Assembly: GCA_030528025.1 (NCBI GenBank)
Contig: JAUMZP010000003.1
Span: 1-64,000, forward strand
Length of the DNA: 64,000 bases
From: Candidatus Saccharimonadota bacterium
Lineage (GTDB): Bacteria > Patescibacteriota > Saccharimonadia > Saccharimonadales > Saccharimonadaceae
Direction of reading: 5' to 3'
Position 1 is the first letter of the stretch, and every line of letters begins with the position of its first letter. A program made the position numbers and the translations under genes. The notes beneath the pieces were generated by a model. The model was not told the DNA's origin, did not search any database, and saw only the letters and a program-made list of their open reading frames with translations. This document shows positions 1-64,000 of the stretch, piece after piece.

Positions 1-763
1 GCTCGTTCATGTCATAGCAGTGTTTCTCAATCGCTTCGCAGCAGTTCTGGCTGACAGCGAGGAGTGTGGCAGAGTCCATGTCTGGGTCAGCCTTAAGACC
101 CTCAATGCAGATGTCTATTGCTCTCGTGTATTGCTTCATCTCGACGTAGCACGCTGCCATGCGGAATGCGATGTCAGGAACCATTTCACGCGGCGCCTTG
201 GTTAGCGCGCGTTGGAAGCACTCAATACCTTTTTCGTACTTCTTTGTGAAGTAGAATGTGACGCCGCGTACTCGGTAGACATCCACGGTGTCTTCACCGA
301 GCTCATCAAGAACATAGGCCTCGTCTGCATAGTGTTTTGCTTCTCGCCAGTTTTCCTCCGCTAGCTCGATCCATGCAGAGATCACATGGGCGTTGGGGTC
401 GTCACCATGCTCGTTTCGTGCCTTGCGTGCGGCAATGCTGGCCGCTCCGGGGTCGTCAGCGAAGTAGTACGTCCAGGCGCGGCCGATCCAGTCGATATCC
501 TGCTCAGCCACTTCAGGCAGTGCTCGCAGAGAGCGATCGTATGCATCGCGCGAGTCTTCGTTTGAGAACACGTTCGAGGCGTTCTCAATCATCTTGAGCT
601 TTGCTCTCGCCTCTTCGCCGCGGCTGCCGTTTAGTGATGCGCGTTGCCGCCACTGCATGCGGATCTTATTCAACTGCACCTGAATGTCGGGGGTGGCGTC
701 GTCCTTGTCCAGGTTCAGTTCCTGGTAGTAATCGACCACAGCGACAGTCTGCTCATATGCCAT
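1..763 (-). CDS. J-domain-like/TPR protein, partial (runs off the left edge)
   Basis: Read on the minus strand from ATG at 763, this frame stays open to base 1, so at least 254 residues of an unfinished protein are present. Residues about 10-75 resemble a J-domain fold: YYQELNL near the start, a basic stretch RMQWRQRAS, and a closing SRDAYDRSL that matches the usual xxRxxYDxxL end of J domains. The HPD tripeptide needed to stimulate Hsp70 is not visible. From about residue 95 the sequence looks like tetratricopeptide helices, for example KKYEKGIECFQRAL and MKQYTRAIDICIEGL, so it probably binds protein partners in the cytoplasm. Codon use is GC-rich and unlike the genes after 3.2 kb. No clear ribosome-binding site precedes the start. 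The open frame and repeats are seen directly; the J-domain call is inference. Confidence 0.72.
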   Translation of the reverse strand, partial: MAYEQTVAVVDYYQELNLDKDDATPDIQVQLNKIRMQWRQRASLNGSRGEEARAKLKMIENASNVFSNEDSRDAYDRSLRALPEVAEQDIDWIGRAWTYYFADDPGAASIAARKARNEHGDDPNAHVISAWIELAEENWREAKHYADEAYVLDELGEDTVDVYRVRGVTFYFTKKYEKGIECFQRALTKAPREMVPDIAFRMAACYVEMKQYTRAIDICIEGLKADPDMDSATLLAVSQNCCEAIEKHCYDMNE

Positions 764-1383
764 CTCTAGGGTTCCTAACTCAACGATTCGGGATTCGGAG
801 AGGAAAGCAAAGCGAGTGGGAGACGCATCGTTGCGCGCAGGCGCCGGTGCTGTCCTGGCTCGTATTCGCTTGGCGAAACCGAGATTAGTGAGACCGTGGC
901 GTAATAGACCAGTATGAGTGTTGAGACTTAGAAGTAAGACCTACCGAAGGGTGCTGGTGTGTGGTATTGCGCGTACGTTGTGGTGGGCAAGCGTCGTTGT
1001 TGGTGAGGTGGCACAAGTGGTGCTTGCGGATATAGTAGACAATCTCAGAATGCGTAGCGACTGTCGTCAAGTGAGTGCATGCGCCAAAGAGTGCTGGGGT
1101 GACGCCTCGTCTCACAATGTGGTCAATCGATGAAGCGGTAGAAATTGATCTGCGTCAAAGCGGGGTGTTGAGTCATCAATGATTGAAGTGTCTGCCTGGG
1201 AGTATTTGGCTTCATTCTTAGGAGAGGTCTCGCCTGGTGTGCCTGAAAGGTTGGCGAAAGTTTGCTGATTCTCCTGGTGGGGGTGTTGACGTCTTCGAGC
1301 CGTAACTAATCTGTCTGCTGGTGCTGGCCAGCTGCGTCTGCTGGCTTCGTTGTTGAATCATTCGTCGTGATGAGGAGATCGAT
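764..1383. other. 620-base stretch without a convincing gene
   Basis: This lies between the divergent TPR protein (minus) and response regulator (plus) and should hold both promoters. I see no gene-length frame. A 29-codon plus-strand frame at 1180-1269 exists but has no supporting signal. No tRNA, repeat or strong terminator hairpin was recognised. Confidence 0.5.
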
Positions 1384-2022
1384 GTGGATCAGGCGTGCTC
1401 AATCATTGTGGTTGACGACCACGACATCATTGCCAAGGGCTGCCGCCTGGTGTTTGAGGATGCCGGACTGCCGTGGTCGGTGCGCTGGTACGCCAGCCTG
1501 CATGATGTGGAGTGGCCCGATGGCCGGGCGCTGGTGATCCTGGATCTGCGGCTGGAGGACGGCTCGACGCCAACGCAGAACCTGCAGGAGATCGAGCAGC
1601 GCGGCCTGCCCGTCATCGCCTATACGTCAGCGGAGAGCCCGATCCTGGTGCGTGAGGCGATTGCCGGGGGAGTGCTGGCGATCGTGCGTAAGTCCGGGCC
1701 GTCGAGCGACCTGGTGCGAGCGATCCAGGACGCGCTGGACGGCAGGCTGAGCGCCGGCCTGGACTGGGCAGCGGCACTGGATGCTGATGAGGACTTCGTC
1801 GTCGACTACCTGGCGCCGATCGAGGCTGACGTGCTGGCGCACTACGCGGAGGGTGAGAAGTCTGAGACGGTGGCCCGGATTCTGAGCCTGTCGAAGAACA
1901 CCGTCAACACCTACGTGGCACGCATCCGGGACAAGTACCGTGCTGCCGGGCGCCCGGCCGACACCCGCGTGGATCTCTTCCGCCGCGCGGCCGAGGACGG
2001 GCTGGTGAGCTACTATGGCTGA
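1384..2022 (+). CDS. LuxR/NarL-type response regulator
   Basis: A 212-residue two-component response regulator. The N-terminal receiver domain (about 1-120) has the acidic pair in VVDDHD, the phosphorylatable aspartate in VILDLRL, and the conserved lysine in IVRKSG. The C-terminal part (about 140-205) is a LuxR-type helix-turn-helix; the segment SETVARILSLSKNTVNTYV is the DNA-binding helix pair. It should bind DNA when phosphorylated by a sensor kinase. Start is GTG at 1384 with AGGAG eight bases upstream. The stop overlaps an ATG in TATGGCTGA, a typical translational-coupling junction to a sensor gene, but that next frame is broken. GC-rich codon use looks actinobacterial. Two-component systems are scarce in Saccharibacteria, so this gene is foreign or contaminating. 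Confidence 0.85.
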   Translation: MDQACSIIVVDDHDIIAKGCRLVFEDAGLPWSVRWYASLHDVEWPDGRALVILDLRLEDGSTPTQNLQEIEQRGLPVIAYTSAESPILVREAIAGGVLAIVRKSGPSSDLVRAIQDALDGRLSAGLDWAAALDADEDFVVDYLAPIEADVLAHYAEGEKSETVARILSLSKNTVNTYVARIRDKYRAAGRPADTRVDLFRRAAEDGLVSYYG

Positions 2023-2573
2023 CCCGCCTCGGCGGGGATGCTGAGCGAGTCAGTTCCCCCGGTGAGTACCGGCTGCATGTGCGCCGTCTGGTGGCGTTGT
2101 TCGCGGGCCTTGGCGTCCTGGAGATTGGCATTTTGTCGGGCCCAACGGTCTACTTCACCGAGGGTGTGAAGCCGATTGCGGCCGCCATGCTCCTGGCGCC
2201 GATAGTGGTGCTGGCGGTGGTGATAGCCGGCGTGGCGGCGGGCACGATCTATCTGCGCCGCTGTGGGAGGCCTCGGCGAGACTTGCTGCGTAGAGCCGAT
2301 CGGTTGCTCGCCGGCCTGCTCGCAGCACTTCTTGGTGTCTATGTTGCCGTTGCGTGTGTCCTTGCTGCGACCCAGCTACTGCCGATTGCGGCGCCGGGCG
2401 ACGGGCCTCCAGGATGGCGTCGTGCGCCCGGCCAGGGCCCCAGCACCCTCTCGAGGGTGGGGTGGATCTGGGTGAACGACCGGCCCCGCACCCACGTTAC
2501 GAAAGACCTCTACCGTTTTGCGGTAGGTTGTTCCCCTTATCAGCGGTCACTATCGCCCGGCTGCTGCGGGTGA
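2015..2573 (+). pseudogene. Frameshifted, truncated membrane sensor (histidine kinase-like N-terminus)
   Basis: The ATG at 2015 overlaps the regulator stop, but its frame ends after nine codons at a TGA. The neighbouring frame beginning within GDAERVSSPGEYRLHVRR then runs on to 2573, which suggests a one-base shift in the G-rich run near 2033. The continuing frame encodes three hydrophobic segments (around VALFAGLGVLEIGIL, IVVLAVVIAGVAAG and AALLGVYVAVACVLAATQ). After about 2400 it becomes low-quality sequence with no HisKA or HATPase motifs. The likely origin is the partner kinase of the upstream regulator, reduced to its membrane part. The frame break and hydrophobic segments are seen; the kinase identity comes only from position and topology. 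Confidence 0.55.
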
Positions 2574-2853
2574 CAACACCCCCGGATCATTAGAAGACAG
2601 GGGCAAGACATCATGCCCACAGCAGCTGGCCCAGCCCCGGACCACCCGGGACCACCAACAAGGTAACGGGGAGCCGGACATCAGCAGACTTTTCAGGACA
2701 AGGGATTGAGTAGTCCCCACTCATCGTCCTTGTGGAGCCTGCGTTCCCATCCCGACCAGATATTAATTCCCATCAAACTGGTTCAGCCGCTATATCCCAC
2801 TGACTTCGCTAACCTCTGACTGCACCCAGCGCCCACACCGGACAACCTCCTGT

Positions 2854-3060
2854 TCACCGGCATGCCGGAGGGCATATATCCTCAATAAATTCCCTGATGC
2901 CATCCTCCGTTGATTTGGTGTCCATAGTTTTACCAAGTTCCTTGCGGGCTAAAGAGCTGAGTACTCTACCTGGACCGCACTCGACCTGAGTCCTAACTTC
3001 AAGCTCCTGCATCACATGGAGAGTTTCTCTCCAACGAACTCTTCCTGTAAGAAGGTGAGG
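2854..3060 (-). pseudogene. fabD: C-terminal remnant of malonyl-CoA:ACP transacylase-like gene
   Basis: The minus strand encodes LTGRVRWRETL, then VECGPGRVLSSLARKELGK and a normal TGA stop at 2854. The pattern xLTxxVRWxET followed by ExGPGxVLxxLxxK is the end of the FabD acyltransferase fold. Only about 65-68 of the usual 300 residues remain; the catalytic GHSxG and histidine regions are missing. Going upstream the frame dissolves into AT-rich sequence around 3070-3110. Its codon use is less GC-rich than the regulator at 1384, so it may come from a different donor. Saccharibacteria generally lack fatty-acid synthesis, so a lone stub is out of place. It could also be the end of a polyketide-type acyltransferase. 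Confidence 0.6.
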
Positions 3061-3213
3061 AGGGGCGGCCAGTTGTTTGTGTTGATAATATAATGATAAT
3101 ATAATTTTACACTAAGAATAAAATCTATTGAGCGTAATGAATGCTTGATAGCCCCAACAGACGAAACAAGCAAGATAATAACCTAAACTTATTGATATAG
3201 TAAAGGAGAAGCA

Positions 3214-3744
3214 ATGAGCCAACAGTTAGAACGAGAGCGCACATTCCTCGCAAAAGAGCTGCCGCAAGAAATCAAAACAACCAAGCCAACTCGCATTGTT
3301 GATATCTATATCCCAGACATGCCAGCACATTCTCACCTTCGTCTCAGACAAAACGGCAAAACATATGAAATCACCAAGAAGACCTCCGTTGCAGTAGGTG
3401 ATGCGTCCGAGCACATTGAGGAAACCATCCCTTTGACAGAGGAAGAATTCGCAGCACTCTCACGTTGCAGTGCAAAGCGCGTTGCAAAGGACCGCTACCG
3501 CGTCGTGATTGATGGCACACTCGCCGAAATTGATATATTTATCGAGGATCTGGCTGGGCTTGTGCTGATAGATTTTGAGTTTAGTACAGAAGCCGAGAAG
3601 GATGATTTTACTCCACCAAGCATTGCCCTTGCCGACGTCACACAGGAGGATTTCATCGCTGGAGGTCTACTCGCCGGCAAGACATACGATACCATTGCGC
3701 CAGAGCTTGCGCGGTTTTGCTATAAAAAGCTTAATAAAGAGTAG
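3214..3744 (+). CDS. CYTH-domain protein (triphosphate tunnel phosphatase family)
   Basis: A 176-residue protein with the CYTH pattern: the N-terminal charged ERERTF strand (variant of ExExK), a basic strand LRLRQNGKTYEITKK around residues 40-55, and acidic strands VIDGTLAEIDIFIEDLAG and LIDFEFSTE that would line the beta tunnel. Family members bind and hydrolyse triphosphate compounds such as thiamine triphosphate, inorganic triphosphate or ATP with divalent metal; the substrate here cannot be told. ATG follows AAAGGAG with normal spacing. It is the first gene after the compositional change at the left edge and has its own terminator. Confidence 0.8.
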   Translation: MSQQLERERTFLAKELPQEIKTTKPTRIVDIYIPDMPAHSHLRLRQNGKTYEITKKTSVAVGDASEHIEETIPLTEEEFAALSRCSAKRVAKDRYRVVIDGTLAEIDIFIEDLAGLVLIDFEFSTEAEKDDFTPPSIALADVTQEDFIAGGLLAGKTYDTIAPELARFCYKKLNKE

Positions 3745-3769
3745 TTCTAGTTTATTCGTCATTCACTAT

Positions 3770-3801
3770 AAAAATACCCACCCTGCTAGGTGAGTATTTT
3801 T
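3770..3801 (+). terminator. Hairpin terminator between CYTH and HAD genes
   Basis: Arms AAAAATACCCACC and GGTGAGTATTTTT pair with one mismatch around a six-base loop. It lies between convergent genes and has A and T flanks, so it can serve both strands. Confidence 0.8.
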
Positions 3802-3850
3802 ATATACCACAAGTTTTCGCTCTTTTGGTCAGTCTATGAAATAAAGGTTC

Positions 3851-4609
3851 TTACTCCGTTACACCCAAAATCCCATCCAGAGCATAGGCGGTTGTTTCCC
3901 AGCCATTGACGGCAATGCTGTCGATGCCCATCGCGCGGACTGGGTAGTCGTTACCCCCTTCTTCGATCTTATCACCAAAGAAGAGGACTTCGTTTTTTTC
4001 TAGCCCATTAGCTTCAAGCAGCTTCTTCATGCCATAGGCTTTGTCGATGCCAGGACGGGTAATGTCGGTGCTGGTAGTGCCGCCAATACGCACTTCGAGG
4101 CCAGGCAGCTGTGCCGCTACTTTATCGCGGTAAATTGGCCGGATATCCTTGTATTTCTCTGCCCAGGCGTATTTTTCCTCTGGAGTGGCCTGCTGTCCCA
4201 AGGCAGATATAGTAATCTGGCTCTGACGATCCTCGATAATCTCACCTGCTGGGTGCTCACACCAGATCCCCATCTCCCGTGCAGTCGACTCAAGCACACT
4301 CACGATTTGCGCCTTTTGCTCATCCGTCAGATCCTCAGCATACTGCAACTGCCATTCGCCTGCGTGCGGGTCGAAACGATAATAGCGCGTACCACACGTC
4401 GGCATAGCGTGAAACTTAGCCAGTAATTCGGGTGATACATCAAGGCGGCTAGTCACCTGCTTTTGGATCTGCTTGAAGTCTCCACCAGTGATGACACATA
4501 CATCATACTTCTCCAGTAAGCGCCCCAGCAGAGCCGCCATCCGGTCGCTCACGGGCGACTTCGTTACTGCTAACGTATCGTCTAGATCAAATGCAACCAA
4601 TTTTTTCAT
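3851..4609 (-). CDS. HAD-superfamily phosphatase (phosphomannomutase-like cap)
   Basis: A 252-residue haloacid dehalogenase enzyme. Motif I is DLDDTL near residue 8 (nucleophile and general acid aspartates). Motif II is the VITGG region near 40. Motif IV is GDKIEEGGNDYPV near 218-230, where the acidic residues bind magnesium. The EGGND form is typical of subfamily IIB members related to eukaryotic phosphomannomutase, so a sugar-phosphate phosphatase or mutase role is plausible, but the substrate is not shown by sequence. AGAGGAG precedes the ATG. It points toward the CYTH gene and shares its terminator. Confidence 0.8.
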   Translation of the reverse strand: MKKLVAFDLDDTLAVTKSPVSDRMAALLGRLLEKYDVCVITGGDFKQIQKQVTSRLDVSPELLAKFHAMPTCGTRYYRFDPHAGEWQLQYAEDLTDEQKAQIVSVLESTAREMGIWCEHPAGEIIEDRQSQITISALGQQATPEEKYAWAEKYKDIRPIYRDKVAAQLPGLEVRIGGTTSTDITRPGIDKAYGMKKLLEANGLEKNEVLFFGDKIEEGGNDYPVRAMGIDSIAVNGWETTAYALDGILGVTE

Positions 4610-4730
4610 GACAAATTCTCCTCTTGTAGCTAATTAATGTGCCATTATCATACCATAAAATATGACAAATACATAATAGAATAATCGGTCGCTACCATTC
4701 TACCGAGCGCAAGCCACCGGCACCATCCAT

Positions 4731-5939
4731 CTATCGTACAAGCACGAAGCTATTTTTGCCTTTTTTGATCAAGCTTGGGCTGGTCGCTGGTTGATCACTG
4801 GTGATTTTTGCACCGTCAAGGCTAATGGCATTGTTTTTGATGAGGCGGCGTGCTTCGCCATTGCTAGCGCAGACCTCAGCCTCCACCAGAGCGGTCACCA
4901 CTGATTGAGGTGAGACGGTTGGGATCTCGTCAGCCAGCGCATCAAGATCTTCCTCACGCAGTGTCGATAGGTCATTGTCACCAAAGAGCACACTGGTTAC
5001 TCGCTCCACACTCTCGCGGCGCTCATGGCCATGGACGATATCGGTTACTTCTCGTGCGAGAGCCTTTTGTAGGGTGCGCGTGCCAGGGTTAGCGCGGTGG
5101 GTGTCGATTAATGTTTCGATAGTTGCTTGATCAAGTAACGTGTAGATCTTGATCAAGTCTTCGCTCGTCTCGTCATCGCAGTTGAGCCAAAATTGATAAA
5201 ATTTGTATGGGCTCGTCAGTGCTGGGTCAAGCCAGACTGCACCACCTTCCGACTTGCCGAATTTCACTCCTGTCTGCTTATTAATCACGAGCGGTGCCGT
5301 CAAGACATGAGCTTCACCGCCCTCGAGCTTACGAATGAGCGACACGCCTGTCACGCTATTACCCCATTGGTCGGCACCAGCCAATTGCAGCGTCGCACCC
5401 TTCTCGCGGTACAGATGCAAGAAGTCATAGCCTTGAATCAGTGCATAGCTAAATTCACCATAGCTAATGCCTGCCCCGCCTTCGCCGATCCGTTGCTGCA
5501 CAAAATCGCGGTCGAGTAGCTGCGTCATACTCACATGCTTACCGATCTGGTGCAAAAAATCGACATAATTAACATGAGCAAACCAATCGGCATTATTAAC
5601 TACCGCAAAATTCTGGCCGCGAAATATCTGTCGAAATTGCGCCGTCAAGCCCTCAACACTACGTGCTACCGTTTCAGCATTGCGGAGATCACGCTCTTGC
5701 TTTTTACCGTCTGGGTCGCCAATCATCCCGGTTGCGCCTCCCACAAGCAACAGTGGCGTGTGTCCATGGTCGATGAAGTGCCGGCATAGCATCATAACGG
5801 CTAAGTTGCCAATTGTCATGCTCGGTGCACTCGGGTCAACGCCGATGTAGAAAGTGCGTGGCTCATTGATGTCATTGATATCAGCAAACGTCGTTTGGTT
5901 AATGAATCCGCGCCAGGTTAGTTCTTCTGCTAAGGTCAT
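4731..5939 (-). CDS. tyrS: Tyrosyl-tRNA synthetase
   Basis: Attaches tyrosine to its tRNA in the cytoplasm. The 402-residue length fits bacterial TyrRS. The Rossmann domain carries the HIGH-equivalent in DPSAPSMTIGNL (about 33-45) and the KMSKS-equivalent KFGKSEGGA (about 227-235). The tyrosine-binding segment GYDFLHLY and the QWGNS element are present. The last 65 residues form an S4-type RNA-binding domain (NGEARRLIKNNAISLDG). The ATG at 5939 follows GGAGGAC. No T-box leader was seen in the roughly 160 bases between it and the divergent penicillin-binding protein gene. Confidence 0.97.
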   Translation of the reverse strand: MTLAEELTWRGFINQTTFADINDINEPRTFYIGVDPSAPSMTIGNLAVMMLCRHFIDHGHTPLLLVGGATGMIGDPDGKKQERDLRNAETVARSVEGLTAQFRQIFRGQNFAVVNNADWFAHVNYVDFLHQIGKHVSMTQLLDRDFVQQRIGEGGAGISYGEFSYALIQGYDFLHLYREKGATLQLAGADQWGNSVTGVSLIRKLEGGEAHVLTAPLVINKQTGVKFGKSEGGAVWLDPALTSPYKFYQFWLNCDDETSEDLIKIYTLLDQATIETLIDTHRANPGTRTLQKALAREVTDIVHGHERRESVERVTSVLFGDNDLSTLREEDLDALADEIPTVSPQSVVTALVEAEVCASNGEARRLIKNNAISLDGAKITSDQPATSPSLIKKGKNSFVLVR

Positions 5940-6058
5940 GTGTCCTCCACTCTTGCTTTTTCTTATGCTCGTGTATTGCTATTATTTTAGCACGAAATAG
6001 CGTGAAGTAGCGGGGCTGCGCCGCAGGAAAAGACTAGCCCTACCCACCTACATAATGC

Positions 6059-6064
6059 TATAAT
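6059..6064 (+). promoter_or_regulatory. -10 box for the penicillin-binding protein gene
   Basis: TATAAT lies 37 bases before the GTG start and leaves room for a short leader containing AGAGGA. No good -35 box is seen. Confidence 0.5.
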
Positions 6065-6101
6065 GCAGAGGAATATTGCGTGTTAGAGGAAATAAGAGAT
6101 C

Positions 6102-8774
6102 GTGGTTAAAAATAATTTATCACATCGAGTTAGCGTCTACTCCAACCTTGCAGCCAAGCGCCGCACCAAAAAAGACGCCGAAGCCCGCCGCAGAGCGGAG
6201 TACTTGGCAAGCCTACCCAAGCAGCCTCTCAAACGGCTACTCTATCGCTTGCATCCACGCCGCGTGGCACAATTCTTATTTAGCAAGCGTGGGGCTTATG
6301 CCATCCTCAAGGTAGTTGGTGGGTTTTTCCTCGTGCTCGCCCTTATTATCGCTGGACTCTTCACCTACTATCGCAAAGACCTCGATGCAATTCGCCCAGG
6401 CGAGATAGACAAACGCGTCCAGACCACTGTTACCAAATATCTCGACCGTAGTGGCCAGCTCCTCTGGGAGGATAAAGGTAGCGGCGACTACAAGCTCGTG
6501 GTCGATGGCAACCAGATTAGCGACTACGTCAAGAAGGCAACGATCGCCGTGGAAGACCGTGATTTTTATAACCACCACGGTATTAGCCTGGCTGGTATTT
6601 CTCGCGCATTCCTGAGCAACTCACAGGGTAATGCCGTACAGGGTGGCTCAACACTGACGCAGCAGCTCGTCAAGCAAGCCTTCTTCGAGAAGAGCGAAAT
6701 CGAAAAACGCGGCCTCGATGGTATACCGCGCAAGATCAAGGAGGTGATCCTCTCGATTGAGGTCGAGCGTATGTACAATAAAGATCAAATCCTGAATCTC
6801 TACCTCAACGAAGCATCATACGGTGGCCGTCGTAATGGTGTTGAGTCGGCTGCGCGCACCTACTTCCAGAAACCAGCTAAGGACCTAACACTAGCCGAAT
6901 CAGCACTGCTTGCCGGCATTCCTAACAGCCCTGGGCTCTACAACCCGTACAACACCGCTGGCAATACCGCGCTTATCGCTCGCCAACACAAGGTGCTTGA
7001 TAGTATGGTAGAGATGAATTATATCACCAAAGCACAAGCCGCAGAAGCTAAGAAGGTCGCTGTTCTTGATACCATCAAACCAATGGCGGACCAACTCGCC
7101 GATATCAAGGCACCGCACTTCGTCCTGATGGTGCGCGACCAGCTCGAAAAAGAACTGGGCAAGTCAACAGTCGGCAAAGGCGGCCTCACCGTTACAACCA
7201 CGCTTGACTCGACACTCCAAGGTAAGCTTGAGAGCCGAATGGAGAGCATGTTTAATGGCAAACTCACGAACTCCAACTGTGGTAATACCAACTGCGCAAC
7301 CTATGCTGGCTTTACCAATGGCGCAGCCGCTATCGAAGATAATAAATCTGGTCAGATCATAGCACTGGTTGGAAGTCGTGGCTTTAACCACGCTGGTTAT
7401 GGGCAAGACAATGCCGCCACCGCCTTTATCCAGCCTGGCTCGTCTATCAAGCCACTGGTCTACGCTCAGCTCTTCCAAAACAAGGGCAATGGCAAGACCA
7501 ACTATGGGAGTGGCTCTGTCCTCTCCGACTCAAAGATCAGCTTTGGCAGTTGGACACCACAAAACGCTGATGGTAAGTTCCAAAACAACATTAACCTCCG
7601 CCAAGCTCTTGCTCGCTCGCGCAACATCCCCGCCATCAAGGCTATGCAAGAAAACGAGCGCAATAGGCGCGGCAGTACCTGGCAAACCATTCGCGAGATG
7701 GGCGACAGTGCTTACTGCACCCAGGGTGCAGATGCCCAAGCTGGCCTATCGAGCTCCATCGGTAGCTGTGGCACACGCCTCGTCGATCACGTCAATGCCA
7801 TCGCATCTTTGGCGCGGATGGGTACCTACACCCCACAATCAACGGTTCTCAAAGTGACTAATAGCACTGGCCAAGTCCTTAAGCAGTACACAGCCTCTAC
7901 CAAACAGGTGATCGATCAGCAAGCTGCCTACATCGTCAACGATATCCTCGGCGACTCCAGTGCACGGGCCAACCTCGGTGGCGGGCAAGACTACATGCCA
8001 CAAATGAACCGCCTCAAGGCAAAGACCGCTGTCAAGACCGGTACATCAAACTCCGAGGTCAACGGCAAGGTGGTAGCAAAGGATATTTGGACAGTCGGCT
8101 ATACCCCAGCACTGTCGATGGCTGTTTGGCTAGGCAACTCTGATACGTCACCACTTCGTAATGGTAACTCACTCATCCCCGCTATGCTGCTCGATTATAC
8201 CATGGCCGATGCTACGCAATACTACGTTAGCCAAAACAAAGCGTCGTACAGCGATTGGTTCTCTGCTCCGAGCGGTATCCAACGAATCAACAACGAAGTC
8301 TACCCATCGTATTACAATAAAAACTCCAACCGCAGTAGCAACACAATGTCATTCGATCGGGTATCTAAGAAAAAAGCCACAAGCTGCACACCAGAGTCAG
8401 CCCGCGTTGACATCCCTGTCACTCGGTCAAAGGACTCCTCAGGCAAAGAGACTGTTTCGGCTCAAGATGGCTATGATGCAACCAGTAATGACGACACTCA
8501 TCGCTGTACCGACTCAAAACCAAGTGTTTCTGTCGCCGTAAGCTCTAGTGGGCAATCGGCGACGGTATACTACCGGCAGGGTAGTCACCCACTTCAACAG
8601 TTAGAGGTGAAGGTGGGTGACCAGCTCGTTGGCACACGTCAGGTCAACAGCGATGGCGACACTAACGTCTCTATCCCCTCCTCTGCTGGCAAAAACTTCA
8701 CCGTGACTGCCACATTGACAGACAGCGTATACTACAGTGACAAAAACACCGCTCACGGCCAGCGAACAAGCTAG
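6102..8774 (+). CDS. Class A penicillin-binding protein (PBP1A-like)
   Basis: A bifunctional peptidoglycan synthase of 890 residues: glycosyltransferase plus transpeptidase, anchored in the membrane and acting outside. A basic cytoplasmic tail precedes one membrane segment near residues 70-90. The GT51 domain has the catalytic glutamate in VEDRDFYNHHG (about 148) and QGGSTLTQQLVKQ (about 180). The transpeptidase domain has the SxxK serine in PGSSIKP (about 447), the SxN in ARSRN (about 508) and KTGTSN (about 645). A Ser/Asn-rich region and a small beta-rich tail follow. Start is GTG at 6102 preceded by AGAGGA. As this may be the main wall polymerase of a reduced genome, beta-lactam sensitivity would be expected. 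Confidence 0.95.
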   Translation: MVKNNLSHRVSVYSNLAAKRRTKKDAEARRRAEYLASLPKQPLKRLLYRLHPRRVAQFLFSKRGAYAILKVVGGFFLVLALIIAGLFTYYRKDLDAIRPGEIDKRVQTTVTKYLDRSGQLLWEDKGSGDYKLVVDGNQISDYVKKATIAVEDRDFYNHHGISLAGISRAFLSNSQGNAVQGGSTLTQQLVKQAFFEKSEIEKRGLDGIPRKIKEVILSIEVERMYNKDQILNLYLNEASYGGRRNGVESAARTYFQKPAKDLTLAESALLAGIPNSPGLYNPYNTAGNTALIARQHKVLDSMVEMNYITKAQAAEAKKVAVLDTIKPMADQLADIKAPHFVLMVRDQLEKELGKSTVGKGGLTVTTTLDSTLQGKLESRMESMFNGKLTNSNCGNTNCATYAGFTNGAAAIEDNKSGQIIALVGSRGFNHAGYGQDNAATAFIQPGSSIKPLVYAQLFQNKGNGKTNYGSGSVLSDSKISFGSWTPQNADGKFQNNINLRQALARSRNIPAIKAMQENERNRRGSTWQTIREMGDSAYCTQGADAQAGLSSSIGSCGTRLVDHVNAIASLARMGTYTPQSTVLKVTNSTGQVLKQYTASTKQVIDQQAAYIVNDILGDSSARANLGGGQDYMPQMNRLKAKTAVKTGTSNSEVNGKVVAKDIWTVGYTPALSMAVWLGNSDTSPLRNGNSLIPAMLLDYTMADATQYYVSQNKASYSDWFSAPSGIQRINNEVYPSYYNKNSNRSSNTMSFDRVSKKKATSCTPESARVDIPVTRSKDSSGKETVSAQDGYDATSNDDTHRCTDSKPSVSVAVSSSGQSATVYYRQGSHPLQQLEVKVGDQLVGTRQVNSDGDTNVSIPSSAGKNFTVTATLTDSVYYSDKNTAHGQRTS

Positions 8775-8804
8775 TGCATCTTTAACAGAGAATAGTTATA
8801 ATAC

Positions 8805-8830
8805 CCTGCACCTACGGTTGCAGGATTTTT
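8805..8830 (+). terminator. Terminator of the penicillin-binding protein gene
   Basis: CCTGCA and TGCAGG pair around an eight-base loop and are followed by ATTTTT. It sits 30 bases after the stop codon. Confidence 0.75.
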
Positions 8831-9047
8831 CATAATGGAGGATTTGTTGCTATGCTCAGAATTGCACTGCCTTTGTTCGAGTAGCATGTAGTCACTTGTA
8901 ACATAAGACTTATTTTGCAATGAGGATACAGTGGTTTGAGGTCTAAGATGAGAGTATGACGTGTCTAATATTGTAGTCCAGATAATAACTCTAGCCTATT
9001 TGAGATACAGCCAAATTAGGATTCACAACCACATAAGAAAGTGAGGG

Positions 9048-9790
9048 CTATGCGGCAACCAATAAAGGCTTCACCACCCTCACCAACTGCCGATGCAGCT
9101 CCGGCGCTCCCGCCAGCCAAGTGAAGTTCTCGTCTGAGCGCCTCAAGGCGTCGTGGTAATCCATGGGTTGGCCAGCAATATCGGTATAGACGCCGCCCGC
9201 TTCTTCAATGATGATCTGCTGCGCGACGTTATCCCAGATCTTGGATGATGGCACCAAGTAGCTCAGCTTCATGCTTCGTTCGGGCTGGATCCTCAGGGTG
9301 GCCGTCAATGCCGTAGGCAACAAGGTTATTGGCAAGGTCGGTTTCGCGCGAGACATAAATCTTCTTGCCATTACACCAGGCGCCCACACCCTTGATCGCA
9401 ACGTAGAGCTCATCAAAGGCTGGTAGCGCAATCCCGCCAGCGACTGGTGTATTATGATCGAGCAAGCCAAGCATAATGCCATACTGCGGTAGCCCCGCCG
9501 CAAAGTTACTCGTCCCATCGATCGGGTCAACCACCCAGGTGTAGCGCGACCCGTTATCGACACAACCGAGCTCTTCGTCGATGATATTATGATTAGGATA
9601 CTTTGAGCGAATTGCATCCGTCAGGAAATGACCGATCGCTAGGTCGGTCACTGTTAAGACTTGATTGCGATCTCCCGCCTTGACGGAGTGGGAGAGGTTG
9701 CCAAAGTTCGCCCGAGCAATCTTCGCAGCAGCGGTGAGGGTGGTGGTGAGAAAGTTTTGGTGGTTATATATAATCGCTTCCCCCCTTCAT
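9048..9790 (-). pseudogene. Decayed inositol monophosphatase-family gene (two lesions)
   Basis: The family signatures are split between two frames. The frame read from about 9783 carries metal-site motifs DEELG and DPIDGTSNFAAGLPQYG and stops at 9229. The C-terminal part, SKIWDNVAQQIIIEEAGGVYTD, is in another frame ending at 9048. Between them the GS...VADGR region normally present is missing: about 35 residues by comparison with the usual spacing from DPxDGT to WDxAA. That implies an out-of-frame internal deletion near 9255-9275. At the 5' end the in-frame codons before 9651 contain no ATG. The best ATG (9790, behind a TATACT box at 9806-9811) is out of frame across TATATATAA, so a second indel is likely. 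Family members dephosphorylate inositol phosphate, related sugar phosphates or PAP. The product is very probably inactive. Confidence 0.8.
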
Positions 9791-9879
9791 GGCATTACTA
9801 CCATCAGTATAGCACCCTGAGAATCACGTATCAAAAATTAAACAATATCTCTTTATGGTTCGCTAGCTTCGCAACGACG

Positions 9880-10992
9880 CTAATCCGTCTGCTTTTTTAC
9901 CAAATCAAGCAGTGCTGCTTCGTGGTCAACACGGCGACGTGATGACGAGCGAGTGGTTCGTTTCTTGGAGGTAGCCTGCGGATACTTCGGAGCTGTAGCG
10001 GCTCGCGCGCGAGAGGTACGCTTGGCTAGCTGCTTTGGTTGTGGTTGCTCTGTTGGCTTTGTTTTCTCATGAGTCACGCGTGCCGTTCGCTGAGGCTGGC
10101 TTGAGGCTGGCTGGTCATTTTTCTTATCTGTTTTTTCTGCTAGAACTGTGGTAGCACGGGTCCGCGCTGGTTGGTGAGAGCGCGAAATCTTTGCTGGTTT
10201 GGGCTGGGTAGATGGTTGAGTAGCCGACTCTTCTTGCGCTACTGCTTTTCCTGATGATGCTTCAGCTGAGCGCGCTTTGGCTGGCTGAACTACTGGCTTT
10301 TTGACGAGCTTGGCAAAGATCATCTTACCTGCAGCAGTCTGAAGGTTGCGAATAATCTCTACTTCACAGGTGCGACCGAGCTGGCTGCTGGCTTGCTCCA
10401 CGACCACCATCGTGCCATCTGGCAAGTGCCCAACCGCCTGATGAGCATCCTGCCCCTTCTGAAGAAGTGCCAGCGTCAAGTGCTCACCAGGTAAATGTGC
10501 CATCCGGATGCTTTGCGCCAGCTCATTCATGTTGAGCACGCCAATCCCCTCCACAGCAGCTACTTTGTTGAGGTTATAATCGATCGTAAGTAGCCATGCG
10601 CCATGCTGCTTAGCTAGGCTTAGCAATCGCTCATCAACTCCCTCGCGTGCTTTGCTGCCATCCTGCAAGAGTTCTACCTCAACTTCGTCCATTGCCTGCA
10701 GCTCTGTCACAACGTCAAGGCCATAACGAGCGCGAGCTCGCTTGTCGCTATCTGCGTGATCTGCCAAAAATTGCAGCTCGCCCACCACACTACGGGGAAT
10801 CACCAACGTGTCACCAATAAATCCTGTTTTGGCAACGGCTGTAATGCGACCGTCCATTAGTACCGACGTATCAACTAACAGCGCTCGCCCTTTCGTCTTG
10901 AGTGTGTTACGCGGCAACTGAGCCAGGAGATAACTGACTTCGCCAAGGGTAATAAGTGTGATGATAAGCAACACAATAGTAGATAATTGCAT
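9880..10992 (-). CDS. PIN/TRAM-domain membrane nuclease (YacL-like)
   Basis: A 370-residue protein with an N-terminal membrane segment (about 3-25). A PIN nuclease domain follows with acidic residues in LLVDTSVLMDGR, the VVGELQFLAD helix, and LLTIDYNLNK. A TRAM RNA-binding domain comes next (about 165-225, GHLPDGTMVVVEQ). The last 130 residues are Lys/Arg/Ala/Ser-rich and probably disordered. Family members resemble YacL of Gram-positives. The likely role is RNA cleavage or stability near the membrane, but no substrate is proven. It lies 13 bases after radA and ends the clpC operon, an order also found in Firmicutes. Confidence 0.85.
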   Translation of the reverse strand: MQLSTIVLLIITLITLGEVSYLLAQLPRNTLKTKGRALLVDTSVLMDGRITAVAKTGFIGDTLVIPRSVVGELQFLADHADSDKRARARYGLDVVTELQAMDEVEVELLQDGSKAREGVDERLLSLAKQHGAWLLTIDYNLNKVAAVEGIGVLNMNELAQSIRMAHLPGEHLTLALLQKGQDAHQAVGHLPDGTMVVVEQASSQLGRTCEVEIIRNLQTAAGKMIFAKLVKKPVVQPAKARSAEASSGKAVAQEESATQPSTQPKPAKISRSHQPARTRATTVLAEKTDKKNDQPASSQPQRTARVTHEKTKPTEQPQPKQLAKRTSRARAATAPKYPQATSKKRTTRSSSRRRVDHEAALLDLVKKQTD

Positions 10993-11005
10993 GTTGTTCC
11001 TTTTG

Positions 11006-12364
11006 TTATGTTTTTAGATAGGTAATGAGTGCGCTGCGGATATCGCGCACATCATGAACAAAGGGCGTCTTAAAGCCAGAATGCGGAGCAATTGCTTTGG
11101 TGAAGCCAAGTTTTTGCGCCTCAGCAATGCGCCGCTCAGCCGCTTGGGCACTGCGCACTTCACCCCCAAGGCCCACTTCGCCAAATACTACTACGCCATC
11201 GTCAAGACGTCGGCCAGCAGCAGCACAAGCAATTGCCATGACAACGGCTAAGTCGGCCGCCCGATCAGCCAGTTTGAGTCCACCGACAACGTTGATGTAG
11301 ATATCTTTATCGGATAATTGCAATTTGGTGCGCCGCTCGAGGACAGCGATCAAAAGGTTGAGTCGGTTGAGGTCAAATCCGCTGGCTGTCCTCTTAGGAT
11401 ACCCGAAATGGGTTGGATTGACAAGTGCTTGGATCTCGACAAGGATAGGGCGGTTACCCTCGAGGGTAGCCAGCACTACTGAACCATCAGCATTTTGACG
11501 TTCGGCAAGCAGCGCAGCTGAGGGGTTCTCTACCACTGCCAGGCCACACTTACCCATAGCAAAAATTGCCGCTTCATTCGTGCTACCATAGCGGTTCTTG
11601 ATGGCCCGCACCACTTTAAAGCCGCCGTAGCGATCGCCCTCAAACTGCAGCACCACATCCACGAGATGCTCAAGTACCTTAGGCCCTGCGATCGACCCTT
11701 CCTTTGTCACATGGCCCACCAACACTACCGCCGTCCCTGATTGCTTGGCCGCTTGAATGATAACGTTGCTGGCGTTAGTAATCTGGCTTACGGTGCCTGG
11801 TGCACTGGTGATCTCAGCCAGGCTCAGTGTCTGAATCGAATCGACAATTACCAGCTGATATTGGCTGGTGCGGATGGTAGCCGCAATATCATCAGCACTT
11901 GTGCTCGCTGCAAACGACAATGCCTCGTGCTGGTCGGCACCTAGTCGCGTCGCCCGCAGCGCCACCTGCCCAGCCGACTCCTCGCCACTGATATAGAGCA
12001 CCGCATGCTGCCGAGCAACCGCATGCGCGACCTGGAGTAAGAGAGTGCTCTTACCCATGCCTGGCTGCCCTGCCAGAAGAAGCACTCCACCAGGCAAAAT
12101 ACCACCACCTAGCACTACATCAAGATCAGCAATACCCGTTGCAAGTCGTGCCGCTGGCTCATCCTGGCTTGCAGCGGCGGTAATTGGCCGCGGCTGTAGC
12201 AACGTACCCTGGCTAGCACTGCGTGCCACAGCTGATTTGCCCACCAGAGCTGGCGCTTGCTCAACGAGGCTATTCCACTGGCCGCATTGTTCGCACTTAC
12301 CGGTCCATTTTGGTGAGCGCGCACCACACTGCTGGCAAACAAACACCGTGCGAGCTCGTGCCAT
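11006..12364 (-). CDS. radA: DNA repair protein RadA/Sms
   Basis: A RecA-like ATPase for recombination intermediates, 452 residues. A four-cysteine zinc finger opens the protein (CQQCGARSPKWTGKCEQCG). Walker A is GQPGMGKSTLLL near 97. The RadA-specific KNRYGS motif is near 257. The C-terminal third is a Lon-protease-like domain (INVVGGLKLADRAADLAV). The start overlaps the stop of the upstream HExxH gene as TAATG, so translation is coupled. It lies in the heat-shock operon headed by clpC. RadA is also needed for natural transformation in several bacteria, which fits an organism thought to scavenge DNA. Confidence 0.96.
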   Translation of the reverse strand: MARARTVFVCQQCGARSPKWTGKCEQCGQWNSLVEQAPALVGKSAVARSASQGTLLQPRPITAAASQDEPAARLATGIADLDVVLGGGILPGGVLLLAGQPGMGKSTLLLQVAHAVARQHAVLYISGEESAGQVALRATRLGADQHEALSFAASTSADDIAATIRTSQYQLVIVDSIQTLSLAEITSAPGTVSQITNASNVIIQAAKQSGTAVVLVGHVTKEGSIAGPKVLEHLVDVVLQFEGDRYGGFKVVRAIKNRYGSTNEAAIFAMGKCGLAVVENPSAALLAERQNADGSVVLATLEGNRPILVEIQALVNPTHFGYPKRTASGFDLNRLNLLIAVLERRTKLQLSDKDIYINVVGGLKLADRAADLAVVMAIACAAAGRRLDDGVVVFGEVGLGGEVRSAQAAERRIAEAQKLGFTKAIAPHSGFKTPFVHDVRDIRSALITYLKT

Positions 12365-13362
12365 TACACTTGCTCCTTAGGTTGCTCAATGCCATTAATG
12401 CTTTGGTTCAGCTCATTAGCGCGTACCGACAAGGCATTGAGCCGAGTGATCTTCGCATTATATATCTCAACGCGCTGATTAATCGCTAGCCGCTGCGCCT
12501 CAAGCGCTCGCTGACGTGCCAAGAGCTTCTTACGTGCTGCCTGGAATGATGCATCATCGCGAAAGCCGCCATTTTGGGCTCTCGCATTAAACACCTTAAT
12601 ATCAGCCGACAGCTGCTCAGCCATCTCTTTGTACTGTGCTTGGTCAGTGGGGAGCTGGGTAGCTTCTTGGTTGATTGCCTTGCTGAGCGCTTTGGCTTCT
12701 TGATCGACTTTATCAAAGACAGCTTGATAGGCATCGCTGCGTGCGACGATCACCGCACGGTTACGAAAATACCGACTATAGTGCTGCTCTAGCTCGCTGT
12801 TGATTGTACCAATCTGTGTGCCAATAATAGAATGAAGCTCATTATTACGCTCGCCTGGTTCGGCCTGGTCATAATACTTCACCATTGAGGCAATGACCGG
12901 ATTGGTCTTGATCTTGGCGTACTCTGCTTCGATAAGCTTGTCAATCCGCTGTCGTTCGCCCGAACCAAGCCGCTCATATGCGGCATGTAATAACTCGTGT
13001 GCTGTTGTGACGGGTTCGGCGTTAGTCAGTTCTTGATTCTGTACATTGTAGACGTAAATCCGGCGCAGGTGGTAGCAACCAAGGATAGCTGCTGTGCGCT
13101 CAGTTGATTTGCAGCTTTTGTTAAACTCAGCCTTGTCCTGCAATTGTGGCTGACTCGCATAGAGCAGCTGCCGACCTTTATCGGTCAGCTCAAGCTGATC
13201 AATCACCGCTTGCATTGCACTATCGGGCTGGTACCGGCTCGCCACTGCAGCATCGTAGAGCTCCGGGCCATAGGTCAGCCCAGCCCAGGCCATACCACCG
13301 ATCATCACTAGACCGACCAGTGTTGAGAGGAGGCGCTTAGGCCTTTTCGCTACGTGCGTCAA
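12364..13362 (-). CDS. Membrane-anchored HExxH protein of unknown function
   Basis: A 332-residue protein not assigned to a named family. After a short basic start, residues about 10-35 form one membrane segment (STLVGLVMIGGMAWAGLTYG). Near residue 122 the sequence TTAHELLHAAYERL contains HExxH, the zinc-binding core of many metallopeptidases; a third zinc ligand is not obvious. The C-terminal half is strongly helical and charged (coiled coil). Two cysteines (KSCKST, ILGCYHL) precede the HExxH. It overlaps the clpC stop by 26 bases and radA by TAATG, so it belongs to the CIRCE-controlled unit and may act in envelope protein quality control. That role is inferred from position. Confidence 0.7.
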   Translation of the reverse strand: MTHVAKRPKRLLSTLVGLVMIGGMAWAGLTYGPELYDAAVASRYQPDSAMQAVIDQLELTDKGRQLLYASQPQLQDKAEFNKSCKSTERTAAILGCYHLRRIYVYNVQNQELTNAEPVTTAHELLHAAYERLGSGERQRIDKLIEAEYAKIKTNPVIASMVKYYDQAEPGERNNELHSIIGTQIGTINSELEQHYSRYFRNRAVIVARSDAYQAVFDKVDQEAKALSKAINQEATQLPTDQAQYKEMAEQLSADIKVFNARAQNGGFRDDASFQAARKKLLARQRALEAQRLAINQRVEIYNAKITRLNALSVRANELNQSINGIEQPKEQV

Positions 13363-15829
13363 TCGTCAGCTCCCCTTTTCGTACTCCAACTGTTAAGACC
13401 GACCCTTTGGTGTAGTGACGGGCCAAAATTCCCTCTGCAAGGCGGTGTTCCAGCTCGTCCTCAATCGTACGCCGCAGCGGCCGTGCCCCAAAGATGCGGC
13501 TGTAGCCCTGAGCGATCAACCGTCGCTTTGCTGCTGGCAACACCTTAACGGCAAGGCTCTGACGAGCCAAACGCCGATTAAGCTCGGCAATCTGCAAGTC
13601 GAATATCTTTCCAACCTCTGGCTTAGTAAGTGGGCGGAAGGTGATGATCGCATCAAACCGATTGATTAGCTCCGGCCGCATGAATCGCTCCAGTGCCTCA
13701 CGAGTATATGACTCATTGCGTCGCTGCTGCTGCACTGCATCGTCCTCGTCGGCTAGTTTGGCATGGAAGCCGAGGCTTCGATTGTGCTGCATTTTATCTG
13801 CACCGAGATTGCTAGTAAGGATGATAATCGTGTTACGGAAGCTCACAACACGGCCAGTCGAGTCAGTCAGTGTGCCATCTTCAAGGAGCTGCAGCAACAT
13901 CTGGAAGATATCGGGGTGAGCCTTTTCAATTTCATCAAACAACACCACACTATAGGGTTGACGCCGCACCTTATCTGTCAATTTGCCGCCATCGTCGTAG
14001 CCTACATAGCCAGCAGGCGCACCAACAAGTCGGCTCGCAGTATGCTTCTCGCCAAACTCACTCATATCGATCTTAATCAGCGCGTCGTCTGAGCCGAATA
14101 CCTCACGAGCAAGCACGCGCGCCAGCTCGGTCTTGCCAACACCAGTTGGCCCCATAAAGACAAAGCTACCGATCGGCCGCTGGCTGCTCGCCACCCCACT
14201 ACGACTGCGCCGGATAGCACGAGCAACTTTGCCAACCGCTTCTTCCTGGCCAATCAGATATTTACCAAGGTGTTTCTCAAGATTGCGCAGGAGCTTCGCC
14301 TCACTTGTGCGGACTTTCTCAACCGGGATGTGTGTCATCACAGCAATGGCACGAGCAATATTATCCTCGGTGAGTACCAGTGGAGTTTTGCGGCTTTGCT
14401 CGCGACGTGCCTGTTCAAGCTGGTCGGTCAATTGGCTAATACGCTGCTTATAGAGAGCGGCACGCTCGTAGTCTTCTGCCGCTACGGCATCTTCCATTTT
14501 CTCATTCAGTGCTTTGAGCTCACGGACATACTCGCGCTGCTTGCTTGGCTTATGTCCCTTCTTAACGCGTACCAGAGCTGCTGCTTCATCAATCACATCA
14601 ATTGCCTTGTCGGGCATAAAGCGATCGGCCACATAGCGGTCACTCATATACACCGCTGACTCGATCACATCATCGCTAATCTTCACCCTGTGATGTTTCT
14701 CATAGTAGCTGCGAAGCCCCTTAAGGATTGCCACCGTATCCTTCACACTTGGCTCCTTAACGAGCACTGTCTGAAAGCGGCGCTCGAGTGCGCTATCCTT
14801 CTCGATATGCTTGCGATATTCCTCCAGTGTCGTCGCACCGATGAGGTGCAACTCACCTCGGGCTAGCGCCGGCTTGAGGATATTAGCTGCGTCCATGGCC
14901 CCGCCCTCTGCCGAGCCAGCCCCTACAAGCATGTGCAATTCATCGATAAAGGCAATAATGTTGCCCTGCTTGGTAATCTCACGAATCAGTACCGTTAGCC
15001 GCTCCTCGAACTGCCCACGGTACTTAGTACCAGCGACAATCGCCGTCATATCGAGCATAACCACTCGCTTGTCGAGCAAATTATCTGGCACATCCTCGCG
15101 GACAATCCGCTGCGCGAGGCCTTCAACGATGGCCGTCTTACCTACCCCTGGCTCACCCAGCAAAACAGGGTTATTCTTGGTGCGACGGCTGAGAATTGTT
15201 ACAAGGCGTTCGGTCTCGCGTGCTCGCCCTACCACAGTATCAAGCTCACCATCAGCTGCCTTGGCGGTTAGGTCAATGCTATATTTGCTCAGCGCATTGC
15301 CACCCCGCGGCGCTGGCCGGTACTTCGTATCAGTGCGAGTACTTGTGCCACCGCGACTCTCTTCTTCACGTATATCATCAAAGTGGGCTTCGAGGTTGCG
15401 GACGATCGCCTCGGTATCTGCCCCCATTTCGCGTAGCAATACAGTTGCGCGGGCGTTATTTTGCTTGAGCAAGCTATAGAGAATATGCTCTGTGCCAAGC
15501 TCATCATGCTCATATTCCTTCGCAATTTCCCACCCCATCCGAAGTGTCAATAGAGCCGTCTCGGACAGACCAGTTGCCCCACCAGTCCGTACCGTAATAT
15601 TCTTGAGCGGCTGCAGGTGAAGTGAATCTTCCGCCCGGCGCAGCGTAATACCAGCATCGGCGAGTACCTTAGTACCGAGGCTGGCACTTTGGCTCAAAAT
15701 ACCAAGCAATAAGTGTTCGGTACCGATATAGGGGTTGCCATACCCACGGGCAATTGCATCAGCATACTGAACGCTCAGGCGAGCATCATCACTCAAATGG
15801 CTAATAAAATCTGCAAAATCATCTTCCAT
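13337..15829 (-). CDS. clpC: AAA+ protease unfoldase ClpC
   Basis: An 830-residue Hsp100 ATPase that unfolds proteins for ClpP. The N domain has two Clp repeats (about 5-70 and 80-145). The first AAA module has Walker [14 protein letters not shown] and Walker [16 protein letters not shown]-like sequence. A UVR-type middle segment ([18 protein letters not shown]) marks ClpC rather than ClpB. The second module has [12 protein letters not shown] and [12 protein letters not shown]. The ATG at 15829 ([10 protein letters not shown]) follows GGAGG closely, whereas the longer frame from 15898 would start inside the operator. Transcription starts from a promoter overlapped by a CIRCE element, so HrcA repression is expected. 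Confidence 0.95.
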
Positions 15830-15869
15830 GTCGTCCTCCAAAATCTGTGGCCAAAAAGCCACCCTACTC

Positions 15870-15898
15870 AGTATACGCTGCTTATTAGCACTCGTCAA
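15870..15898 (-). promoter_or_regulatory. clpC promoter
   Basis: Reading the minus strand, TTGACG and TATACT are separated by exactly 17 bases, a near-consensus sigma70 promoter. The -35 box lies inside the CIRCE inverted repeat. Confidence 0.85.
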
Positions 15899-15911
15899 GG
15901 TGGAGTGCTAA
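15885..15911. promoter_or_regulatory. CIRCE operator (HrcA binding site)
   Basis: A perfect TTAGCACTC-N9-GAGTGCTAA inverted repeat, identical to the bacterial CIRCE consensus. It covers the -35 region of the clpC promoter, so bound HrcA would block RNA polymerase. The hrcA gene is not in this window. Confidence 0.95.
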
Positions 15912-15921
15912 TAATACGCAA

Positions 15922-15947
15922 AACCCTACTCTACTATGAGTAGGGTT
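15922..15947 (-). terminator. Terminator after nusA
   Basis: AACCCTACT and AGTAGGGTT form a perfect nine-base stem with an eight-base loop, followed on the minus strand by TTTT. It insulates nusA from the heat-shock operon. Confidence 0.75.
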
Positions 15948-15971
15948 GGCATGTCGCAGCGCTTTGCAATT

Positions 15972-17087
15972 TTACGCTTGGTTTTCAATGGCGCTAAAGA
16001 GATCATCCTCGATATTCTTGCGTGGCTTGCGCTCAGCTGGCTGGCTTGCTGCTGTCTCGATATCAAGCTCAAAGCCCGTAAGGCGGCTTGCCAAGCGAAC
16101 ATTCTGCCCACTACGACCAATCGCGATCGACTGCTGGTCTTCCGTTACATACACCTTGGCGTGCTTGTGCTCGCGGTCAATCTCGACCCGCACTACCTCA
16201 GCAGGGCTGAGGGCGTTGCGAATGTACGTATCGGTGTTTTCGTCGTACATAATGATATCGATCTTTTCTTGGTCACCAATCTCATTAACAACGGCGTTGA
16301 CCCGTGTGCCATGCCCACCAACAAAGGTACCAACAGGGTCGATCCCTGGCACGGTACTCAGAACAGCCAGCTTAGTGCGGCGACCTGCTTCGCGGGCGAT
16401 CCCCTTAATCTCAACTGCCCCTGTCTCGAGTTCTGGTACCTCTTGACGGAAGAGATACTCAATGAAGGCTTCGTTGCCACGACTAAGGATAAGCTGTGGA
16501 CCACGATTGTCGCGCTCAATGTCCTTGATAAGGACTTTAATGCGACTGCCTGGCACATAGCGCTCACCTTGGATCTGTTCGCTTTGCGGCAAGATGCCAG
16601 TTGCCTTGCCCAGTTCAACGCGCACGACGCGTGGCTCAACCCGCTGAACAATACCCGTCACAACGGTACCAATCTTGTCTTCGAACTCTGCAAGCACCAC
16701 CTCGCGCTCAGCTTCGCGCAGGCGCTGCAACACCACCTGCTTGGCAGTCTGGGCTGCCACACGGCCAAAGCTCGTCACATTATGCACTGCCTCAACGGTA
16801 CCGCCCAGCTCGGCATCGGGGTTTGTCGCCCGTGCTTCTTCTAGGCTAATCTCTGTCGATGGGAAGTTAACTTCTTCAACGATCTCACGAATGACGAACA
16901 CCTTGGCTGTACCGTCGTTGAGGTTGAGCTCAGCCCGAACGTTTTGGTCGCGCTCACCATTGTCGCGGCGCCACGCGGCAGCAATTGCTTGCTCTATCAC
17001 ACCCAGGACAGTCTCCTCAGGCAAGTTCTTCTCGTCTGCGATTGTGCGCAAGGCCAGTGTGAGTTGCTTGATATTAAGGTCTTCCAT
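15972..17087 (-). CDS. nusA: Transcription termination/antitermination factor NusA
   Basis: Binds RNA polymerase and nascent RNA and controls pausing and termination. The 371 residues comprise the N-terminal polymerase-binding domain (about 1-125), an S1 domain (about 130-200, GTVVTGIVQRVEPRVVRVELG), and two KH domains (about 200-345; GTFVGGHGTRVNAVVNEIG and AIGRSGQNVRLASRLTG). The C-terminal acidic repeats of proteobacterial NusA are absent, as usual outside that group. The usual partners rimP and infB are not next to it. It has its own strong promoter at 17145-17173, a leader of about 50 bases, and AAAGGAG before the ATG. Confidence 0.96.
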   Translation of the reverse strand: MEDLNIKQLTLALRTIADEKNLPEETVLGVIEQAIAAAWRRDNGERDQNVRAELNLNDGTAKVFVIREIVEEVNFPSTEISLEEARATNPDAELGGTVEAVHNVTSFGRVAAQTAKQVVLQRLREAEREVVLAEFEDKIGTVVTGIVQRVEPRVVRVELGKATGILPQSEQIQGERYVPGSRIKVLIKDIERDNRGPQLILSRGNEAFIEYLFRQEVPELETGAVEIKGIAREAGRRTKLAVLSTVPGIDPVGTFVGGHGTRVNAVVNEIGDQEKIDIIMYDENTDTYIRNALSPAEVVRVEIDREHKHAKVYVTEDQQSIAIGRSGQNVRLASRLTGFELDIETAASQPAERKPRKNIEDDLFSAIENQA

Positions 17088-17144
17088 ATTATATTACTCC
17101 TTTCTATGAAAAACTCCGACCTGCCGGCCGGATATCTACCCACC

Positions 17145-17173
17145 AGTGTAGCTGATAGCGCGAAGGATGTCAA
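17145..17173 (-). promoter_or_regulatory. nusA promoter
   Basis: On the minus strand TTGACA and TACACT are separated by 17 bases, a near-perfect sigma70 promoter. It lies just downstream of the decayed HAD gene's stop codon. Confidence 0.85.
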
Positions 17174-17191
17174 ATGGAATGGCGGGAGTTC

Positions 17192-17462
17192 TTATCCAAC
17201 AATCGTCAACATATCACGGAGATCAGCTATAACCCATCGTGCATGCCTGGTGGCGGGTGAGCCAGCAAAGGTTACCCCATTGCCAGTACCACTACAGTAG
17301 CCAGACTTGGCCTTCGGCATCAGTTATCTCGCTTTGAGCAGCACACGCCATCAAGGCAGCATCTTCTTCTGGTGTGATACTTATGGCGAGATTGAGATTG
17401 CGCCAAGAGTTGTCGCGAATTAAGGTGTGATCGAGGTCGAAGACAACAAGCTTTGGCTGCAT
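17192..17462 (-). pseudogene. HAD-family phosphatase remnant (internal deletion)
   Basis: The N-terminal frame starts with ATG at 17462, overlapping the upstream nuclease stop as TAATG. It encodes a perfect HAD motif I (VVFDLDHTLIRDNSW) and ends at a TAG after 56 codons (17292). A different frame then encodes VTFAGSPATRHARWVIADL plus a few residues and a TAA at 17192. This looks like the end of a SerB-type HAD enzyme, where an xGKPA segment and VIxDLRD close the protein. About two thirds of a normal 200-230-residue enzyme is missing and the two ends are out of frame, so this is a deletion relic. The C-terminal match is inference from motif memory. Confidence 0.65.
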
Positions 17463-18139
17463 TAGCCAGGCACTCCCTGCCCAGGACACGTAGCGAGGAC
17501 GCGCTGCATGGCGGCTTTTTCGCCTGTGGTGACCCAGAGGTTATATTTACGTTTAACGGCAATTTGCCGGGCAACATACTGGCAGCGAAACGGCTTATGG
17601 CTGGGCAGCCACGTCGCAGCATCGCCATCACCCTTTTGCTGGTTGGCCGGGCCATCAACCGCCAGAAGCTCAAGTGGATCATTAGCAAGCTGCTGCCGCT
17701 GCTCGCTACTGAGCTGCTGTGCACCGGTTTGCCAAGCATTACTCAGAGCAACAACATGATCGACCTGCACTGCTGAGCTCGTGCCACTCCCTCGCTGGAA
17801 GGTGATGCGCTTGCCTGTGTATGGGTCGTCGAGCTGGCCACTCGCTACTTTGCAATTGCCGCTCACCACTGCCTGCTTAAGGTCGCGTGCGAGGATGATA
17901 TTGCGCGTATCGCAGCCACTCGTCGTTGCCCAGCCCGCGCCAAATTGGCTACGCGCATACCCAGTCTTGGGTGCACGACCCTTAACGGGCAATGCCTCCA
18001 GTGCTACTAATGCCTCACCATTGCCCTGTGGTGAATGACTTGACTGCGCCAACTGCCACGCTGCATATATCGCGAGCGCAATCATGACAATACCAGCAAG
18101 CAAAAACATCGTTATGACGCGGCGACGGCGATATTCCAT
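17462..18139 (-). CDS. Membrane-anchored extracellular HNH nuclease (DUF1524/GmrSD-C type)
   Basis: A 225-residue protein with an arginine-rich start, one membrane segment (TMFLLAGIVMIALAIYAAWQ) and an external nuclease domain. The domain shows the family's ordered pattern: SGCDTRNIILARDL, VDHVVALSNAWQTGA with the catalytic DH, NDPLELLAVDGPANQQKGD, then WLP and CQYVARQIAVKRKY. Four cysteines could form two disulfides outside the cell. The likely role is degrading environmental or host DNA so that nucleotides can be taken up, important where nucleotide synthesis is missing; that role is inference. I prefer ATG 18139 because TATGAT lies six bases before it; upstream TTG 18163 and ATG 18145 are alternatives. 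Confidence 0.85.
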   Translation of the reverse strand: MEYRRRRVITMFLLAGIVMIALAIYAAWQLAQSSHSPQGNGEALVALEALPVKGRAPKTGYARSQFGAGWATTSGCDTRNIILARDLKQAVVSGNCKVASGQLDDPYTGKRITFQRGSGTSSAVQVDHVVALSNAWQTGAQQLSSEQRQQLANDPLELLAVDGPANQQKGDGDAATWLPSHKPFRCQYVARQIAVKRKYNLWVTTGEKAAMQRVLATCPGQGVPG

Positions 18140-18190
18140 AATCATATCATAGCATAGGGTCAATTTGTGGCGGGCTCATGCACATTCCGG

Positions 18191-18196
18191 TATACT
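18191..18196 (+). promoter_or_regulatory. -10 box of pepN, leaderless type
   Basis: TATACT ends six bases before the ATG at 18203, so transcription should begin at or next to the start codon. Confidence 0.65.
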
Positions 18197-18202
18197 AGTT
18201 TT

Positions 18203-20728
18203 ATGCAACAGGTTACTCATCTCATCGACTTTTTTATACCAACTCACTATCAGCTGGCGCTAGATATCGATCGCCAGCAGCGGCACTTCACAGGGCACGT
18301 GACGATCACTGGCGAGACAACACAGGCCGATACGCCAATCAAATTACACGCCAAAGACCTCACGATCACCAGCGCGATGATCGATGACCAGCCAGCCTCT
18401 GTGGAGCATAATGAGGACGAGATCTCGCTGCACCTGCCAACGCTAAGTGTCAGCACTCATACCATTACTCTCGCGTACGAAGCAGCAATTACTGACTCAC
18501 TCCATGGTCTCTACCCCTGTTATTATCAGCACGATGGTGCGAAGAAAGAATTGCTTATGACGCAGTTCGAGAGTCATCATGCGCGCGAGGTCTTCCCGTG
18601 TATTGATGAGCCTGCTGCCAAAGCGACCTTCGACATAACCGTTACAACTGAGCCGGGCATCACGGTGCTTGGCAATATGCCCGTCCAATCGCATCAGGAA
18701 GCAGATGGTCGACTCATCACTACCTTTACCCAAACGCCGCGCATGAGTACCTACCTCGTGGCACTCGTGATGGGCGAGTTGCAGCACATTACTGGTCAGA
18801 CGGAAGACGGCGTAGAGGTGTCCGTATGGGCTACGCCAGCGCAAGCTCCTGCGAGCCTTGATTTCGCTCTTGAGCATGCCATCCGCTCAATTGAGTTCTT
18901 TAATGAATACTTCGACACGCCCTACCCCTTACCTAAATCCGATCACGTTGCAGTACCAGACTTCAGCAGTGGCGCAATGGAGAACTGGGGGCTCATCACC
19001 TACCGTGAGTCTGCCCTGCTAGCCGATCCAACCACGACGACCATCGCCGATAAGCAGTACATTGCTACCGTCATTAGTCACGAGCTCAGCCACCAGTGGT
19101 TTGGTAACCTCGTCACGATGAAGTGGTGGGATAACCTCTGGCTCAACGAGAGCTTTGCCAACATGATGGAATATCTGGCGGTCGATGCCATCCACCCCGA
19201 GTGGCACGTGTGGACAGACTTTTGCAACCACGAGGGCGCGCTGGCCTTTGGCCGTGATGCGATTGATGGCGTACAACCGGTCCAAACAGCTGTTCATCAT
19301 CCAGATGAAATTAGTACGCTCTTTGACGGGGCGATTGTCTACGCCAAGGGTGGACGTCTCCTCTACATGCTCATGCATTGGCTGGGCGAAGCCGCCTTTC
19401 GTACTGGCCTGCAGGCATACTTTGCTACTCATGCCTATAGTAATGCCGAGGGTGATGACCTATGGCACGCGCTGAGTCAAGCCAGCGGGCGCGATGTTGC
19501 TGCACTTATGAACCACTGGATCCGCACTCCTGGCTACCCAGTTGTCACAGCTTCGCACAGCGGCTCGCAGCTCATGCTTGAGCAGCAACGCTTCTTTATT
19601 GGCCCACACGCGGCCGATGACACTACCTGGCAGATCCCCCTCCATAGCTCATCACCAGTTATTCCAGCACTGCTCACCACGCAGCGCACGGTAGTAGAGC
19701 ACATCCTAGATGAGCCAGTCCTTCTTAATCACGGCAACGTTTCGCACTTCATCACACAGTATGACGACGCACTGTTAGAGCGTTTGCTTGGCCAAGTGCG
19801 GCGCGGTGAGCTGTCTGTCGTCGATCGCTCACTCTTACTCACCCAACAGCTGTTACTGGCTCGGAGTGGTCGCGTATCGAGCGCCAGCTTGCTCACCCTC
19901 CTCGACGCTTACCGCAATGAGACAGACGAGCATGTCTGGAGCGTAATGTCGTCAGTGGTTGCCCACCTCAAGCTCTTCGTTGAGCCGCATAGCGCTGCCG
20001 AGCAGGCACTGCGGCAGTTTGTGTGCCAGCTTGCCCAGCAGAGTTATGATCGCCTTGGCTGGAGTGCACGCCCTGGTGAGCCTGAGAATGACACCAAGCT
20101 GCGATCGACGATCATCGCGCACATGCTCTACAGCGAGCAACCTGCGGTAATTGCCGAGGCGCAGCAGCGCTATGCAGCGGGCGGCCTATTGGCTCTCGAT
20201 AGCGAGCTACGTAGCCTGATTGCCAGTAGCGTTATCCACCACAGCCAGCAGCCTCAGCAACTGATTGACGAGCTTCTGGCACACTATCGGGCAACTGCCA
20301 GTAGCGACTTGCGTCAAGACATCGCCAGTGCCGTGACGAGTACACGCGACGCCGCAAGTATTCGCAAGCTCCTTGCTCTCATGATGGATACCGAGACAGT
20401 TCGTACCCAAGATACCGTCTTTTGGTTTGTATACTTGCTGCGCAACCGTGACGCACGCGACGCTACGTGGCAATGGCTGCAAGATAATTGGCCATGGGTC
20501 GAAGAGCACTTCGGCAGCGACAAGAGCTTCGACTACTTCCCTCGTTATGCCGGCAACATCCTCGCTTCGCGCCAACAGCTGAGCGAATACCAGCGTTTCT
20601 TTGCACCACTGCGCAAGGAGCCAGCCCTTACCCGTGTGATTGATATGGGCATCACAGACATCACTGCCCGCGTCGAGCTCATCGAGCGCGATGGCCCAGC
20701 AGTTGTAGCAGTGCTCACAAAGGCATAG
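18203..20728 (+). CDS. pepN: M1-family zinc aminopeptidase (aminopeptidase N)
   Basis: Removes N-terminal residues from peptides. The 841 residues follow the M1 layout: N-terminal beta domain (1-190), catalytic domain with GAMENWG near 257, and HELSHQWFGNLVTMKWWDNL near 292 with zinc ligands H, H and the downstream E in WLNESFA. A long helical C-terminal domain follows. There is no signal peptide, so it should be cytoplasmic and process imported peptides, a plausible amino-acid source for an auxotroph. ATG 18203 (MQQVTHLIDFF) is chosen over the upstream in-frame start because the -10 box sits six bases before it. Confidence 0.95.
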   Translation: MQQVTHLIDFFIPTHYQLALDIDRQQRHFTGHVTITGETTQADTPIKLHAKDLTITSAMIDDQPASVEHNEDEISLHLPTLSVSTHTITLAYEAAITDSLHGLYPCYYQHDGAKKELLMTQFESHHAREVFPCIDEPAAKATFDITVTTEPGITVLGNMPVQSHQEADGRLITTFTQTPRMSTYLVALVMGELQHITGQTEDGVEVSVWATPAQAPASLDFALEHAIRSIEFFNEYFDTPYPLPKSDHVAVPDFSSGAMENWGLITYRESALLADPTTTTIADKQYIATVISHELSHQWFGNLVTMKWWDNLWLNESFANMMEYLAVDAIHPEWHVWTDFCNHEGALAFGRDAIDGVQPVQTAVHHPDEISTLFDGAIVYAKGGRLLYMLMHWLGEAAFRTGLQAYFATHAYSNAEGDDLWHALSQASGRDVAALMNHWIRTPGYPVVTASHSGSQLMLEQQRFFIGPHAADDTTWQIPLHSSSPVIPALLTTQRTVVEHILDEPVLLNHGNVSHFITQYDDALLERLLGQVRRGELSVVDRSLLLTQQLLLARSGRVSSASLLTLLDAYRNETDEHVWSVMSSVVAHLKLFVEPHSAAEQALRQFVCQLAQQSYDRLGWSARPGEPENDTKLRSTIIAHMLYSEQPAVIAEAQQRYAAGGLLALDSELRSLIASSVIHHSQQPQQLIDELLAHYRATASSDLRQDIASAVTSTRDAASIRKLLALMMDTETVRTQDTVFWFVYLLRNRDARDATWQWLQDNWPWVEEHFGSDKSFDYFPRYAGNILASRQQLSEYQRFFAPLRKEPALTRVIDMGITDITARVELIERDGPAVVAVLTKA

Positions 20729-20895
20729 CGAGACGCAAACCGCGCACTTGCATTTCCCGATACTATTCACTTACCGGTGCAAGCTAATCTGTCAGAAAAC
20801 AGAGAATTCTTGCACTCTACCGAGTGAAGCAGTAAGAAGGTGTGATCGAACAGAAAAAGCTATAGATCTATGTAGCTTAAGTCACAATACCGTCA

Positions 20896-21870
20896 CTACT
20901 CAACAACTTCAATCCGCACCACCCGCGGTGGGCTGCCACTGGTAGCGATCGCAATAAGCTGGAGGCTTGTATTGGTGATATTCTCCTGGTGCGCGTAGAA
21001 CCGCGCGGCATAGTGCATTTGGTTGCGCTTCTTGCGCGTAATCGCCGCGAGGCCATCACCCGCATAGTCATCCGTGCGGTGCTTCACCTCAGCAAAATAC
21101 AGCGTATCGCCACACTTCGAGATAATATCGATCTCGCAATATTTTGTCCGCCAGTTGCGCGCCACAATCTGATGGCCACGCTGCTGCAAGGCGTCTGCCG
21201 CAGCCGCTTCGCCAGCATGGCCACGTGTGGTTGTCGTGTCGGATTGCTGAGCAATATGTGCCTCGTCTGCTGGGCGAGGACCATCATCACGGTAGTGCTG
21301 AAGTGGTTTGAAGCTCAACCGATGCAGTGGCGTTATTCCATGGGCGGCAATCGCTGCTCGGTGCTGCGCCGTGCCATAGCCAGCATGCGCCGCAAAGCCG
21401 TAGCCAGGGTACAGTGTGTCTTGGATGGCCATATACTGGTCACGCGCCACCTTCGCAATGATTGACGCCGCCGAGACACTCGGTACCAACGCATCTGCCT
21501 TGGGCAGCGTCGTGACGTACCGCTCTAGTGCCGTCCCAGCCAAGAAGTTCACCCTGCCGTCGATCACAATCTCCGTGAGAGTAATAGCTTTCTTGCGGCA
21601 TTGCTTTTGCACTGCTTTCACCGCTCGCCGCGTTGCTAGGTGGAGGGCTTCGCTCATCCCTACGTCATCCAGTTCCGCCGCACTTACCCAGCCAAGTGCA
21701 TACGCCGCTGCCTGCTCTTGGATGAGTTGAGCAAGGGCTTCGCGGCGCTTTTTCGTTAATTTCTTGCTGTCATCTAGCCCATCTATTGCCACACCACCCA
21801 GTACCACTGCGCCAACCACCAGCGGCCCAGCCCATGGCCCACGCCCGACTTCGTCAATCCCGAGTATCAT
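20896..21870 (-). CDS. rnhB: RNase HII fused to a YraN/UPF0102 nuclease-fold domain
   Basis: A 324-residue two-domain protein. Residues 1-200 are RNase HII: GIDEVGRGPWAGP with the catalytic D-E pair, VPSVSAASIIAKVARD, and HAGYGTAQHRAAIAAHG near 170. It removes ribonucleotides and RNA primers from DNA. Residues about 215-324 match the UPF0102/YraN family: RGHAGEAAAADALQQRGHQI, the metal-site stretch CEIDIISKCGDTLYFAEVKHR, and the later K and A residues. That is a restriction-endonuclease-like fold of uncertain role. The genes are often neighbours; here they are one frame joined by a Thr/Asp/Gln-rich linker (AQQSDTTTTRG). The fusion is visible directly. ATG at 21870 starts at the DEVGRG motif with the usual spacing. 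Confidence 0.92.
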   Translation of the reverse strand: MILGIDEVGRGPWAGPLVVGAVVLGGVAIDGLDDSKKLTKKRREALAQLIQEQAAAYALGWVSAAELDDVGMSEALHLATRRAVKAVQKQCRKKAITLTEIVIDGRVNFLAGTALERYVTTLPKADALVPSVSAASIIAKVARDQYMAIQDTLYPGYGFAAHAGYGTAQHRAAIAAHGITPLHRLSFKPLQHYRDDGPRPADEAHIAQQSDTTTTRGHAGEAAAADALQQRGHQIVARNWRTKYCEIDIISKCGDTLYFAEVKHRTDDYAGDGLAAITRKKRNQMHYAARFYAHQENITNTSLQLIAIATSGSPPRVVRIEVVE

Positions 21871-22129
21871 ACTACGATTGTCTCATATTTCGTAGCGCCA
21901 TGTATACTGCCGAGTTGCAGGGTAGTTCAGTGCCACGCCATACCAGCAACCATGCCAAACTATTGAGCACCGCCCTGCAGTCTATGATGTATAATAAACA
22001 ACTTTTATCTCTATTCTTGTTCGTGCTTCTTGCTGATTTGTCTATTTTCTGTTGCGAGAGCATAGCTAATCTATTACAATCAAGGCATGCCATCGGCTTA
22101 GCAACTATCACTTCATCATAAGGAGGAGT

Positions 22130-22480
22130 ATGACAAAAATGCTTTGGCACACGCTGTTTGCTACCGGAGTGATTGCATGTGCCATTCCTGGGTGTGCTGG
22201 CGTCCCCACCGGGCCATCTGCAGCAGTGCCAGTGTATACCATACAGCCACACGAGGTGTGTACGCATCAGCACCATACGGGCGCGTATACGCTTGATAAG
22301 AACAACCCCTACGGGTGGTCGTGCTACGACCTCACCTACTCGATATCGCTTTTCTCAGGCTTTACCTTCACAGACAAGGGTAGCCTCAATATGCAGGCAT
22401 ATTGCACGGCTCACCACCAGGGCACACGCGCCGTCCTTAGCCATCAGCAGGCTCAGCCAACCTGGCAGTGCGCACCATAA
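22130..22480 (+). CDS. Small secreted cysteine-rich protein, putative lipoprotein
   Basis: A 116-residue protein I cannot assign firmly. It starts with a signal peptide (KMLWHTLFATGVIACAIPGCAG); IPGC is a lipobox-like site, so the mature protein may be lipid-anchored. The mature part has two similar ends, PYGWSCY and PTWQCAP, and a middle MQAYCTAHHQGTRAVL. Repeated WxC motifs with a central AYC occur in small secreted actinobacterial proteins, which is a similarity of style only. ATG follows AAGGAGGAG. A small membrane protein follows. Confidence 0.7.
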   Translation: MTKMLWHTLFATGVIACAIPGCAGVPTGPSAAVPVYTIQPHEVCTHQHHTGAYTLDKNNPYGWSCYDLTYSISLFSGFTFTDKGSLNMQAYCTAHHQGTRAVLSHQQAQPTWQCAP

Positions 22481-22551
22481 GCACTCACCTACGCAAAAGA
22501 TACAGCACCGAACCATATAGCATTAACACGAAAGGATTATCGGTACCTATT

Positions 22552-22761
22552 ATGGAAATTACTGGGCCAGCACCACTCCTCATACTAGCAGTCACGCTTA
22601 ACGCCGCGTATTTTATCTTGTTGATCTGTGGCATTTGTTGGGTCATCCGGCAGGGCCGACGCACCAAGCAGATCAAACGGCACGTGGCTGCGATCGACGA
22701 GAATCTCGAGGCGATTCGCGCCGTTCTCACCGAGCAAGCAGAATCTCGCAAGACAAAGTAA
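22552..22761 (+). CDS. Small single-pass membrane protein with coiled coil
   Basis: A 69-residue protein: hydrophobic segment LLILAVTLNAAYFILLICGI, then a basic stretch (RQGRRTKQIKRH) and a short charged helix (AAIDENLEAIRAVL). The topology is outside-in with a cytoplasmic helix, similar to other tiny membrane proteins in this window (37359, 63734). Start chosen at ATG 22552 after AAAGGA; the longer upstream frame lacks coding character. It lies 71 bases after the cysteine-rich protein, probably in the same transcript. Function unknown. Confidence 0.6.
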   Translation: MEITGPAPLLILAVTLNAAYFILLICGICWVIRQGRRTKQIKRHVAAIDENLEAIRAVLTEQAESRKTK

Positions 22762-22785
22762 TAGCATCTCGTATACGACAGTATA

Positions 22786-22810
22786 AAAGCCACCCTCAAG
22801 CGGTGGCTTT
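22786..22810 (+). terminator. Bidirectional hairpin terminator
   Basis: AAAGCCACC and GGTGGCTTT form a perfect nine-base stem with a seven-base loop between convergent genes. Confidence 0.75.
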
Positions 22811-22836
22811 ATGCTCGTGCCAAGTCGTTCAGCTGT

Positions 22837-23322
22837 CTACGTATCGCGGCGAACAATCCGCTGCCACCCCATCGCGCCCAGCGACACCAGCCAGACAAGG
22901 AGCGCCCCAGCGGTGTTGGCCGCGATATCCCAGTTGGTGTCATCCAGCGGCAAGCGAGCCACACCAGTCTTCGCCACCAGCAGCTCAAATAGCTCATTCA
23001 TACAGCCAAGCGCCGACACCAGCGCAAACAGCGAAAATGCCTCCACTAGCCAATACCGATGCCAACCCAGCGCATGCTTGAGGTAGAGCCATAGGCAGCC
23101 AGTAAATATTCCACCACCGATGAAGTGGGTATTAAACGCCGTGTCTTGCCCATCGATCAACGGCGATGGCACATACCACGAGATAAAGAACAACCCACAC
23201 GCCAGGTACAGCAGCCAACGGTAGCGTCGCTCGTGCGTATAGCCATAATGCTGCAAGATAGGCGGTATACTACTCGCCAAGACAACTGGTATAACAATCG
23301 AGACAATGGTAAAGATACTCAT
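22837..23322 (-). CDS. VanZ-like polytopic membrane protein
   Basis: A 161-residue protein with four or five hydrophobic helices. NTHFIGGGIFTGCLWLY and the final DDTNWDIAANTAGALL resemble VanZ-like proteins, where a DxxWDxxxNxxG loop is typical. VanZ relatives affect glycopeptide or lipoprotein-peptide tolerance by unknown means, so no reaction is proposed. A TATACT box (23329-23334) ends six bases before the ATG and no ribosome-binding site is visible, so the mRNA is probably leaderless. Confidence 0.65.
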   Translation of the reverse strand: MSIFTIVSIVIPVVLASSIPPILQHYGYTHERRYRWLLYLACGLFFISWYVPSPLIDGQDTAFNTHFIGGGIFTGCLWLYLKHALGWHRYWLVEAFSLFALVSALGCMNELFELLVAKTGVARLPLDDTNWDIAANTAGALLVWLVSLGAMGWQRIVRRDT

Positions 23323-23328
23323 ACTTCT

Positions 23329-23334
23329 AGTATA
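23329..23334 (-). promoter_or_regulatory. -10 box of the VanZ-like gene, leaderless type
   Basis: On the minus strand TATACT is followed by AGAAGT and then the ATG at 23322. Confidence 0.6.
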
Positions 23335-23423
23335 ACACCCACACCCACCATAAGGTGGCTGCTATAAGCCTGCTCAATATCATTAGCACAACCAAATAGA
23401 CTGAAGATTCAGCCCCAATACAA

Positions 23424-23448
23424 ATCCGCCCCTGATATAGAGGCGGAT
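23424..23448 (-). terminator. Probable rplS terminator
   Basis: ATCCGCC and GGCGGAT pair around an eleven-base loop, with TTTGT following on the minus strand. It lies 26 bases after the rplS stop. Confidence 0.55.
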
Positions 23449-23474
23449 ACAAAAGCTTTCTTATGGTAGCTATT

Positions 23475-23996
23475 CTACGCAGCTTCGTGGCGAGCAGCAA
23501 CCTCGGCAGCCTTAGCGTCTAGCTCAGCTTGCTTGGCGTCTTCTGCAGCCTTTTTCTCGGCGGCTTCTTTGGCCTTTTCTTCTTTAAGGCGGGCAGCTTC
23601 GGCCTCGGCATGAGCATCGTGCACATTGTTAACCGCCTCGCGGTCGAACTGTACGGCAGTCAGGCGAGCCGACTTACCACTGCGGCCACGCAGGTAGCTC
23701 AGGAAGTTGCGGCGCACCTTAGCGCGGCGCATCACCTCAACCTTCTCAACAAGTGGACTGTGCAGCAAGAACGACTTCTCTACTCCCACACCGCTGGTAA
23801 TCTTACGCACGGTAATGCGGCTGGTGTGCTGACCCTTGTTGTCGGTGCGGATTACCACGCCTTCAAACATCTGGATGCGCTCTTTGTTGCCTTCTTTGAT
23901 TTTTTGGTGGACGCGGACCGTGTCGCCGCTCCGCACATCAACAACGGCAGGCTTCTTCTGCTGGTCATTGACTTTTTGGATCAGTGCAAAACTCAT
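23475..23996 (-). CDS. rplS: Ribosomal protein L19 with long charged C-terminal extension
   Basis: L19 sits at the interface of the two ribosomal subunits. Residues 1-115 match it well: [50 protein letters not shown] and [20 protein letters not shown]. Bacterial L19 normally ends there at about 115 residues. Here a further 58 residues rich in Ala, Lys and Glu continue ([17 protein letters not shown]), predicted as one long charged helix. Its composition suggests a ribosome-surface or nucleic-acid contact that is absent in model bacteria; no function is known. Confidence 0.95.
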
Positions 23997-24105
23997 GACT
24001 TTCTCTCTATTTAATTATTAGATGACAATTCAGTTATTGATTGTACCATATTTTGTGCGCAGGGAGAAGAGGAAGAGTAGTTTTTATAATCACTACTCGA
24101 GAAAT

Positions 24106-24138
24106 GACCTCTTCGCTGTTTTCTATAGCAAAGAGACC
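24106..24138 (-). terminator. Possible terminator after the lipoprotein gene
   Basis: GGTCTCTTTGCT and AGCGAAGAGGTC (minus strand) form twelve pairs if three G-U pairs are allowed, followed by ATTTCT. It lies 27 bases after the stop at 24165. Confidence 0.4.
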
Positions 24139-24164
24139 ATTATTTCTTAGCACAGAGTCTCTAT

Positions 24165-25052
24165 TTACGACACTTGCTGCTGGGCACGTTTAACCATTTT
24201 TTCCATGGTTTCTCGCGGGATTGGCTCTAGGAGGGTACTAGGTGGTACATTTCCCTGCACTTCAGCGGTGCCACCAACCCGTATTAGATCACTTGAGTCA
24301 TCGCCAGTAATATCAGCACCAACAGGAATCCGCTCCCCCCCATTAGGAGTCTGGATATAAACATCATTACCATCACCAGCTTTCTTGGAGCTCGAACCAA
24401 ATGTCTTTGATTCATCAAAGGTCAGTTCGTTACACACACTAGTACTAATTGGGCTACCGTATTTATCAAACATTGGCAGTTTTGTGTCAAATAAACGCAG
24501 TGTACCCGTTGACATATCAACCGTATAAAGCCCAACTATTTTACCCGATCCATGACCAAACCCTGTGTCTTTACGGTAACAGAAAGGTCGCACACCAACG
24601 TAGCCGTTACCTACTTCATCAACGTCTTTGACGACGCCACCAAGTACATCCACAGACCCTTCTTTGACGGCTTTTGCTAGCTCAGCAACGGAGGGCATCT
24701 TCTCCTGATTACTCTCTGTTTCGTTTGGAGTTGGAGATGGTGTCGTCTCTGGCGATGCAGAGTGTGATGGTGATGGTATCTCCGTTGCTTTGTCGGTAGA
24801 GTGAGATCGCTTAGGCTGTGGAGTCTTTTTGTCCGCTGGCGCTTCGATGGATGGATTTGTGGTTGGTGTTGCTGACGATGTTGCTTCGGCAGCGGCAGCA
24901 GATTGAGTTGGTTGTGCTTCGTCTCGTGGTGCTTTTTCAGGTGAGCCACAGCCTGCCAAGGCGCTAGCTCCTATAGCACTCAAGGCAATAACAGACAATA
25001 CTTTTTTCTCTGCGCGACCCCAGAAACTTAAGCGCTCAGAACTTCCCTTCAT
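24165..25052 (-). CDS. Surface lipoprotein with Ser/Thr/Pro-rich stalk
   Basis: A 295-residue exported protein of unknown function. A basic start and hydrophobic segment end in SALAGC, a good lipobox, so the mature cysteine is probably lipid-modified. Residues about 40-115 are a low-complexity Ser/Thr/Pro/Glu stalk of the kind that spans cell walls. A globular domain follows with two cysteines (RPFCYRKD, STSVCNEL) that could form a disulfide, and GNGYVGVRPFCY near its start. The layout fits a protein displayed toward the host cell, but no binding domain is recognised. GAGGAAAG precedes the ATG. Confidence 0.75.
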   Translation of the reverse strand: MKGSSERLSFWGRAEKKVLSVIALSAIGASALAGCGSPEKAPRDEAQPTQSAAAAEATSSATPTTNPSIEAPADKKTPQPKRSHSTDKATEIPSPSHSASPETTPSPTPNETESNQEKMPSVAELAKAVKEGSVDVLGGVVKDVDEVGNGYVGVRPFCYRKDTGFGHGSGKIVGLYTVDMSTGTLRLFDTKLPMFDKYGSPISTSVCNELTFDESKTFGSSSKKAGDGNDVYIQTPNGGERIPVGADITGDDSSDLIRVGGTAEVQGNVPPSTLLEPIPRETMEKMVKRAQQQVS

Positions 25053-25153
25053 TTCTCTTTCCTCCTCTTTCTCTGTATCATCACTGGTGGATAATGCCTA
25101 TTTTGGATTTATAATCTAAACTATACCGCACTTTCGTATATATAGCAACTAGT

Positions 25154-26926
25154 TTAGCTGGTGGTGTTTTCTTGGGCTGCGCTTGCTCCACCTTCGCGGC
25201 CATTCACTACCTGTTCAGCTCTGTTCTCGTACGCTTGCTGGAATTTATACTGGAGCACACGCTTGGCGGCATCATTGCGCACTAGGTCATACATTGTATG
25301 CGGGTCGTATACATAGAGAGTAAGCACAAGCGCCTCGCCAGCAGACGGCAACGCACGATTGCGCAGCTGTTTTTTGTTGATGAGCCCAGCCTGCCGAGCT
25401 TTGTTAAGGAATATCTCTAGGTCGTACTCAGAAGCGTACTGGCTTCCCATCTCGGGCAAATCTTGAATAGGAAATACCTGCTTGTCTGCATTATCGTTGG
25501 CACTATTTTCTCGCAAACTATCGATCAGTGGCTGTGCAAGCTCCACGAGCTGCTCGATCTGGACGCGCACTTCTGCACTGAGGGCAACCTCTGCAGCGCG
25601 GAGGGCTTCTTGCTGTTCTTTGGCTTCTGCTGCTTGACGGCCAGCGGCAGCACGGGCAGCCTCGAGTGCTCGCTTTGCTAGTGTATAGTCGACGTATGGC
25701 ACGCTGCTGGCCAAAGCTTCATTTTCTGCACTACCAGTGGTTAGTGATGCCTCGCTGCAAGTGGTGTTGGCTGCTTCATGCGCTGCAGCTGTAGTATCTT
25801 GTGGCGTCCACTCAATCATCTGAAGCCGGTGTTTGGTATGGTGGCCACTTACTGACCTCTCTTCTGTTAGTCCTTGCTTAGCAATGTCTGCCGGCACCGC
25901 ACGGTAGACGGTAATTGACTTACGTCGCCGACCACGCTCATCAATGGTATATCGCTGCCCACGCTGCAGTACAAGGCCGCTATGCTCCAGCTCTTCTGTA
26001 ATAATCATGACGGGGCGATCTGATCTTTGTGCACTGTATAGTAAGATACTCGCTCGCTTATACCGCTCAAGTTTTGTTTGCACTTTGCTTGGATCATAAA
26101 TTGCATCACCTAGCTCTTGCACTGTCCATACTTCGCCTGCAGATTCTACAAGAACCTCCGCTAGCCGCTGGCTGGCGTCTTTTTTGATAAACTCTGGTGT
26201 CATACGGCTACCATATCCCCGCTTGCTGCCTGAGCGTGATGTTCGGTCATCATCAGGAAAGACATCAATGTACCCAGGCTCGTTCACCTCACCAGCTGAT
26301 TGCGCCTTCTCGACCGCCTCTTTGCCCCAGATGCGAATCGCTGCCTCCTCAGACATGACTGCCAAAGGTGGCTCCGTGAGGCCCATATAATATGCCAGCT
26401 CGGCGTTGATCTCACCAATCCTATCTTTGACGATTTGGCACCGCCGCTGTACGTCTTTGCCAAGCCGGGTTTTTCCATACATTTTATCAGCCTGCTTTGT
26501 TGCTTTATTGGGCGCCAATGGCGCATAGCCAAGACCCGTTGCAGTTCTGATCGCTCTATCTTCTGCTGTATAGCCGCCCTTATCCATTACTCGCCCTTCT
26601 TCTTCTTCGGCTATTTCGGCAAGCGTAGCCTCGCATATTGCTCGCTCCTCTTGGTAGCGTTGGAGAACACCTGGTGGCACCGTACTCCTCTCGCCAGTCT
26701 GCACAAACTCCTCGAGCACTTCTTGCTGGTCGTTTTTAATTATCCGCAGATTTTGCCTATCAATGTCCTCCTCATATTCGTGTTCCGATTCCTTCGCATC
26801 ACAAAGGGCTAGCTTGACTTCTCTGTAGAGTTCATTATCTTTTTTGATTACAACTTCTATTTTTGTAGATGCATACTCGGCACGAGTATCGTGATGAGAT
26901 GGCTGCAGGTCTATAGATCTTTTCAT
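25154..26926 (-). CDS. Large cytoplasmic protein of unknown function (590 residues)
   Basis: Not recognised. There is no signal peptide or membrane segment. The first 130 residues are charged and helical. Residues about 245-350 (MTPEFIKKDASQRLAEVLVE, VWTVQELGDAIYD, then a basic GQRYTIDERGRRRKS wing) look like a winged-helix DNA-binding unit, which is inference. The segment about 405-450 is a coiled coil (ALEAARAAAGRQAAEAKEQ). It is divergent from the malic enzyme gene. A second unrecognised protein of 591 residues lies on the other side of that gene; the two share size and style but I see no clear alignment. It could be a regulator or a remnant of an integrated element. Confidence 0.7.
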   Translation of the reverse strand: MKRSIDLQPSHHDTRAEYASTKIEVVIKKDNELYREVKLALCDAKESEHEYEEDIDRQNLRIIKNDQQEVLEEFVQTGERSTVPPGVLQRYQEERAICEATLAEIAEEEEGRVMDKGGYTAEDRAIRTATGLGYAPLAPNKATKQADKMYGKTRLGKDVQRRCQIVKDRIGEINAELAYYMGLTEPPLAVMSEEAAIRIWGKEAVEKAQSAGEVNEPGYIDVFPDDDRTSRSGSKRGYGSRMTPEFIKKDASQRLAEVLVESAGEVWTVQELGDAIYDPSKVQTKLERYKRASILLYSAQRSDRPVMIITEELEHSGLVLQRGQRYTIDERGRRRKSITVYRAVPADIAKQGLTEERSVSGHHTKHRLQMIEWTPQDTTAAAHEAANTTCSEASLTTGSAENEALASSVPYVDYTLAKRALEAARAAAGRQAAEAKEQQEALRAAEVALSAEVRVQIEQLVELAQPLIDSLRENSANDNADKQVFPIQDLPEMGSQYASEYDLEIFLNKARQAGLINKKQLRNRALPSAGEALVLTLYVYDPHTMYDLVRNDAAKRVLQYKFQQAYENRAEQVVNGREGGASAAQENTTS

Positions 26927-27074
26927 ATCACTCTGTATTATGAGCTACTGCGGCTATGCAGGGCTCCTTGCTCGGTTTGTATCATGCATCATATAATAGC
27001 ATTTGGCGCGAAAGCGTTGCAATAACGGCTGTTTGTCCTCGTACTACTCCTTTCTCTTTCTTGCCTATGTGCGA

Positions 27075-27080
27075 TATACT
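27075..27080 (+). promoter_or_regulatory. -10 box of the malic enzyme gene, leaderless type
   Basis: TATACT ends seven bases before the ATG at 27088, and there is no ribosome-binding site between them. Confidence 0.65.
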
Positions 27081-27087
27081 AGAGTTT

Positions 27088-28221
27088 ATGGATTACAACA
27101 AACTTGCACTCGACCTACACAAAAAATATAAGGGCAAAATCACCACCAGCCTGCGCGATAGTGATGAGCTAGACCGCGATAAACTTAGCAGCTACTACAG
27201 CCCCGGCGTGGGCGCAGTCAGCAAGGCAATTGCAGATGACCCCACTACTCTGCCCACCTACACCTGGACAAATAACCTCGTAGCGGTCATTAGCGATGGC
27301 TCGGCCATCCTAGGCCTGGGCAACCTCGGCCCCAAGGCAGCCATGCCAGTTATGGAAGGCAAGGCACTACTGTTTAAGCACTTTGCTGGTGTAGATGCCG
27401 TGCCAATCGTGCTGGACGTACACCAGCCAGAAGAGATTATTGCCACGGTTAAGGCGATTGCGCCAAGCTTTGGCGCGATTAACCTTGAGGATATCGCCGC
27501 ACCTCAGTGCTTCGAGATTGAGGAGCGCCTCAAGGCCGAGCTGGATATCCCCGTCTTCCACGACGACCAGCACGGCACTGCCGTAGTGGTACTGGCTGGG
27601 CTGATCAACGCCGCCAAGCTAACGGGCCGGAGCCTGGCTGATAGCAAATTCGTCGTGGTCGGCGCTGGCGCTGCTGGCACCGCTATCATTAAGCTGCTGC
27701 ACACCTATGGCGCTCGGCACATCGTGGCGGTTGATAGCAAAGGTATTGTAGGCAGCCACCGTACCGACCTCAACGCCGAGAAGACTGCTCTGCTTGCGTA
27801 CGTTGATGCCTCGCAGCAGGGGTCGCTGGAAGACGCCATGGCAGATGCCGATGTATTCATTGGTGTATCACGTGCAGGATTGCTGACTCCAGAGCTCGTC
27901 GGGATGATGGCCAAAGACCCAATTATCTTTGCTCTGGCTAACCCGGTGCCAGAAATCATGCCAGACAGTGCCAAAGCAGCCGGCGCTGCCGTCATTGCCA
28001 CTGGTCGCAGTGACTTCCCCAACCAAGTCAATAACGCTCTGGCCTTCCCGGGTATCTTCCGTGGTGCGCTCGATAATGGCGTGCAAAAAATCACCGACGA
28101 GCACAAACTTGCCGCCGCCCAGGCGCTGGCAGTGCTGGTCGATGAGCCCACAGCAGACTACGTTATCCCCTCACCATTTGATGAGCGCGTAGTGGAGGCT
28201 GTGGCAAAGGTTATTCGCTAG
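27088..28221 (+). CDS. NAD(P)-dependent malic enzyme
   Basis: Oxidative decarboxylation of malate to pyruvate with reduction of NAD or NADP. The 377 residues match the short bacterial form. The malate site has SYYSPGVGAVSKAI (about 40) and the metal/catalytic region INLEDIAAPQCFEIEERLK, followed by FHDDQHGTAVVVLAGL (about 155-170). The dinucleotide-binding fold begins at VVGAGAAGTAI (about 190). The FALANPVPEIMPDSA segment near 280 is also typical. The longer upstream frame is rejected because the -10 box lies inside it. With a reduced metabolism, this may be a main source of pyruvate and reducing power. Confidence 0.95.
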   Translation: MDYNKLALDLHKKYKGKITTSLRDSDELDRDKLSSYYSPGVGAVSKAIADDPTTLPTYTWTNNLVAVISDGSAILGLGNLGPKAAMPVMEGKALLFKHFAGVDAVPIVLDVHQPEEIIATVKAIAPSFGAINLEDIAAPQCFEIEERLKAELDIPVFHDDQHGTAVVVLAGLINAAKLTGRSLADSKFVVVGAGAAGTAIIKLLHTYGARHIVAVDSKGIVGSHRTDLNAEKTALLAYVDASQQGSLEDAMADADVFIGVSRAGLLTPELVGMMAKDPIIFALANPVPEIMPDSAKAAGAAVIATGRSDFPNQVNNALAFPGIFRGALDNGVQKITDEHKLAAAQALAVLVDEPTADYVIPSPFDERVVEAVAKVIR

Positions 28222-28348
28222 GCTGATATTTATACCCGTCAAGGTCTACATTCCTAAATCTTGCCTCCCACTTTGTATACCTCATGTAACCTCGTAGAGT
28301 ACTGGGTATATCGGTGAGTTTTGCCGCGCAAGAGACAGTAAGCCCAAG

Positions 28349-28389
28349 AAATAAAACTACGTAGCGTACAAAGCTACGTAGTTTTATTT
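28349..28389. terminator. Strong bidirectional terminator
   Basis: AAATAAAACTACGTAGC and its exact complement form a perfect 17-base stem with a seven-base loop, between the malic enzyme gene (plus) and the 591-residue protein (minus). Confidence 0.9.
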
Positions 28390-28404
28390 CTGCATGATTT
28401 CTCT

Positions 28405-30180
28405 TTAGATGCTACCTACGCGCTGTTTGCGCAACTCTCGTCGAGAGCGTCCAGTAATTTCTGCCAATGTTGCCAGCTGGTGCTGCTTATCACAGACACC
28501 GATCAGCATAATCAATTCATGCACCTGCATCGCTGCAAGTTGCTCACGCACACTTGCAAGTCTATCGTCCATCTGGTTGACGCGCAGATTCGATATGTAG
28601 ACACGCATCACATTGTGCTTCGCGTCCTTACTATAAATCACAGGGTGCGGGTAAATCGATTCGCCGTTTTTATCAACGCTTGAGAATTTGCCAGCATGAA
28701 TTAAACCACCGTCCGACATAGCCACCTGAGCATAGTGTGTGAGACGTTGCTGTACATTTGGTGCTATATAATCCCACGGTGTTGACCTGTAGCCGTCCAT
28801 CCGACGCTCAATTTCTTGCAGTGCTTTGCTACGGCAATCAATCACAAGCGCCCCAGGTACACTATCGACAACAACTTTACAACTCACCGTACTATCACGA
28901 CCGTCCACCTCAAGCCATGGTACAAGCTTGCGCGGCAAGGTAAGGTAATCAAGCGGCATGCGTTCGGTTTCTGCACGAGGATGTAGTAACTCTGATACTG
29001 GCAGCGATGTGACATTATCTGGCTGATTCGCCTTGTTAGGCAGCAGACCTACTGAGTCTTCCATGCTGCATCGTTTATTGCGAGATATATTTGGCAAATC
29101 GTGGGTTGCTAATTGGTCAGCTGTCGGTTGATATGCTACCAATGCATTGGCTAGCCGTTCAGCCGCCTCGGCAATGATCTGTTCCGTTTGCACATCAATT
29201 AACTGACGATCAGCGTGCTGTGCACTCTTTGGCCAGAGACGATCAACCAAGCGCTGTGCTATATCGTGAGTTATCGCCTTATCCGATCGATCGAACCATT
29301 GTAAGAGCGCGATTTGCGTCTGGCTAATCTGTGGTACATGCTCTGTGAGGTAGTGGCAGAAGGACAGCAATGTATCAGCCGGTACCGTTGTGTGTTCCTC
29401 GTCTCGTGATTGTTCAAGCTGCCGAGCCTGCGTAACTAACGCCGTATGTTCTGTTTGTAATGCATCGAGATGTTGACTCTCCGGTTTACAGATCGCAATT
29501 TCGTCATCGTAGCATGGTTGCTGTAACTCATCAAAGGCTATCTGTTCGCACTGTGCCACCGCCCAATCAAACGCCTCCTGAACTAACTTTTGGTATATAT
29601 CGTTAGCTGCCGATGGCAGCAGAGCTTTATCCTGCTGCCATTCAGTACGCTTTGGGACAGCCGTATGACACCAATCTGGCACCTGTACTATTCCGCCAGC
29701 CATAAACACTGCCTTAACGGCGCGCACGCTTCGCATCGCTAGCTTATCGCGCTGCTTATTGATGTATTGCTGTGTACGTTCCGCTGCTGCCGGATATAAT
29801 CGCATATTTGTTGTACGCCACGAGTTAGCTTCGCCCAATAGTGCATGACGCACACAGTATTTATACCTCTCACTGGTAAAGCGGTACTGCCGAAGCGTAT
29901 GCTCAGTATTTTGCATAGCTATAGCCGCCTCCTTATGCTGTTGCATCATGAGCGATAAGTGCTCAAGTATACCACCAAAGACTGTAAAACTCGCATTGAG
30001 TGACGCTATATCTTCTTCTAATTGCTGTGCGTTTAGACTCGACTCACGCTCACTAGACGGCATTTTACTAATATTGTCTGGTAGCGTTATGCTAAGCTCT
30101 TCTCCACTAGAGTTACGGTCTATGACAGACACTTGAAGTGATTCGGGTTCTCGTGGATAATCAATCTGTTCATGCGACAT
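28405..30180 (-). CDS. Large cytoplasmic protein of unknown function (591 residues)
   Basis: Not recognised. It is soluble and mostly helical, with a long charged middle region. The C-terminal 150 residues look like a compact domain: a basic segment with conserved-looking aromatic residues (GKFSSVDKNGESIYPHPVIY, VMRVYISNLRVNQ) and a final helix-turn-helix-like end (LATLAEITGRSRRELRKQR). That end suggests nucleic-acid binding but is weak evidence. TATACT sits five bases before the ATG (MSHEQIDYPRE), so the mRNA is probably leaderless. It shares a terminator with the malic enzyme gene. Confidence 0.7.
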   Translation of the reverse strand: MSHEQIDYPREPESLQVSVIDRNSSGEELSITLPDNISKMPSSERESSLNAQQLEEDIASLNASFTVFGGILEHLSLMMQQHKEAAIAMQNTEHTLRQYRFTSERYKYCVRHALLGEANSWRTTNMRLYPAAAERTQQYINKQRDKLAMRSVRAVKAVFMAGGIVQVPDWCHTAVPKRTEWQQDKALLPSAANDIYQKLVQEAFDWAVAQCEQIAFDELQQPCYDDEIAICKPESQHLDALQTEHTALVTQARQLEQSRDEEHTTVPADTLLSFCHYLTEHVPQISQTQIALLQWFDRSDKAITHDIAQRLVDRLWPKSAQHADRQLIDVQTEQIIAEAAERLANALVAYQPTADQLATHDLPNISRNKRCSMEDSVGLLPNKANQPDNVTSLPVSELLHPRAETERMPLDYLTLPRKLVPWLEVDGRDSTVSCKVVVDSVPGALVIDCRSKALQEIERRMDGYRSTPWDYIAPNVQQRLTHYAQVAMSDGGLIHAGKFSSVDKNGESIYPHPVIYSKDAKHNVMRVYISNLRVNQMDDRLASVREQLAAMQVHELIMLIGVCDKQHQLATLAEITGRSRRELRKQRVGSI

Positions 30181-30185
30181 GCCAT

Positions 30186-30191
30186 AGTATA
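30186..30191 (-). promoter_or_regulatory. -10 box of the 591-residue protein gene, leaderless type
   Basis: On the minus strand TATACT is followed by five bases and the ATG at 30180. Confidence 0.6.
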
Positions 30192-30278
30192 ATACGCAAA
30201 AAATGATACTTTGTCAAAAATCCGCTATATAATACATAGCACAGATCGGCCCTAAGTATTCTTCAGCAAGATAGCGCG

Positions 30279-31901
30279 TTATATCACCCGCCCGACTTCC
30301 TCAAGCGTTGTCTCGCCGCGCAGAGCAGCTAATACGCCAATCTGTTCGAGGGTGAGCATACCTTCGCGCTGGGCGGCTTTTTCGATGACGTCTGGGTGGA
30401 CATCAGTAAAGTCTCCGCGGATGAACTTCTGAATACCTGGAGTGACGATAAGTTGCTCCATAATCACCATGCGACCCTTGTAGCCAAATGGCGCATCGTC
30501 ACACGGGACTGGCCGCCAGAGTTTGAAGGTGTCTAGATTAGGATGCTCTACCTCTTCAGGGATATCAGCAAGGACTCGCTTGACATAGCTCCGCGTAGCA
30601 TCGTCTGGCTCGTAGGCTTCCTTAGTTTCGTCCACGAGGCGCCGCACCAAACGCTGCGCCACCACAAGGCGGATAGCGCTAGCAAAAATCGGGTTCACGC
30701 CAATTAGGTCGATCATCCGACTAAAGGCTGCACTACTACTATTGGCGTGGAAGCTCGACATCACCAAGTGGCCAGTAATCGATGCTTGAATGGCCGTGCG
30801 CGCCGTATCAACATCGCGGATCTCACCTACCATCACGACATCTGGATCAAGACGAAGCACGCTGCGCAAGCCCTCACCAAAGCTCCCGCCGGCGTTGGTA
30901 TTAATTGGGATCTGCGAGATGCCAGCTAAGCCATATTCGATTGGATCCTCCAGCGTAATAATCTTACGATCGGTTGTGTTGAGGGCATTGAGCATGCTGT
31001 AAAGCGTGGTAGATTTACCTGAGCCCGTTGGCCCAACCATCAGCACAAGGCCACGCGGATGGCTGATGATTTCATCAATCTGCTGGCGCTGCTTGGGCGG
31101 AATACCCAGCAAATCAAGATTAAGCAAACTCTCATCAAAGTTAAAGAGACGCAGCACAGCATCCTGTCCATACATGGTTGGCACAGTCTCAACACGGATG
31201 TTGAGCAAGTGCGTTGCGTTGCCATGCGTTACGTCCTTTTGGATGTGGCCAGACTGCGGCTCCATCGAAGCACTCGACACACCAGCTCGGCTGGCGAGCT
31301 CACCCATGATTACGCGGTAGCGGCTCCGGCTGATCGTCGCTACGGGGTGGAGTGCACCATCGACACGGAGGCGAATCCGGATGTCGTGACGTTCATTCTC
31401 AATGTGGATGTCGCTCGCACCAAGCATATCCGCCTGGTTGATCAAGAAGTCGAAAACCTCCTCACTACTGACTCGCCCAAGCGTCTGGCTCACCTCGGCA
31501 ATGGTCTCGCTGTCGCCCGCTTTGGCAATCTTGATATCATCGTAGACGATCTTCTTCGGTGGGTCGAAGCGGTTCATCAGCACGCGGTAGGCACTGAGAC
31601 TAATCAGATAGAAATCGACAGGCAACCCCTGGTCTTGATAGGTACGCCGCGTCCGCTGAATAACCGACTGGGGTGTTTGTGTCGTAACGGCAAACTGATA
31701 CGATTCCTGCTCATTACCGTCAGTTAGCGGCAGCATATAGAGGTTGTGCATCTCCTCGATCGTCATTAGGTCGCGCGCTAGTGGCAGCGTCTCCTCAATG
31801 GGGCGCATATCGAGGTATTTGAGGCCAAGAATGCGCGAGCGTTGCTCGGTCGACGCCTCATCTTGCTGGCGACGACGTTGTTGGACTTCATCTTCATTCA
31901 T
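30279..31901 (-). CDS. Type IV pilus/type II secretion assembly ATPase (PilB/GspE-like)
   Basis: Hexameric ATPase that powers pilin polymerisation at the inner face of the membrane. In 540 residues there is an N-terminal adaptor region, then the core: ASDIHIENERHDIRIRLRVDG near 195, Walker A GPTGSGKSTTLYS near 325, the Asp box ITLEDPIEYG, Walker B DPDVVMVGEIRD near 392, and the His box SITGHLVMSSFHAN. The four-cysteine zinc site common in PilB is absent; its place holds a single cysteine (VPCDDAPFGYKGR). ATG 31901 (MNEDEVQQRR) follows AAGAAGG and a TACACT box. A pilin lies at 46393. Pili are implicated in host attachment and twitching of Saccharibacteria. Confidence 0.9.
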   Translation of the reverse strand: MNEDEVQQRRRQQDEASTEQRSRILGLKYLDMRPIEETLPLARDLMTIEEMHNLYMLPLTDGNEQESYQFAVTTQTPQSVIQRTRRTYQDQGLPVDFYLISLSAYRVLMNRFDPPKKIVYDDIKIAKAGDSETIAEVSQTLGRVSSEEVFDFLINQADMLGASDIHIENERHDIRIRLRVDGALHPVATISRSRYRVIMGELASRAGVSSASMEPQSGHIQKDVTHGNATHLLNIRVETVPTMYGQDAVLRLFNFDESLLNLDLLGIPPKQRQQIDEIISHPRGLVLMVGPTGSGKSTTLYSMLNALNTTDRKIITLEDPIEYGLAGISQIPINTNAGGSFGEGLRSVLRLDPDVVMVGEIRDVDTARTAIQASITGHLVMSSFHANSSSAAFSRMIDLIGVNPIFASAIRLVVAQRLVRRLVDETKEAYEPDDATRSYVKRVLADIPEEVEHPNLDTFKLWRPVPCDDAPFGYKGRMVIMEQLIVTPGIQKFIRGDFTDVHPDVIEKAAQREGMLTLEQIGVLAALRGETTLEEVGRVI

Positions 31902-31962
31902 CCTTCTTAGTGTAACAAAAAGCTCGTGGTAAATATAGGGGGTACGTCTAAAGCACTTCAGG

Positions 31963-31968
31963 TATAAT
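31963..31968 (+). promoter_or_regulatory. -10 box of the SpoU methyltransferase gene, leaderless type
   Basis: TATAAT ends six bases before the ATG at 31975. Confidence 0.65.
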
Positions 31969-31974
31969 ACAACT

Positions 31975-32511
31975 ATGCCAGAGATTATTGTTATCGCGCA
32001 CAACATCCGCTCAACGCACAATGTTGGGGCGATCTTTCGTACCTGCGAAGGATTTGGTGTGCAGCGACTTATCCTCAGTGGTTACACGCCCTACCCCGAT
32101 CTTGCCCTTCAGCCAAACCCACCGCACTGTGCCTACCAGCCTGAAGAGACAGTGCGAGCCGACCCACGTTTGCCACACATCCGCGAAAAGATCACCCAGC
32201 AAATCCACAAGACGGCGCTTGGGGCCGAAGCGCTCGTGCCGTTCGATTACCAGCCAGAGCTCGACCTTGAGCAGTTTGCCGGCTATCGCATTGTTGCGCT
32301 TGAGCAAGCTCCTACCTCTGTTTCTCTCCAGCAATATCAGCCAGCAAGCAAACTCGTCCTTTTGCTTGGCGAAGAAGTCCATGGTATTCCGGCCGAGACG
32401 CTCTCGCTTGTGGATGACATCATCGAGATCCCGATGTACGGGCAGAAGGAGTCGTTTAATGTGTCGGTTGCAACTGGTATCGCGCTCTATGCGCTCACAA
32501 CCGCTGGATAG
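31975..32511 (+). CDS. SpoU/TrmH-family RNA 2'-O-methyltransferase
   Basis: Transfers methyl from S-adenosylmethionine to a ribose 2'-OH in tRNA or rRNA. The 178 residues show the SPOUT knot motifs: motif 1 NIRSTHNVGAIFRTCEGFG (about 10-30) with the catalytic arginine, motif 2 LVLLLGEEVHGIPAE (about 125), and motif 3 IPMYGQKESFNVSVATGIAL (about 150-170). The substrate-recognition extension of larger relatives is missing, so the target cannot be named; TrmL- or TrmH-type tRNA modification is likely. It is divergent from the pilus ATPase gene. Confidence 0.93.
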   Translation: MPEIIVIAHNIRSTHNVGAIFRTCEGFGVQRLILSGYTPYPDLALQPNPPHCAYQPEETVRADPRLPHIREKITQQIHKTALGAEALVPFDYQPELDLEQFAGYRIVALEQAPTSVSLQQYQPASKLVLLLGEEVHGIPAETLSLVDDIIEIPMYGQKESFNVSVATGIALYALTTAG

Positions 32512-32538
32512 TTGCAGCGTCATATGTACCCATTTTGT

Positions 32539-32567
32539 TTGCGTTGTGGCAAATATCGGGTTATACT
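32539..32567 (+). promoter_or_regulatory. Promoter ahead of the candidate structured RNA
   Basis: TTGCGT and TATACT are separated by exactly 17 bases. No protein-coding frame of useful length follows, which points to an RNA product starting near 32574. Confidence 0.6.
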
Positions 32568-32573
32568 GGCAGC

Positions 32574-32740
32574 AGGTGGCACGACCAAGCCACCGCCCAC
32601 AACTTGCCTGTGCTTGAGCTTATTTCCGCTCGCCTTGCAAGTATCTGGCCTCGCGCCACCCTGGTCGTAGACGCTACTGTTCGAAGTAAAAATCACACGC
32701 GCAGCTAGCAGACTCCCAGGGTGGCGCGAGTCACCCCCCT
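32574..32740 (+). ncRNA. Candidate structured non-coding RNA, unidentified
   Basis: A roughly 160-base segment between trmH-like and dnaE contains three nested or serial hairpins and no gene. They are: GGTGGC/GCCACC (32575-32580 with 32589-32594); ACTTGC/GCAAGT (32602-32607 with 32637-32642) enclosing GAGC/GCTC; and a perfect 15-base stem CTCGCGCCACCCTGG/CCAGGGTGGCGCGAG (32650-32664 with 32716-32730) closing a 51-base loop. A promoter with 17-base spacing lies just upstream. It lacks the diagnostic sequences of tmRNA, RNase P RNA and the SRP apical loop. A 6S-like regulator is possible but unproven. The long stem could instead serve as a terminator-like barrier for dnaE, though no T-run follows it. 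Confidence 0.5.
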
Positions 32741-32754
32741 ACGCGAGGACGGTG

Positions 32755-35700
32755 TTATTTAACAACAACGCAGTCTCTACCGAGGATTTGTGCAAGCTCA
32801 TCCTGCAATCGCTGCTGCGCGTCAACCCGGAACGGTAGGCGAATCGCCGATGTTTTGTCATCACCGAGCATCATAATAATATCGTGCTGGCCCGGGTGCT
32901 GTGTACACAGCTGCTTAAACTTCGTAAGAGCAGCCATATCATCGGGGTTCTTGACCCGCACATAGACCGTTGGGAGCGTATCAAGCGGTTTGGGCGGCGG
33001 CCCTACTGGTACTGATGCGGCTGCACGTGCCGATGCTTGTGCTGAGCGCTGGGTATTTTTTTGCGATGATGACCGGCGGCGTGGCGTAGCTGCTGGGCCG
33101 GTTGGTGCAGACATCGTGCGACCAGTTGCTTGATATTCAGCTAAGTCTGTATCGGTCACGATGGTGATTTCATTGGCAATTAGCTTTGCTTCATCACCAA
33201 GGTTGCCATCGCGATCGCGCGCGCTCACCTTGCCGCTGGCAGTGATTACCATATCTTGTTCCAGCTGGCCAGCAAGCTTCTCATACAGATTCGGGAAAAT
33301 GATGATCTCGCTCTCACCCGATTTGTCCTCAACCCCTACAAAAGCCATCTTGCTGCCCGACTTCGTCACAATCGTCCGCAAGCGCGTCACGAGACCACCG
33401 ATCGTCACCGTCTGGCCGTCGATCTGTGGTGAGACATTGCGCAGTGGCACGGTCTGCTCAGCAAAGAACGTGTCGTAGTGGTCGAGTGGGTGCGCACTAA
33501 TGTAGAGGCCAATCAGCTCGCGCTCCCACATGAGGCGCTCTTTGTCGGTGTGTTTGACGGGCGCTGGCTTAAGCTCAATCGACGGCATGACCTCTGTAGA
33601 GCTGTCGGCTAGGCTACCAAAGAGATCAGTCTGGCCGCTCAACGCTTCCTTCTGTAATTTGCTGGCAAAAGCAAGGACATTCTCAAGATTAAAGAGAAGA
33701 TCGGAGCGATCGCCCAGCGCATCAAAGCCACCCGACTTAATGAGCGACTCCCAGACCCGTTTGTTGCACTTGCTGGTCGAAACACGCTTGGCAAAGTCCT
33801 CCACCGTAGCAAACTTCCCATCGCGGTCACGCATCTTGACGATCTCTTCCACTGCTCCCACACCAACACCCTTCACAGCTGCCATACCAAAGCGGATCTG
33901 TTTCTTGCCCGGTACCACAGCAAATTCCTCGTATGATTCATTGACATCGGGGTTGAGTACCGTTAGGCCCATATGCTTACACTCGGTGATCTCGATCGCT
34001 AGTCGGTCGACGTCATCATGGTCGCTTGTCATCAAGGCTGCCATAAAGGCATCAGGGTAGTGCGCCTTGAGATATGCCGTCCAGTAGGCGATGAGCCCGT
34101 AGCATGCCGCGTGGCTTTTGTTGAAGCAGTAATTGGCAAACTCTTCCAGCTGCGTCCAAAATGTCTCGGCCATCTCGCGCGTTGCTCCACCGACCTTCAC
34201 TGCTCCTTCGACAAACTCCGGCTTAACCTTCTTCATCAGGTCGATCTTTTTCTTACCAACGGCCTTACGTAGGGTGTCGGCCTGCCCACCAGTAAAGCCG
34301 CACCACTCTTTGGAGATCTGCATAAACTGCTCTTGATAGACCAAAATACCATACGTGTTCTCAAGTGAGCTCTTCATCCCCGTGTGAAGGTAAGTGATCT
34401 CCTCCTCGCCGTGCTTGCGCCGAATAAAACTATCGATAAACTGCATTGGCCCTGGCCGGTACAGCGCCACCATTGCAATGATATCCTCAAAGTGCGAGGG
34501 CTTGAGAGCGCGCAAATAACGCTTCATCCCAGCCGACTCAAGCTGAAATACCCCTGTTGTATCACCCCGCTGAAAAAGTTTGTACGTTGCTTCGTCATCA
34601 AGTGGTAGCGTGGAGAGGTCGATTGTATCACCATAGACTTTGCGGATGATCCGCATTGCATTGTTAATAATCGATAAGTTCGATAGGCCAAGGAAGTCCA
34701 TCTTGAGCAAGCCAAGATCCTCTACCTCGCCCATCGGGAACTGCGTCGCCACCACACCTTTCTGCGCCTGCTCAAGCGGGATGTATTTAACGAGCTCGTC
34801 GGGCGCAATCACCACACCACACGCGTGCACCCCATGGCTGCGAATTGTCCCCTCTAACTGGATAGCATAATCAAAAACTTGCTTGGCGGTTGGGTTCGTC
34901 TCGTATTCGTGCTTAAGGTCAGGGTCTTCTTTGGTGCTGACTGCCAATGGAATGTGCCGCCCCTGGGCGGGTGGTGGCACCATCTTGGCCAGGCGATCAC
35001 TCTCAGCATACGGCACCTCCAGCACGCGCGCAACATCACGCACCGCCGCCCGAGCCGCCATCTTACCAAAGGTGACGATGTTGCTCACGTGATCGTGGCC
35101 ATACTTATTTGCGCAATATTCGATCACCTCATCGCGCCGCGTATCCTGGATGTCGACATCAATATCAGGCATGCTAATGCGATCGGGGTTAAGAAATCGC
35201 TCGAAGAGTAGACCGTACTTGAGCGGGTCAAGATCAGTGATATTAAGCGCATAGGCAATGATCGATCCTGCGGCGCTGCCTCGACCTGGCCCGAAGACAA
35301 TCCCCTGGCTCTTGCCCCAGTTGATGAAATCCTGCACAATGAGGAAATACCCCTCATACCCCATGCTTGCCATCACACCTAGCTCCATCTTGGCCCGCTC
35401 GCGCACGTCATCAGCCAAGGTAGGGATGATCTGCTCGGGGAGCTGATCAGCAGTATCTTCGGGTTTTGCACTATTGTAACGCTGGGCTAAGCCACGATAC
35501 ACCAGCTTGTGCAGGTAGCTATGCTCACTCGTTTCACCCTCAGGTAATGGGTACTTTGGGATGAGGATTTTACCTAGCTCGATATCAACATTACAGCGGT
35601 CGGCAATCTGCTTGGTGTTGGTAATAGCCTCGGGTAGCTCTCTTCCCCAGCGAGTAATGATATCGCGCGGGTCAGTCAGGTGGAGCTCGAAGTCTTTCAG

Positions 35701-36459
35701 GCTCATCCGCTTTTCGTCACTCAAGAATGAGCCCGTTCCCACGCAGAGCAATATCTCATGCGCATCTTGAAAGTCGTGCGTCAAATAGTGGCCATCGCAC
35801 GTCACAACCAGAGGGATGTCCAACTCCTCAGCCATACGGCGCAGACCTTCGTTAATCTTCGCCTGCACATCCCAGTGCGTATTGGACTCGGGGTGGCCAT
35901 GGTCTTGCAATTCCAGATAGTAGCGATCGCCAAAGACACGCTTATACCATTGAGCGATCTCGACTGCCTTGGCATAGTCGTCATAGCGCAGCGCCTCACC
36001 AATCTCACCACTTGCACAGCCACTTAGGACAATCAGCCCTTCGCTGAGCTCCTCTAGGAGGTCATGGTCGATCCGCGGCTTATAGTACATCCCCTCTAGG
36101 TTTGCCTTCGTACTCAGTCGCATCAGGTTATGGTACCCCTGATTATTCATCGCAATGATAGTCAGGTGGTAGCGCATTTTATCCTTAGCAGGGTCACGGT
36201 CGAAGCGCGAGCGAGCGGCAACGTACGCTTCAATGCCAAGGATCGGCTTGATGCCCACTGCCTTGGCTGTCTTGTAATAGTCAAGCACCCCGCTCATTGT
36301 CCCGTGGTCAGTGATGGCTGCTGCTGTCATACCATACTCTTTGACAGTACTTACAAGGTCACCAATCTTCGTTAAGCCATCAAGCAGTGAGTGATGGGTA
36401 TGGTTGTGTAGGTGAACAAAATCCGATGGTTGCAAAGCTGGTAATGAGTGAGAGGTCAT
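32755..36459 (-). CDS. dnaE: DNA polymerase III alpha subunit
   Basis: Main replicative polymerase, 1,234 residues. The N-terminal PHP domain begins FVHLHNHTHHSLLDG (about 12-25) and retains HGTMSG. The polymerase core has GPGRGSAAGSIIAY (about 393) and the catalytic PDIDVDIQDTRRDEV (about 430). The MDFLGLSNL and TGVFQLES segments are typical of DnaE. The fingers, a helix-hairpin-helix region (VKGVGVGAVEEIV) and an OB fold (VTIGGLVTRLRTI) follow. The tail includes a Ser/Arg/Ala-rich linker and a final small domain. A TATACT box at 36468-36473 ends eight bases before the ATG. Confidence 0.97.
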   Translation of the reverse strand: MTSHSLPALQPSDFVHLHNHTHHSLLDGLTKIGDLVSTVKEYGMTAAAITDHGTMSGVLDYYKTAKAVGIKPILGIEAYVAARSRFDRDPAKDKMRYHLTIIAMNNQGYHNLMRLSTKANLEGMYYKPRIDHDLLEELSEGLIVLSGCASGEIGEALRYDDYAKAVEIAQWYKRVFGDRYYLELQDHGHPESNTHWDVQAKINEGLRRMAEELDIPLVVTCDGHYLTHDFQDAHEILLCVGTGSFLSDEKRMSLKDFELHLTDPRDIITRWGRELPEAITNTKQIADRCNVDIELGKILIPKYPLPEGETSEHSYLHKLVYRGLAQRYNSAKPEDTADQLPEQIIPTLADDVRERAKMELGVMASMGYEGYFLIVQDFINWGKSQGIVFGPGRGSAAGSIIAYALNITDLDPLKYGLLFERFLNPDRISMPDIDVDIQDTRRDEVIEYCANKYGHDHVSNIVTFGKMAARAAVRDVARVLEVPYAESDRLAKMVPPPAQGRHIPLAVSTKEDPDLKHEYETNPTAKQVFDYAIQLEGTIRSHGVHACGVVIAPDELVKYIPLEQAQKGVVATQFPMGEVEDLGLLKMDFLGLSNLSIINNAMRIIRKVYGDTIDLSTLPLDDEATYKLFQRGDTTGVFQLESAGMKRYLRALKPSHFEDIIAMVALYRPGPMQFIDSFIRRKHGEEEITYLHTGMKSSLENTYGILVYQEQFMQISKEWCGFTGGQADTLRKAVGKKKIDLMKKVKPEFVEGAVKVGGATREMAETFWTQLEEFANYCFNKSHAACYGLIAYWTAYLKAHYPDAFMAALMTSDHDDVDRLAIEITECKHMGLTVLNPDVNESYEEFAVVPGKKQIRFGMAAVKGVGVGAVEEIVKMRDRDGKFATVEDFAKRVSTSKCNKRVWESLIKSGGFDALGDRSDLLFNLENVLAFASKLQKEALSGQTDLFGSLADSSTEVMPSIELKPAPVKHTDKERLMWERELIGLYISAHPLDHYDTFFAEQTVPLRNVSPQIDGQTVTIGGLVTRLRTIVTKSGSKMAFVGVEDKSGESEIIIFPNLYEKLAGQLEQDMVITASGKVSARDRDGNLGDEAKLIANEITIVTDTDLAEYQATGRTMSAPTGPAATPRRRSSSQKNTQRSAQASARAAASVPVGPPPKPLDTLPTVYVRVKNPDDMAALTKFKQLCTQHPGQHDIIMMLGDDKTSAIRLPFRVDAQQRLQDELAQILGRDCVVVK

Positions 36460-36467
36460 ACTTATCT

Positions 36468-36473
36468 AGTATA
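36468..36473 (-). promoter_or_regulatory. -10 box of dnaE, leaderless type
   Basis: On the minus strand TATACT is followed by eight bases and the ATG at 36459. No purine-rich ribosome-binding site is present. Confidence 0.6.
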
Positions 36474-36638
36474 GCAAATGAGTAGGTGGTGACGCCAACG
36501 CCGGGGTGCTTGTGATTGGTAAGAGATTGTATGTCAGAGTTCTCGCTTTGTTGGCACTAACCACCCCCCTATTGTCCTATCAGGAGAAACGTAACGACCA
36601 GTCACATATAGTGGGTGGCCTTACTTCTGCACGACACG

Positions 36639-36989
36639 TCAATGCCGCGTACTCATCACCTTGATAATGCTATCGATAAAGTCCGCCAGGCTTGGCACCA
36701 AGAGGCCGATGGCATTTAGCAGCCAGATAAACAGCGCTACAATAATCGTTCCGCCAAGCACACTCCCTAAGCCAAAAAATATCCCGCGGATGAAGTTCAT
36801 TCTGTAGACTTCTGCGCGGTTTCGATGAAAATCATAAAATAAATCCTCGAGGGTAGCCTTGCGTGCATCGGTCTCGTTGGTTTGCTTAACCTGCCGTGCA
36901 AGCTCGGCAACTAGCCCAGGGTGGTTATGTTGCTCACGAGTCACTGGCTCATCCGATGAGTGCTGTAGTGGGGACGATTGCTTTGTCAT
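36639..36989 (-). CDS. Small membrane protein, DUF5665-like
   Basis: A 116-residue protein. The first half is hydrophilic and helical. The second half holds RMNFIRGIFFGLGSVLGGTIIVALFIWLL split here as RMNFIRGIFFGLGS and VLGGTIIVALFIWLL, then a short amphipathic end. The NFxRGxxxGxGxxxGGT pattern resembles the DUF5665 family of small membrane proteins, from memory and without a search. Function unknown. It follows the YtxH-like gene on the same strand by 78 bases. Confidence 0.6.
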   Translation of the reverse strand: MTKQSSPLQHSSDEPVTREQHNHPGLVAELARQVKQTNETDARKATLEDLFYDFHRNRAEVYRMNFIRGIFFGLGSVLGGTIIVALFIWLLNAIGLLVPSLADFIDSIIKVMSTRH

Positions 36990-37067
36990 AATAATGATAA
37001 TTGCGAAGATGCGGCAAGCATTCTGCCTATGAGGAGAATATTCACCGCATCCTTTGTCGCCTACTGG

Positions 37068-37346
37068 CTACTTCTTGTCCTTTGCAAACTCATCGCGAGC
37101 ACTGCGCAAAGCGCGGCCACTGCGGTCATGCAGGTCACGAGCGGCATCACGTGCATCGTAGTATGCCTTCTCGCCCTTAGCACGCAGTTCGTCGCCCTTT
37201 GCAGTAGCATCTTGCTTGAGCTCACGTGCCTTTTTCTTGAGGTCGGCTCGCGTCTCTTTGCCTGACTTTGGCGCTGTCAAGAGCCCAGCCACCACACCAG
37301 CGGCAGCACCGATTGCTGCACCAAGCACAAATTTACCTTTCGACAT
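37068..37346 (-). CDS. YtxH-like small membrane protein
   Basis: A 92-residue protein with an N-terminal glycine/alanine-rich hydrophobic segment (KFVLGAAIGAAAGVVAGLLT) followed directly by APKSGKETRADLKKKA, the pattern of the YtxH family. The rest is a highly charged amphipathic helix. YtxH-type proteins are stress-associated in Firmicutes, but the mechanism is unknown. It lies 12 bases after a small DUF948-like protein, so the two are probably co-transcribed and may form an envelope-associated pair. Confidence 0.75.
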   Translation of the reverse strand: MSKGKFVLGAAIGAAAGVVAGLLTAPKSGKETRADLKKKARELKQDATAKGDELRAKGEKAYYDARDAARDLHDRSGRALRSARDEFAKDKK

Positions 37347-37358
37347 TATGTCCCTCCT

Positions 37359-37613
37359 TTATCGATTACGTTTGGTGGTAAACAATTTTTTGATCGAAGA
37401 CACAGCGATCTTAGCTAGCCAAAACGGCGAGGTAACCCGAGTAATATTATCAGTCGTTGCCTCGAGGTTTGCTGCCACGCGTTCAGCCGACTCAACCACA
37501 GCACTAATCCGCTGGGTGATGCGGATCAATATGATTGTCAAGACGATCGCAAGCACCAGCAGCAGCGCTAGCAATACCGATAACATGATAACTAATATCT
37601 GGGCCCACTCCAT
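37359..37613 (-). CDS. DUF948-like small membrane protein
   Basis: An 84-residue protein with one long hydrophobic N-terminal segment (LVIMLSVLLALLLVLAIVLT), an amphipathic helix (ISAVVESAERVAANLEATTD) and a basic tail. The layout matches DUF948 proteins, which often pair with YtxH-like proteins as here. It sits 32 bases downstream of galU on the same strand. Function unknown. Confidence 0.65.
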   Translation of the reverse strand: MEWAQILVIMLSVLLALLLVLAIVLTIILIRITQRISAVVESAERVAANLEATTDNITRVTSPFWLAKIAVSSIKKLFTTKRNR

Positions 37614-37645
37614 GCGGTATCTCCTTTATGTTAGTAGCATATGAT

Positions 37646-38551
37646 CTATGCCTGGGTATCAGTATAGTGAATCCGTAGGTATTTTGCAAACTCTGGACCA
37701 AGCACTGGGTCTTTGAGGCCAAAATCCACAACGGTCTTAAGATACTCGAGCTTATCGCCAGTGTCATAATATGTACCGTTGGTAATCTCCACACCAAAGA
37801 ATGCGTGATCGTCATCAATCATCCGCTGCATAATAGGCTGGACAGTAAACTCGCCATGCCCATCAAAATGCTCCTTCGCATGCTCAAGGTAGCTAAAGAA
37901 TTCGCCAGGCAAAATATAGCTACTGACACTAGCGAGGTCAGATGGCGCATTAGCCTTGCCTGGCTTTTCAACGATGTTGCTCATCTTAATAATGCTGTCC
38001 GATAGCTGCTGGCCAGCCACAACACCGTAGCGATCAAACTCAGCATCATCGACGATCTTTTTGCATGATAGTACCGCACCATCGAGCTCTTGCGATGCAG
38101 CAATCATCTGCTGGAAGCGGCTTGGACTAGCAGCAATGAAGTCATCGGCAAAGGTATAGATGACAGGCTCGTCGCGGTTGATGAGGTGTGCTGCACAGGC
38201 CAGCGGCGTTGCGTTGCCGTATGGACCCTTTTGGCGGATGTAGATGAAGTTTGCCATCTCCGAGAGCTGCTTGACGGTATCGATCAGCGGCTGTTTCTTC
38301 GGCCCACCAGCTCGGAGGTTGGCTAGCAGATCCTCATTTGGCACATCAAAGTGGTCTTCAATCGCACGCTTATTGGCGCTCCCCACGATGATAATGTCGC
38401 GAATCCCCGCCTGGACGAGCTCCTCCACCACATACTGAATGATCGGCTTATCGATCAGCGGCATCATCTCCTTAGGCATGGCCTTCGTCTGAGGCAAGAA
38501 CCGCGTACCAAAGCCCGCGGCGGCGATGATTGCTTTTGTTGGTCGTTTCAT
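37646..38551 (-). CDS. galU: UTP-glucose-1-phosphate uridylyltransferase
   Basis: Makes UDP-glucose from UTP and glucose 1-phosphate for surface glycans. The 301 residues start with the nucleotide-binding signature AAGFGTRFLPQTKAMPKEMM (about 10-30) and LIDKPIIQYVVEE. QKGPYGNATPLACA and the metal-binding FADDF near 115 follow, and the sugar site ISNGTYYDTGDKLEYLK near 260 reads here as ITNGTYYDTGDKL. AAGGAG precedes the ATG. It lies 30 bases after gatB on the same strand. Confidence 0.95.
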   Translation of the reverse strand: MKRPTKAIIAAAGFGTRFLPQTKAMPKEMMPLIDKPIIQYVVEELVQAGIRDIIIVGSANKRAIEDHFDVPNEDLLANLRAGGPKKQPLIDTVKQLSEMANFIYIRQKGPYGNATPLACAAHLINRDEPVIYTFADDFIAASPSRFQQMIAASQELDGAVLSCKKIVDDAEFDRYGVVAGQQLSDSIIKMSNIVEKPGKANAPSDLASVSSYILPGEFFSYLEHAKEHFDGHGEFTVQPIMQRMIDDDHAFFGVEITNGTYYDTGDKLEYLKTVVDFGLKDPVLGPEFAKYLRIHYTDTQA

Positions 38552-38581
38552 TATGATTCTCCTTGTATATCCTTTAGTTGC

Positions 38582-40093
38582 TCACTTCAGCCTCTCGCGA
38601 ATCAGTTTCTGCGCCAGAGCTGGATTGGCTTTGCCGCGGGATCGCTTCATGACTTGCCCGACGAGGTAGCCAATTGCCTTATCCTTGCCGGCCTTGATAT
38701 CAGCAATGGATGCCGCACTGGCTGGGTCATTCATCACCTCATCGACAATCGCGCCAATCGCCCCCTCGTCTGATACCTGGAGTAGGTTCTTCGTCTCAGC
38801 AATCGCCTCAGGCATCTTACCAGTATATTGCTCGTCAAATAGGTCGAGAAAAAGCTCCTTCGCACCAGTTGAGCTGACTTTGTTGTCCTCCACCAATTGC
38901 GAGAGCAGCAAGAGTCGCCGCAGCCCAACAAAACCCGATTCAACCTTACTCATATCCATCAACTCTTCTGGCGTGGAGGCAAACCAGTTAAAGATCCGCT
39001 TGACAAGCCGCTGATACACTGACTCATTGATGTCAAGCCATTGCAAAATCGACTCAGCATTATGCTCGAGCGGGTAGATATCACTGAGCAAAATAGCCAG
39101 TGGCTGATGGCTGAGCACAGTATTAACCACCGAGTTATCCAGGGCAAGGCTCTGCCACTGCGCACGGTATTCGCCTGGCATCGTCGGTACGTCCTGCTGA
39201 ACACGAGCAATCTCTTCGTCCGTTAAGACAATTGGTGGAATGTCTGGGTCGGGCATATAGCGATAGTCCTGTGCATCTTCTTTGCTACGCTGGCTCGTGG
39301 TGATGCCTTTATCGTCACTCCAGCCACGGGTTTCTTGCACGACACGCTCACCGCGCTCGAGCAAAGCCGCCTGACGCGCAAATTCATACTCCACTGCCTT
39401 TTCTACACTGCGGAAGCTGTTGAGATTCTTTACTTCAGCACGCGTACCAAGCTGATTTGAACCCTTTGGCGCGATTGAGATATTAACATCAAAGCGCATA
39501 TTACCATGGTAAAGATCGCCGTGTGTGACGCCAGCATAGGTCATGAGCTTGTGAAGCTCTGCTGCGTAGGCACGGGCCTCGGCTGCTGAGTGAATATCAG
39601 GCTGTGAGACGATCTCGATCAGTGGTGTACCCGCCCGGTTGAGGTCAACCAATGAGTAACCATCGTGGTGTGTTAGCTTGCCAGCATCTTCCTCCATGTG
39701 GGCATGGTCGATCCGGACGCGCGTAGTACTGCCATCATCGAGCGGCACATCGACATAGCCCGCCAAGATAATTGGCTGGTACATTTGGCTTGTCTGGTAG
39801 CCTTTCGGTAGATCTGGATAGAAATAATGCTTACGATCGAAGCGCGAAACACGAGCGATTGGCGCGTTGAGTGCCTTGCCAGCTCGAATAGCAAGATCGA
39901 CAGCGTGGCGATTCAGGACTGGTAGCATACCAGGCAGACCGAAGTCGATTGGATGGACTTTGCTATTAGGCTCGGCGTTGCGGGCGTCATTGTCTGCCGG
40001 GCTGAAGAGTTTTGTGTCTGTTGCCAGCTGTACGTGGCATTCGATACCAATCGTCACTTCATATTTTTGCAAAACATCGTGAGAAACTGCCAT
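38582..40093 (-). CDS. gatB: Asp-tRNA(Asn)/Glu-tRNA(Gln) amidotransferase subunit B
   Basis: Transfers ammonia to mischarged Glu-tRNA(Gln) or Asp-tRNA(Asn). The 503 residues contain the GatB signature: TIGIECHVQLATDTKLFSP, FDRKHYFYPDLPKGYQTSQM, DLNRAGTPLIEIVSQPD and MRFDVNISIAP. The C-terminal YqeY-like helical tail ends with RSRGKANPALAQKLI. Genomes using GatCAB usually lack glutaminyl- or asparaginyl-tRNA synthetase. Order is gatC-gatA-HEPN-like-gatB on the minus strand with gaps of 0-2 bases, so assembly is co-translational in all likelihood. Confidence 0.97.
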   Translation of the reverse strand: MAVSHDVLQKYEVTIGIECHVQLATDTKLFSPADNDARNAEPNSKVHPIDFGLPGMLPVLNRHAVDLAIRAGKALNAPIARVSRFDRKHYFYPDLPKGYQTSQMYQPIILAGYVDVPLDDGSTTRVRIDHAHMEEDAGKLTHHDGYSLVDLNRAGTPLIEIVSQPDIHSAAEARAYAAELHKLMTYAGVTHGDLYHGNMRFDVNISIAPKGSNQLGTRAEVKNLNSFRSVEKAVEYEFARQAALLERGERVVQETRGWSDDKGITTSQRSKEDAQDYRYMPDPDIPPIVLTDEEIARVQQDVPTMPGEYRAQWQSLALDNSVVNTVLSHQPLAILLSDIYPLEHNAESILQWLDINESVYQRLVKRIFNWFASTPEELMDMSKVESGFVGLRRLLLLSQLVEDNKVSSTGAKELFLDLFDEQYTGKMPEAIAETKNLLQVSDEGAIGAIVDEVMNDPASAASIADIKAGKDKAIGYLVGQVMKRSRGKANPALAQKLIRERLK

Positions 40094-40095
40094 AA

Positions 40096-40515
40096 CTATA
40101 TCGCTCCCAAATCCTTTAACCCCTGTTTGTACGCGGCTAATGCCCGCAAGGCAATCTCGCGCGAGAGCCGCACATTAGCCTCATGTGCCAGCTTGTTGCG
40201 CACCTTGTGAGCACCCCATACGTGGTTGCTATTACTCCATTGTTCGCGGGCCGACTTCATGCGCTCACCCATCGTGTCGCCAGCAAAGCCACGTTCGCGG
40301 AGAGCAAGATCGAGCAACTTATCTGCCTCGAAGATAGCCAGCTGATACGTGCCAATGTTGGATTTATCGAGGCTGTTCTCAATGGCAAGCCAGCGTGCTT
40401 GATATTTCTCGACATTGAGTACTTTACCGCCCTGGCGCGTCAGTGCAACAACGACGACCAAGATCGCAGCAATGATAATAATACCCACCAAAAGGATCGT
40501 GACACTGCCAGACAT
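40096..40515 (-). CDS. Membrane-anchored HEPN-like protein inside the gat operon
   Basis: A 139-residue protein. An N-terminal membrane segment (TILLVGIIIIAAILVVVVAL) is followed by a helical domain. The segment YQLAIFEADKLLDLALRERG and the later VWGAHKVRNKLAHEANV resemble HEPN domains, where Rx4-6H (here RNKLAH) is the RNA-cleaving motif. It begins one base before gatA ends and stops two bases before gatB, so it is made with the amidotransferase. I infer a membrane-bound helical protein with possible RNA cleavage or binding. It may instead be a non-catalytic member, and no database check was possible. Confidence 0.65.
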   Translation of the reverse strand: MSGSVTILLVGIIIIAAILVVVVALTRQGGKVLNVEKYQARWLAIENSLDKSNIGTYQLAIFEADKLLDLALRERGFAGDTMGERMKSAREQWSNSNHVWGAHKVRNKLAHEANVRLSREIALRALAAYKQGLKDLGAI

Positions 40516-41924
40516 TAGGCGCTCCTTTCTGTAGCTGCTTGGGTTGCCACAGCAAGCAGCGTTGCATCACTCTGCATGGGGCCAATTAACTGCGCACCGA
40601 TTGGCAAGCCCGCCTGGCTCACTCCAGCTGGCACATTCAATGCAGGTAAGCCTGCCAGACTGGCTGGCACTGTCATGATATCCGCAAGATACATCTTAAG
40701 CGGGTCGTCGCTGTTTTCACCAAGACCAAAGGCAGGAGTTGGCGCTGTCGGCAAAAGAAGCATGTCGTATTGCTCAAACAGAGCGTTAAATTCGTTGATG
40801 AGCAATGTCCGCGCTTTTTGCGCTTGGAGATAGTACGCGTCGAAGTACCCACTACTCAGTACGTAGCTACCAATCATAATGCGTCGCTTATTCTCTGGCA
40901 TAAATCCTTCGTCACGGCTCCGACCATAAAGCTCGGCCAGTGTCTTAACTCCCTCAGCACGATGGCCATAGCGTACGCCATCGTAGCGCGCTAGGTTGCT
41001 TGAGATCTCAGCCGGCACAACAATGTAATAAATAGCAAGGGCATGCTGAAGCGTCGGCATACTGGCTGTCTCGACGGTATGGCCATGCGATCGCAGGGCG
41101 TCGGCATACTGGCTGACCGCCTGACGCACCTCCGCATCGACACCATCGCCCATTGCTTCGTTGATGATACCGATCTTCAGCTGTTGCGGCGTCTCTGCCG
41201 CAGGCGCGAAGAAATTGGGCAACGTCGTCATATCTTTCGGGTCTTGGCCAGCCATGACGTTCATCACCACAGCAATATCCTCAGCACTGCGCGCAAAGCA
41301 GCCCATCGTATCAGTGCTCGAGGCCATTGCCACGACACCATAGCGACTCGCTGTACCATAGGTTGGCTTGATACCATACACGCCATTGAAACTGGCGGGT
41401 TGGCGAATTGAGCCTCCCGTATCTGTCCCTAAGGCAAATGGCACAATGTCGAGCGCCGTCACTACAGCTGAGCCGCCACTACTGCCACCAGCGACTTTTG
41501 TTTTGTCGACAGCGTTATGCGTAGCACCAAAGTATGAGTTTTCTGTGCTTCCACCATGCGCAAAGGCATCGAGGTTGCTCTTGCCAATGCAGATTGCCCC
41601 AGCTGCTTCAAGCTTATCTACCACCGTTGCCTGAAGAGGTGTATCAAAGTTCTCAAGCATCTTGCTAGCTGCCGTGCTTGGTGCCCCATACGCAAGATAA
41701 TTATCCTTAACGACGAACGGCACGCCAGCCAGCACTCCAGCGTCTTCGCCCCGAGCCAGTGCCTCATCAATTTCTCGTGCCCGCTGCAGCGCCCGCTTCT
41801 CTGTCAGGCTTAGCAGGGCGTGGTATTCCTTAGCATCACGCGCCCGCTGCAAAGCCGCTTGCACCTGGGCAGTAGCCGATATCTGACCTTGTTTGATCTG
41901 AGCAACTCTCTCTGTAATATTCAT
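40515..41924 (-). CDS. gatA: Asp-tRNA(Asn)/Glu-tRNA(Gln) amidotransferase subunit A
   Basis: The glutaminase/amidase subunit that releases ammonia for GatB, 469 residues. The amidase signature is complete: catalytic lysine in VPFVVKDNYL (about 73), and the Ser-cisSer region VAGGSSGGSAVVTA (about 150) with GTDTGGSIRQPA (about 170) carrying the nucleophile serine. The C-terminal half has NVPAGVSQAGLPIGAQLIG near 435. It follows gatC by one base. Confidence 0.97.
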   Translation of the reverse strand: MNITERVAQIKQGQISATAQVQAALQRARDAKEYHALLSLTEKRALQRAREIDEALARGEDAGVLAGVPFVVKDNYLAYGAPSTAASKMLENFDTPLQATVVDKLEAAGAICIGKSNLDAFAHGGSTENSYFGATHNAVDKTKVAGGSSGGSAVVTALDIVPFALGTDTGGSIRQPASFNGVYGIKPTYGTASRYGVVAMASSTDTMGCFARSAEDIAVVMNVMAGQDPKDMTTLPNFFAPAAETPQQLKIGIINEAMGDGVDAEVRQAVSQYADALRSHGHTVETASMPTLQHALAIYYIVVPAEISSNLARYDGVRYGHRAEGVKTLAELYGRSRDEGFMPENKRRIMIGSYVLSSGYFDAYYLQAQKARTLLINEFNALFEQYDMLLLPTAPTPAFGLGENSDDPLKMYLADIMTVPASLAGLPALNVPAGVSQAGLPIGAQLIGPMQSDATLLAVATQAATERSA

Positions 41925-41925
41925 A

Positions 41926-42219
41926 TCACAACACCTTCGGTACTTTTACACAATTATCTGCCTGCTCAGCTGCTAGCCCCAATAGCTGCTCGCGCGATAC
42001 GTCGCTGGCATCTATTGTGTCGGGTCGCCACACATTAGTCAGGCCAGTTACTTGGTAGGTTGGCTCGACACCAGTCGTGTCAAGGGTGGATAGCTGCTCA
42101 ATGTAGTGCAGGATATCCTCGAGGTTTTGGCGCAGCGCGGCAACGTCGGCTGAATCACCAAGACTAATCGAACTTAATTGTGCAAGGTGCTGCACATCTT
42201 CAGTGGTAATACTACTCAT
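41926..42219 (-). CDS. gatC: Asp-tRNA(Asn)/Glu-tRNA(Gln) amidotransferase subunit C
   Basis: A 97-residue small subunit that holds GatA and GatB together. It shows VQHLAQLSSISLG near the start, LRQNLEDILHYIEQLSTLDT, and the final domain with WRPDTIDASDVSREQLL. The ATG at 42219 (MSSITTEDVQHL) is preferred over the upstream start at 42267 because family members begin there and a TACAAT box lies nine bases before it. First gene of the gat operon. Confidence 0.93.
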   Translation of the reverse strand: MSSITTEDVQHLAQLSSISLGDSADVAALRQNLEDILHYIEQLSTLDTTGVEPTYQVTGLTNVWRPDTIDASDVSREQLLGLAAEQADNCVKVPKVL

Positions 42220-42228
42220 TATGGATAT

Positions 42229-42234
42229 ATTGTA
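42229..42234 (-). promoter_or_regulatory. -10 box of the gat operon, leaderless type
   Basis: On the minus strand TACAAT ends nine bases before the gatC ATG. Confidence 0.5.
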
Positions 42235-42325
42235 CCACATTCGGTGCGTGGAATTGCTATATATCAATTAGCAGCGAGTAATACGTCAGTAAGAAGTATG
42301 GACAGCACAGGGTACAATGCTAATG

Positions 42326-43306
42326 CTAATCTACTTCCAACTTATCACCCTTAGCTCGATTGCAGCGCCAGCAGAGTGCTCGCAAATTTTGCTCGGTCGT
42401 GATACCGCCTTTCGACACTGGCACAATATGGTCAACTTCGAGCAAGAGGTGTTTCTCATCCCGGCGCGAGACATGGCACTTCTGGCATTCGTAGTTGTCT
42501 CTGCGCAAGATAAACCGTCTGAGCTTTGGCGTCATAAGCTGACGCTGAAATTGTGCAGATTTGCGATATGCTATCTGCTGGCTGAGATATTCTGCCAATT
42601 TTTGGAGCTTTTTCTCTGTGAGTGTAATATCGAACGAGTAGTTATTGCGCTTGGCGGGCGAAGTGTACTTAAATGAATATGTGAGGAAATAATTCTTTTC
42701 AAACTTAGGTAATGTATTCGATCCAAGCTGCTTCATTGTCATTTTCTTGAAAATATAGGCTCCAACGTACATTTTGGCATCAATGAAGTCCATAATTTCG
42801 TTGTATTCGCTCCGCAGTATTTCCTCAGTCTTTTTAATTGTGTCGTATTTCTGGAGGATTTGCTCGAGTATTTGCACTGTCTCCTCGTTTATTGTACGCT
42901 GCGCAAAAAAATATTTGACAATATAGCGATATGGATCAAGCTGCGCATTTTTATATACCGTGAGTGTGCTATTTTTCACATGCGTATGCGAAAGCCTCGA
43001 CTGCTGCTGACGAATAAAACGCTTGGTTTCGGGCAAAAAGGCATTGAAGTCGTTGTATTCTTGTATTTGCTTGGCAAGCCTCTGCTTGACACTTTGAAAC
43101 TCGACTGTTTTGTAATAACCACGCGTCCTCCAAAACACGATACAATAACAAACGATAAAGAATATCACGGGCAGGCAGAGCAGTATTACGTTGCAGACAG
43201 CAAGTCCAATAAGGATTGACCATCGGATAAACTTCGATCGACGATCGATCGTCGCCAAGAAATATATCACATACTCTGGCAGGACGTGAGTATCGCATAT
43301 AGGCAT
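42326..43306 (-). CDS. Membrane-anchored HNH endonuclease
   Basis: A 326-residue protein. Residues about 30-60 form one or two membrane segments (WSILIGLAVCNVILLCLPVI). A long helical middle of about 180 residues with many Lys, Gln and Tyr follows. The last 70 residues are a classical HNH domain: RDNYECQKCHVS, LEVDHIVPVSKGG, then NLRALCWRCNRAKGDK, with two CxxC pairs for zinc and the catalytic histidine in DHI. It is AT-richer than its neighbours. The active domain would be cytoplasmic or external depending on topology, which I cannot settle. Possible roles are DNA uptake processing or defence. A TATAAT box lies ten bases before the ATG. Confidence 0.8.
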   Translation of the reverse strand: MPICDTHVLPEYVIYFLATIDRRSKFIRWSILIGLAVCNVILLCLPVIFFIVCYCIVFWRTRGYYKTVEFQSVKQRLAKQIQEYNDFNAFLPETKRFIRQQQSRLSHTHVKNSTLTVYKNAQLDPYRYIVKYFFAQRTINEETVQILEQILQKYDTIKKTEEILRSEYNEIMDFIDAKMYVGAYIFKKMTMKQLGSNTLPKFEKNYFLTYSFKYTSPAKRNNYSFDITLTEKKLQKLAEYLSQQIAYRKSAQFQRQLMTPKLRRFILRRDNYECQKCHVSRRDEKHLLLEVDHIVPVSKGGITTEQNLRALCWRCNRAKGDKLEVD

Positions 43307-43365
43307 ACTACATCATATTATACACTCTGTGCGCATGACGATCGTGGGTTTACTCAGCTACTGCT

Positions 43366-45336
<1,971 letters not shown>

Positions 45337-45363
45337 ACTCCTTAGTGTAGCATAGCGTGAGCC

Positions 45364-46008
45364 TTAAATCACACTCTGGCGATTCATCTCAGCAAGGAGT
45401 TTGTTGTACATTGCTTGCGGGTCTTTGGCGTGATTAATCGCCCCACCAACGCTAATCACGTCGGCACCACCCTGGGCAATATGGAAGACATTATCTACCG
45501 TCACGCCACCATCCCAGCCAATCTCGACCCGAGGGTGAATAGCCCGTACTAGCCTGATTTTCTCCAGCTGCATCATTCGCGCTTTGCCACCAAACTCACC
45601 CAGCTTGCCACTGACGATCGACACATAGTCGGCCGTTTCGATATACGACGCTACCGTCTCGGGTACCGTCGTACGCTGCAGGGCCACCCCAGCATGAATA
45701 CCTGCTTGCTTGACCTGCTGCAAGACAGGGATCAAATCTTCTTTGACTTCGGCATGAAAAATAATTGTGCTGGGCCGCAGCTTGATCAGTTTCTCAACGT
45801 ACACGCTGGGGCGCGCCACCATAGCGTGAATGTCAACCGTCCACGACTGAGGCCACCACAGTTGGCCGATCCCTACCGTTTGACGGGGCGCAAATACGCC
45901 ATCAGAAATATCAATATGAACCCGCTTGGCAAACGGCATAAAATGCTCTACCGCGACCTTGTATTCATCAGTTTTTGTACTCAAAATAATTGGTGCTATG
46001 ACAGCCAT
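45364..46008 (-). CDS. rpe: Ribulose-phosphate 3-epimerase
   Basis: Interconverts ribulose 5-phosphate and xylulose 5-phosphate in the pentose phosphate pathway. The 214 residues form a TIM barrel: metal-binding HIDISDGVFAP (about 30), VDIHAMV (about 60), FHAEVKED (about 82) and the catalytic EIGWDGGVTVDNV (about 165). Family forms usually read MDGxFVPN and DxHLM, so some positions deviate and substrate choice may differ. ATG 46008 (MAVIAPIIL) lies seven bases after TATAAT. The upstream in-frame start at 46017 would fall next to that box and is rejected. Confidence 0.88.
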   Translation of the reverse strand: MAVIAPIILSTKTDEYKVAVEHFMPFAKRVHIDISDGVFAPRQTVGIGQLWWPQSWTVDIHAMVARPSVYVEKLIKLRPSTIIFHAEVKEDLIPVLQQVKQAGIHAGVALQRTTVPETVASYIETADYVSIVSGKLGEFGGKARMMQLEKIRLVRAIHPRVEIGWDGGVTVDNVFHIAQGGADVISVGGAINHAKDPQAMYNKLLAEMNRQSVI

Positions 46009-46015
46009 GCAAGAC

Positions 46016-46021
46016 ATTATA
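46016..46021 (-). promoter_or_regulatory. -10 box of rpe, leaderless type
   Basis: On the minus strand a perfect TATAAT is followed by seven bases and the ATG at 46008. Confidence 0.65.
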
Positions 46022-46091
46022 CGGCGTCTGACGTGTGTTGTAAAGACGGCGACGGCGTTCTTTCACGTTTGCGAGAGCTAAGGAGGGAGCG

Positions 46092-46214
46092 TTAGGCCGA
46101 CGTGCGCGAAGAGTAGGTATTTGACACTTCCTTAACAGCATTTAAGAAAGCGTCATCAAAGTACTCGTATTTCTTTTTCTTTGTCATATGAATTAGGGAT
46201 TCCAATTCTGTCAT
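46092..46214 (-). CDS. Tiny charged ORF (40 residues), uncertain
   Basis: A short frame whose ATG overlaps the stop of the preceding tiny frame as ATGA. The product is charged and helical (HMTKKKKYEYFDDAFLNAV). Overlapping small frames are typical of coupled gene pairs such as toxin-antitoxin modules, but also arise by decay of a larger gene. No ribosome-binding site or family match is seen. Confidence 0.25.
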   Translation of the reverse strand: MTELESLIHMTKKKKYEYFDDAFLNAVKEVSNTYSSRTSA

Positions 46215-46360
46215 TTCTTGCGAGGATAGAACATTGTCGCCTCTTCTACCTCAATATTTGTTAAGTATGGGCTTTTGTCGATGTAGTCTTGTATTGCTTT
46301 TTTAAACTCATATGTATACTTTAGCACAATATATTGGACAGTTAAGCAACTACAGAGCAT
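46211..46360 (-). CDS. Tiny ORF (49 residues), uncertain
   Basis: The end of the frame looks protein-like (YEFKKAIQDYIDKSPYLTNI, then VEEATMFYPRKK). The first dozen residues do not, so it may be the C-terminal remnant of a larger gene. A TATAAA lies two bases before the ATG, too close for normal initiation. The ORF overlaps the next tiny frame by four bases. Confidence 0.25.
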   Translation of the reverse strand: MLCSCLTVQYIVLKYTYEFKKAIQDYIDKSPYLTNIEVEEATMFYPRKK

Positions 46361-46392
46361 TCTTTATAGCAGACCTTTCACATAATAATGCT

Positions 46393-46806
46393 CTACAAAC
46401 TCGCTGGGCAACTCCCTGCCTGTGGCCGCGCCATGCCAGTGGTGGCGTAGTAACGAATGTCGGTGAGATGGCGGTCGGTGGCTTGAACGCAGAATTTGGT
46501 AGCATCGGCGCTCAGCGTAACCTGCACAGCTGTGTCGCTTGATGGACGGTAACCAACTTGCTCAAGGTTAGTGCTATAGCTTGCACCGCTAGCACTGGCA
46601 TTGGCGTGGTGCGTCTTGATCGCCTCAAGTGCACTGGTGGCTGCCGCACGCGTTGCGACATCGACTGAGCGCCGGCGATAGCCCGAATACGCTGTCATAG
46701 ACAGCGTTACGAGTAAGCCCAGGATCGCAATGACAATCATCAGCTCCATAAGCGTGAAGCCCTTCTGGCTCCGCTGCATCCACCATACTGCCCTGCTTTG
46801 CCTCAT
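46393..46806 (-). CDS. Type IV pilin-like protein (major or minor pilin)
   Basis: A 137-residue secreted subunit. The prepilin signature is RSQKGFTLMELMIVIAILGL: cleavage after G, then the conserved glutamate at position 5 of the mature protein and a hydrophobic helix that packs in the pilus core. The C-terminal part is small, with cysteines in TKFCVQATD and AGSCPASL that could form the usual D-loop disulfide. ATG 46806 (MRQSRAVWW) follows GGAGGGAG; the longer upstream frame is rejected. The assembly ATPase is 15 kb away; prepilin peptidase and PilC are not in the window. Confidence 0.88.
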   Translation of the reverse strand: MRQSRAVWWMQRSQKGFTLMELMIVIAILGLLVTLSMTAYSGYRRRSVDVATRAAATSALEAIKTHHANASASGASYSTNLEQVGYRPSSDTAVQVTLSADATKFCVQATDRHLTDIRYYATTGMARPQAGSCPASL

Positions 46807-46898
46807 TATACTTCTCCCTCCATTAGCATAAGCATATTTAAGCATCACTATAGCAGGTGGAATGGTCAAGGGCAATAGCACTTTTCTTCTTGGCAGTA

Positions 46899-46904
46899 TA
46901 TACT
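46899..46904 (+). promoter_or_regulatory. -10 box of rel, leaderless type
   Basis: TATACT ends six bases before the ATG at 46911. Confidence 0.65.
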
Positions 46905-46910
46905 AGGTTT

Positions 46911-48482
46911 ATGGTGACCAAACAAGACGTCCTCACAAAAGCCCGCGGCCTCTATAGCGAAGATCAGCTGTACGAAATCGACCATGCGATCGACTTTGCC
47001 ACTCAGGCACACCACGGACAAAAGCGCAAAAGTGGTGAACCCTACATTACCCATCCACTGAGCGTTGCAATTATCCTGATCGACTGGAGGATGGACAGCG
47101 ACACCATCATTGCGGGTATTCTCCACGACACCGTCGAGGATACCGAGACATCACTAGACGACATTGAGTCACTTTTTGGACATGATGTATCCTTCCTCGT
47201 TGATGGCGTGACGAAGGTGAGTCAAGCTCGGGCTGGTATGCGCGATCTCGACCACTACCTCCCTCAGACAAAAGATAACCTTACCAAGCTGCTTATTGCT
47301 GTGGGGCAGGACGTGCGTGTCGTCATCATCAAGCTGGCTGATCGGCTACACAATATGCAGACGTTGCAATTCAAGTCGCCCGAAAAACAGCAAAAGATTG
47401 CCAGAGAAACGCTCGAGGTCTTCGCCCCCATGGCCGACCAGCTAGGTATGGGGCGCGTGCGGATGGAGCTAGAGGAGCTTGCTTTTAGCTACCTTGATCC
47501 TAAAGAATACAAGCGGCTTGAGAAGGTCATGAAGCAGCGCCTGGGCAAAAGTACCCGCAAGCTTGGTGTCGTCCGCCTTGAGGTTGAGCAAGCACTCAAG
47601 GACGAGAAGCTCGAGTTTGAGATCAATGGGCGAGTCAAAAGCCTCTACAGCCTGCATCGCAAACTTCAAAAGCGCGGTAGTCTTGACAATATTTATGACC
47701 TGATGGCACTGCGCATCATTGTCCACACCAAGGAAGAGTGCTACTTAGTGCTGGGCATCCTTCACTCGCTCTACCAACCGATGATCGCTCGTATCAAAGA
47801 TTATATTTCCATCCCCAAGCCAAACGGCTACCAGAGCCTCCATACAACGGTCATCACACCCAATAAGCAGATTGTTGAGTTTCAGATCCGCACGCGCGAT
47901 ATGCATGAGTACGCCGAGCGCGGCCTTGCCGCCAGCTTCCATTACCAACAACAAAAAGACAGCAAGGAGTATCTCAAGGGTGACTCCAGGCGTGGTGTGT
48001 CAAATCTACCAGCTCAGCTGCAGTGGATTACGCAATTGCAAGAGATCGCCGCTCGCCTGCGCGCTGGCGAGGATATCCCTCGCGAGCAGTTATCAATCGA
48101 TCTCTTTGGCCACCGCATCTTCGTTTTTTCTCCCAAAGGCGATATCTACAACCTCCCTGAAGGAGCTTTGCCACTTGACTTCGCCTACGCCATCCACTCC
48201 GACATTGCCAAGCACGCCTATGGCTTCCGAATCAATGGCAAAATGGAGTCATTCGAGCGGCCACTTGAGAATGGTGATGTCATCGAAGTCCTCACCCGCA
48301 AGCTCTCCTACCCCAAGCCAGGTTGGGCACAGCTTGTTACCACCAGCCACGCGCGCGACAAGCTCCGTCTCCAGCTCAACAAAATCCGCGTTCAAGCTGT
48401 TAATGGTGCCATCAATCTGACAGATAAAATTATGCCAATTAGTAAGCCTGAGGCTGCTTCGAAAAAGCCAAAGAATAAATAA
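46911..48482 (+). CDS. rel: RelA/SpoT-family (p)ppGpp synthetase/hydrolase, short form
   Basis: Makes and degrades the stringent-response alarmone. The HD hydrolase domain has HHGQKRKSGEPYITHPLSVA (about 40-60), GILHDTVEDTETS and KLADRLHNMQTL. The synthetase domain has GRVKSLYSLHRKL (about 245), YDLMALRIIV and SIPKPNGYQSLHTTV (about 305). A TGS domain follows (LFGHRIFVFSPKGDIYNLP, about 405-470). The protein ends at 523 residues, so the zinc-finger/helical and ACT domains found in about 730-residue relatives are missing. Those sense and restrain activity on the ribosome, so control may differ. ATG 46911 (MVTKQDVLTK) is chosen for its -10 box. Confidence 0.93.
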   Translation: MVTKQDVLTKARGLYSEDQLYEIDHAIDFATQAHHGQKRKSGEPYITHPLSVAIILIDWRMDSDTIIAGILHDTVEDTETSLDDIESLFGHDVSFLVDGVTKVSQARAGMRDLDHYLPQTKDNLTKLLIAVGQDVRVVIIKLADRLHNMQTLQFKSPEKQQKIARETLEVFAPMADQLGMGRVRMELEELAFSYLDPKEYKRLEKVMKQRLGKSTRKLGVVRLEVEQALKDEKLEFEINGRVKSLYSLHRKLQKRGSLDNIYDLMALRIIVHTKEECYLVLGILHSLYQPMIARIKDYISIPKPNGYQSLHTTVITPNKQIVEFQIRTRDMHEYAERGLAASFHYQQQKDSKEYLKGDSRRGVSNLPAQLQWITQLQEIAARLRAGEDIPREQLSIDLFGHRIFVFSPKGDIYNLPEGALPLDFAYAIHSDIAKHAYGFRINGKMESFERPLENGDVIEVLTRKLSYPKPGWAQLVTTSHARDKLRLQLNKIRVQAVNGAINLTDKIMPISKPEAASKKPKNK

Positions 48483-48700
48483 CTGAGGTAACGTTAGATA
48501 ATTGCCGCGCGTCTGGACTCAAATCTCTAAAGTTATCGATTTGCCGCAACCTTGCTTCCTTCACCACCATTATTATCCAACAGATATGGGTAGCCTATTG
48601 TGATAACCAGCCTGCGAGCCTCTGACTTTCTTGATAAAGCAATATTGTGCAAGTACTATCTGTTTATAGTAACCTGAGAGAATTTTAGAAGTTGAAGTAA

Positions 48701-48735
48701 AAATACAAAATACCCCAGTGGGGTATTTTGTATTT
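48701..48735. terminator. Strong bidirectional terminator between rel and ppa
   Basis: AAATACAAAATACCCC and its exact complement form a 16-base stem with a three-base loop, 15 bases after the ppa stop on the minus strand. The 218 bases between rel and this hairpin hold no recognised gene. Confidence 0.85.
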
Positions 48736-48750
48736 GCTTGAACATGCTAT

Positions 48751-49281
48751 CTAGCGTTCATTCCAACGCGCAATAGATTCATGGATAATCTGCTTAGCAC
48801 GCGCGGCGTCACCGAAGCCCTTCACGACAGTAGTGCCAGGCTTCTTGAGGTCTTTGTAGTGATTAAAGTGGTGCTCGATTTGCTTGAGCGTTGCAGCAGG
48901 GAGATCTTCGAGCGAGTTGATTGCATCACCTGTGTTGCGGTCATCTGCTGGCACGACGATCACCTTATCATCCACCTCGTTATCGTCTACAAACTCCAGT
49001 ACGCCAATCACCTTGCCTTCCAAAACGACACCAGTTGTCAGTGGCTGGTCAGTGATGATGAGAGCATCGAGCTCATCGCCATCTTCATCTAGGGTTTGTG
49101 GAATAAATCCATAGTTGGTTGGCTTAGCAAAGATTGCTGGCTCGACCCGGTCGAGCTTCATCACTGCGAGGTCGCGATCCCATTCAATTTTGTGGTAGCT
49201 CCCCTGCGGAATCTCCACCACCACATTGACGATGCCAGCGTCAACATCGCCGGGCGTCAGTACTTTATTAAAATCTGCCAT
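48751..49281 (-). CDS. ppa: Inorganic pyrophosphatase
   Basis: Soluble family I enzyme that hydrolyses pyrophosphate from biosynthetic reactions. The 176 residues include VVVEIPQGSYHKIEWD (about 21), FAKPTNYGFIPQTLDEDGDELDALI (split: NYGFIPQTL and DEDGDELDALI, about 55-75), the catalytic DxDxxD cluster, and VPADDRNTG near 112. KDLKKPGTTVVKGFG near the end is also typical. It follows a clear AAAGGAG and shares the strong hairpin with rel. Confidence 0.96.
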   Translation of the reverse strand: MADFNKVLTPGDVDAGIVNVVVEIPQGSYHKIEWDRDLAVMKLDRVEPAIFAKPTNYGFIPQTLDEDGDELDALIITDQPLTTGVVLEGKVIGVLEFVDDNEVDDKVIVVPADDRNTGDAINSLEDLPAATLKQIEHHFNHYKDLKKPGTTVVKGFGDAARAKQIIHESIARWNER

Positions 49282-49414
49282 TTATATTAGCTCCTTTCTG
49301 TTGCTATCTGTTTTATTTTAGCAAAATCTGCTCGGTAATGGCAAAAGAAGATGCGCCAGCGGTGCAACCTCGCTCTGCAGGCACATTAATTATCATCACC
49401 AACTCATTTGATGG

Positions 49415-49420
49415 TATAAT
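49415..49420 (+). promoter_or_regulatory. Extended -10 box of the phosphodiesterase gene
   Basis: TGGTATAAT, an extended -10 element, ends nine bases before the ATG at 49430. No -35 box is visible. Confidence 0.6.
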
Positions 49421-49429
49421 ACTGCTAGC

Positions 49430-50122
49430 ATGTTAATCATTGGTCATCGTGGCGCAGCTGGACTCGCACCAGAGAACACTATCGACGCTATGGCAGCGGG
49501 CGTTGCGGCGGGCGTAGATATGCTTGAGCTAGATGTGCGATTGACACGCGACAGTGTGCCTGTGATTGCACATGATAATCGCCTGCTACGTACCCACCAC
49601 CGAAATGAGTCAATCAGCCATCTAACGTATACCGAGTTGCAGACCCTCACCAGTGAGCAGCCTATTCCATCGCTCCTCGCAGTGCTAGACCGTTTTTTTG
49701 GCGTTGTGCTACTCAATATTGAGCTCAAAGGGCACGGTAGCGCCGAGCCAACATATCAACTCCTCACCCGCTACATCACATCGCCAGATGATTGGGATAA
49801 TGCACTACTCTCGTCATTCTCCGTACGCGAGCTTCGGCAACTTCGGCAGCTTGCGCCTCAGGCCAATCTCGCTCTACTTCACCGCAATAATCCCTTTGCA
49901 TTCTTGGCCTATCAGCGAAAGCTCGACTTCACCGCAGTAGGGTTTCATCGCTTGTATGCACATCCACTGGCGATAGAGATTGCACGTCGGTCGAATCTCT
50001 TTACCTACGTCTATACAGTTAATCGCCCAGGTGCCTTGCAGCAGCTTGCCGAGCGCGGCATCGACGGCGTCGTTACCAACTATCCAGATAAGTTTCTTGC
50101 TGAGCTACAGCGCTTTAGTTAA
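49430..50122 (+). CDS. Glycerophosphodiester phosphodiesterase
   Basis: Hydrolyses deacylated phospholipids to glycerol 3-phosphate and alcohol. The 230 residues start with IGHRGAAGLAPENTIDAM (catalytic His and Arg). ELDVRLTRDSVPVIAHDNRLLRTH follows (read as ELDVRLTRDSVPVIAHD and NRLLRTH), with metal-binding E, D and H, and VYTVNRPG comes near the end. There is no signal peptide, so it is cytoplasmic. In a lipid auxotroph it could recycle host phospholipid products together with the secreted hydrolases at 58-62 kb; that link is inference. Confidence 0.92.
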   Translation: MLIIGHRGAAGLAPENTIDAMAAGVAAGVDMLELDVRLTRDSVPVIAHDNRLLRTHHRNESISHLTYTELQTLTSEQPIPSLLAVLDRFFGVVLLNIELKGHGSAEPTYQLLTRYITSPDDWDNALLSSFSVRELRQLRQLAPQANLALLHRNNPFAFLAYQRKLDFTAVGFHRLYAHPLAIEIARRSNLFTYVYTVNRPGALQQLAERGIDGVVTNYPDKFLAELQRFS

Positions 50123-50518
50123 TAATATCCGATAAAACACAGTACGCCTGTCGTGCGAGATGAGGAATATTGTCTGAATCCAACTAATGCCTCACTTGGG
50201 TGATGCGAGATTTCTCCGTTCCTTTCTGTGGACGAATATTACCACTATCCACTTTGATACAAAGGAACAATAATTGGGCAAGCGCCTAGAGGATTTATCG
50301 AAAAAGGCGACCAAAAAGAGCAGACAGTAGCCCTTCAGTGCAGTTGACAAGCAACCTCTCTAGGTATATCGGCTTCATCTTCATACCAGTAAAAGATCAG
50401 TCATTACGACTGATTTTTACTTTGTTAGATAGAAAGGAGATGCTGCTCAGGAGCTGAGAGCTGAGATTTGAGATTTGAGATTTAGGCTCTTAGCCACCCC
50501 ACACTAGCACTATCTATT
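50123..50518. other. 396-base intergenic region with a possible small transcript
   Basis: No gene-length frame is present. It holds a TTG-started 18-codon frame (50274-50330) behind AAAGGA and a weak promoter (TTGACA at 50344, TATATC at 50365, spacing 15). A hairpin followed by T residues lies at 50395-50415. A run of three near-tandem GAGATTT units occurs around 50460-50482. Confidence 0.5.
50395..50416 (+). terminator. Hairpin terminator, transcript unclear
   Basis: GATCAGTC and GACTGATT form an eight-base stem (one terminal wobble) around a five-base loop, followed by TTTT. It lies 270 bases after the phosphodiesterase gene, closer to the weak promoter at 50344 than to any gene. Confidence 0.55.
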
Positions 50519-51484
50519 CTACACTTTGTGCTGCTGAATATACTCGCGGATACTCAAAGCAGCTGTCGCGCCTTCGCCCACCGCTGTAGCAATCTGCATC
50601 GTTGCGCCACTACGCACATCACCACTGGCAAAGACACCAGGCATTATCGTCTCAAGATGTTCATTGGTAATAATCAGCCCTCGCTCATCGAGCTGGACGG
50701 GCGTACCCTGCAAAAAGCCTGTGTTCGGCTTAAGGCCAACAAAGACAAACACCCCATCACAGGCGAAGGTAGTTGGCTGGCCATTACTGATGGCTGCAAC
50801 ACCAGTTACCTTGCCATCCTCTGCTATAATTTCGGTCGATTCGGTATGGAGATGGATGCTAATTTGTCCTCGCTCGATAAAGGGCTGCAGGTCGGTCTGG
50901 AGGATCTCACTCGCTTTGATTGTGCTCCGCACCAGGAGGTCGATATGTTCCGCAAAGCGAGTCAAGAACATCGCCTCTTGCAAACCAGAGTTGCCACCAC
51001 CGATCACCACCAGTCGCTTGCCTTTATAAAACGCACCGTCGCAGGTTGCACAGTAGTGTACGCCGCGACCATACAATGCATCTTCGCCAGGGATACCAAG
51101 CTTGTTATATGCACTACCAGTGGCAATCAATACCGCACGGGCACGCACATCCTGCCCGTCAACTGTCACAATCGTATCATTGCCATCTTTGCGGAGGCTC
51201 GATACCTCACCCAGCTCAATCTGCGCCCCAAAGCGCTCCGCCTGGCGCTGCAGCTGCTCGGCGAGGTCGAGGCCTGCTACGCCATCAGCAAAACCTGGGT
51301 AGTTATCGATCTTATCGGTAATTGCTGCCAGGCCACCAATCACTGCTTTTTCGTACAATACCGTCTGCAGGTTCTCACGCGTCGTATATACCGCGGCAGC
51401 CAGAGCGCTTGGCCCCGCGCCAATCATGACAACGTCGTAGACTGGTGTCTGGGTTGGTTTATTGTTATTGGTAGTGTTGTCCAT
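50519..51484 (-). CDS. trxB: Thioredoxin reductase
   Basis: FAD enzyme that reduces thioredoxin with NADPH. The 321 residues show the FAD site VVMIGAGPSALAAAVY (about 18), the redox-active cysteines in YCATCDGAF (about 140), the NADPH fold VVIGGGNSGLQEAMFLT, and the closing FASGDVRSGATMQIATA (about 285). It overlaps the upstream FKBP gene by 20 bases, so both are in one operon and may serve folding and thiol balance. Confidence 0.96.
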   Translation of the reverse strand: MDNTTNNNKPTQTPVYDVVMIGAGPSALAAAVYTTRENLQTVLYEKAVIGGLAAITDKIDNYPGFADGVAGLDLAEQLQRQAERFGAQIELGEVSSLRKDGNDTIVTVDGQDVRARAVLIATGSAYNKLGIPGEDALYGRGVHYCATCDGAFYKGKRLVVIGGGNSGLQEAMFLTRFAEHIDLLVRSTIKASEILQTDLQPFIERGQISIHLHTESTEIIAEDGKVTGVAAISNGQPTTFACDGVFVFVGLKPNTGFLQGTPVQLDERGLIITNEHLETIMPGVFASGDVRSGATMQIATAVGEGATAALSIREYIQQHKV

Positions 51485-52154
51485 AGTTGCTCCCTCCTTG
51501 GCCTTCTTGGTATGCCTTCAATAGTTCTGAAGTATCGATCGTAGCTGGCTTTGGCACTGCCATCACAATGAACTTGAGTGGTGTATTGGCAGGAATGTCA
51601 TTGCCTTGGCCTTTCTCGCCGTATGCTTTATCAGAGGGGATGGTTAGCTCACGTACTCCACCAAGGCGCATCCCCTTGATGCCTTCCTTCCAGCCAGTGA
51701 TGACACTCGCACTCTTGAGCCCACTCTCAACGGCAAATGGTGCATCAAGCTTGCCGTCTTTGATAGATTGATCAAATACCTTGCCTTTCGGGTTCCAGCC
51801 AATGTAGTAGGCCGCAAATGCCGTATTATCCTTGATTTCCTCACCATCACCAACTACCAGATCTTCACTAGAGAGCTCCTTCACGCTATCCCGATCAAAC
51901 TCACCAACCCGGCTCGTATATTGGCTAAAAGTTGGGTAATATTTGTTTGACAACTCTTGGGCTTGAGCAGCTGTCTTGGCTTGGTAGTCCTTCATGAGTT
52001 TCTGGTATTTTTCTTGTGCCTTTTGCGCTTTGGCTTGGTCATTTTTGTAATTCTCTGAGGCAAGAATCATTGCCGCAAATGACCCCAGCGTCCCGATAAC
52101 CGTCGCGACCAAAATAACAATAATAATCCAGCGTTGTGTCTTGGTTGTTGCCAT
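51465..52154 (-). CDS. FKBP-type peptidyl-prolyl isomerase, membrane-anchored
   Basis: A 229-residue protein with an N-terminal membrane anchor (WIIIVILVATVIGTLGSFAA), a charged coiled-coil spacer (about 40-80), and an FKBP domain from about 110. Key FKBP features are KGKVFDQSIKDG, VITGWKEGIKGMRLGGVREL, IPSDKAYGEKG and NTPLKFIVMAV. It should catalyse proline isomerisation of exported proteins outside the membrane. ATG 52154 (MATTKTQRW) follows AGAGGAG; the upstream in-frame start has no such signal. First gene of the trxB operon. Confidence 0.92.
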   Translation of the reverse strand: MATTKTQRWIIIVILVATVIGTLGSFAAMILASENYKNDQAKAQKAQEKYQKLMKDYQAKTAAQAQELSNKYYPTFSQYTSRVGEFDRDSVKELSSEDLVVGDGEEIKDNTAFAAYYIGWNPKGKVFDQSIKDGKLDAPFAVESGLKSASVITGWKEGIKGMRLGGVRELTIPSDKAYGEKGQGNDIPANTPLKFIVMAVPKPATIDTSELLKAYQEGQGGSNYGQHYQ

Positions 52155-52369
52155 AACTCCTCTTATTTCATCGACTAATCTATCTTGCCCAGTATAGCAC
52201 ACTTGTCAGTATGACTGCTAGATAACAGAGGTCACATTGATAAATGCTGGTTCGTTTGCACTGCAGTTATTTCGCCAGCACTATTACCCATCATCACCTT
52301 GCGCTGCGCAGAAACACCATGCGAACAACCATCGACCAACACACCTCTTGCAATGCCGATTTTTCTCAG

Positions 52370-52375
52370 TATACT
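52370..52375 (+). promoter_or_regulatory. -10 box of the thrE-like gene, leaderless type
   Basis: TATACT ends eight bases before the ATG at 52384. Confidence 0.6.
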
Positions 52376-52383
52376 AAAAAGCG

Positions 52384-53802
52384 ATGAACCGTCTCCACAC
52401 CTTATTTTCGCCCCTGCTTGCCCGCCTAGCTATTGGTGGTGCGACCACGCTACAATCAGCGCCAGTTGAGAAACTTGATGGTGACCTCACACCCAATATG
52501 CGTGCCCTGCGCCTAGCAATGAGCATTGCCGACCAGCTCATTTCAATGGGCACACCAGCCCAAAATGTCGTTCATATGGCGCTCAGTATTACAGACACCT
52601 ACTGTACTCGCAAAGTACATATCGACGTTATTTCGTCGCAACTTATTTTATCGCAAGATCGAGGTAACGATTACGAACCACTGACGCTTCTGCGCACTAT
52701 CCCACCGCGCGAGATCAACTACCAACATATGCAATGCCTCCAGACCCTGGCTGCTACTATTGCCGAGGGGGCACTCACCCTCGATGCTGCCGAGCGCGAG
52801 CTCGATGCCATCCTTGCCAAGCCACGACGCTATCCACCTTGGGTAATTTATCTGGCAGGCGGCGGGCTCAGTGCTGGCTCAGCCTTGCTCTATACAGCGT
52901 CACTACCAGTGATTTTTGCTACTTTTGTGATGGGTGTGACGATTATGTGGCTGCTAGGCCGCTTAAATCGCATTGCTCTTCCTGTGTTCTTTACTCAAAT
53001 CATCGCGGCGAGCGTTATTACATTGGTTGCAACTATCATCACGTGGCTTGCCACCAACCATTATCTCGATGTTCTTGGTATCATCAACCCAACCATCATA
53101 ACCGTTAGCGGTATTGTACTCTTGGTGGCAGGGATGATGATCGTTGGTGCTTTCCAGGATGCAATCGACGAATATTACGTGACGGCGACAGGTCGACTAC
53201 TCAAAGTGGCGATGATGACAATGGGCGTGGTGATCGGTGTGATGATTAGTCTGTATACAGCACGGCGTTTTGGGATTGAATTTGTTGCCACACCCGATCA
53301 GTTGCAGCTGACCGGCACGATGTATCAGTACATCGGCGCAGCTGCTATTGCTGCCACCTTTGCCCTCGGCAACCACACTCAGCCAGTCGGCATCATCCTA
53401 GCTGGTGCAACTGGCATGCTTGGCTATGATATATACCTCGCCATTACTGGCTGGAGCATGTCTGCTATTGCGGCCAGTGCGGCGGCAGGCTTGGTAATTG
53501 GCTTTATTGCGACAACCGCTTCCCGCTTGTGGCATATGCCCAGCCTTGCCATCGTCAATGCAGGAATCGTTCCACTTGTGCCAGGCGTCACACTCTACAA
53601 TGGGCTCATGGGCGTCGTGACGACTGGCTCAAACGAGGCAGGTCTGCTAGTGCGTGCTGTCCTCATCGCTATTGCCATTGCGGCTGGTGCGTCATTTGGC
53701 GTACTGATTGGTCGGCCCACGCGGCGGAGCTTTCTCCGCCTACGCAATCGCCTACCACAGCGTCGCTTGCATCAGCCTCATTCGCCAAAGTCCACACCCT
53801 GA
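52384..53802 (+). CDS. ThrE-family threonine/serine exporter-like membrane protein
   Basis: A 472-residue protein with a soluble N-terminal domain and about ten membrane helices. The soluble part (about 35-150, SIADQLISMGTPAQNVVHMA, then DIISSQLILSQDRG-like sequence) matches the ThrE N-terminal domain, in which a serine-hydrolase-like fold was proposed. The membrane part begins near residue 155 (PPWVIYLAGGGLSAGSALLY), and a second set starts near 300 (YIGAAAIAATFALGNHTQPV). Characterised members export threonine or serine, which is odd for an auxotroph, so the direction or substrate may differ. It overlaps pheT at the 3' ends by 25 bases. Confidence 0.85.
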   Translation: MNRLHTLFSPLLARLAIGGATTLQSAPVEKLDGDLTPNMRALRLAMSIADQLISMGTPAQNVVHMALSITDTYCTRKVHIDVISSQLILSQDRGNDYEPLTLLRTIPPREINYQHMQCLQTLAATIAEGALTLDAAERELDAILAKPRRYPPWVIYLAGGGLSAGSALLYTASLPVIFATFVMGVTIMWLLGRLNRIALPVFFTQIIAASVITLVATIITWLATNHYLDVLGIINPTIITVSGIVLLVAGMMIVGAFQDAIDEYYVTATGRLLKVAMMTMGVVIGVMISLYTARRFGIEFVATPDQLQLTGTMYQYIGAAAIAATFALGNHTQPVGIILAGATGMLGYDIYLAITGWSMSAIAASAAAGLVIGFIATTASRLWHMPSLAIVNAGIVPLVPGVTLYNGLMGVVTTGSNEAGLLVRAVLIAIAIAAGASFGVLIGRPTRRSFLRLRNRLPQRRLHQPHSPKSTP

Positions 53803-56351
53803 AACAGCGCATGCTGCTCGGACGCAAACACTGTCCGGATGATCGAACGAACACGCTCGGCACTCAGCGTTGCTTGGCTACTCGATAGCGTTAGGCGAAA
53901 TGTGGTGGTTTGATGTGATGCATCAGGGGTTGCTTTGTAAATACTCAGCGGCGTGAGACCGCGGATCGTTACATCTGGGTATGTTTCGCTAGCCCGAGTC
54001 ATAGCGCTCGAGACTGCTTGCATGAGTTCATCATAGGTAACCTCTATGCTTGTTTGGATCGAGATATCGCGGGCGGTGGTAGGGTAGCGACTAATTGGCT
54101 GGTAGTGCACCGCCGTATCGCGCCATACCTGCTCCATCACATCAAGGCGAAGTGATGCCGCTGCAGTATAATCAGGTAGCTTGAAATGCTTCACCACTGC
54201 CGGGCGCAGCTCACCAATCACACCAATAAGCTGCCGCTCGGGCTGGCTAGCCGCCTCACTACTTTTCACCCAGATATGAGCCGAGCGATTGATGTCAAAA
54301 GGTACATACACTGGATCATCTTGAGTTGCTGTGGCTGGCGTGTACACGAGAGTTAGGCCACTATCATGCGCCAGTTGGTCTAGCGTTGCCCGCACCCGGT
54401 AAAAGGCGGCACCAGCCCGAGGCTTTTTGCTACTATATACAAGATCGATCAGTGATTGTTCAGCTGGCAGACCATCCTCACCCATTCGTGCCTTCGTGTG
54501 ACCCTTGCCGATTTCGAACAACATAAATTCGCCGTGCCCTGCCTTGATATTAGCGTGGACTTTATCGAGTAAACTCGGCAGCACACTCAGGCGGTAGTAC
54601 TGGAGATCCGGGCTGAGGGCGTTCGAAAGCCGGAAGGCCTGGGCTGGGTCTTGGCCTGCGCCCCTCAGTACGCGCTCGTGCACAAAGCTGTAGCTCAGCA
54701 CTTCATTGGCACCCGCCCTGGCCAGTGCCTCGCGCACAACGTGCTTCAGCCCACGGCGGGGGTTCTTGCGCACTGGCTGAATACGGCGCATAGGCAGCTG
54801 GCGTGGCACAGTATCAAAGCCGTGCAGCCGGCCAATTTCCTCAACGATATCCTCTTTAGTTTCCAGGTCTGTCCGCCAGAAAGGCACCTGCAGGCAGACA
54901 TAGCCAAGTTCTTTCTCTGGGCCATGACTGTGGATTTCAACGTTATTGAGTAAAGTACAGATGTCGTTTTCGGTAAGGTGAGAGCCAAGCCGCTGATTAA
55001 TAAATCGACTGGTTATATCTATGGTTGCAGGCTCGTACTTCCCCGTAAAATAATCATCAAGAATTCCACCATGTTCACTCGTAAATACCTTGATATCCAC
55101 TACGTGGCTCGCCTGCTCGCCGCCCACCATACCAATAAGCCGGTTCAGTACAGCCGCATTCTGTAGGGGCGACTGGCCTTTATTAAAGCGGGTCAGGGCA
55201 TCGGTAAACACGCCGTGACGCATGGCCGTTTTGCGCACCGCATACATATCAAAGGTAGCGCACTCCAGCACAATCGTGGTGGTCGTGGCCGATACCTCAG
55301 TGCGGCTGCCACCCATAATACCGCCCAAAGCCACCGGGCCCTGCGCATCGGCAATCACAATATCATCTGGTGTCAGTTCAATTGTCTTGCCACTCAGCAG
55401 CGCTAGTGTTTCGCCCTGCCGCGCCATACGCACGCTAAGCTGCCCGCCGTGGAGTGTATCGTAGTCATAGGCATGGGTTGGCTGGGCCGTCATGAGCATC
55501 ACATAATTGGTTGCATCCACAATGTTATTAATAGGCTTTGCCCCCATCGCCACCAGTTGGCACTGCAGCCAAAACGGGCTCGGCGTGACCTGCACGCCGC
55601 GGATCGCCACCGCCATAAAGCGTGGCACAAGCTGCGGAATATCGTTCGAAACTGCGAGCGGCACACTATCGCCATCGCCAAATACCTGCTCCAGGTTATA
55701 CCACGTAGGGCTCGTAAATGGTTGGCGGAGAATGCCAGCAATCTCGCGTGCCACACCCAGCTGGCCAAAGCAATCTGGCCGGTGGGTAAACATCTTGTTC
55801 TCGATATCAAGCACATAGTCATCCAGGCCAAACAGCGCGGCAAAGTCAGCCCCTGGCTGCAGGGTCTTACCCGCTAGCAGGTCGCGTGGCGTCAGCGCCA
55901 CAATCCCCTCGTGGTCGGTACCAATTGCCAGCTCATCAGCCGCAGCCAACATACCCTGGCTAAGTACCCCACGGAGCTTGCGCGCATCGAGTGTGAAGGG
56001 CTTGCCCTCGAGAATACTGGCTGGCACCGTGCTTGCAGGCGGTAGCCACACGGCCCACATACCAGCTTGTACATTGGGCGCACCGCACACCACCTGCACC
56101 AGGCCATTTTCATCGCGCGGCACATCCGGCACTACCATGCCGTCATCAATTTTGGTCACGCTCAGGCGGTCGGCATTGGGGTGCTCAGCGCACTCCACCA
56201 CGCGCACCACGCGCGCGCCGCAGTAACGCTCAGCTAGGTTCTCTACCTGCTCCACACTACCAAGCTGCTGATTAATACGCTGCACCAGCTCATCCACCGG
56301 TGGCAATTCAAAGTTAATAAGTTGTTTTATAACATTAAGGCTGACTTTCAT
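53778..56351 (-). CDS. pheT: Phenylalanyl-tRNA synthetase beta subunit
   Basis: The tRNA-binding and editing partner of PheS, 857 residues, a little longer than the usual 790-800. The N-terminal OB domain has CAEHPNADRLSVTKID (about 55). The B3/B4 editing region is in the middle (YDYDTLHGGQLSVRMA), B5 follows (ITSRFINQRLGSHL), then a catalytic-like core, and the last 95 residues form the FDX-ACB anticodon-binding domain (ARDISIQTSIEVTYDEL). pheS is not adjacent, unlike in most bacteria, so the two subunits must be coordinated from separate loci. A TATACT box at 56362-56367 lies ten bases before the ATG. Confidence 0.96.
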   Translation of the reverse strand: MKVSLNVIKQLINFELPPVDELVQRINQQLGSVEQVENLAERYCGARVVRVVECAEHPNADRLSVTKIDDGMVVPDVPRDENGLVQVVCGAPNVQAGMWAVWLPPASTVPASILEGKPFTLDARKLRGVLSQGMLAAADELAIGTDHEGIVALTPRDLLAGKTLQPGADFAALFGLDDYVLDIENKMFTHRPDCFGQLGVAREIAGILRQPFTSPTWYNLEQVFGDGDSVPLAVSNDIPQLVPRFMAVAIRGVQVTPSPFWLQCQLVAMGAKPINNIVDATNYVMLMTAQPTHAYDYDTLHGGQLSVRMARQGETLALLSGKTIELTPDDIVIADAQGPVALGGIMGGSRTEVSATTTTIVLECATFDMYAVRKTAMRHGVFTDALTRFNKGQSPLQNAAVLNRLIGMVGGEQASHVVDIKVFTSEHGGILDDYFTGKYEPATIDITSRFINQRLGSHLTENDICTLLNNVEIHSHGPEKELGYVCLQVPFWRTDLETKEDIVEEIGRLHGFDTVPRQLPMRRIQPVRKNPRRGLKHVVREALARAGANEVLSYSFVHERVLRGAGQDPAQAFRLSNALSPDLQYYRLSVLPSLLDKVHANIKAGHGEFMLFEIGKGHTKARMGEDGLPAEQSLIDLVYSSKKPRAGAAFYRVRATLDQLAHDSGLTLVYTPATATQDDPVYVPFDINRSAHIWVKSSEAASQPERQLIGVIGELRPAVVKHFKLPDYTAAASLRLDVMEQVWRDTAVHYQPISRYPTTARDISIQTSIEVTYDELMQAVSSAMTRASETYPDVTIRGLTPLSIYKATPDASHQTTTFRLTLSSSQATLSAERVRSIIRTVFASEQHALFQGVDFGE

Positions 56352-56361
56352 ACTGGGTTAT

Positions 56362-56367
56362 AGTATA
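56362..56367 (-). promoter_or_regulatory. -10 box of pheT, near-leaderless
   Basis: On the minus strand TATACT is followed by ten bases and the ATG at 56351. Confidence 0.5.
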
Positions 56368-56461
56368 CCATCTCGAGGTAAAGCTGTGCTACAAACCGTA
56401 TTCTCTTTCGTCGTATACCAACACTACTACCTATAAAAGATACGGTCTACCGTCTTATCTC

Positions 56462-56962
56462 TCAAATATCCAAATGCTCCACTGGCTGCTCCAGGCTCTG
56501 TTGTAAATTTTGCACAGCGCGCTCTGGGATATACGCCGCGAGCTCATCGATCGTATCGACAACCTCCATTCGCCCCCATTGTTTGACTGTCGCTGGATTG
56601 TCGTTGGTTTGCGTGCTACGCTGCGTGCCTGTAGACCAATAGTTCCAGTCGGCGTCATTGCGCTCATAGTACACATAACGACCCTTTTGCGTAAGGTACA
56701 CTCGTTGTTCGCGAAGAGCTGCTTTGTCCTTTGCTATTGCCCTGTATATCTTACGACCCATAAAAATCTTATGCTGATACACGCCATCCTTGCCAACGCG
56801 CAGCTGTATTTCATGAAAGCCATCGTGTGTTGCTTGCTCCCGCTCAACTAACAAACGATAACCCGCCATCAGTGCTGCAGATAGACTCATACTAAGGCCA
56901 GGCAAAGTCCCTTCAATATAGCGTTCGTCGTTGTGCGAAAAATAGATTGTTTTATTGGTCAT
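56462..56962 (-). CDS. EXLDI-like protein
   Basis: A 166-residue soluble protein ending in PVEHLDI, which fits the ExLDI C-terminal signature that names the EXLDI family. The start NKTIYFSHNDERYIEG resembles a ribbon-helix-helix N-terminus (short beta strand, then helices SLSAALMAGYRLL), and YLTQKGRYVYYERND in the middle is also family-like. Family members have been noted near regulators and their role is unknown. The family assignment is from memory. GGGAG precedes the ATG, and the upstream region is full of TATAC/GTATA dyads that could be an operator. Confidence 0.7.
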   Translation of the reverse strand: MTNKTIYFSHNDERYIEGTLPGLSMSLSAALMAGYRLLVEREQATHDGFHEIQLRVGKDGVYQHKIFMGRKIYRAIAKDKAALREQRVYLTQKGRYVYYERNDADWNYWSTGTQRSTQTNDNPATVKQWGRMEVVDTIDELAAYIPERAVQNLQQSLEQPVEHLDI

Positions 56963-57158
56963 CGTACTTCTCCCTATATGTATAACTATACGTATATAGT
57001 ATCTATCTTCTATGGTGCTGTCAAGGTTGCCTGATAGTGCAGTGTGTTACCCATGTTATGTTGACATAAAATAGCGATACTATCCAGAATATGCTACATT
57101 ATCCGTCTGCTTATGCTACAATTACAAAAGCATACAAGAACATAATCTGGAGGTTTAT

Positions 57159-57908
57159 ATGCATACCGGTATTCGACGAATGGGTCAGCGTAACTGTATT
57201 TATAGCGCGCTCCGCCAAGAATTAATGGACACGATGTTTCAGGACAAGGTTGGGTCATACGACTCTTCTCGCTACGAGGTTGATCTCAACAAGCAACACT
57301 TCGCCATAGTATCAGACATAGGCAAGGTAACGGCCAAGGCACACCTACTTGCATCTATCGCCGTCGAGCCACCAACTCTCATGTGGGGCTACGCGGATGA
57401 GCTTGCACAGTTTGGCAAAGCGGTCGAGCTCGCCCACAAGGTACGCGAGTATGGTCTGGAGCACAAAGAGAATGATCTCGTTAGCCCAGAAGTTAAATAT
57501 ACCTTCCTATCCGATATAGACCAGCAGCTTGTGATCGCCAGTGTCGCGCACGATATCGGCTTTGCTGCTATCACTATCTTTGGCACGGATTATTACTACT
57601 ACAGCTCACCGATTCGTGGTGGTCGCCGTGTGGTGCTTTTGCTTGAGAATATCTCTGAGCCCGTACCGCCCATTACACTCGACTACTTCTACTCACGCCT
57701 GCCACGCTATTTGCAACAGGTGGATGACATTGCATGGTCGCTGGAGGGCTTTGTGGAACTGATGCCAGGTTGGAGTATTGAGATGAACGACGATGATAAC
57801 GGCATCCACCACGCCCGTGTCACCGATGATAATGGCACAAGTATCCGCGTCAGCTACCAATTCGATGAGTATGAGCGGCTAAAGCGGCTTGAGTTTAATC
57901 ACGACTAA
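57159..57908 (+). CDS. DUF6882-like protein of unknown function
   Basis: A 249-residue soluble acidic protein. The segment KVTAKAHLLASIAVEPPTLM-WGYADELAQFGKAVELAHKVREYGLE resembles DUF6882-type proteins, where a PxxWxWA stretch and a helix ending in LRxYG are typical. That match is from memory and moderate. The second half has a Tyr run (DYYYYSSP) and an aspartate-rich loop (MNDDDNG). Related proteins often occur as immunity-like accessory genes, but no toxin is adjacent. ATG follows GGAGG. Divergent from the EXLDI-like gene. Confidence 0.55.
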   Translation: MHTGIRRMGQRNCIYSALRQELMDTMFQDKVGSYDSSRYEVDLNKQHFAIVSDIGKVTAKAHLLASIAVEPPTLMWGYADELAQFGKAVELAHKVREYGLEHKENDLVSPEVKYTFLSDIDQQLVIASVAHDIGFAAITIFGTDYYYYSSPIRGGRRVVLLLENISEPVPPITLDYFYSRLPRYLQQVDDIAWSLEGFVELMPGWSIEMNDDDNGIHHARVTDDNGTSIRVSYQFDEYERLKRLEFNHD

Positions 57909-57932
57909 TATTCGCTACCAGTGATATACCAA

Positions 57933-57961
57933 AAACCGCATTTGTATAATAATGCGGTTTT
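57933..57961 (+). terminator. Terminator of the DUF6882-like gene
   Basis: AAACCGCATT and AATGCGGTTT form a perfect ten-base stem with an eight-base loop and TT at the end. Confidence 0.8.
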
Positions 57962-58096
57962 ATTGTGTTTTTTACATCAATACGACCTCTGTTGCTCTCT
58001 TATTGTACTGGTGTGTGCTCGCTTCAAGATATATAACCAGTGTTTGTAATTGACGCAATAATCCAGCATACTGGAGAGTACTAAAGGAGGACTGAC

Positions 58097-59086
58097 ATGA
58101 CAAAACCAGACTATATTAGCCTAAAGAGTTGGGTTGTTGCTGGCCTGTTGAGTGTGACAGGGCTTGTGGCAGCAACAACATTCCTGGCACCGAGCCAAGC
58201 GGCCGCGAGTAGCGATTTGCGCTCAGCTACTATAAGCCGCAAGAACTACAACGAGGCAATGAGCAGCATCGACCAGCAAATCAAGCAAGAAGAGAGTGAC
58301 AGCAGCATTCGCCCAGAGTGCCGCACATACACGAAGACCCATAGCAAGCGTGCTGCAAAGGCCATCCTCATGATTCACGGCATCAGTGGCTGCAGTAACG
58401 TTTACCAAAAGTTGGCAGATGAATTCTACAACCAAGGCTACAACGTCTACGTCCCACGCGTACCCAAGCATGGCTACACAGACAACAAACGCCATGGCGA
58501 GATCTCTACCAAAGACATTGCCGACTTCATGAAAACAAGTGCACAGCAAGTGAGCGGCCTGGGCGATGAGCTTGGTATTGTTGGTCATTCTGGTGGTGGT
58601 GATATGGCGACGTGGCTTGCGCAGTATGGTAATGGCTTCTTTACGAATGTGCTACTGCTCGCCCCATTCTACGAGCCAGCAGCTAGCCAAGCCCCTAAGT
58701 GGCAACTACCCGTCTTGCGCACATTGTATGGCTATAACATTCTGCCAGATAAGTTTAGCCCAAGTGGCTTGTCATACCGCGCACTCGGCAAGTATCTCAT
58801 CGTCAAAGAGAACTTCAAGAAAAACCTTGCTGCACCGGGCCTCAAGCGCGTTGCGACAGTGACGAGTGAGAATGATGACGCTGTCGATAACGGTTTGGCG
58901 GTAAGCATTCCGCAGCGCATGGCTCAAGCAAACAATGCATCATTCCAACACTACAACCTGCCAAAGCGACTCAACATCGGTCACAATATGGTTGGGTCAA
59001 CTGATGGTGGTATGGCTACCTATCACCAGGCAGTCTACGCGCAGTACCTCAACCTCTATGAGGGTCGCCAAACTGCCGAAATCTAG
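58097..59086 (+). CDS. Secreted alpha/beta hydrolase, copy 1 (lipase/esterase-like)
   Basis: A 329-residue exported enzyme. A signal peptide or anchor (VVAGLLSVTGLVAATTFLAP) precedes the alpha/beta-hydrolase fold. ILMIHGISGC near 90 supplies the oxyanion region, IVGHSGGGDMATWL near 160 holds the nucleophile serine, and RLNIGHNM near the end holds the catalytic histidine. The acid is probably in TSENDDAVDN. An external esterase, lipase or acyltransferase acting on host or envelope lipids is likely; the substrate is unknown. AAAGGAGG precedes the ATG. A close paralogue lies 2.6 kb away on the other strand. Confidence 0.88.
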   Translation: MTKPDYISLKSWVVAGLLSVTGLVAATTFLAPSQAAASSDLRSATISRKNYNEAMSSIDQQIKQEESDSSIRPECRTYTKTHSKRAAKAILMIHGISGCSNVYQKLADEFYNQGYNVYVPRVPKHGYTDNKRHGEISTKDIADFMKTSAQQVSGLGDELGIVGHSGGGDMATWLAQYGNGFFTNVLLLAPFYEPAASQAPKWQLPVLRTLYGYNILPDKFSPSGLSYRALGKYLIVKENFKKNLAAPGLKRVATVTSENDDAVDNGLAVSIPQRMAQANNASFQHYNLPKRLNIGHNMVGSTDGGMATYHQAVYAQYLNLYEGRQTAEI

Positions 59087-59107
59087 CTGGCTCTAGCCAC
59101 CCATAAT

Positions 59108-59140
59108 AAAATACTGCAGCTCAGTCAGCTGCAGTATTTT
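59108..59140 (+). terminator. Terminator of hydrolase copy 1
   Basis: AAAATACTGCAGCT and its exact complement form a 14-base stem with a five-base loop. Confidence 0.85.
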
Positions 59141-59332
59141 TATTATATTTTTGAGAATGCGAGCTTCAAATTTCTTAGCTACCTTCTCCCCTATTGTTTC
59201 TATTACAATAGACTATTGATTGGCCATTCTGCTGAGGGTATCATGTGCGAAATTAAATACTCTCTTAGTACAATCAAGGGGAGTGTAAGGAGAAAACTTC
59301 AGGAAGAACAGAGAAGTTTAATATCGCAGACT

Positions 59333-59872
59333 CTACCGCTGCTCGGCAATCAGCTCACGCTTCAGCCGGCATAAGCCACGCCAGCACCGCACGCAAAGAT
59401 ACCCATCAAAGAGCGCAACGAGTACTAGCCCATAAAACTCAGGCTGCTGCAAAACAGCTGGCGATTGTACGAGTTTGTATCCGATATAGGCAAACAGCAG
59501 TACAACAAGCATCATCAGCAGCCCCATACGCTGCTTGCTAATGCGCTTCACCATTGCCAGGCGAGACTCGTTATCGCTAAAGATATCGTCTTCTTCGGCT
59601 TCACTGCTCGGCCTGCGAAACACATGGAAGCCATTGGCCGATGCAACATACTCCCAGCCATAGTCGGCATAGAGCTGCTGATACTGTGTGTTTTCTCTGT
59701 GCCAGGTGAGATCCTGAAAGTCGATTTTGTACGTATACTGCGCCGCCGGGCATGGCTCAAATATATAAAAGAACGGGACAATAAAGCGTTTGAGGGCATA
59801 TCCCTGCCGACGCTACTCAGCAAAAAACGCCTCCTCCTCCCCATACTCGGGCAACATGTAGTAGCGACACAT
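59333..59872 (-). pseudogene. DUF2812 membrane protein with an in-frame amber codon
   Basis: From ATG 59872 one frame of 179 codons runs to 59333, interrupted only by TAG at 59815-59813. Both sides of the stop are the same protein: EEEAFFAE before it, RRQGYALKRF just after, then YTYKIDF, YADYGWEYVASANGFHVFRR and IFSDNESRLAM, the DUF2812 pattern, followed by two membrane helices. The codon fits a simple CAG-to-TAG change. DUF2812 proteins usually accompany a PadR-type repressor, as here (59889), and resemble anti-sigma or transport-associated membrane proteins. Without suppression only the last 96 residues could be made from a later start at 59623. Confidence 0.8.
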
Positions 59873-59888
59873 GATTCGTGACATTCAG

Positions 59889-60206
59889 TTATTTCCTTCC
59901 TTTGCTATTGTTATACAGCCGCTCGATCCGCTGCAGCTCACAGGCCAATATCTCTTGGCCAAGTGGTGTTATGTGGTAGATTTTGCGCTTGTCCTCTTCT
60001 CGTACGAAGCGAATTATACCGTCCTTCTCCATCTTGGCGAGCGTGCCATACATTGTGCCAGGGCTAATCTGCACCTGGCCGTCTGTCATATGTTTGACAC
60101 GCTGACCAATCGTATAGCCATGCATCTCCGCCTGCAAACAAAATAGGATGTAGAACCCTGTCTCGGTCATCGGTGAGTAGATTCTTCGTAGTTTTGCTTG
60201 GATCAT
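59889..60206 (-). CDS. PadR-family transcriptional regulator
   Basis: A 105-residue winged-helix repressor. The core is TETGFYILFCLQAEMHGYTI, then VQISPGTMYGTLAKMEKDG and REEDKRKIYHITPLGQEIL, all typical of PadR (SPGTLYxxLxxLExxG, then KxYxLTxxG). It should bind a dyad DNA site and respond to a ligand or stress. The transcript continues into the DUF2812 gene 16 bases downstream. A TATAAT at 60228-60233 provides a promoter inside the end of the upstream CPBP gene region. It probably controls its own locus. Confidence 0.9.
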   Translation of the reverse strand: MIQAKLRRIYSPMTETGFYILFCLQAEMHGYTIGQRVKHMTDGQVQISPGTMYGTLAKMEKDGIIRFVREEDKRKIYHITPLGQEILACELQRIERLYNNSKGRK

Positions 60207-60239
60207 GCACGCTTCCCTCAGGGATATATTATACTCTGT

Positions 60240-60938
60240 CTAGCTGTGAGTTGCGAGCACAAGAAGTATCGTTGCGAGGCTATTCTGGAGGAGGTGTACA
60301 CCCATTGAAGCATAGAGGCTCTTCTTTTGCTCATAGGCTCGGCACAGGAAGAACGCCAGTGGCAAATAGCTAATAATCGCCAGACCATTCTTGATTCCTC
60401 CTGTGAGTATGTATGGTGCCACGTGTACAAGTGCAAAGAGTACCATTGATGCTGCGTAAGCAAGAACACGAGATTTTTGCAATAAGCGAGCAAAGATAAC
60501 TCCCCGAAAGACAACTTCCTCAACGATCGGCCCAAATACCACCGCCATAAACACCGCATACCATAGCGCTCCACCAAAGAGGCCAACAAGCGCCGTTTGG
60601 TTTTGGTTAGTCACCTGCAGCGCGGCAAGCAGGAGTGCTACCGGCATCGTTGCAAGATATGCAAAGAGAAAATACTTGATGACAAACCAGCTATTCTTGC
60701 CTGGTGCTTGCCGTGCAGTGCGCCATGCAGCAGCAAGTTCAGCTCGTTTCTTCATTACAATATAGCCAAGCAGAAGCACACTTGCTACAGCATTGATGAT
60801 GAGCCCAAGCACACTTGTCGATGATATAGAGGCAAATCGCTCCAGCACATACGACAATGCTGTCATACCCACCATGTAGCCAGCAAAGTATGCCAGCAGA
60901 ATTTTTACGTCATCCCGTCGTTTCGTTGTCTTATCCAT
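60240..60938 (-). CDS. CPBP-family intramembrane metalloprotease
   Basis: A 232-residue polytopic membrane protein with six or seven helices. The CAAX protease/bacteriocin-processing motifs are present: EEVVFRGVIFARLL (EExxxR) near 140 and FALVHVAPY (FxxxH) near 178. Such proteins process peptides, confer bacteriocin self-immunity or mature prenylated proteins; the substrate is unknown. The ATG follows AAAGGA. The leader of about 65 bases carries dyads that may be a PadR operator, and a good promoter lies at 61008-61035. Confidence 0.88.
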   Translation of the reverse strand: MDKTTKRRDDVKILLAYFAGYMVGMTALSYVLERFASISSTSVLGLIINAVASVLLLGYIVMKKRAELAAAWRTARQAPGKNSWFVIKYFLFAYLATMPVALLLAALQVTNQNQTALVGLFGGALWYAVFMAVVFGPIVEEVVFRGVIFARLLQKSRVLAYAASMVLFALVHVAPYILTGGIKNGLAIISYLPLAFFLCRAYEQKKSLYASMGVHLLQNSLATILLVLATHS

Positions 60939-60959
60939 TAACTATCCTTTCTCGATTAG

Positions 60960-60978
60960 TACATCGAAGTCATATGTA
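60960..60978. promoter_or_regulatory. Possible PadR-type operator in the CPBP leader
   Basis: TACAT-N9-ATGTA is a dyad of the ACAT/ATGT kind seen at PadR sites. A further palindrome CGATATATCG lies at 60987-60996. The regulator gene is two genes downstream. Confidence 0.35.
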
Positions 60979-61007
60979 TCGTAGTGCGATATATCGTATA
61001 TTCTTAT

Positions 61008-61035
61008 TGTATACCGTAGCTCGATATAATGTCAA
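61008..61035 (-). promoter_or_regulatory. Promoter of the CPBP-PadR-DUF2812 unit
   Basis: On the minus strand TTGACA is followed after 16 bases by TATACA (or after 18 by TACAAT). Confidence 0.65.
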
Positions 61036-61074
61036 TAGTATGTTCTTTTATATGACGGAATAGTCTTGATATGC

Positions 61075-61104
61075 AAAAACCAGCAGTGTGTTCTGCTGGT
61101 TTTT
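61075..61104 (-). terminator. Terminator after the HXXEE gene
   Basis: AAAAACCAGCAG and CTGCTGGTTTTT form a perfect twelve-base stem with a six-base loop, 32 bases after the stop at 61136. Confidence 0.85.
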
Positions 61105-61135
61105 GTAACTTACTTATCGGCTGCGCTCGTTATTC

Positions 61136-61651
61136 CTATAGATGCTTCATGCGCCACCGCTCAATCGCCTGCGACCGGCTCAGCATAAATGATAGATTGC
61201 CAATCAGTAGCAAGCCAGCGACAGGCGTCAGTATCAACGACATGCCGATCACCTGTGGCGCAGCAACAAAGCTATAGGCTATGCAGACACCATTACCAAG
61301 CAGTGTAGCAAGCGCCGTGACGCTACCAGGCGTCCAGCTTCGATACTTCGCTGCATCAACGAGATGCCCAACCAAGTGCAGCATATTTGCAAGAATAACT
61401 GCACATACCAGCGCAAGTGAGTGCAGGGCGATTGCGCCGCCAAGCAGAGCCAGTGCAACAATCGACTCTTCAAGAATGATGATGGCGACTGTCTCTGTTG
61501 ATGGGTATGCTGTGCGATTCGATATAATCATCTGCCCAGCAAATGCCGGATCATGCTCATGACGCCGAATCCACGGCACAAACCGAGCAATCTCCTCCAG
61601 CTCATGAATAATAAATAAGCCAAAACCAGCAAAGGCTACTAGCACCTCCAT
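61136..61651 (-). CDS. HXXEE-domain membrane protein
   Basis: A 171-residue protein with four or five hydrophobic helices. The first helix ends in FIIHELEEIARFVPW, which contains the HxxEE motif that names the family; a second histidine group occurs in NMLHLVGHLVDA. Together these could bind a metal in the membrane. Function unknown. Its ATG overlaps the stop of the upstream secreted hydrolase as TAATG, so the two are translationally coupled and may act together on lipids or peptides at the envelope (inference). Confidence 0.8.
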   Translation of the reverse strand: MEVLVAFAGFGLFIIHELEEIARFVPWIRRHEHDPAFAGQMIISNRTAYPSTETVAIIILEESIVALALLGGAIALHSLALVCAVILANMLHLVGHLVDAAKYRSWTPGSVTALATLLGNGVCIAYSFVAAPQVIGMSLILTPVAGLLLIGNLSFMLSRSQAIERWRMKHL

Positions 61652-62646
61652 TATTGCCTCCCTTCGTATGTATTAAGATATGTTCGGAAAACCTCCTCAC
61701 TATGAGCGCTCACCCCCGGCGAAGCGCGCCGTGTCATGTCGTGGCCAATATTCATGCTGGCAGGGAATTTTTTGTATTGGAAGGAAGCATTATTGTTGGT
61801 TGCCATTTTTTGCGGGATGTCGTGCGCGAGGTCTGGGTCGATATCGTGATCCCCTTCACTCACGACCACACCAACATGCTTGAGACCTGGTGCAGCAAGA
61901 TTGGCTTTGTAGTTTTCTTTGAGCGTTACATACTTTGCTAGAGTGCGATACGACAAGCCATTCACCTCATCATTACCACTGTAGCGGTCTGGTAAGATAT
62001 TATTGCCGTAGAGGTTGCGCATGAGCGGGATCTGCCACTTGGGGGCCTGGCTAGCCGATGGTTCATAAAATGGCGCAATGAGAAGCACCCGCGAGAAGAG
62101 TCCATTACCATACTGCGCAAGCCACGTTGCCATATTGCCACCGCCAGAGTGGCCCGCCACCCCAACTTCCTCACCAAGGCCGCTGACCTGGCGAGCACTC
62201 GTGGTCATATAATTGACCATGTCACTAAAGGAGATCTGGCTATGGCGCTTCTTGCTGGCATAGCCATGCTGTGGCACGCGCGGCGCGTAAACGTTATAGC
62301 CCTGCTCGTAGAATACATTGGCAATATCTGCCATATCACTAGTGCAGCCACTGATGCCGTGGATAAGTAAGATAGCTTTAGCTGTTTTCTTGCCATGTGT
62401 CTTGGCAAACGAGCGGCATTCATTGCGCAGACCAGCCTCTGCTGTATCCTGGGTAATTTGCTGGTTGATAGCCGCCATCGAGCCATCATAATCCAGTCGT
62501 TTGATGTCTGCTGTGCGTAGTTCTGCCTTTTGAGCGGGCCACAAGAAGGCAGTTGCAATGGCAACCGCACTGACCGCAACGATGCCGCCAATAAGTGTAG
62601 CGATTACTTTTATAATTCCGGCTTGGGGTGAGGGAGAATCTTTCAT
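61651..62646 (-). CDS. Secreted alpha/beta hydrolase, copy 2 (lipase/esterase-like)
   Basis: A 331-residue paralogue of the protein at 58097. A membrane segment (GGIVAVSAVAIATAFLWPAQ) is followed by the same fold: ILLIHGISGC, VAGHSGGGNMATWL with the nucleophile serine, EGDHDIDPD as likely acid and SMNIGHDM with the histidine. The stretch APFYEPSASQAPKWQ is nearly the same in both copies. Differences include a GNDEVNG insertion near residue 230. A CATACT box lies seven bases before the ATG. It forms a unit with the HXXEE gene. Confidence 0.88.
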   Translation of the reverse strand: MKDSPSPQAGIIKVIATLIGGIVAVSAVAIATAFLWPAQKAELRTADIKRLDYDGSMAAINQQITQDTAEAGLRNECRSFAKTHGKKTAKAILLIHGISGCTSDMADIANVFYEQGYNVYAPRVPQHGYASKKRHSQISFSDMVNYMTTSARQVSGLGEEVGVAGHSGGGNMATWLAQYGNGLFSRVLLIAPFYEPSASQAPKWQIPLMRNLYGNNILPDRYSGNDEVNGLSYRTLAKYVTLKENYKANLAAPGLKHVGVVVSEGDHDIDPDLAHDIPQKMATNNNASFQYKKFPASMNIGHDMTRRASPGVSAHSEEVFRTYLNTYEGRQ

Positions 62647-62678
62647 ACGCTATAGTATGGCGAATAGTTGCCAATATA

Positions 62679-62710
62679 GCAAGACCACCCTGCTGAGAGA
62701 GTGGTCTTGC
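62679..62710 (-). terminator. Terminator after the aquaporin gene
   Basis: GCAAGACCAC and GTGGTCTTGC form a perfect ten-base stem with a twelve-base loop, 22 bases after the stop at 62732. Confidence 0.7.
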
Positions 62711-62731
62711 TCGCAATCTGATGCCTGTTGC

Positions 62732-63628
62732 CTATGATTCTGCTTTGCGGCCCGCCACTAGCAGATAGAGGTTGCCACCAAGCGCAGCACCGATCAAGGT
62801 ACCAGCAATCACCTCAAGGCTCAAGCGGCTATAGCCAGTTTCGCCACGGCTTGCTTGTGCGCCAGTAAAGCTACTGTCTGGTGCCTCTGTTGCAGCGATA
62901 GCCACTGCTGGGTTGAGTGTTGCACTCTTTGCACGCAATTCGTGTGGCAAGTGTTTGATATCTTGGACTGACGATGTGTCCACCGAAGCCTGCACCTGAG
63001 TCAGCAAGCCACCAGCCACGATAGCGGCAGCGGCTAAAGATAGACCGATCCCCACTGCCTGGCCTGTTTGCTTGAGCTCGGCCGCGCGCGATACGGCAGC
63101 CGCAATACCAAACATCAGCACTGCTGCGCCGACGAGCTCAACACCAAAGACCGCCCAGCTAAAGGTAGTAAAGTGCTCAAAGCTGAGCTTGAAAGCGCTC
63201 CCGCTTAAGCCGTTCAGTACAACGACAGCGAGTGCCCCACCAAGCAGCTGGGCGATCCAGTAGAATGGTACCAACGCTGTCTTGAGCTTGCGCATTGTCC
63301 AGAGGCCAAAGGTGACCGCTGGGTTGATATGTGCGCCAGACACTGCACCCACCGCCACAGCAATCACAAGCAGTGTGAGGCCAAGGTAGAGTGGTGCAAA
63401 TTGAGTTGCCGCACCAATTGCGGCAATGGTGAGCATAAATGTACCAAGCAGCTCAGCAAAAATAACGTTGAGTAAATTGCTTGGTAGAGCTGGCTCGCGT
63501 CGCTTATGAACAACAGTCTTGGTGGCTGATGTGGTCGATGCAGCCTTTACGGTTGGTACAGCCTGAGGCTGGGAGGCCGAGTCTTTCGCGGCCGATTTTT
63601 TGGTCGAAACGGCTTTTTTGGTAGCCAT
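62732..63628 (-). CDS. MIP-family water/glycerol channel (aquaporin)
   Basis: A 298-residue channel with six helices. The first NPA box is in SGAHINPAVTFG (about 105), and the second in SATLNPAVAIAATE (about 240). The opening FAELLGTFMLTIAA is typical. A basic Ala/Lys/Ser/Thr-rich cytoplasmic tail of about 45 residues precedes the first helix, and the loop before the second NPA box is extended. Water or small neutral solute transport is expected; glycerol uptake would suit lipid metabolism, but selectivity residues were not judged. ATG 63628 follows AAGGAGG and is preferred to 63643. Confidence 0.9.
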   Translation of the reverse strand: MATKKAVSTKKSAAKDSASQPQAVPTVKAASTTSATKTVVHKRREPALPSNLLNVIFAELLGTFMLTIAAIGAATQFAPLYLGLTLLVIAVAVGAVSGAHINPAVTFGLWTMRKLKTALVPFYWIAQLLGGALAVVVLNGLSGSAFKLSFEHFTTFSWAVFGVELVGAAVLMFGIAAAVSRAAELKQTGQAVGIGLSLAAAAIVAGGLLTQVQASVDTSSVQDIKHLPHELRAKSATLNPAVAIAATEAPDSSFTGAQASRGETGYSRLSLEVIAGTLIGAALGGNLYLLVAGRKAES

Positions 63629-63721
63629 ACGTCCCTCCTTCACTAGTTGATACTACGCCTTTAGTATATCACATCACCCTGTTCATCGGCGATATCAGAT
63701 GTCGATTACGTCAAATAATGC

Positions 63722-63727
63722 TATACT
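63722..63727 (+). promoter_or_regulatory. -10 box of the last small gene, leaderless type
   Basis: TATACT ends six bases before the ATG at 63734. Confidence 0.6.
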
Positions 63728-63733
63728 AAAGAC

Positions 63734-63997
63734 ATGGGACAATATATGAAACAAGATCAAACGCGCAGTGAGCTGCAAGAGCGTATCGCGGCCGATCTCC
63801 GCGCTAAAGCAGCTGCCAGCAGTCACACTGGTGATGGCACCGCACCAACAGGCGGTGAGACCGGCGTCGAGCAATCCGAATATCTCAAAGGTACCAAGCA
63901 AACAACCACACTAGCTGGGGTGTGGCTGGTTGTTGGTTTTCTTGCACTGCTTACCTTTGGCTTTTTTGTTGCACTAACTATCAATGGACAACAATAA
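63734..63997 (+). CDS. Small C-tail-anchored membrane protein
   Basis: An 87-residue protein. The first 55 residues are hydrophilic (helix RSELQERIAADLRAKAA, then a Gly/Thr-rich linker). The end is one hydrophobic segment (LAGVWLVVGFLALLTFGFFV) and a short polar tail. The layout suggests a cytoplasmic helix tethered to the membrane. Not recognised. It is divergent from the aquaporin gene. An alternative in-frame start at 63746 would shorten it by four residues, but the -10 box position favours 63734. Confidence 0.65.
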   Translation: MGQYMKQDQTRSELQERIAADLRAKAAASSHTGDGTAPTGGETGVEQSEYLKGTKQTTTLAGVWLVVGFLALLTFGFFVALTINGQQ

Positions 63998-64000
63998 CGG

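Follow-up and report, generated by a model that had tools for sequence, protein, structure and literature searches.

A probable rearranged piece of an Actinomyces integrative island at a chromosome junction of an epibiotic saccharibacterium

Groundwater Patescibacteria are known to gain genomic islands, and most of their single-gene transfers take place between Patescibacteria (PMC12455944). A type IV secretion system of Patescibacteria has been proposed to import host DNA (PMC12102498), and some phages have spacer links with Saccharibacteria as well as with Actinomyces (PMC10746230). The gain of islands by Patescibacteria is thus nothing new in itself, but no report of a host integrative element at the tRNA genes of an epibiont was found in the part of the literature covered. 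The locus described here joins DNA of Actinomyces type to the chromosome of an epibiont.

The window, meaning the whole analysed stretch of 64,000 nucleotides, covers positions 1-64000 of contig C15 (101,177 bp), and its position 1 is the contig end. As the window opens this contig of a ~1.03-Mb, 15-contig draft (1,026,247 bp; estimated to be 98.6% complete and 0.16% contaminated), testing for contamination was necessary. Exact 55-bp stretches are common to contig ends of the draft, as in a short-read graph with k = 55. The features of the left end, with strand where one applies, were as follows.

2-763, minus strand: TPR protein of Actinomyces with a weak DnaJ-like start, cut by the contig end (Pfam TPR_2, 1e-12)
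725-2406: block collinear with A. oris G013:C6:87504-89184 (90% over 1685 bp)
1384-2022, plus strand: intact LuxR/NarL-type response regulator of Actinomyces, 212 aa (Response_reg and GerE above cut-off)
2025-2405, plus strand: truncated sensor kinase start, first ~127 aa (93% aa identity over 127 aa to A. oris 88794-90425)
2393-2670: IS110-family remnant with ~515 bp missing inside; its halves lie ~515 bp apart in intact copies of many Actinomyces
2694-2819: short Actinomyces segment (82% over 60 bp to A. oris G013:C6:85213-85272)
2862-3050, minus strand: C-terminal fragment of a FabD-like acyltransferase (65% aa identity, E 1e-16, to Actinomyces G023:C14:2987-3139)
3051-3085, minus strand: X, a 35-bp fragment of the island end gene, which encodes a double-HTH protein (peptide NTNNWPPLLTF)
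3085..3086: junction of Actinomyces DNA and native chromosome
3214-3744, plus strand: first native gene, CYTH-like by eye, with relatives in genomes of the genus
3851-4609: HAD phosphatase, native
4731-5939: TyrRS, native

By sequence comparison, positions 1-3085 are Actinomyces DNA and those from 3086 onward are native, which fixes the junction to a single base. No DNA similar to window 1-3700 was found in 12 other genomes of the epibiont's genus, while parts of it were matched in 42 of 49 Actinomyces genomes, many at the IS110 remnant only; the whole 3-kb arrangement was present in none of these 49. Positions 18-927 showed 88% DNA identity to Actinomyces, and the TPR protein was 88% identical over 254 aa to Actinomyces locus L038 (G043) and 43% identical to the A. 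oris gene at the equivalent place. The regulator, whose gene is single copy in the draft, was 95% identical in amino acids to those of A. johnsonii and A. oris. In A. oris the genes for regulator, kinase and TPR protein follow the order seen in the window, and the A. oris counterpart of the truncated kinase is a 543-aa membrane protein, which from reading its sequence we take to be a sensor kinase, the partner of the regulator. The A. oris match of segment 2694-2819 sits 2.2 kb from the regulator block, and the segment was 69% identical over 126 bp in A. johnsonii. A native origin of the FabD fragment was considered and rejected, with 0 relatives in 100 other genomes of the epibiont's family. 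An intact copy of the IS110-family element encodes DEDD_Tnp_IS110 (E 2e-42). The last ~200 bp of this element (window 2471-2670) are strongly conserved and largely non-coding in dozens of Actinomyces copies (loci L032-L065), a pattern that fits the end where IS110 elements carry their guide RNA.

The composition agreed with this division. GC at 1.3-2.5 kb was 0.65-0.68 versus 0.515 ± 0.031 (maximum 0.582) in 1-kb tiles of the remainder, and the third-position GC of the regulator gene was 0.836 versus 0.557 ± 0.058 (maximum 0.660) across 43 native ORFs; the TPR gene, at 0.661, was mildly GC-rich only. The original prediction of GC-rich codons with a change of style at ~3.07 kb, of a LuxR-type response regulator (by its Pfam domains) and of an actinobacterial donor was borne out by these values and by the regulator and DNA identities, with the junction at 3085/3086 close to the predicted point and Actinomyces as the donor. 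The J-like/TPR protein was correct as to TPR, while its DnaJ domain fell below the Pfam cut-off. Likewise, the description of the left-hand pieces as broken holds for the sensor kinase start cut at 2405, the IS110 remnant, the FabD tail and the 35-bp gene fragment, but not for the intact regulator or for the TPR gene, which is cut by the contig end only. Scans for Rfam families and tRNA genes, over the window or the leftmost 10 kb of it, returned nothing. Within the native part, a 550-bp inverted repeat, 70% identical, was observed at window 58316-58853 and 61872-62421.

The fragment X recurs as the start of the HTH gene at the C15 right end and at the start of C10, to both of which it is 33/35 identical, and it is 86% identical to A. 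oris. The double-HTH gene was found in 27 of the 49 Actinomyces genomes, and among 151 genomes of the epibiont's family the draft alone held close copies. An inverted repeat at both C15 ends was considered and rejected, X being merely the start of an Actinomyces gene. Contigs C2, C8, C10, C12, C13 and C14, together with window 1-2406, match one ~42-kb Actinomyces island, be it in A. oris (G013:C6 66-108 kb), in A. johnsonii (G014:C13 63-105 kb) or in the same region of two other Actinomyces. That six contigs match a single island speaks against unrelated host debris, which would derive from all 3.2 Mb.

In Actinomyces, the double-HTH gene starts at one end of the element and a large serine integrase ends at the other, with a coupling protein, a Replic_Relax protein and defence genes in between. 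The A. oris integrase (659 aa; Resolvase, Recombinase and Zn ribbon all present) and tRNA-Leu(TAA) meet with their 3' ends at the core, TGGTGC, which is GCACCA read on the other strand. At 66.6 kb (66,642) in A. oris, the integrase end is followed by TGGTGC and the HTH gene start; this joint lies within a tandem array and is as expected of tandem copies. In three Actinomyces the same integrase end precedes tRNA-Leu; in G023 it precedes tRNA-Lys, and a ~7-kb version of the element there carries a Gabija pair. The best explanation of these arrangements is that tRNA genes would serve as the target, the integrase joining the element to their 3' end, GCACCA or GTACCA. The coupling protein was found in C11 and C12 of the draft and in a second genome of the genus, G012; Replic_Relax was seen in A. 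oris only. Gabija (GajA/GajB) is part of the cargo predicted from sequence, together with an OLD-like ATPase and a PDC-S06 candidate; other defence systems were matched weakly.

Several further observations concern these islands. Gabija pairs on tRNA-linked islands lie at L022 (C13) 1647-4956, L103 (G023:C21) 5248-8898 and G012:C6 86.7-89.3 kb, the last copy being fragmented. A 603-aa, very acidic low-complexity protein adjoins the coupling protein at L020 (C11) 4471-6282 and L158 (G012:C2) 1-716. A family of ~260-326-aa proteins with the start M..DW..VA.DYEASTLD, to which no known family was assigned, is present in multiple copies near the islands in the draft and in G012, at L017 (C8) 3449-4231 and 11102-12967 and at G012:C6 84893-85873.

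Other junctions with the native genome were found in the draft, and most of them sit at contig ends. At the C3 end, an intact native tRNA-Gly(GCC) is followed by GCACCA and then directly by a 49-bp integrase end, letter-identical to that in C13, where it follows Actinomyces tRNA-Leu(TAA). One assembly therefore holds the same element end behind an Actinomyces tRNA-Leu and behind an epibiont tRNA-Gly. At the C15 right end, a native tRNA-type terminator (a hairpin plus T-run) is followed by 13 bases, the TGGTGC core and the start of the HTH gene, which continues in C10. Contig C10 itself holds island DNA to ~8.1 kb and native genes at 8.6-10.8 kb (66% to G012). At the C5 and C8 ends, 12 identical bases follow native tRNA-Leu(CAG) and tRNA-Leu(TAG), and those 12 bases also occur beside the HTH-gene core inside C8. 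The integrase is represented in the draft by its 49-bp 3' end only, and no intact integrase was seen in the draft contigs read; C4, C6 and C7 (1.3-1.8 kb) were N, and a contig bearing an integrase or rRNA may be among them.

Synteny in relatives places the C3 end and the C15 right end on the two sides of one tRNA-rich variable region. A single proven insertion running from C3 through the element to C15 is not claimed, as G012 has other tRNA genes and some 20 kb between the corresponding genes. Three tRNA-Pro genes have nearly the same terminator, at which C9 ends on both sides (L018 1-118, L027 8057-8174), and are native, not mobile. Their shared 42-bp tails were considered as a third element and rejected, since G012 has a like native terminator at all three tRNA-Pro genes.

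The second genome, G012, is of the same genus (GC 0.47), with 43 tRNA genes in the stretches read. Two of these 43, tRNA-Leu(CAG) and tRNA-Leu(TAG), carry GC-rich tails (0.68) of one and the same sequence. The tail of tRNA-Leu(TAG) leads into an integrase that lacks its catalytic start (534 aa, C6:83.0-84.6 kb, 67% aa identity to A. oris), with fragmented Gabija genes after it. At tRNA-Leu(CAG), what follows is a 0.5-kb remnant of an integrase (C2:97.6-98.2 kb), which stands mid-contig between native genes. At C2:6.2-8.7 kb, an A. oris-like stretch (80%, 2.5 kb) is followed by native genes, and the G012 coupling protein was 93% identical in amino acids to that of draft C11. Seven other relatives have AT-rich native terminators at tRNA-Leu(TAG) and/or (CAG), that is, empty sites, and the tRNA-Gly(GCC) of G012 is likewise empty, with a native terminator. 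The same sites are thus seen in two species, and empty ones in their neighbours.

At the window junction itself, the core and the initial 20 bp of the HTH gene are missing from X; att core and tRNA are absent at 3085/3086, where just 2 bp are shared. Because the junction has neither core nor tRNA, the window piece is an island-derived remnant rather than an intact end, and the best reading of it is a rearranged remnant of actinobacterial integrative-element DNA. On the native side, collinearity with G012:C2 142-161 kb takes in the HAD phosphatase gene, the TyrRS gene and a further ten genes as far as 24 kb. The genes at the far ends of C15 (a HAD phosphatase and a glycosyltransferase) are neighbours in G012, at G012:C2 160.5-162.4 kb, a hint that the 98-kb segment may have been rearranged between copies of the island.

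The alternative that survives best, which we consider unlikely, is a local chimera at the left end of the window: an Actinomyces contig of the sample would have been joined to an epibiont contig during library preparation or assembly, and the island account may hold regardless. The missing att core at 3086 is consistent with such an event, as are the position of the join near a contig end and the short-read graph traits with their exact 55-bp end overlaps. Host contigs of near-native GC could also have been binned along; wrong binning of host DNA may apply to some small contigs and above all to C13. However, the join falls inside a fragment of the very end gene that marks the other island junctions. 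The longest exact match between X and C10 is 18 bases, and there is no 21- or 33-base overlap at the join to mislead an assembler. In addition, G012, another species, carries such DNA mid-contig. Taken together, the join inside the element's end gene, the want of a long misleading word and the sister joins elsewhere speak in favour of a real junction at 3085/3086.

Slightly less probable is sharing through a third party, in which a phage, a plasmid or another actinobacterium, and not the Actinomyces host directly, would have supplied the DNA. Some phages are spacer-linked to Saccharibacteria and Actinomyces (PMC10746230), and the lack of the whole 3-kb arrangement in any sequenced Actinomyces would fit such a source. 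Nevertheless, the pieces of regulator, kinase and FabD come from genes that are ordinary in Actinomyces, and a phage or plasmid origin of the 3 kb was rejected: no match was found in 50,697 phage records, and the plasmid search gave a 134-bp match only, at window 2484-2617 within the IS110 remnant, in two plasmids. Exact element-end patterns were absent from viral contigs. Very improbable is a third alternative, in which host contamination would account for all the Actinomyces DNA of the draft and every join would be an artefact. Host and epibiont are lysed and sequenced together and the 0.16% estimate is no safeguard, as island genes are not markers, but the joins coincide with the end of the island itself and, to the base, with the 3' end of the native tRNA-Gly, the 12 identical bases stand behind both native tRNA-Leu genes and beside the HTH-gene core in C8, and the independent genome G012 repeats the pattern.

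The preferred reading is therefore that window 1-3085 is a rearranged piece of an Actinomyces island now in the epibiont chromosome, and that the element inserts at tRNA genes; we assign it a probability of roughly 0.74. Because sister junctions coincide exactly with the 3' ends of tRNA genes and the same element type is present in another genome of the genus, host-to-epibiont gene transfer is most likely, judging from these sequences, rather than an assembly mix-up. Of the two readings first offered for the locus, host-to-epibiont transfer is thus the better supported, but not as the simple decay of a random piece, since the DNA is part of a tRNA-targeting serine-integrase island. In the proposed course, the element would have been excised in Actinomyces and would have reached the attached epibiont either through DNA uptake or through a conjugation-like mobilisation. 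The serine integrase would then have inserted it behind a native tRNA gene; finished junctions of this kind are seen at tRNA-Gly(GCC), and tRNA-Leu(CAG) and tRNA-Leu(TAG) have tails of element type. Subsequently, the copies would decay and rearrange, decay being visible in the truncated integrases of G012, and in the window this step would have left the end-gene fragment, the FabD fragment and the IS110 scar.

At somewhat less than an even chance, we also put forward that live integrative elements carrying anti-phage cargo pass regularly from Actinomyces cells to the oral-type Saccharibacteria that sit on them, and that the two share an active mobile pool across the phylum border, the draft having caught one element in both partners at the same time. 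That these reduced epibionts gain genes is known; donor genus, element ends and native tRNA landing sites are visible together here in two species, as is rarely the case. It thereby becomes testable if living hosts are a source of DNA for Saccharibacteria, and what route that DNA would take. As the cargo includes Gabija and further defence genes, such traffic could carry phage immunity between parasite and host.

Compared with known systems, the element is most like actinobacterial integrative (mobilizable or conjugative) elements with large serine integrases. The integrase end abuts a tRNA 3' end with a short shared core, in A. oris a coupling protein and Replic_Relax lie nearby, and tandem copies and defence cargo are present. 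It differs in being joined here to the chromosome of an epibiont from another phylum; in addition, a double-HTH gene starts at the opposite core, and the epibiont integrase is incomplete or unseen. The type IV secretion system of Patescibacteria offers a possible entry route; the paper that proposes it (PMC12102498) presents no transferred element, whereas here the DNA is seen and the route is not. The islands of groundwater Patescibacteria are alike in having been gained by bacteria with reduced genomes, and the present case differs in that the donor genus, the ends and the tRNA sites can be named.
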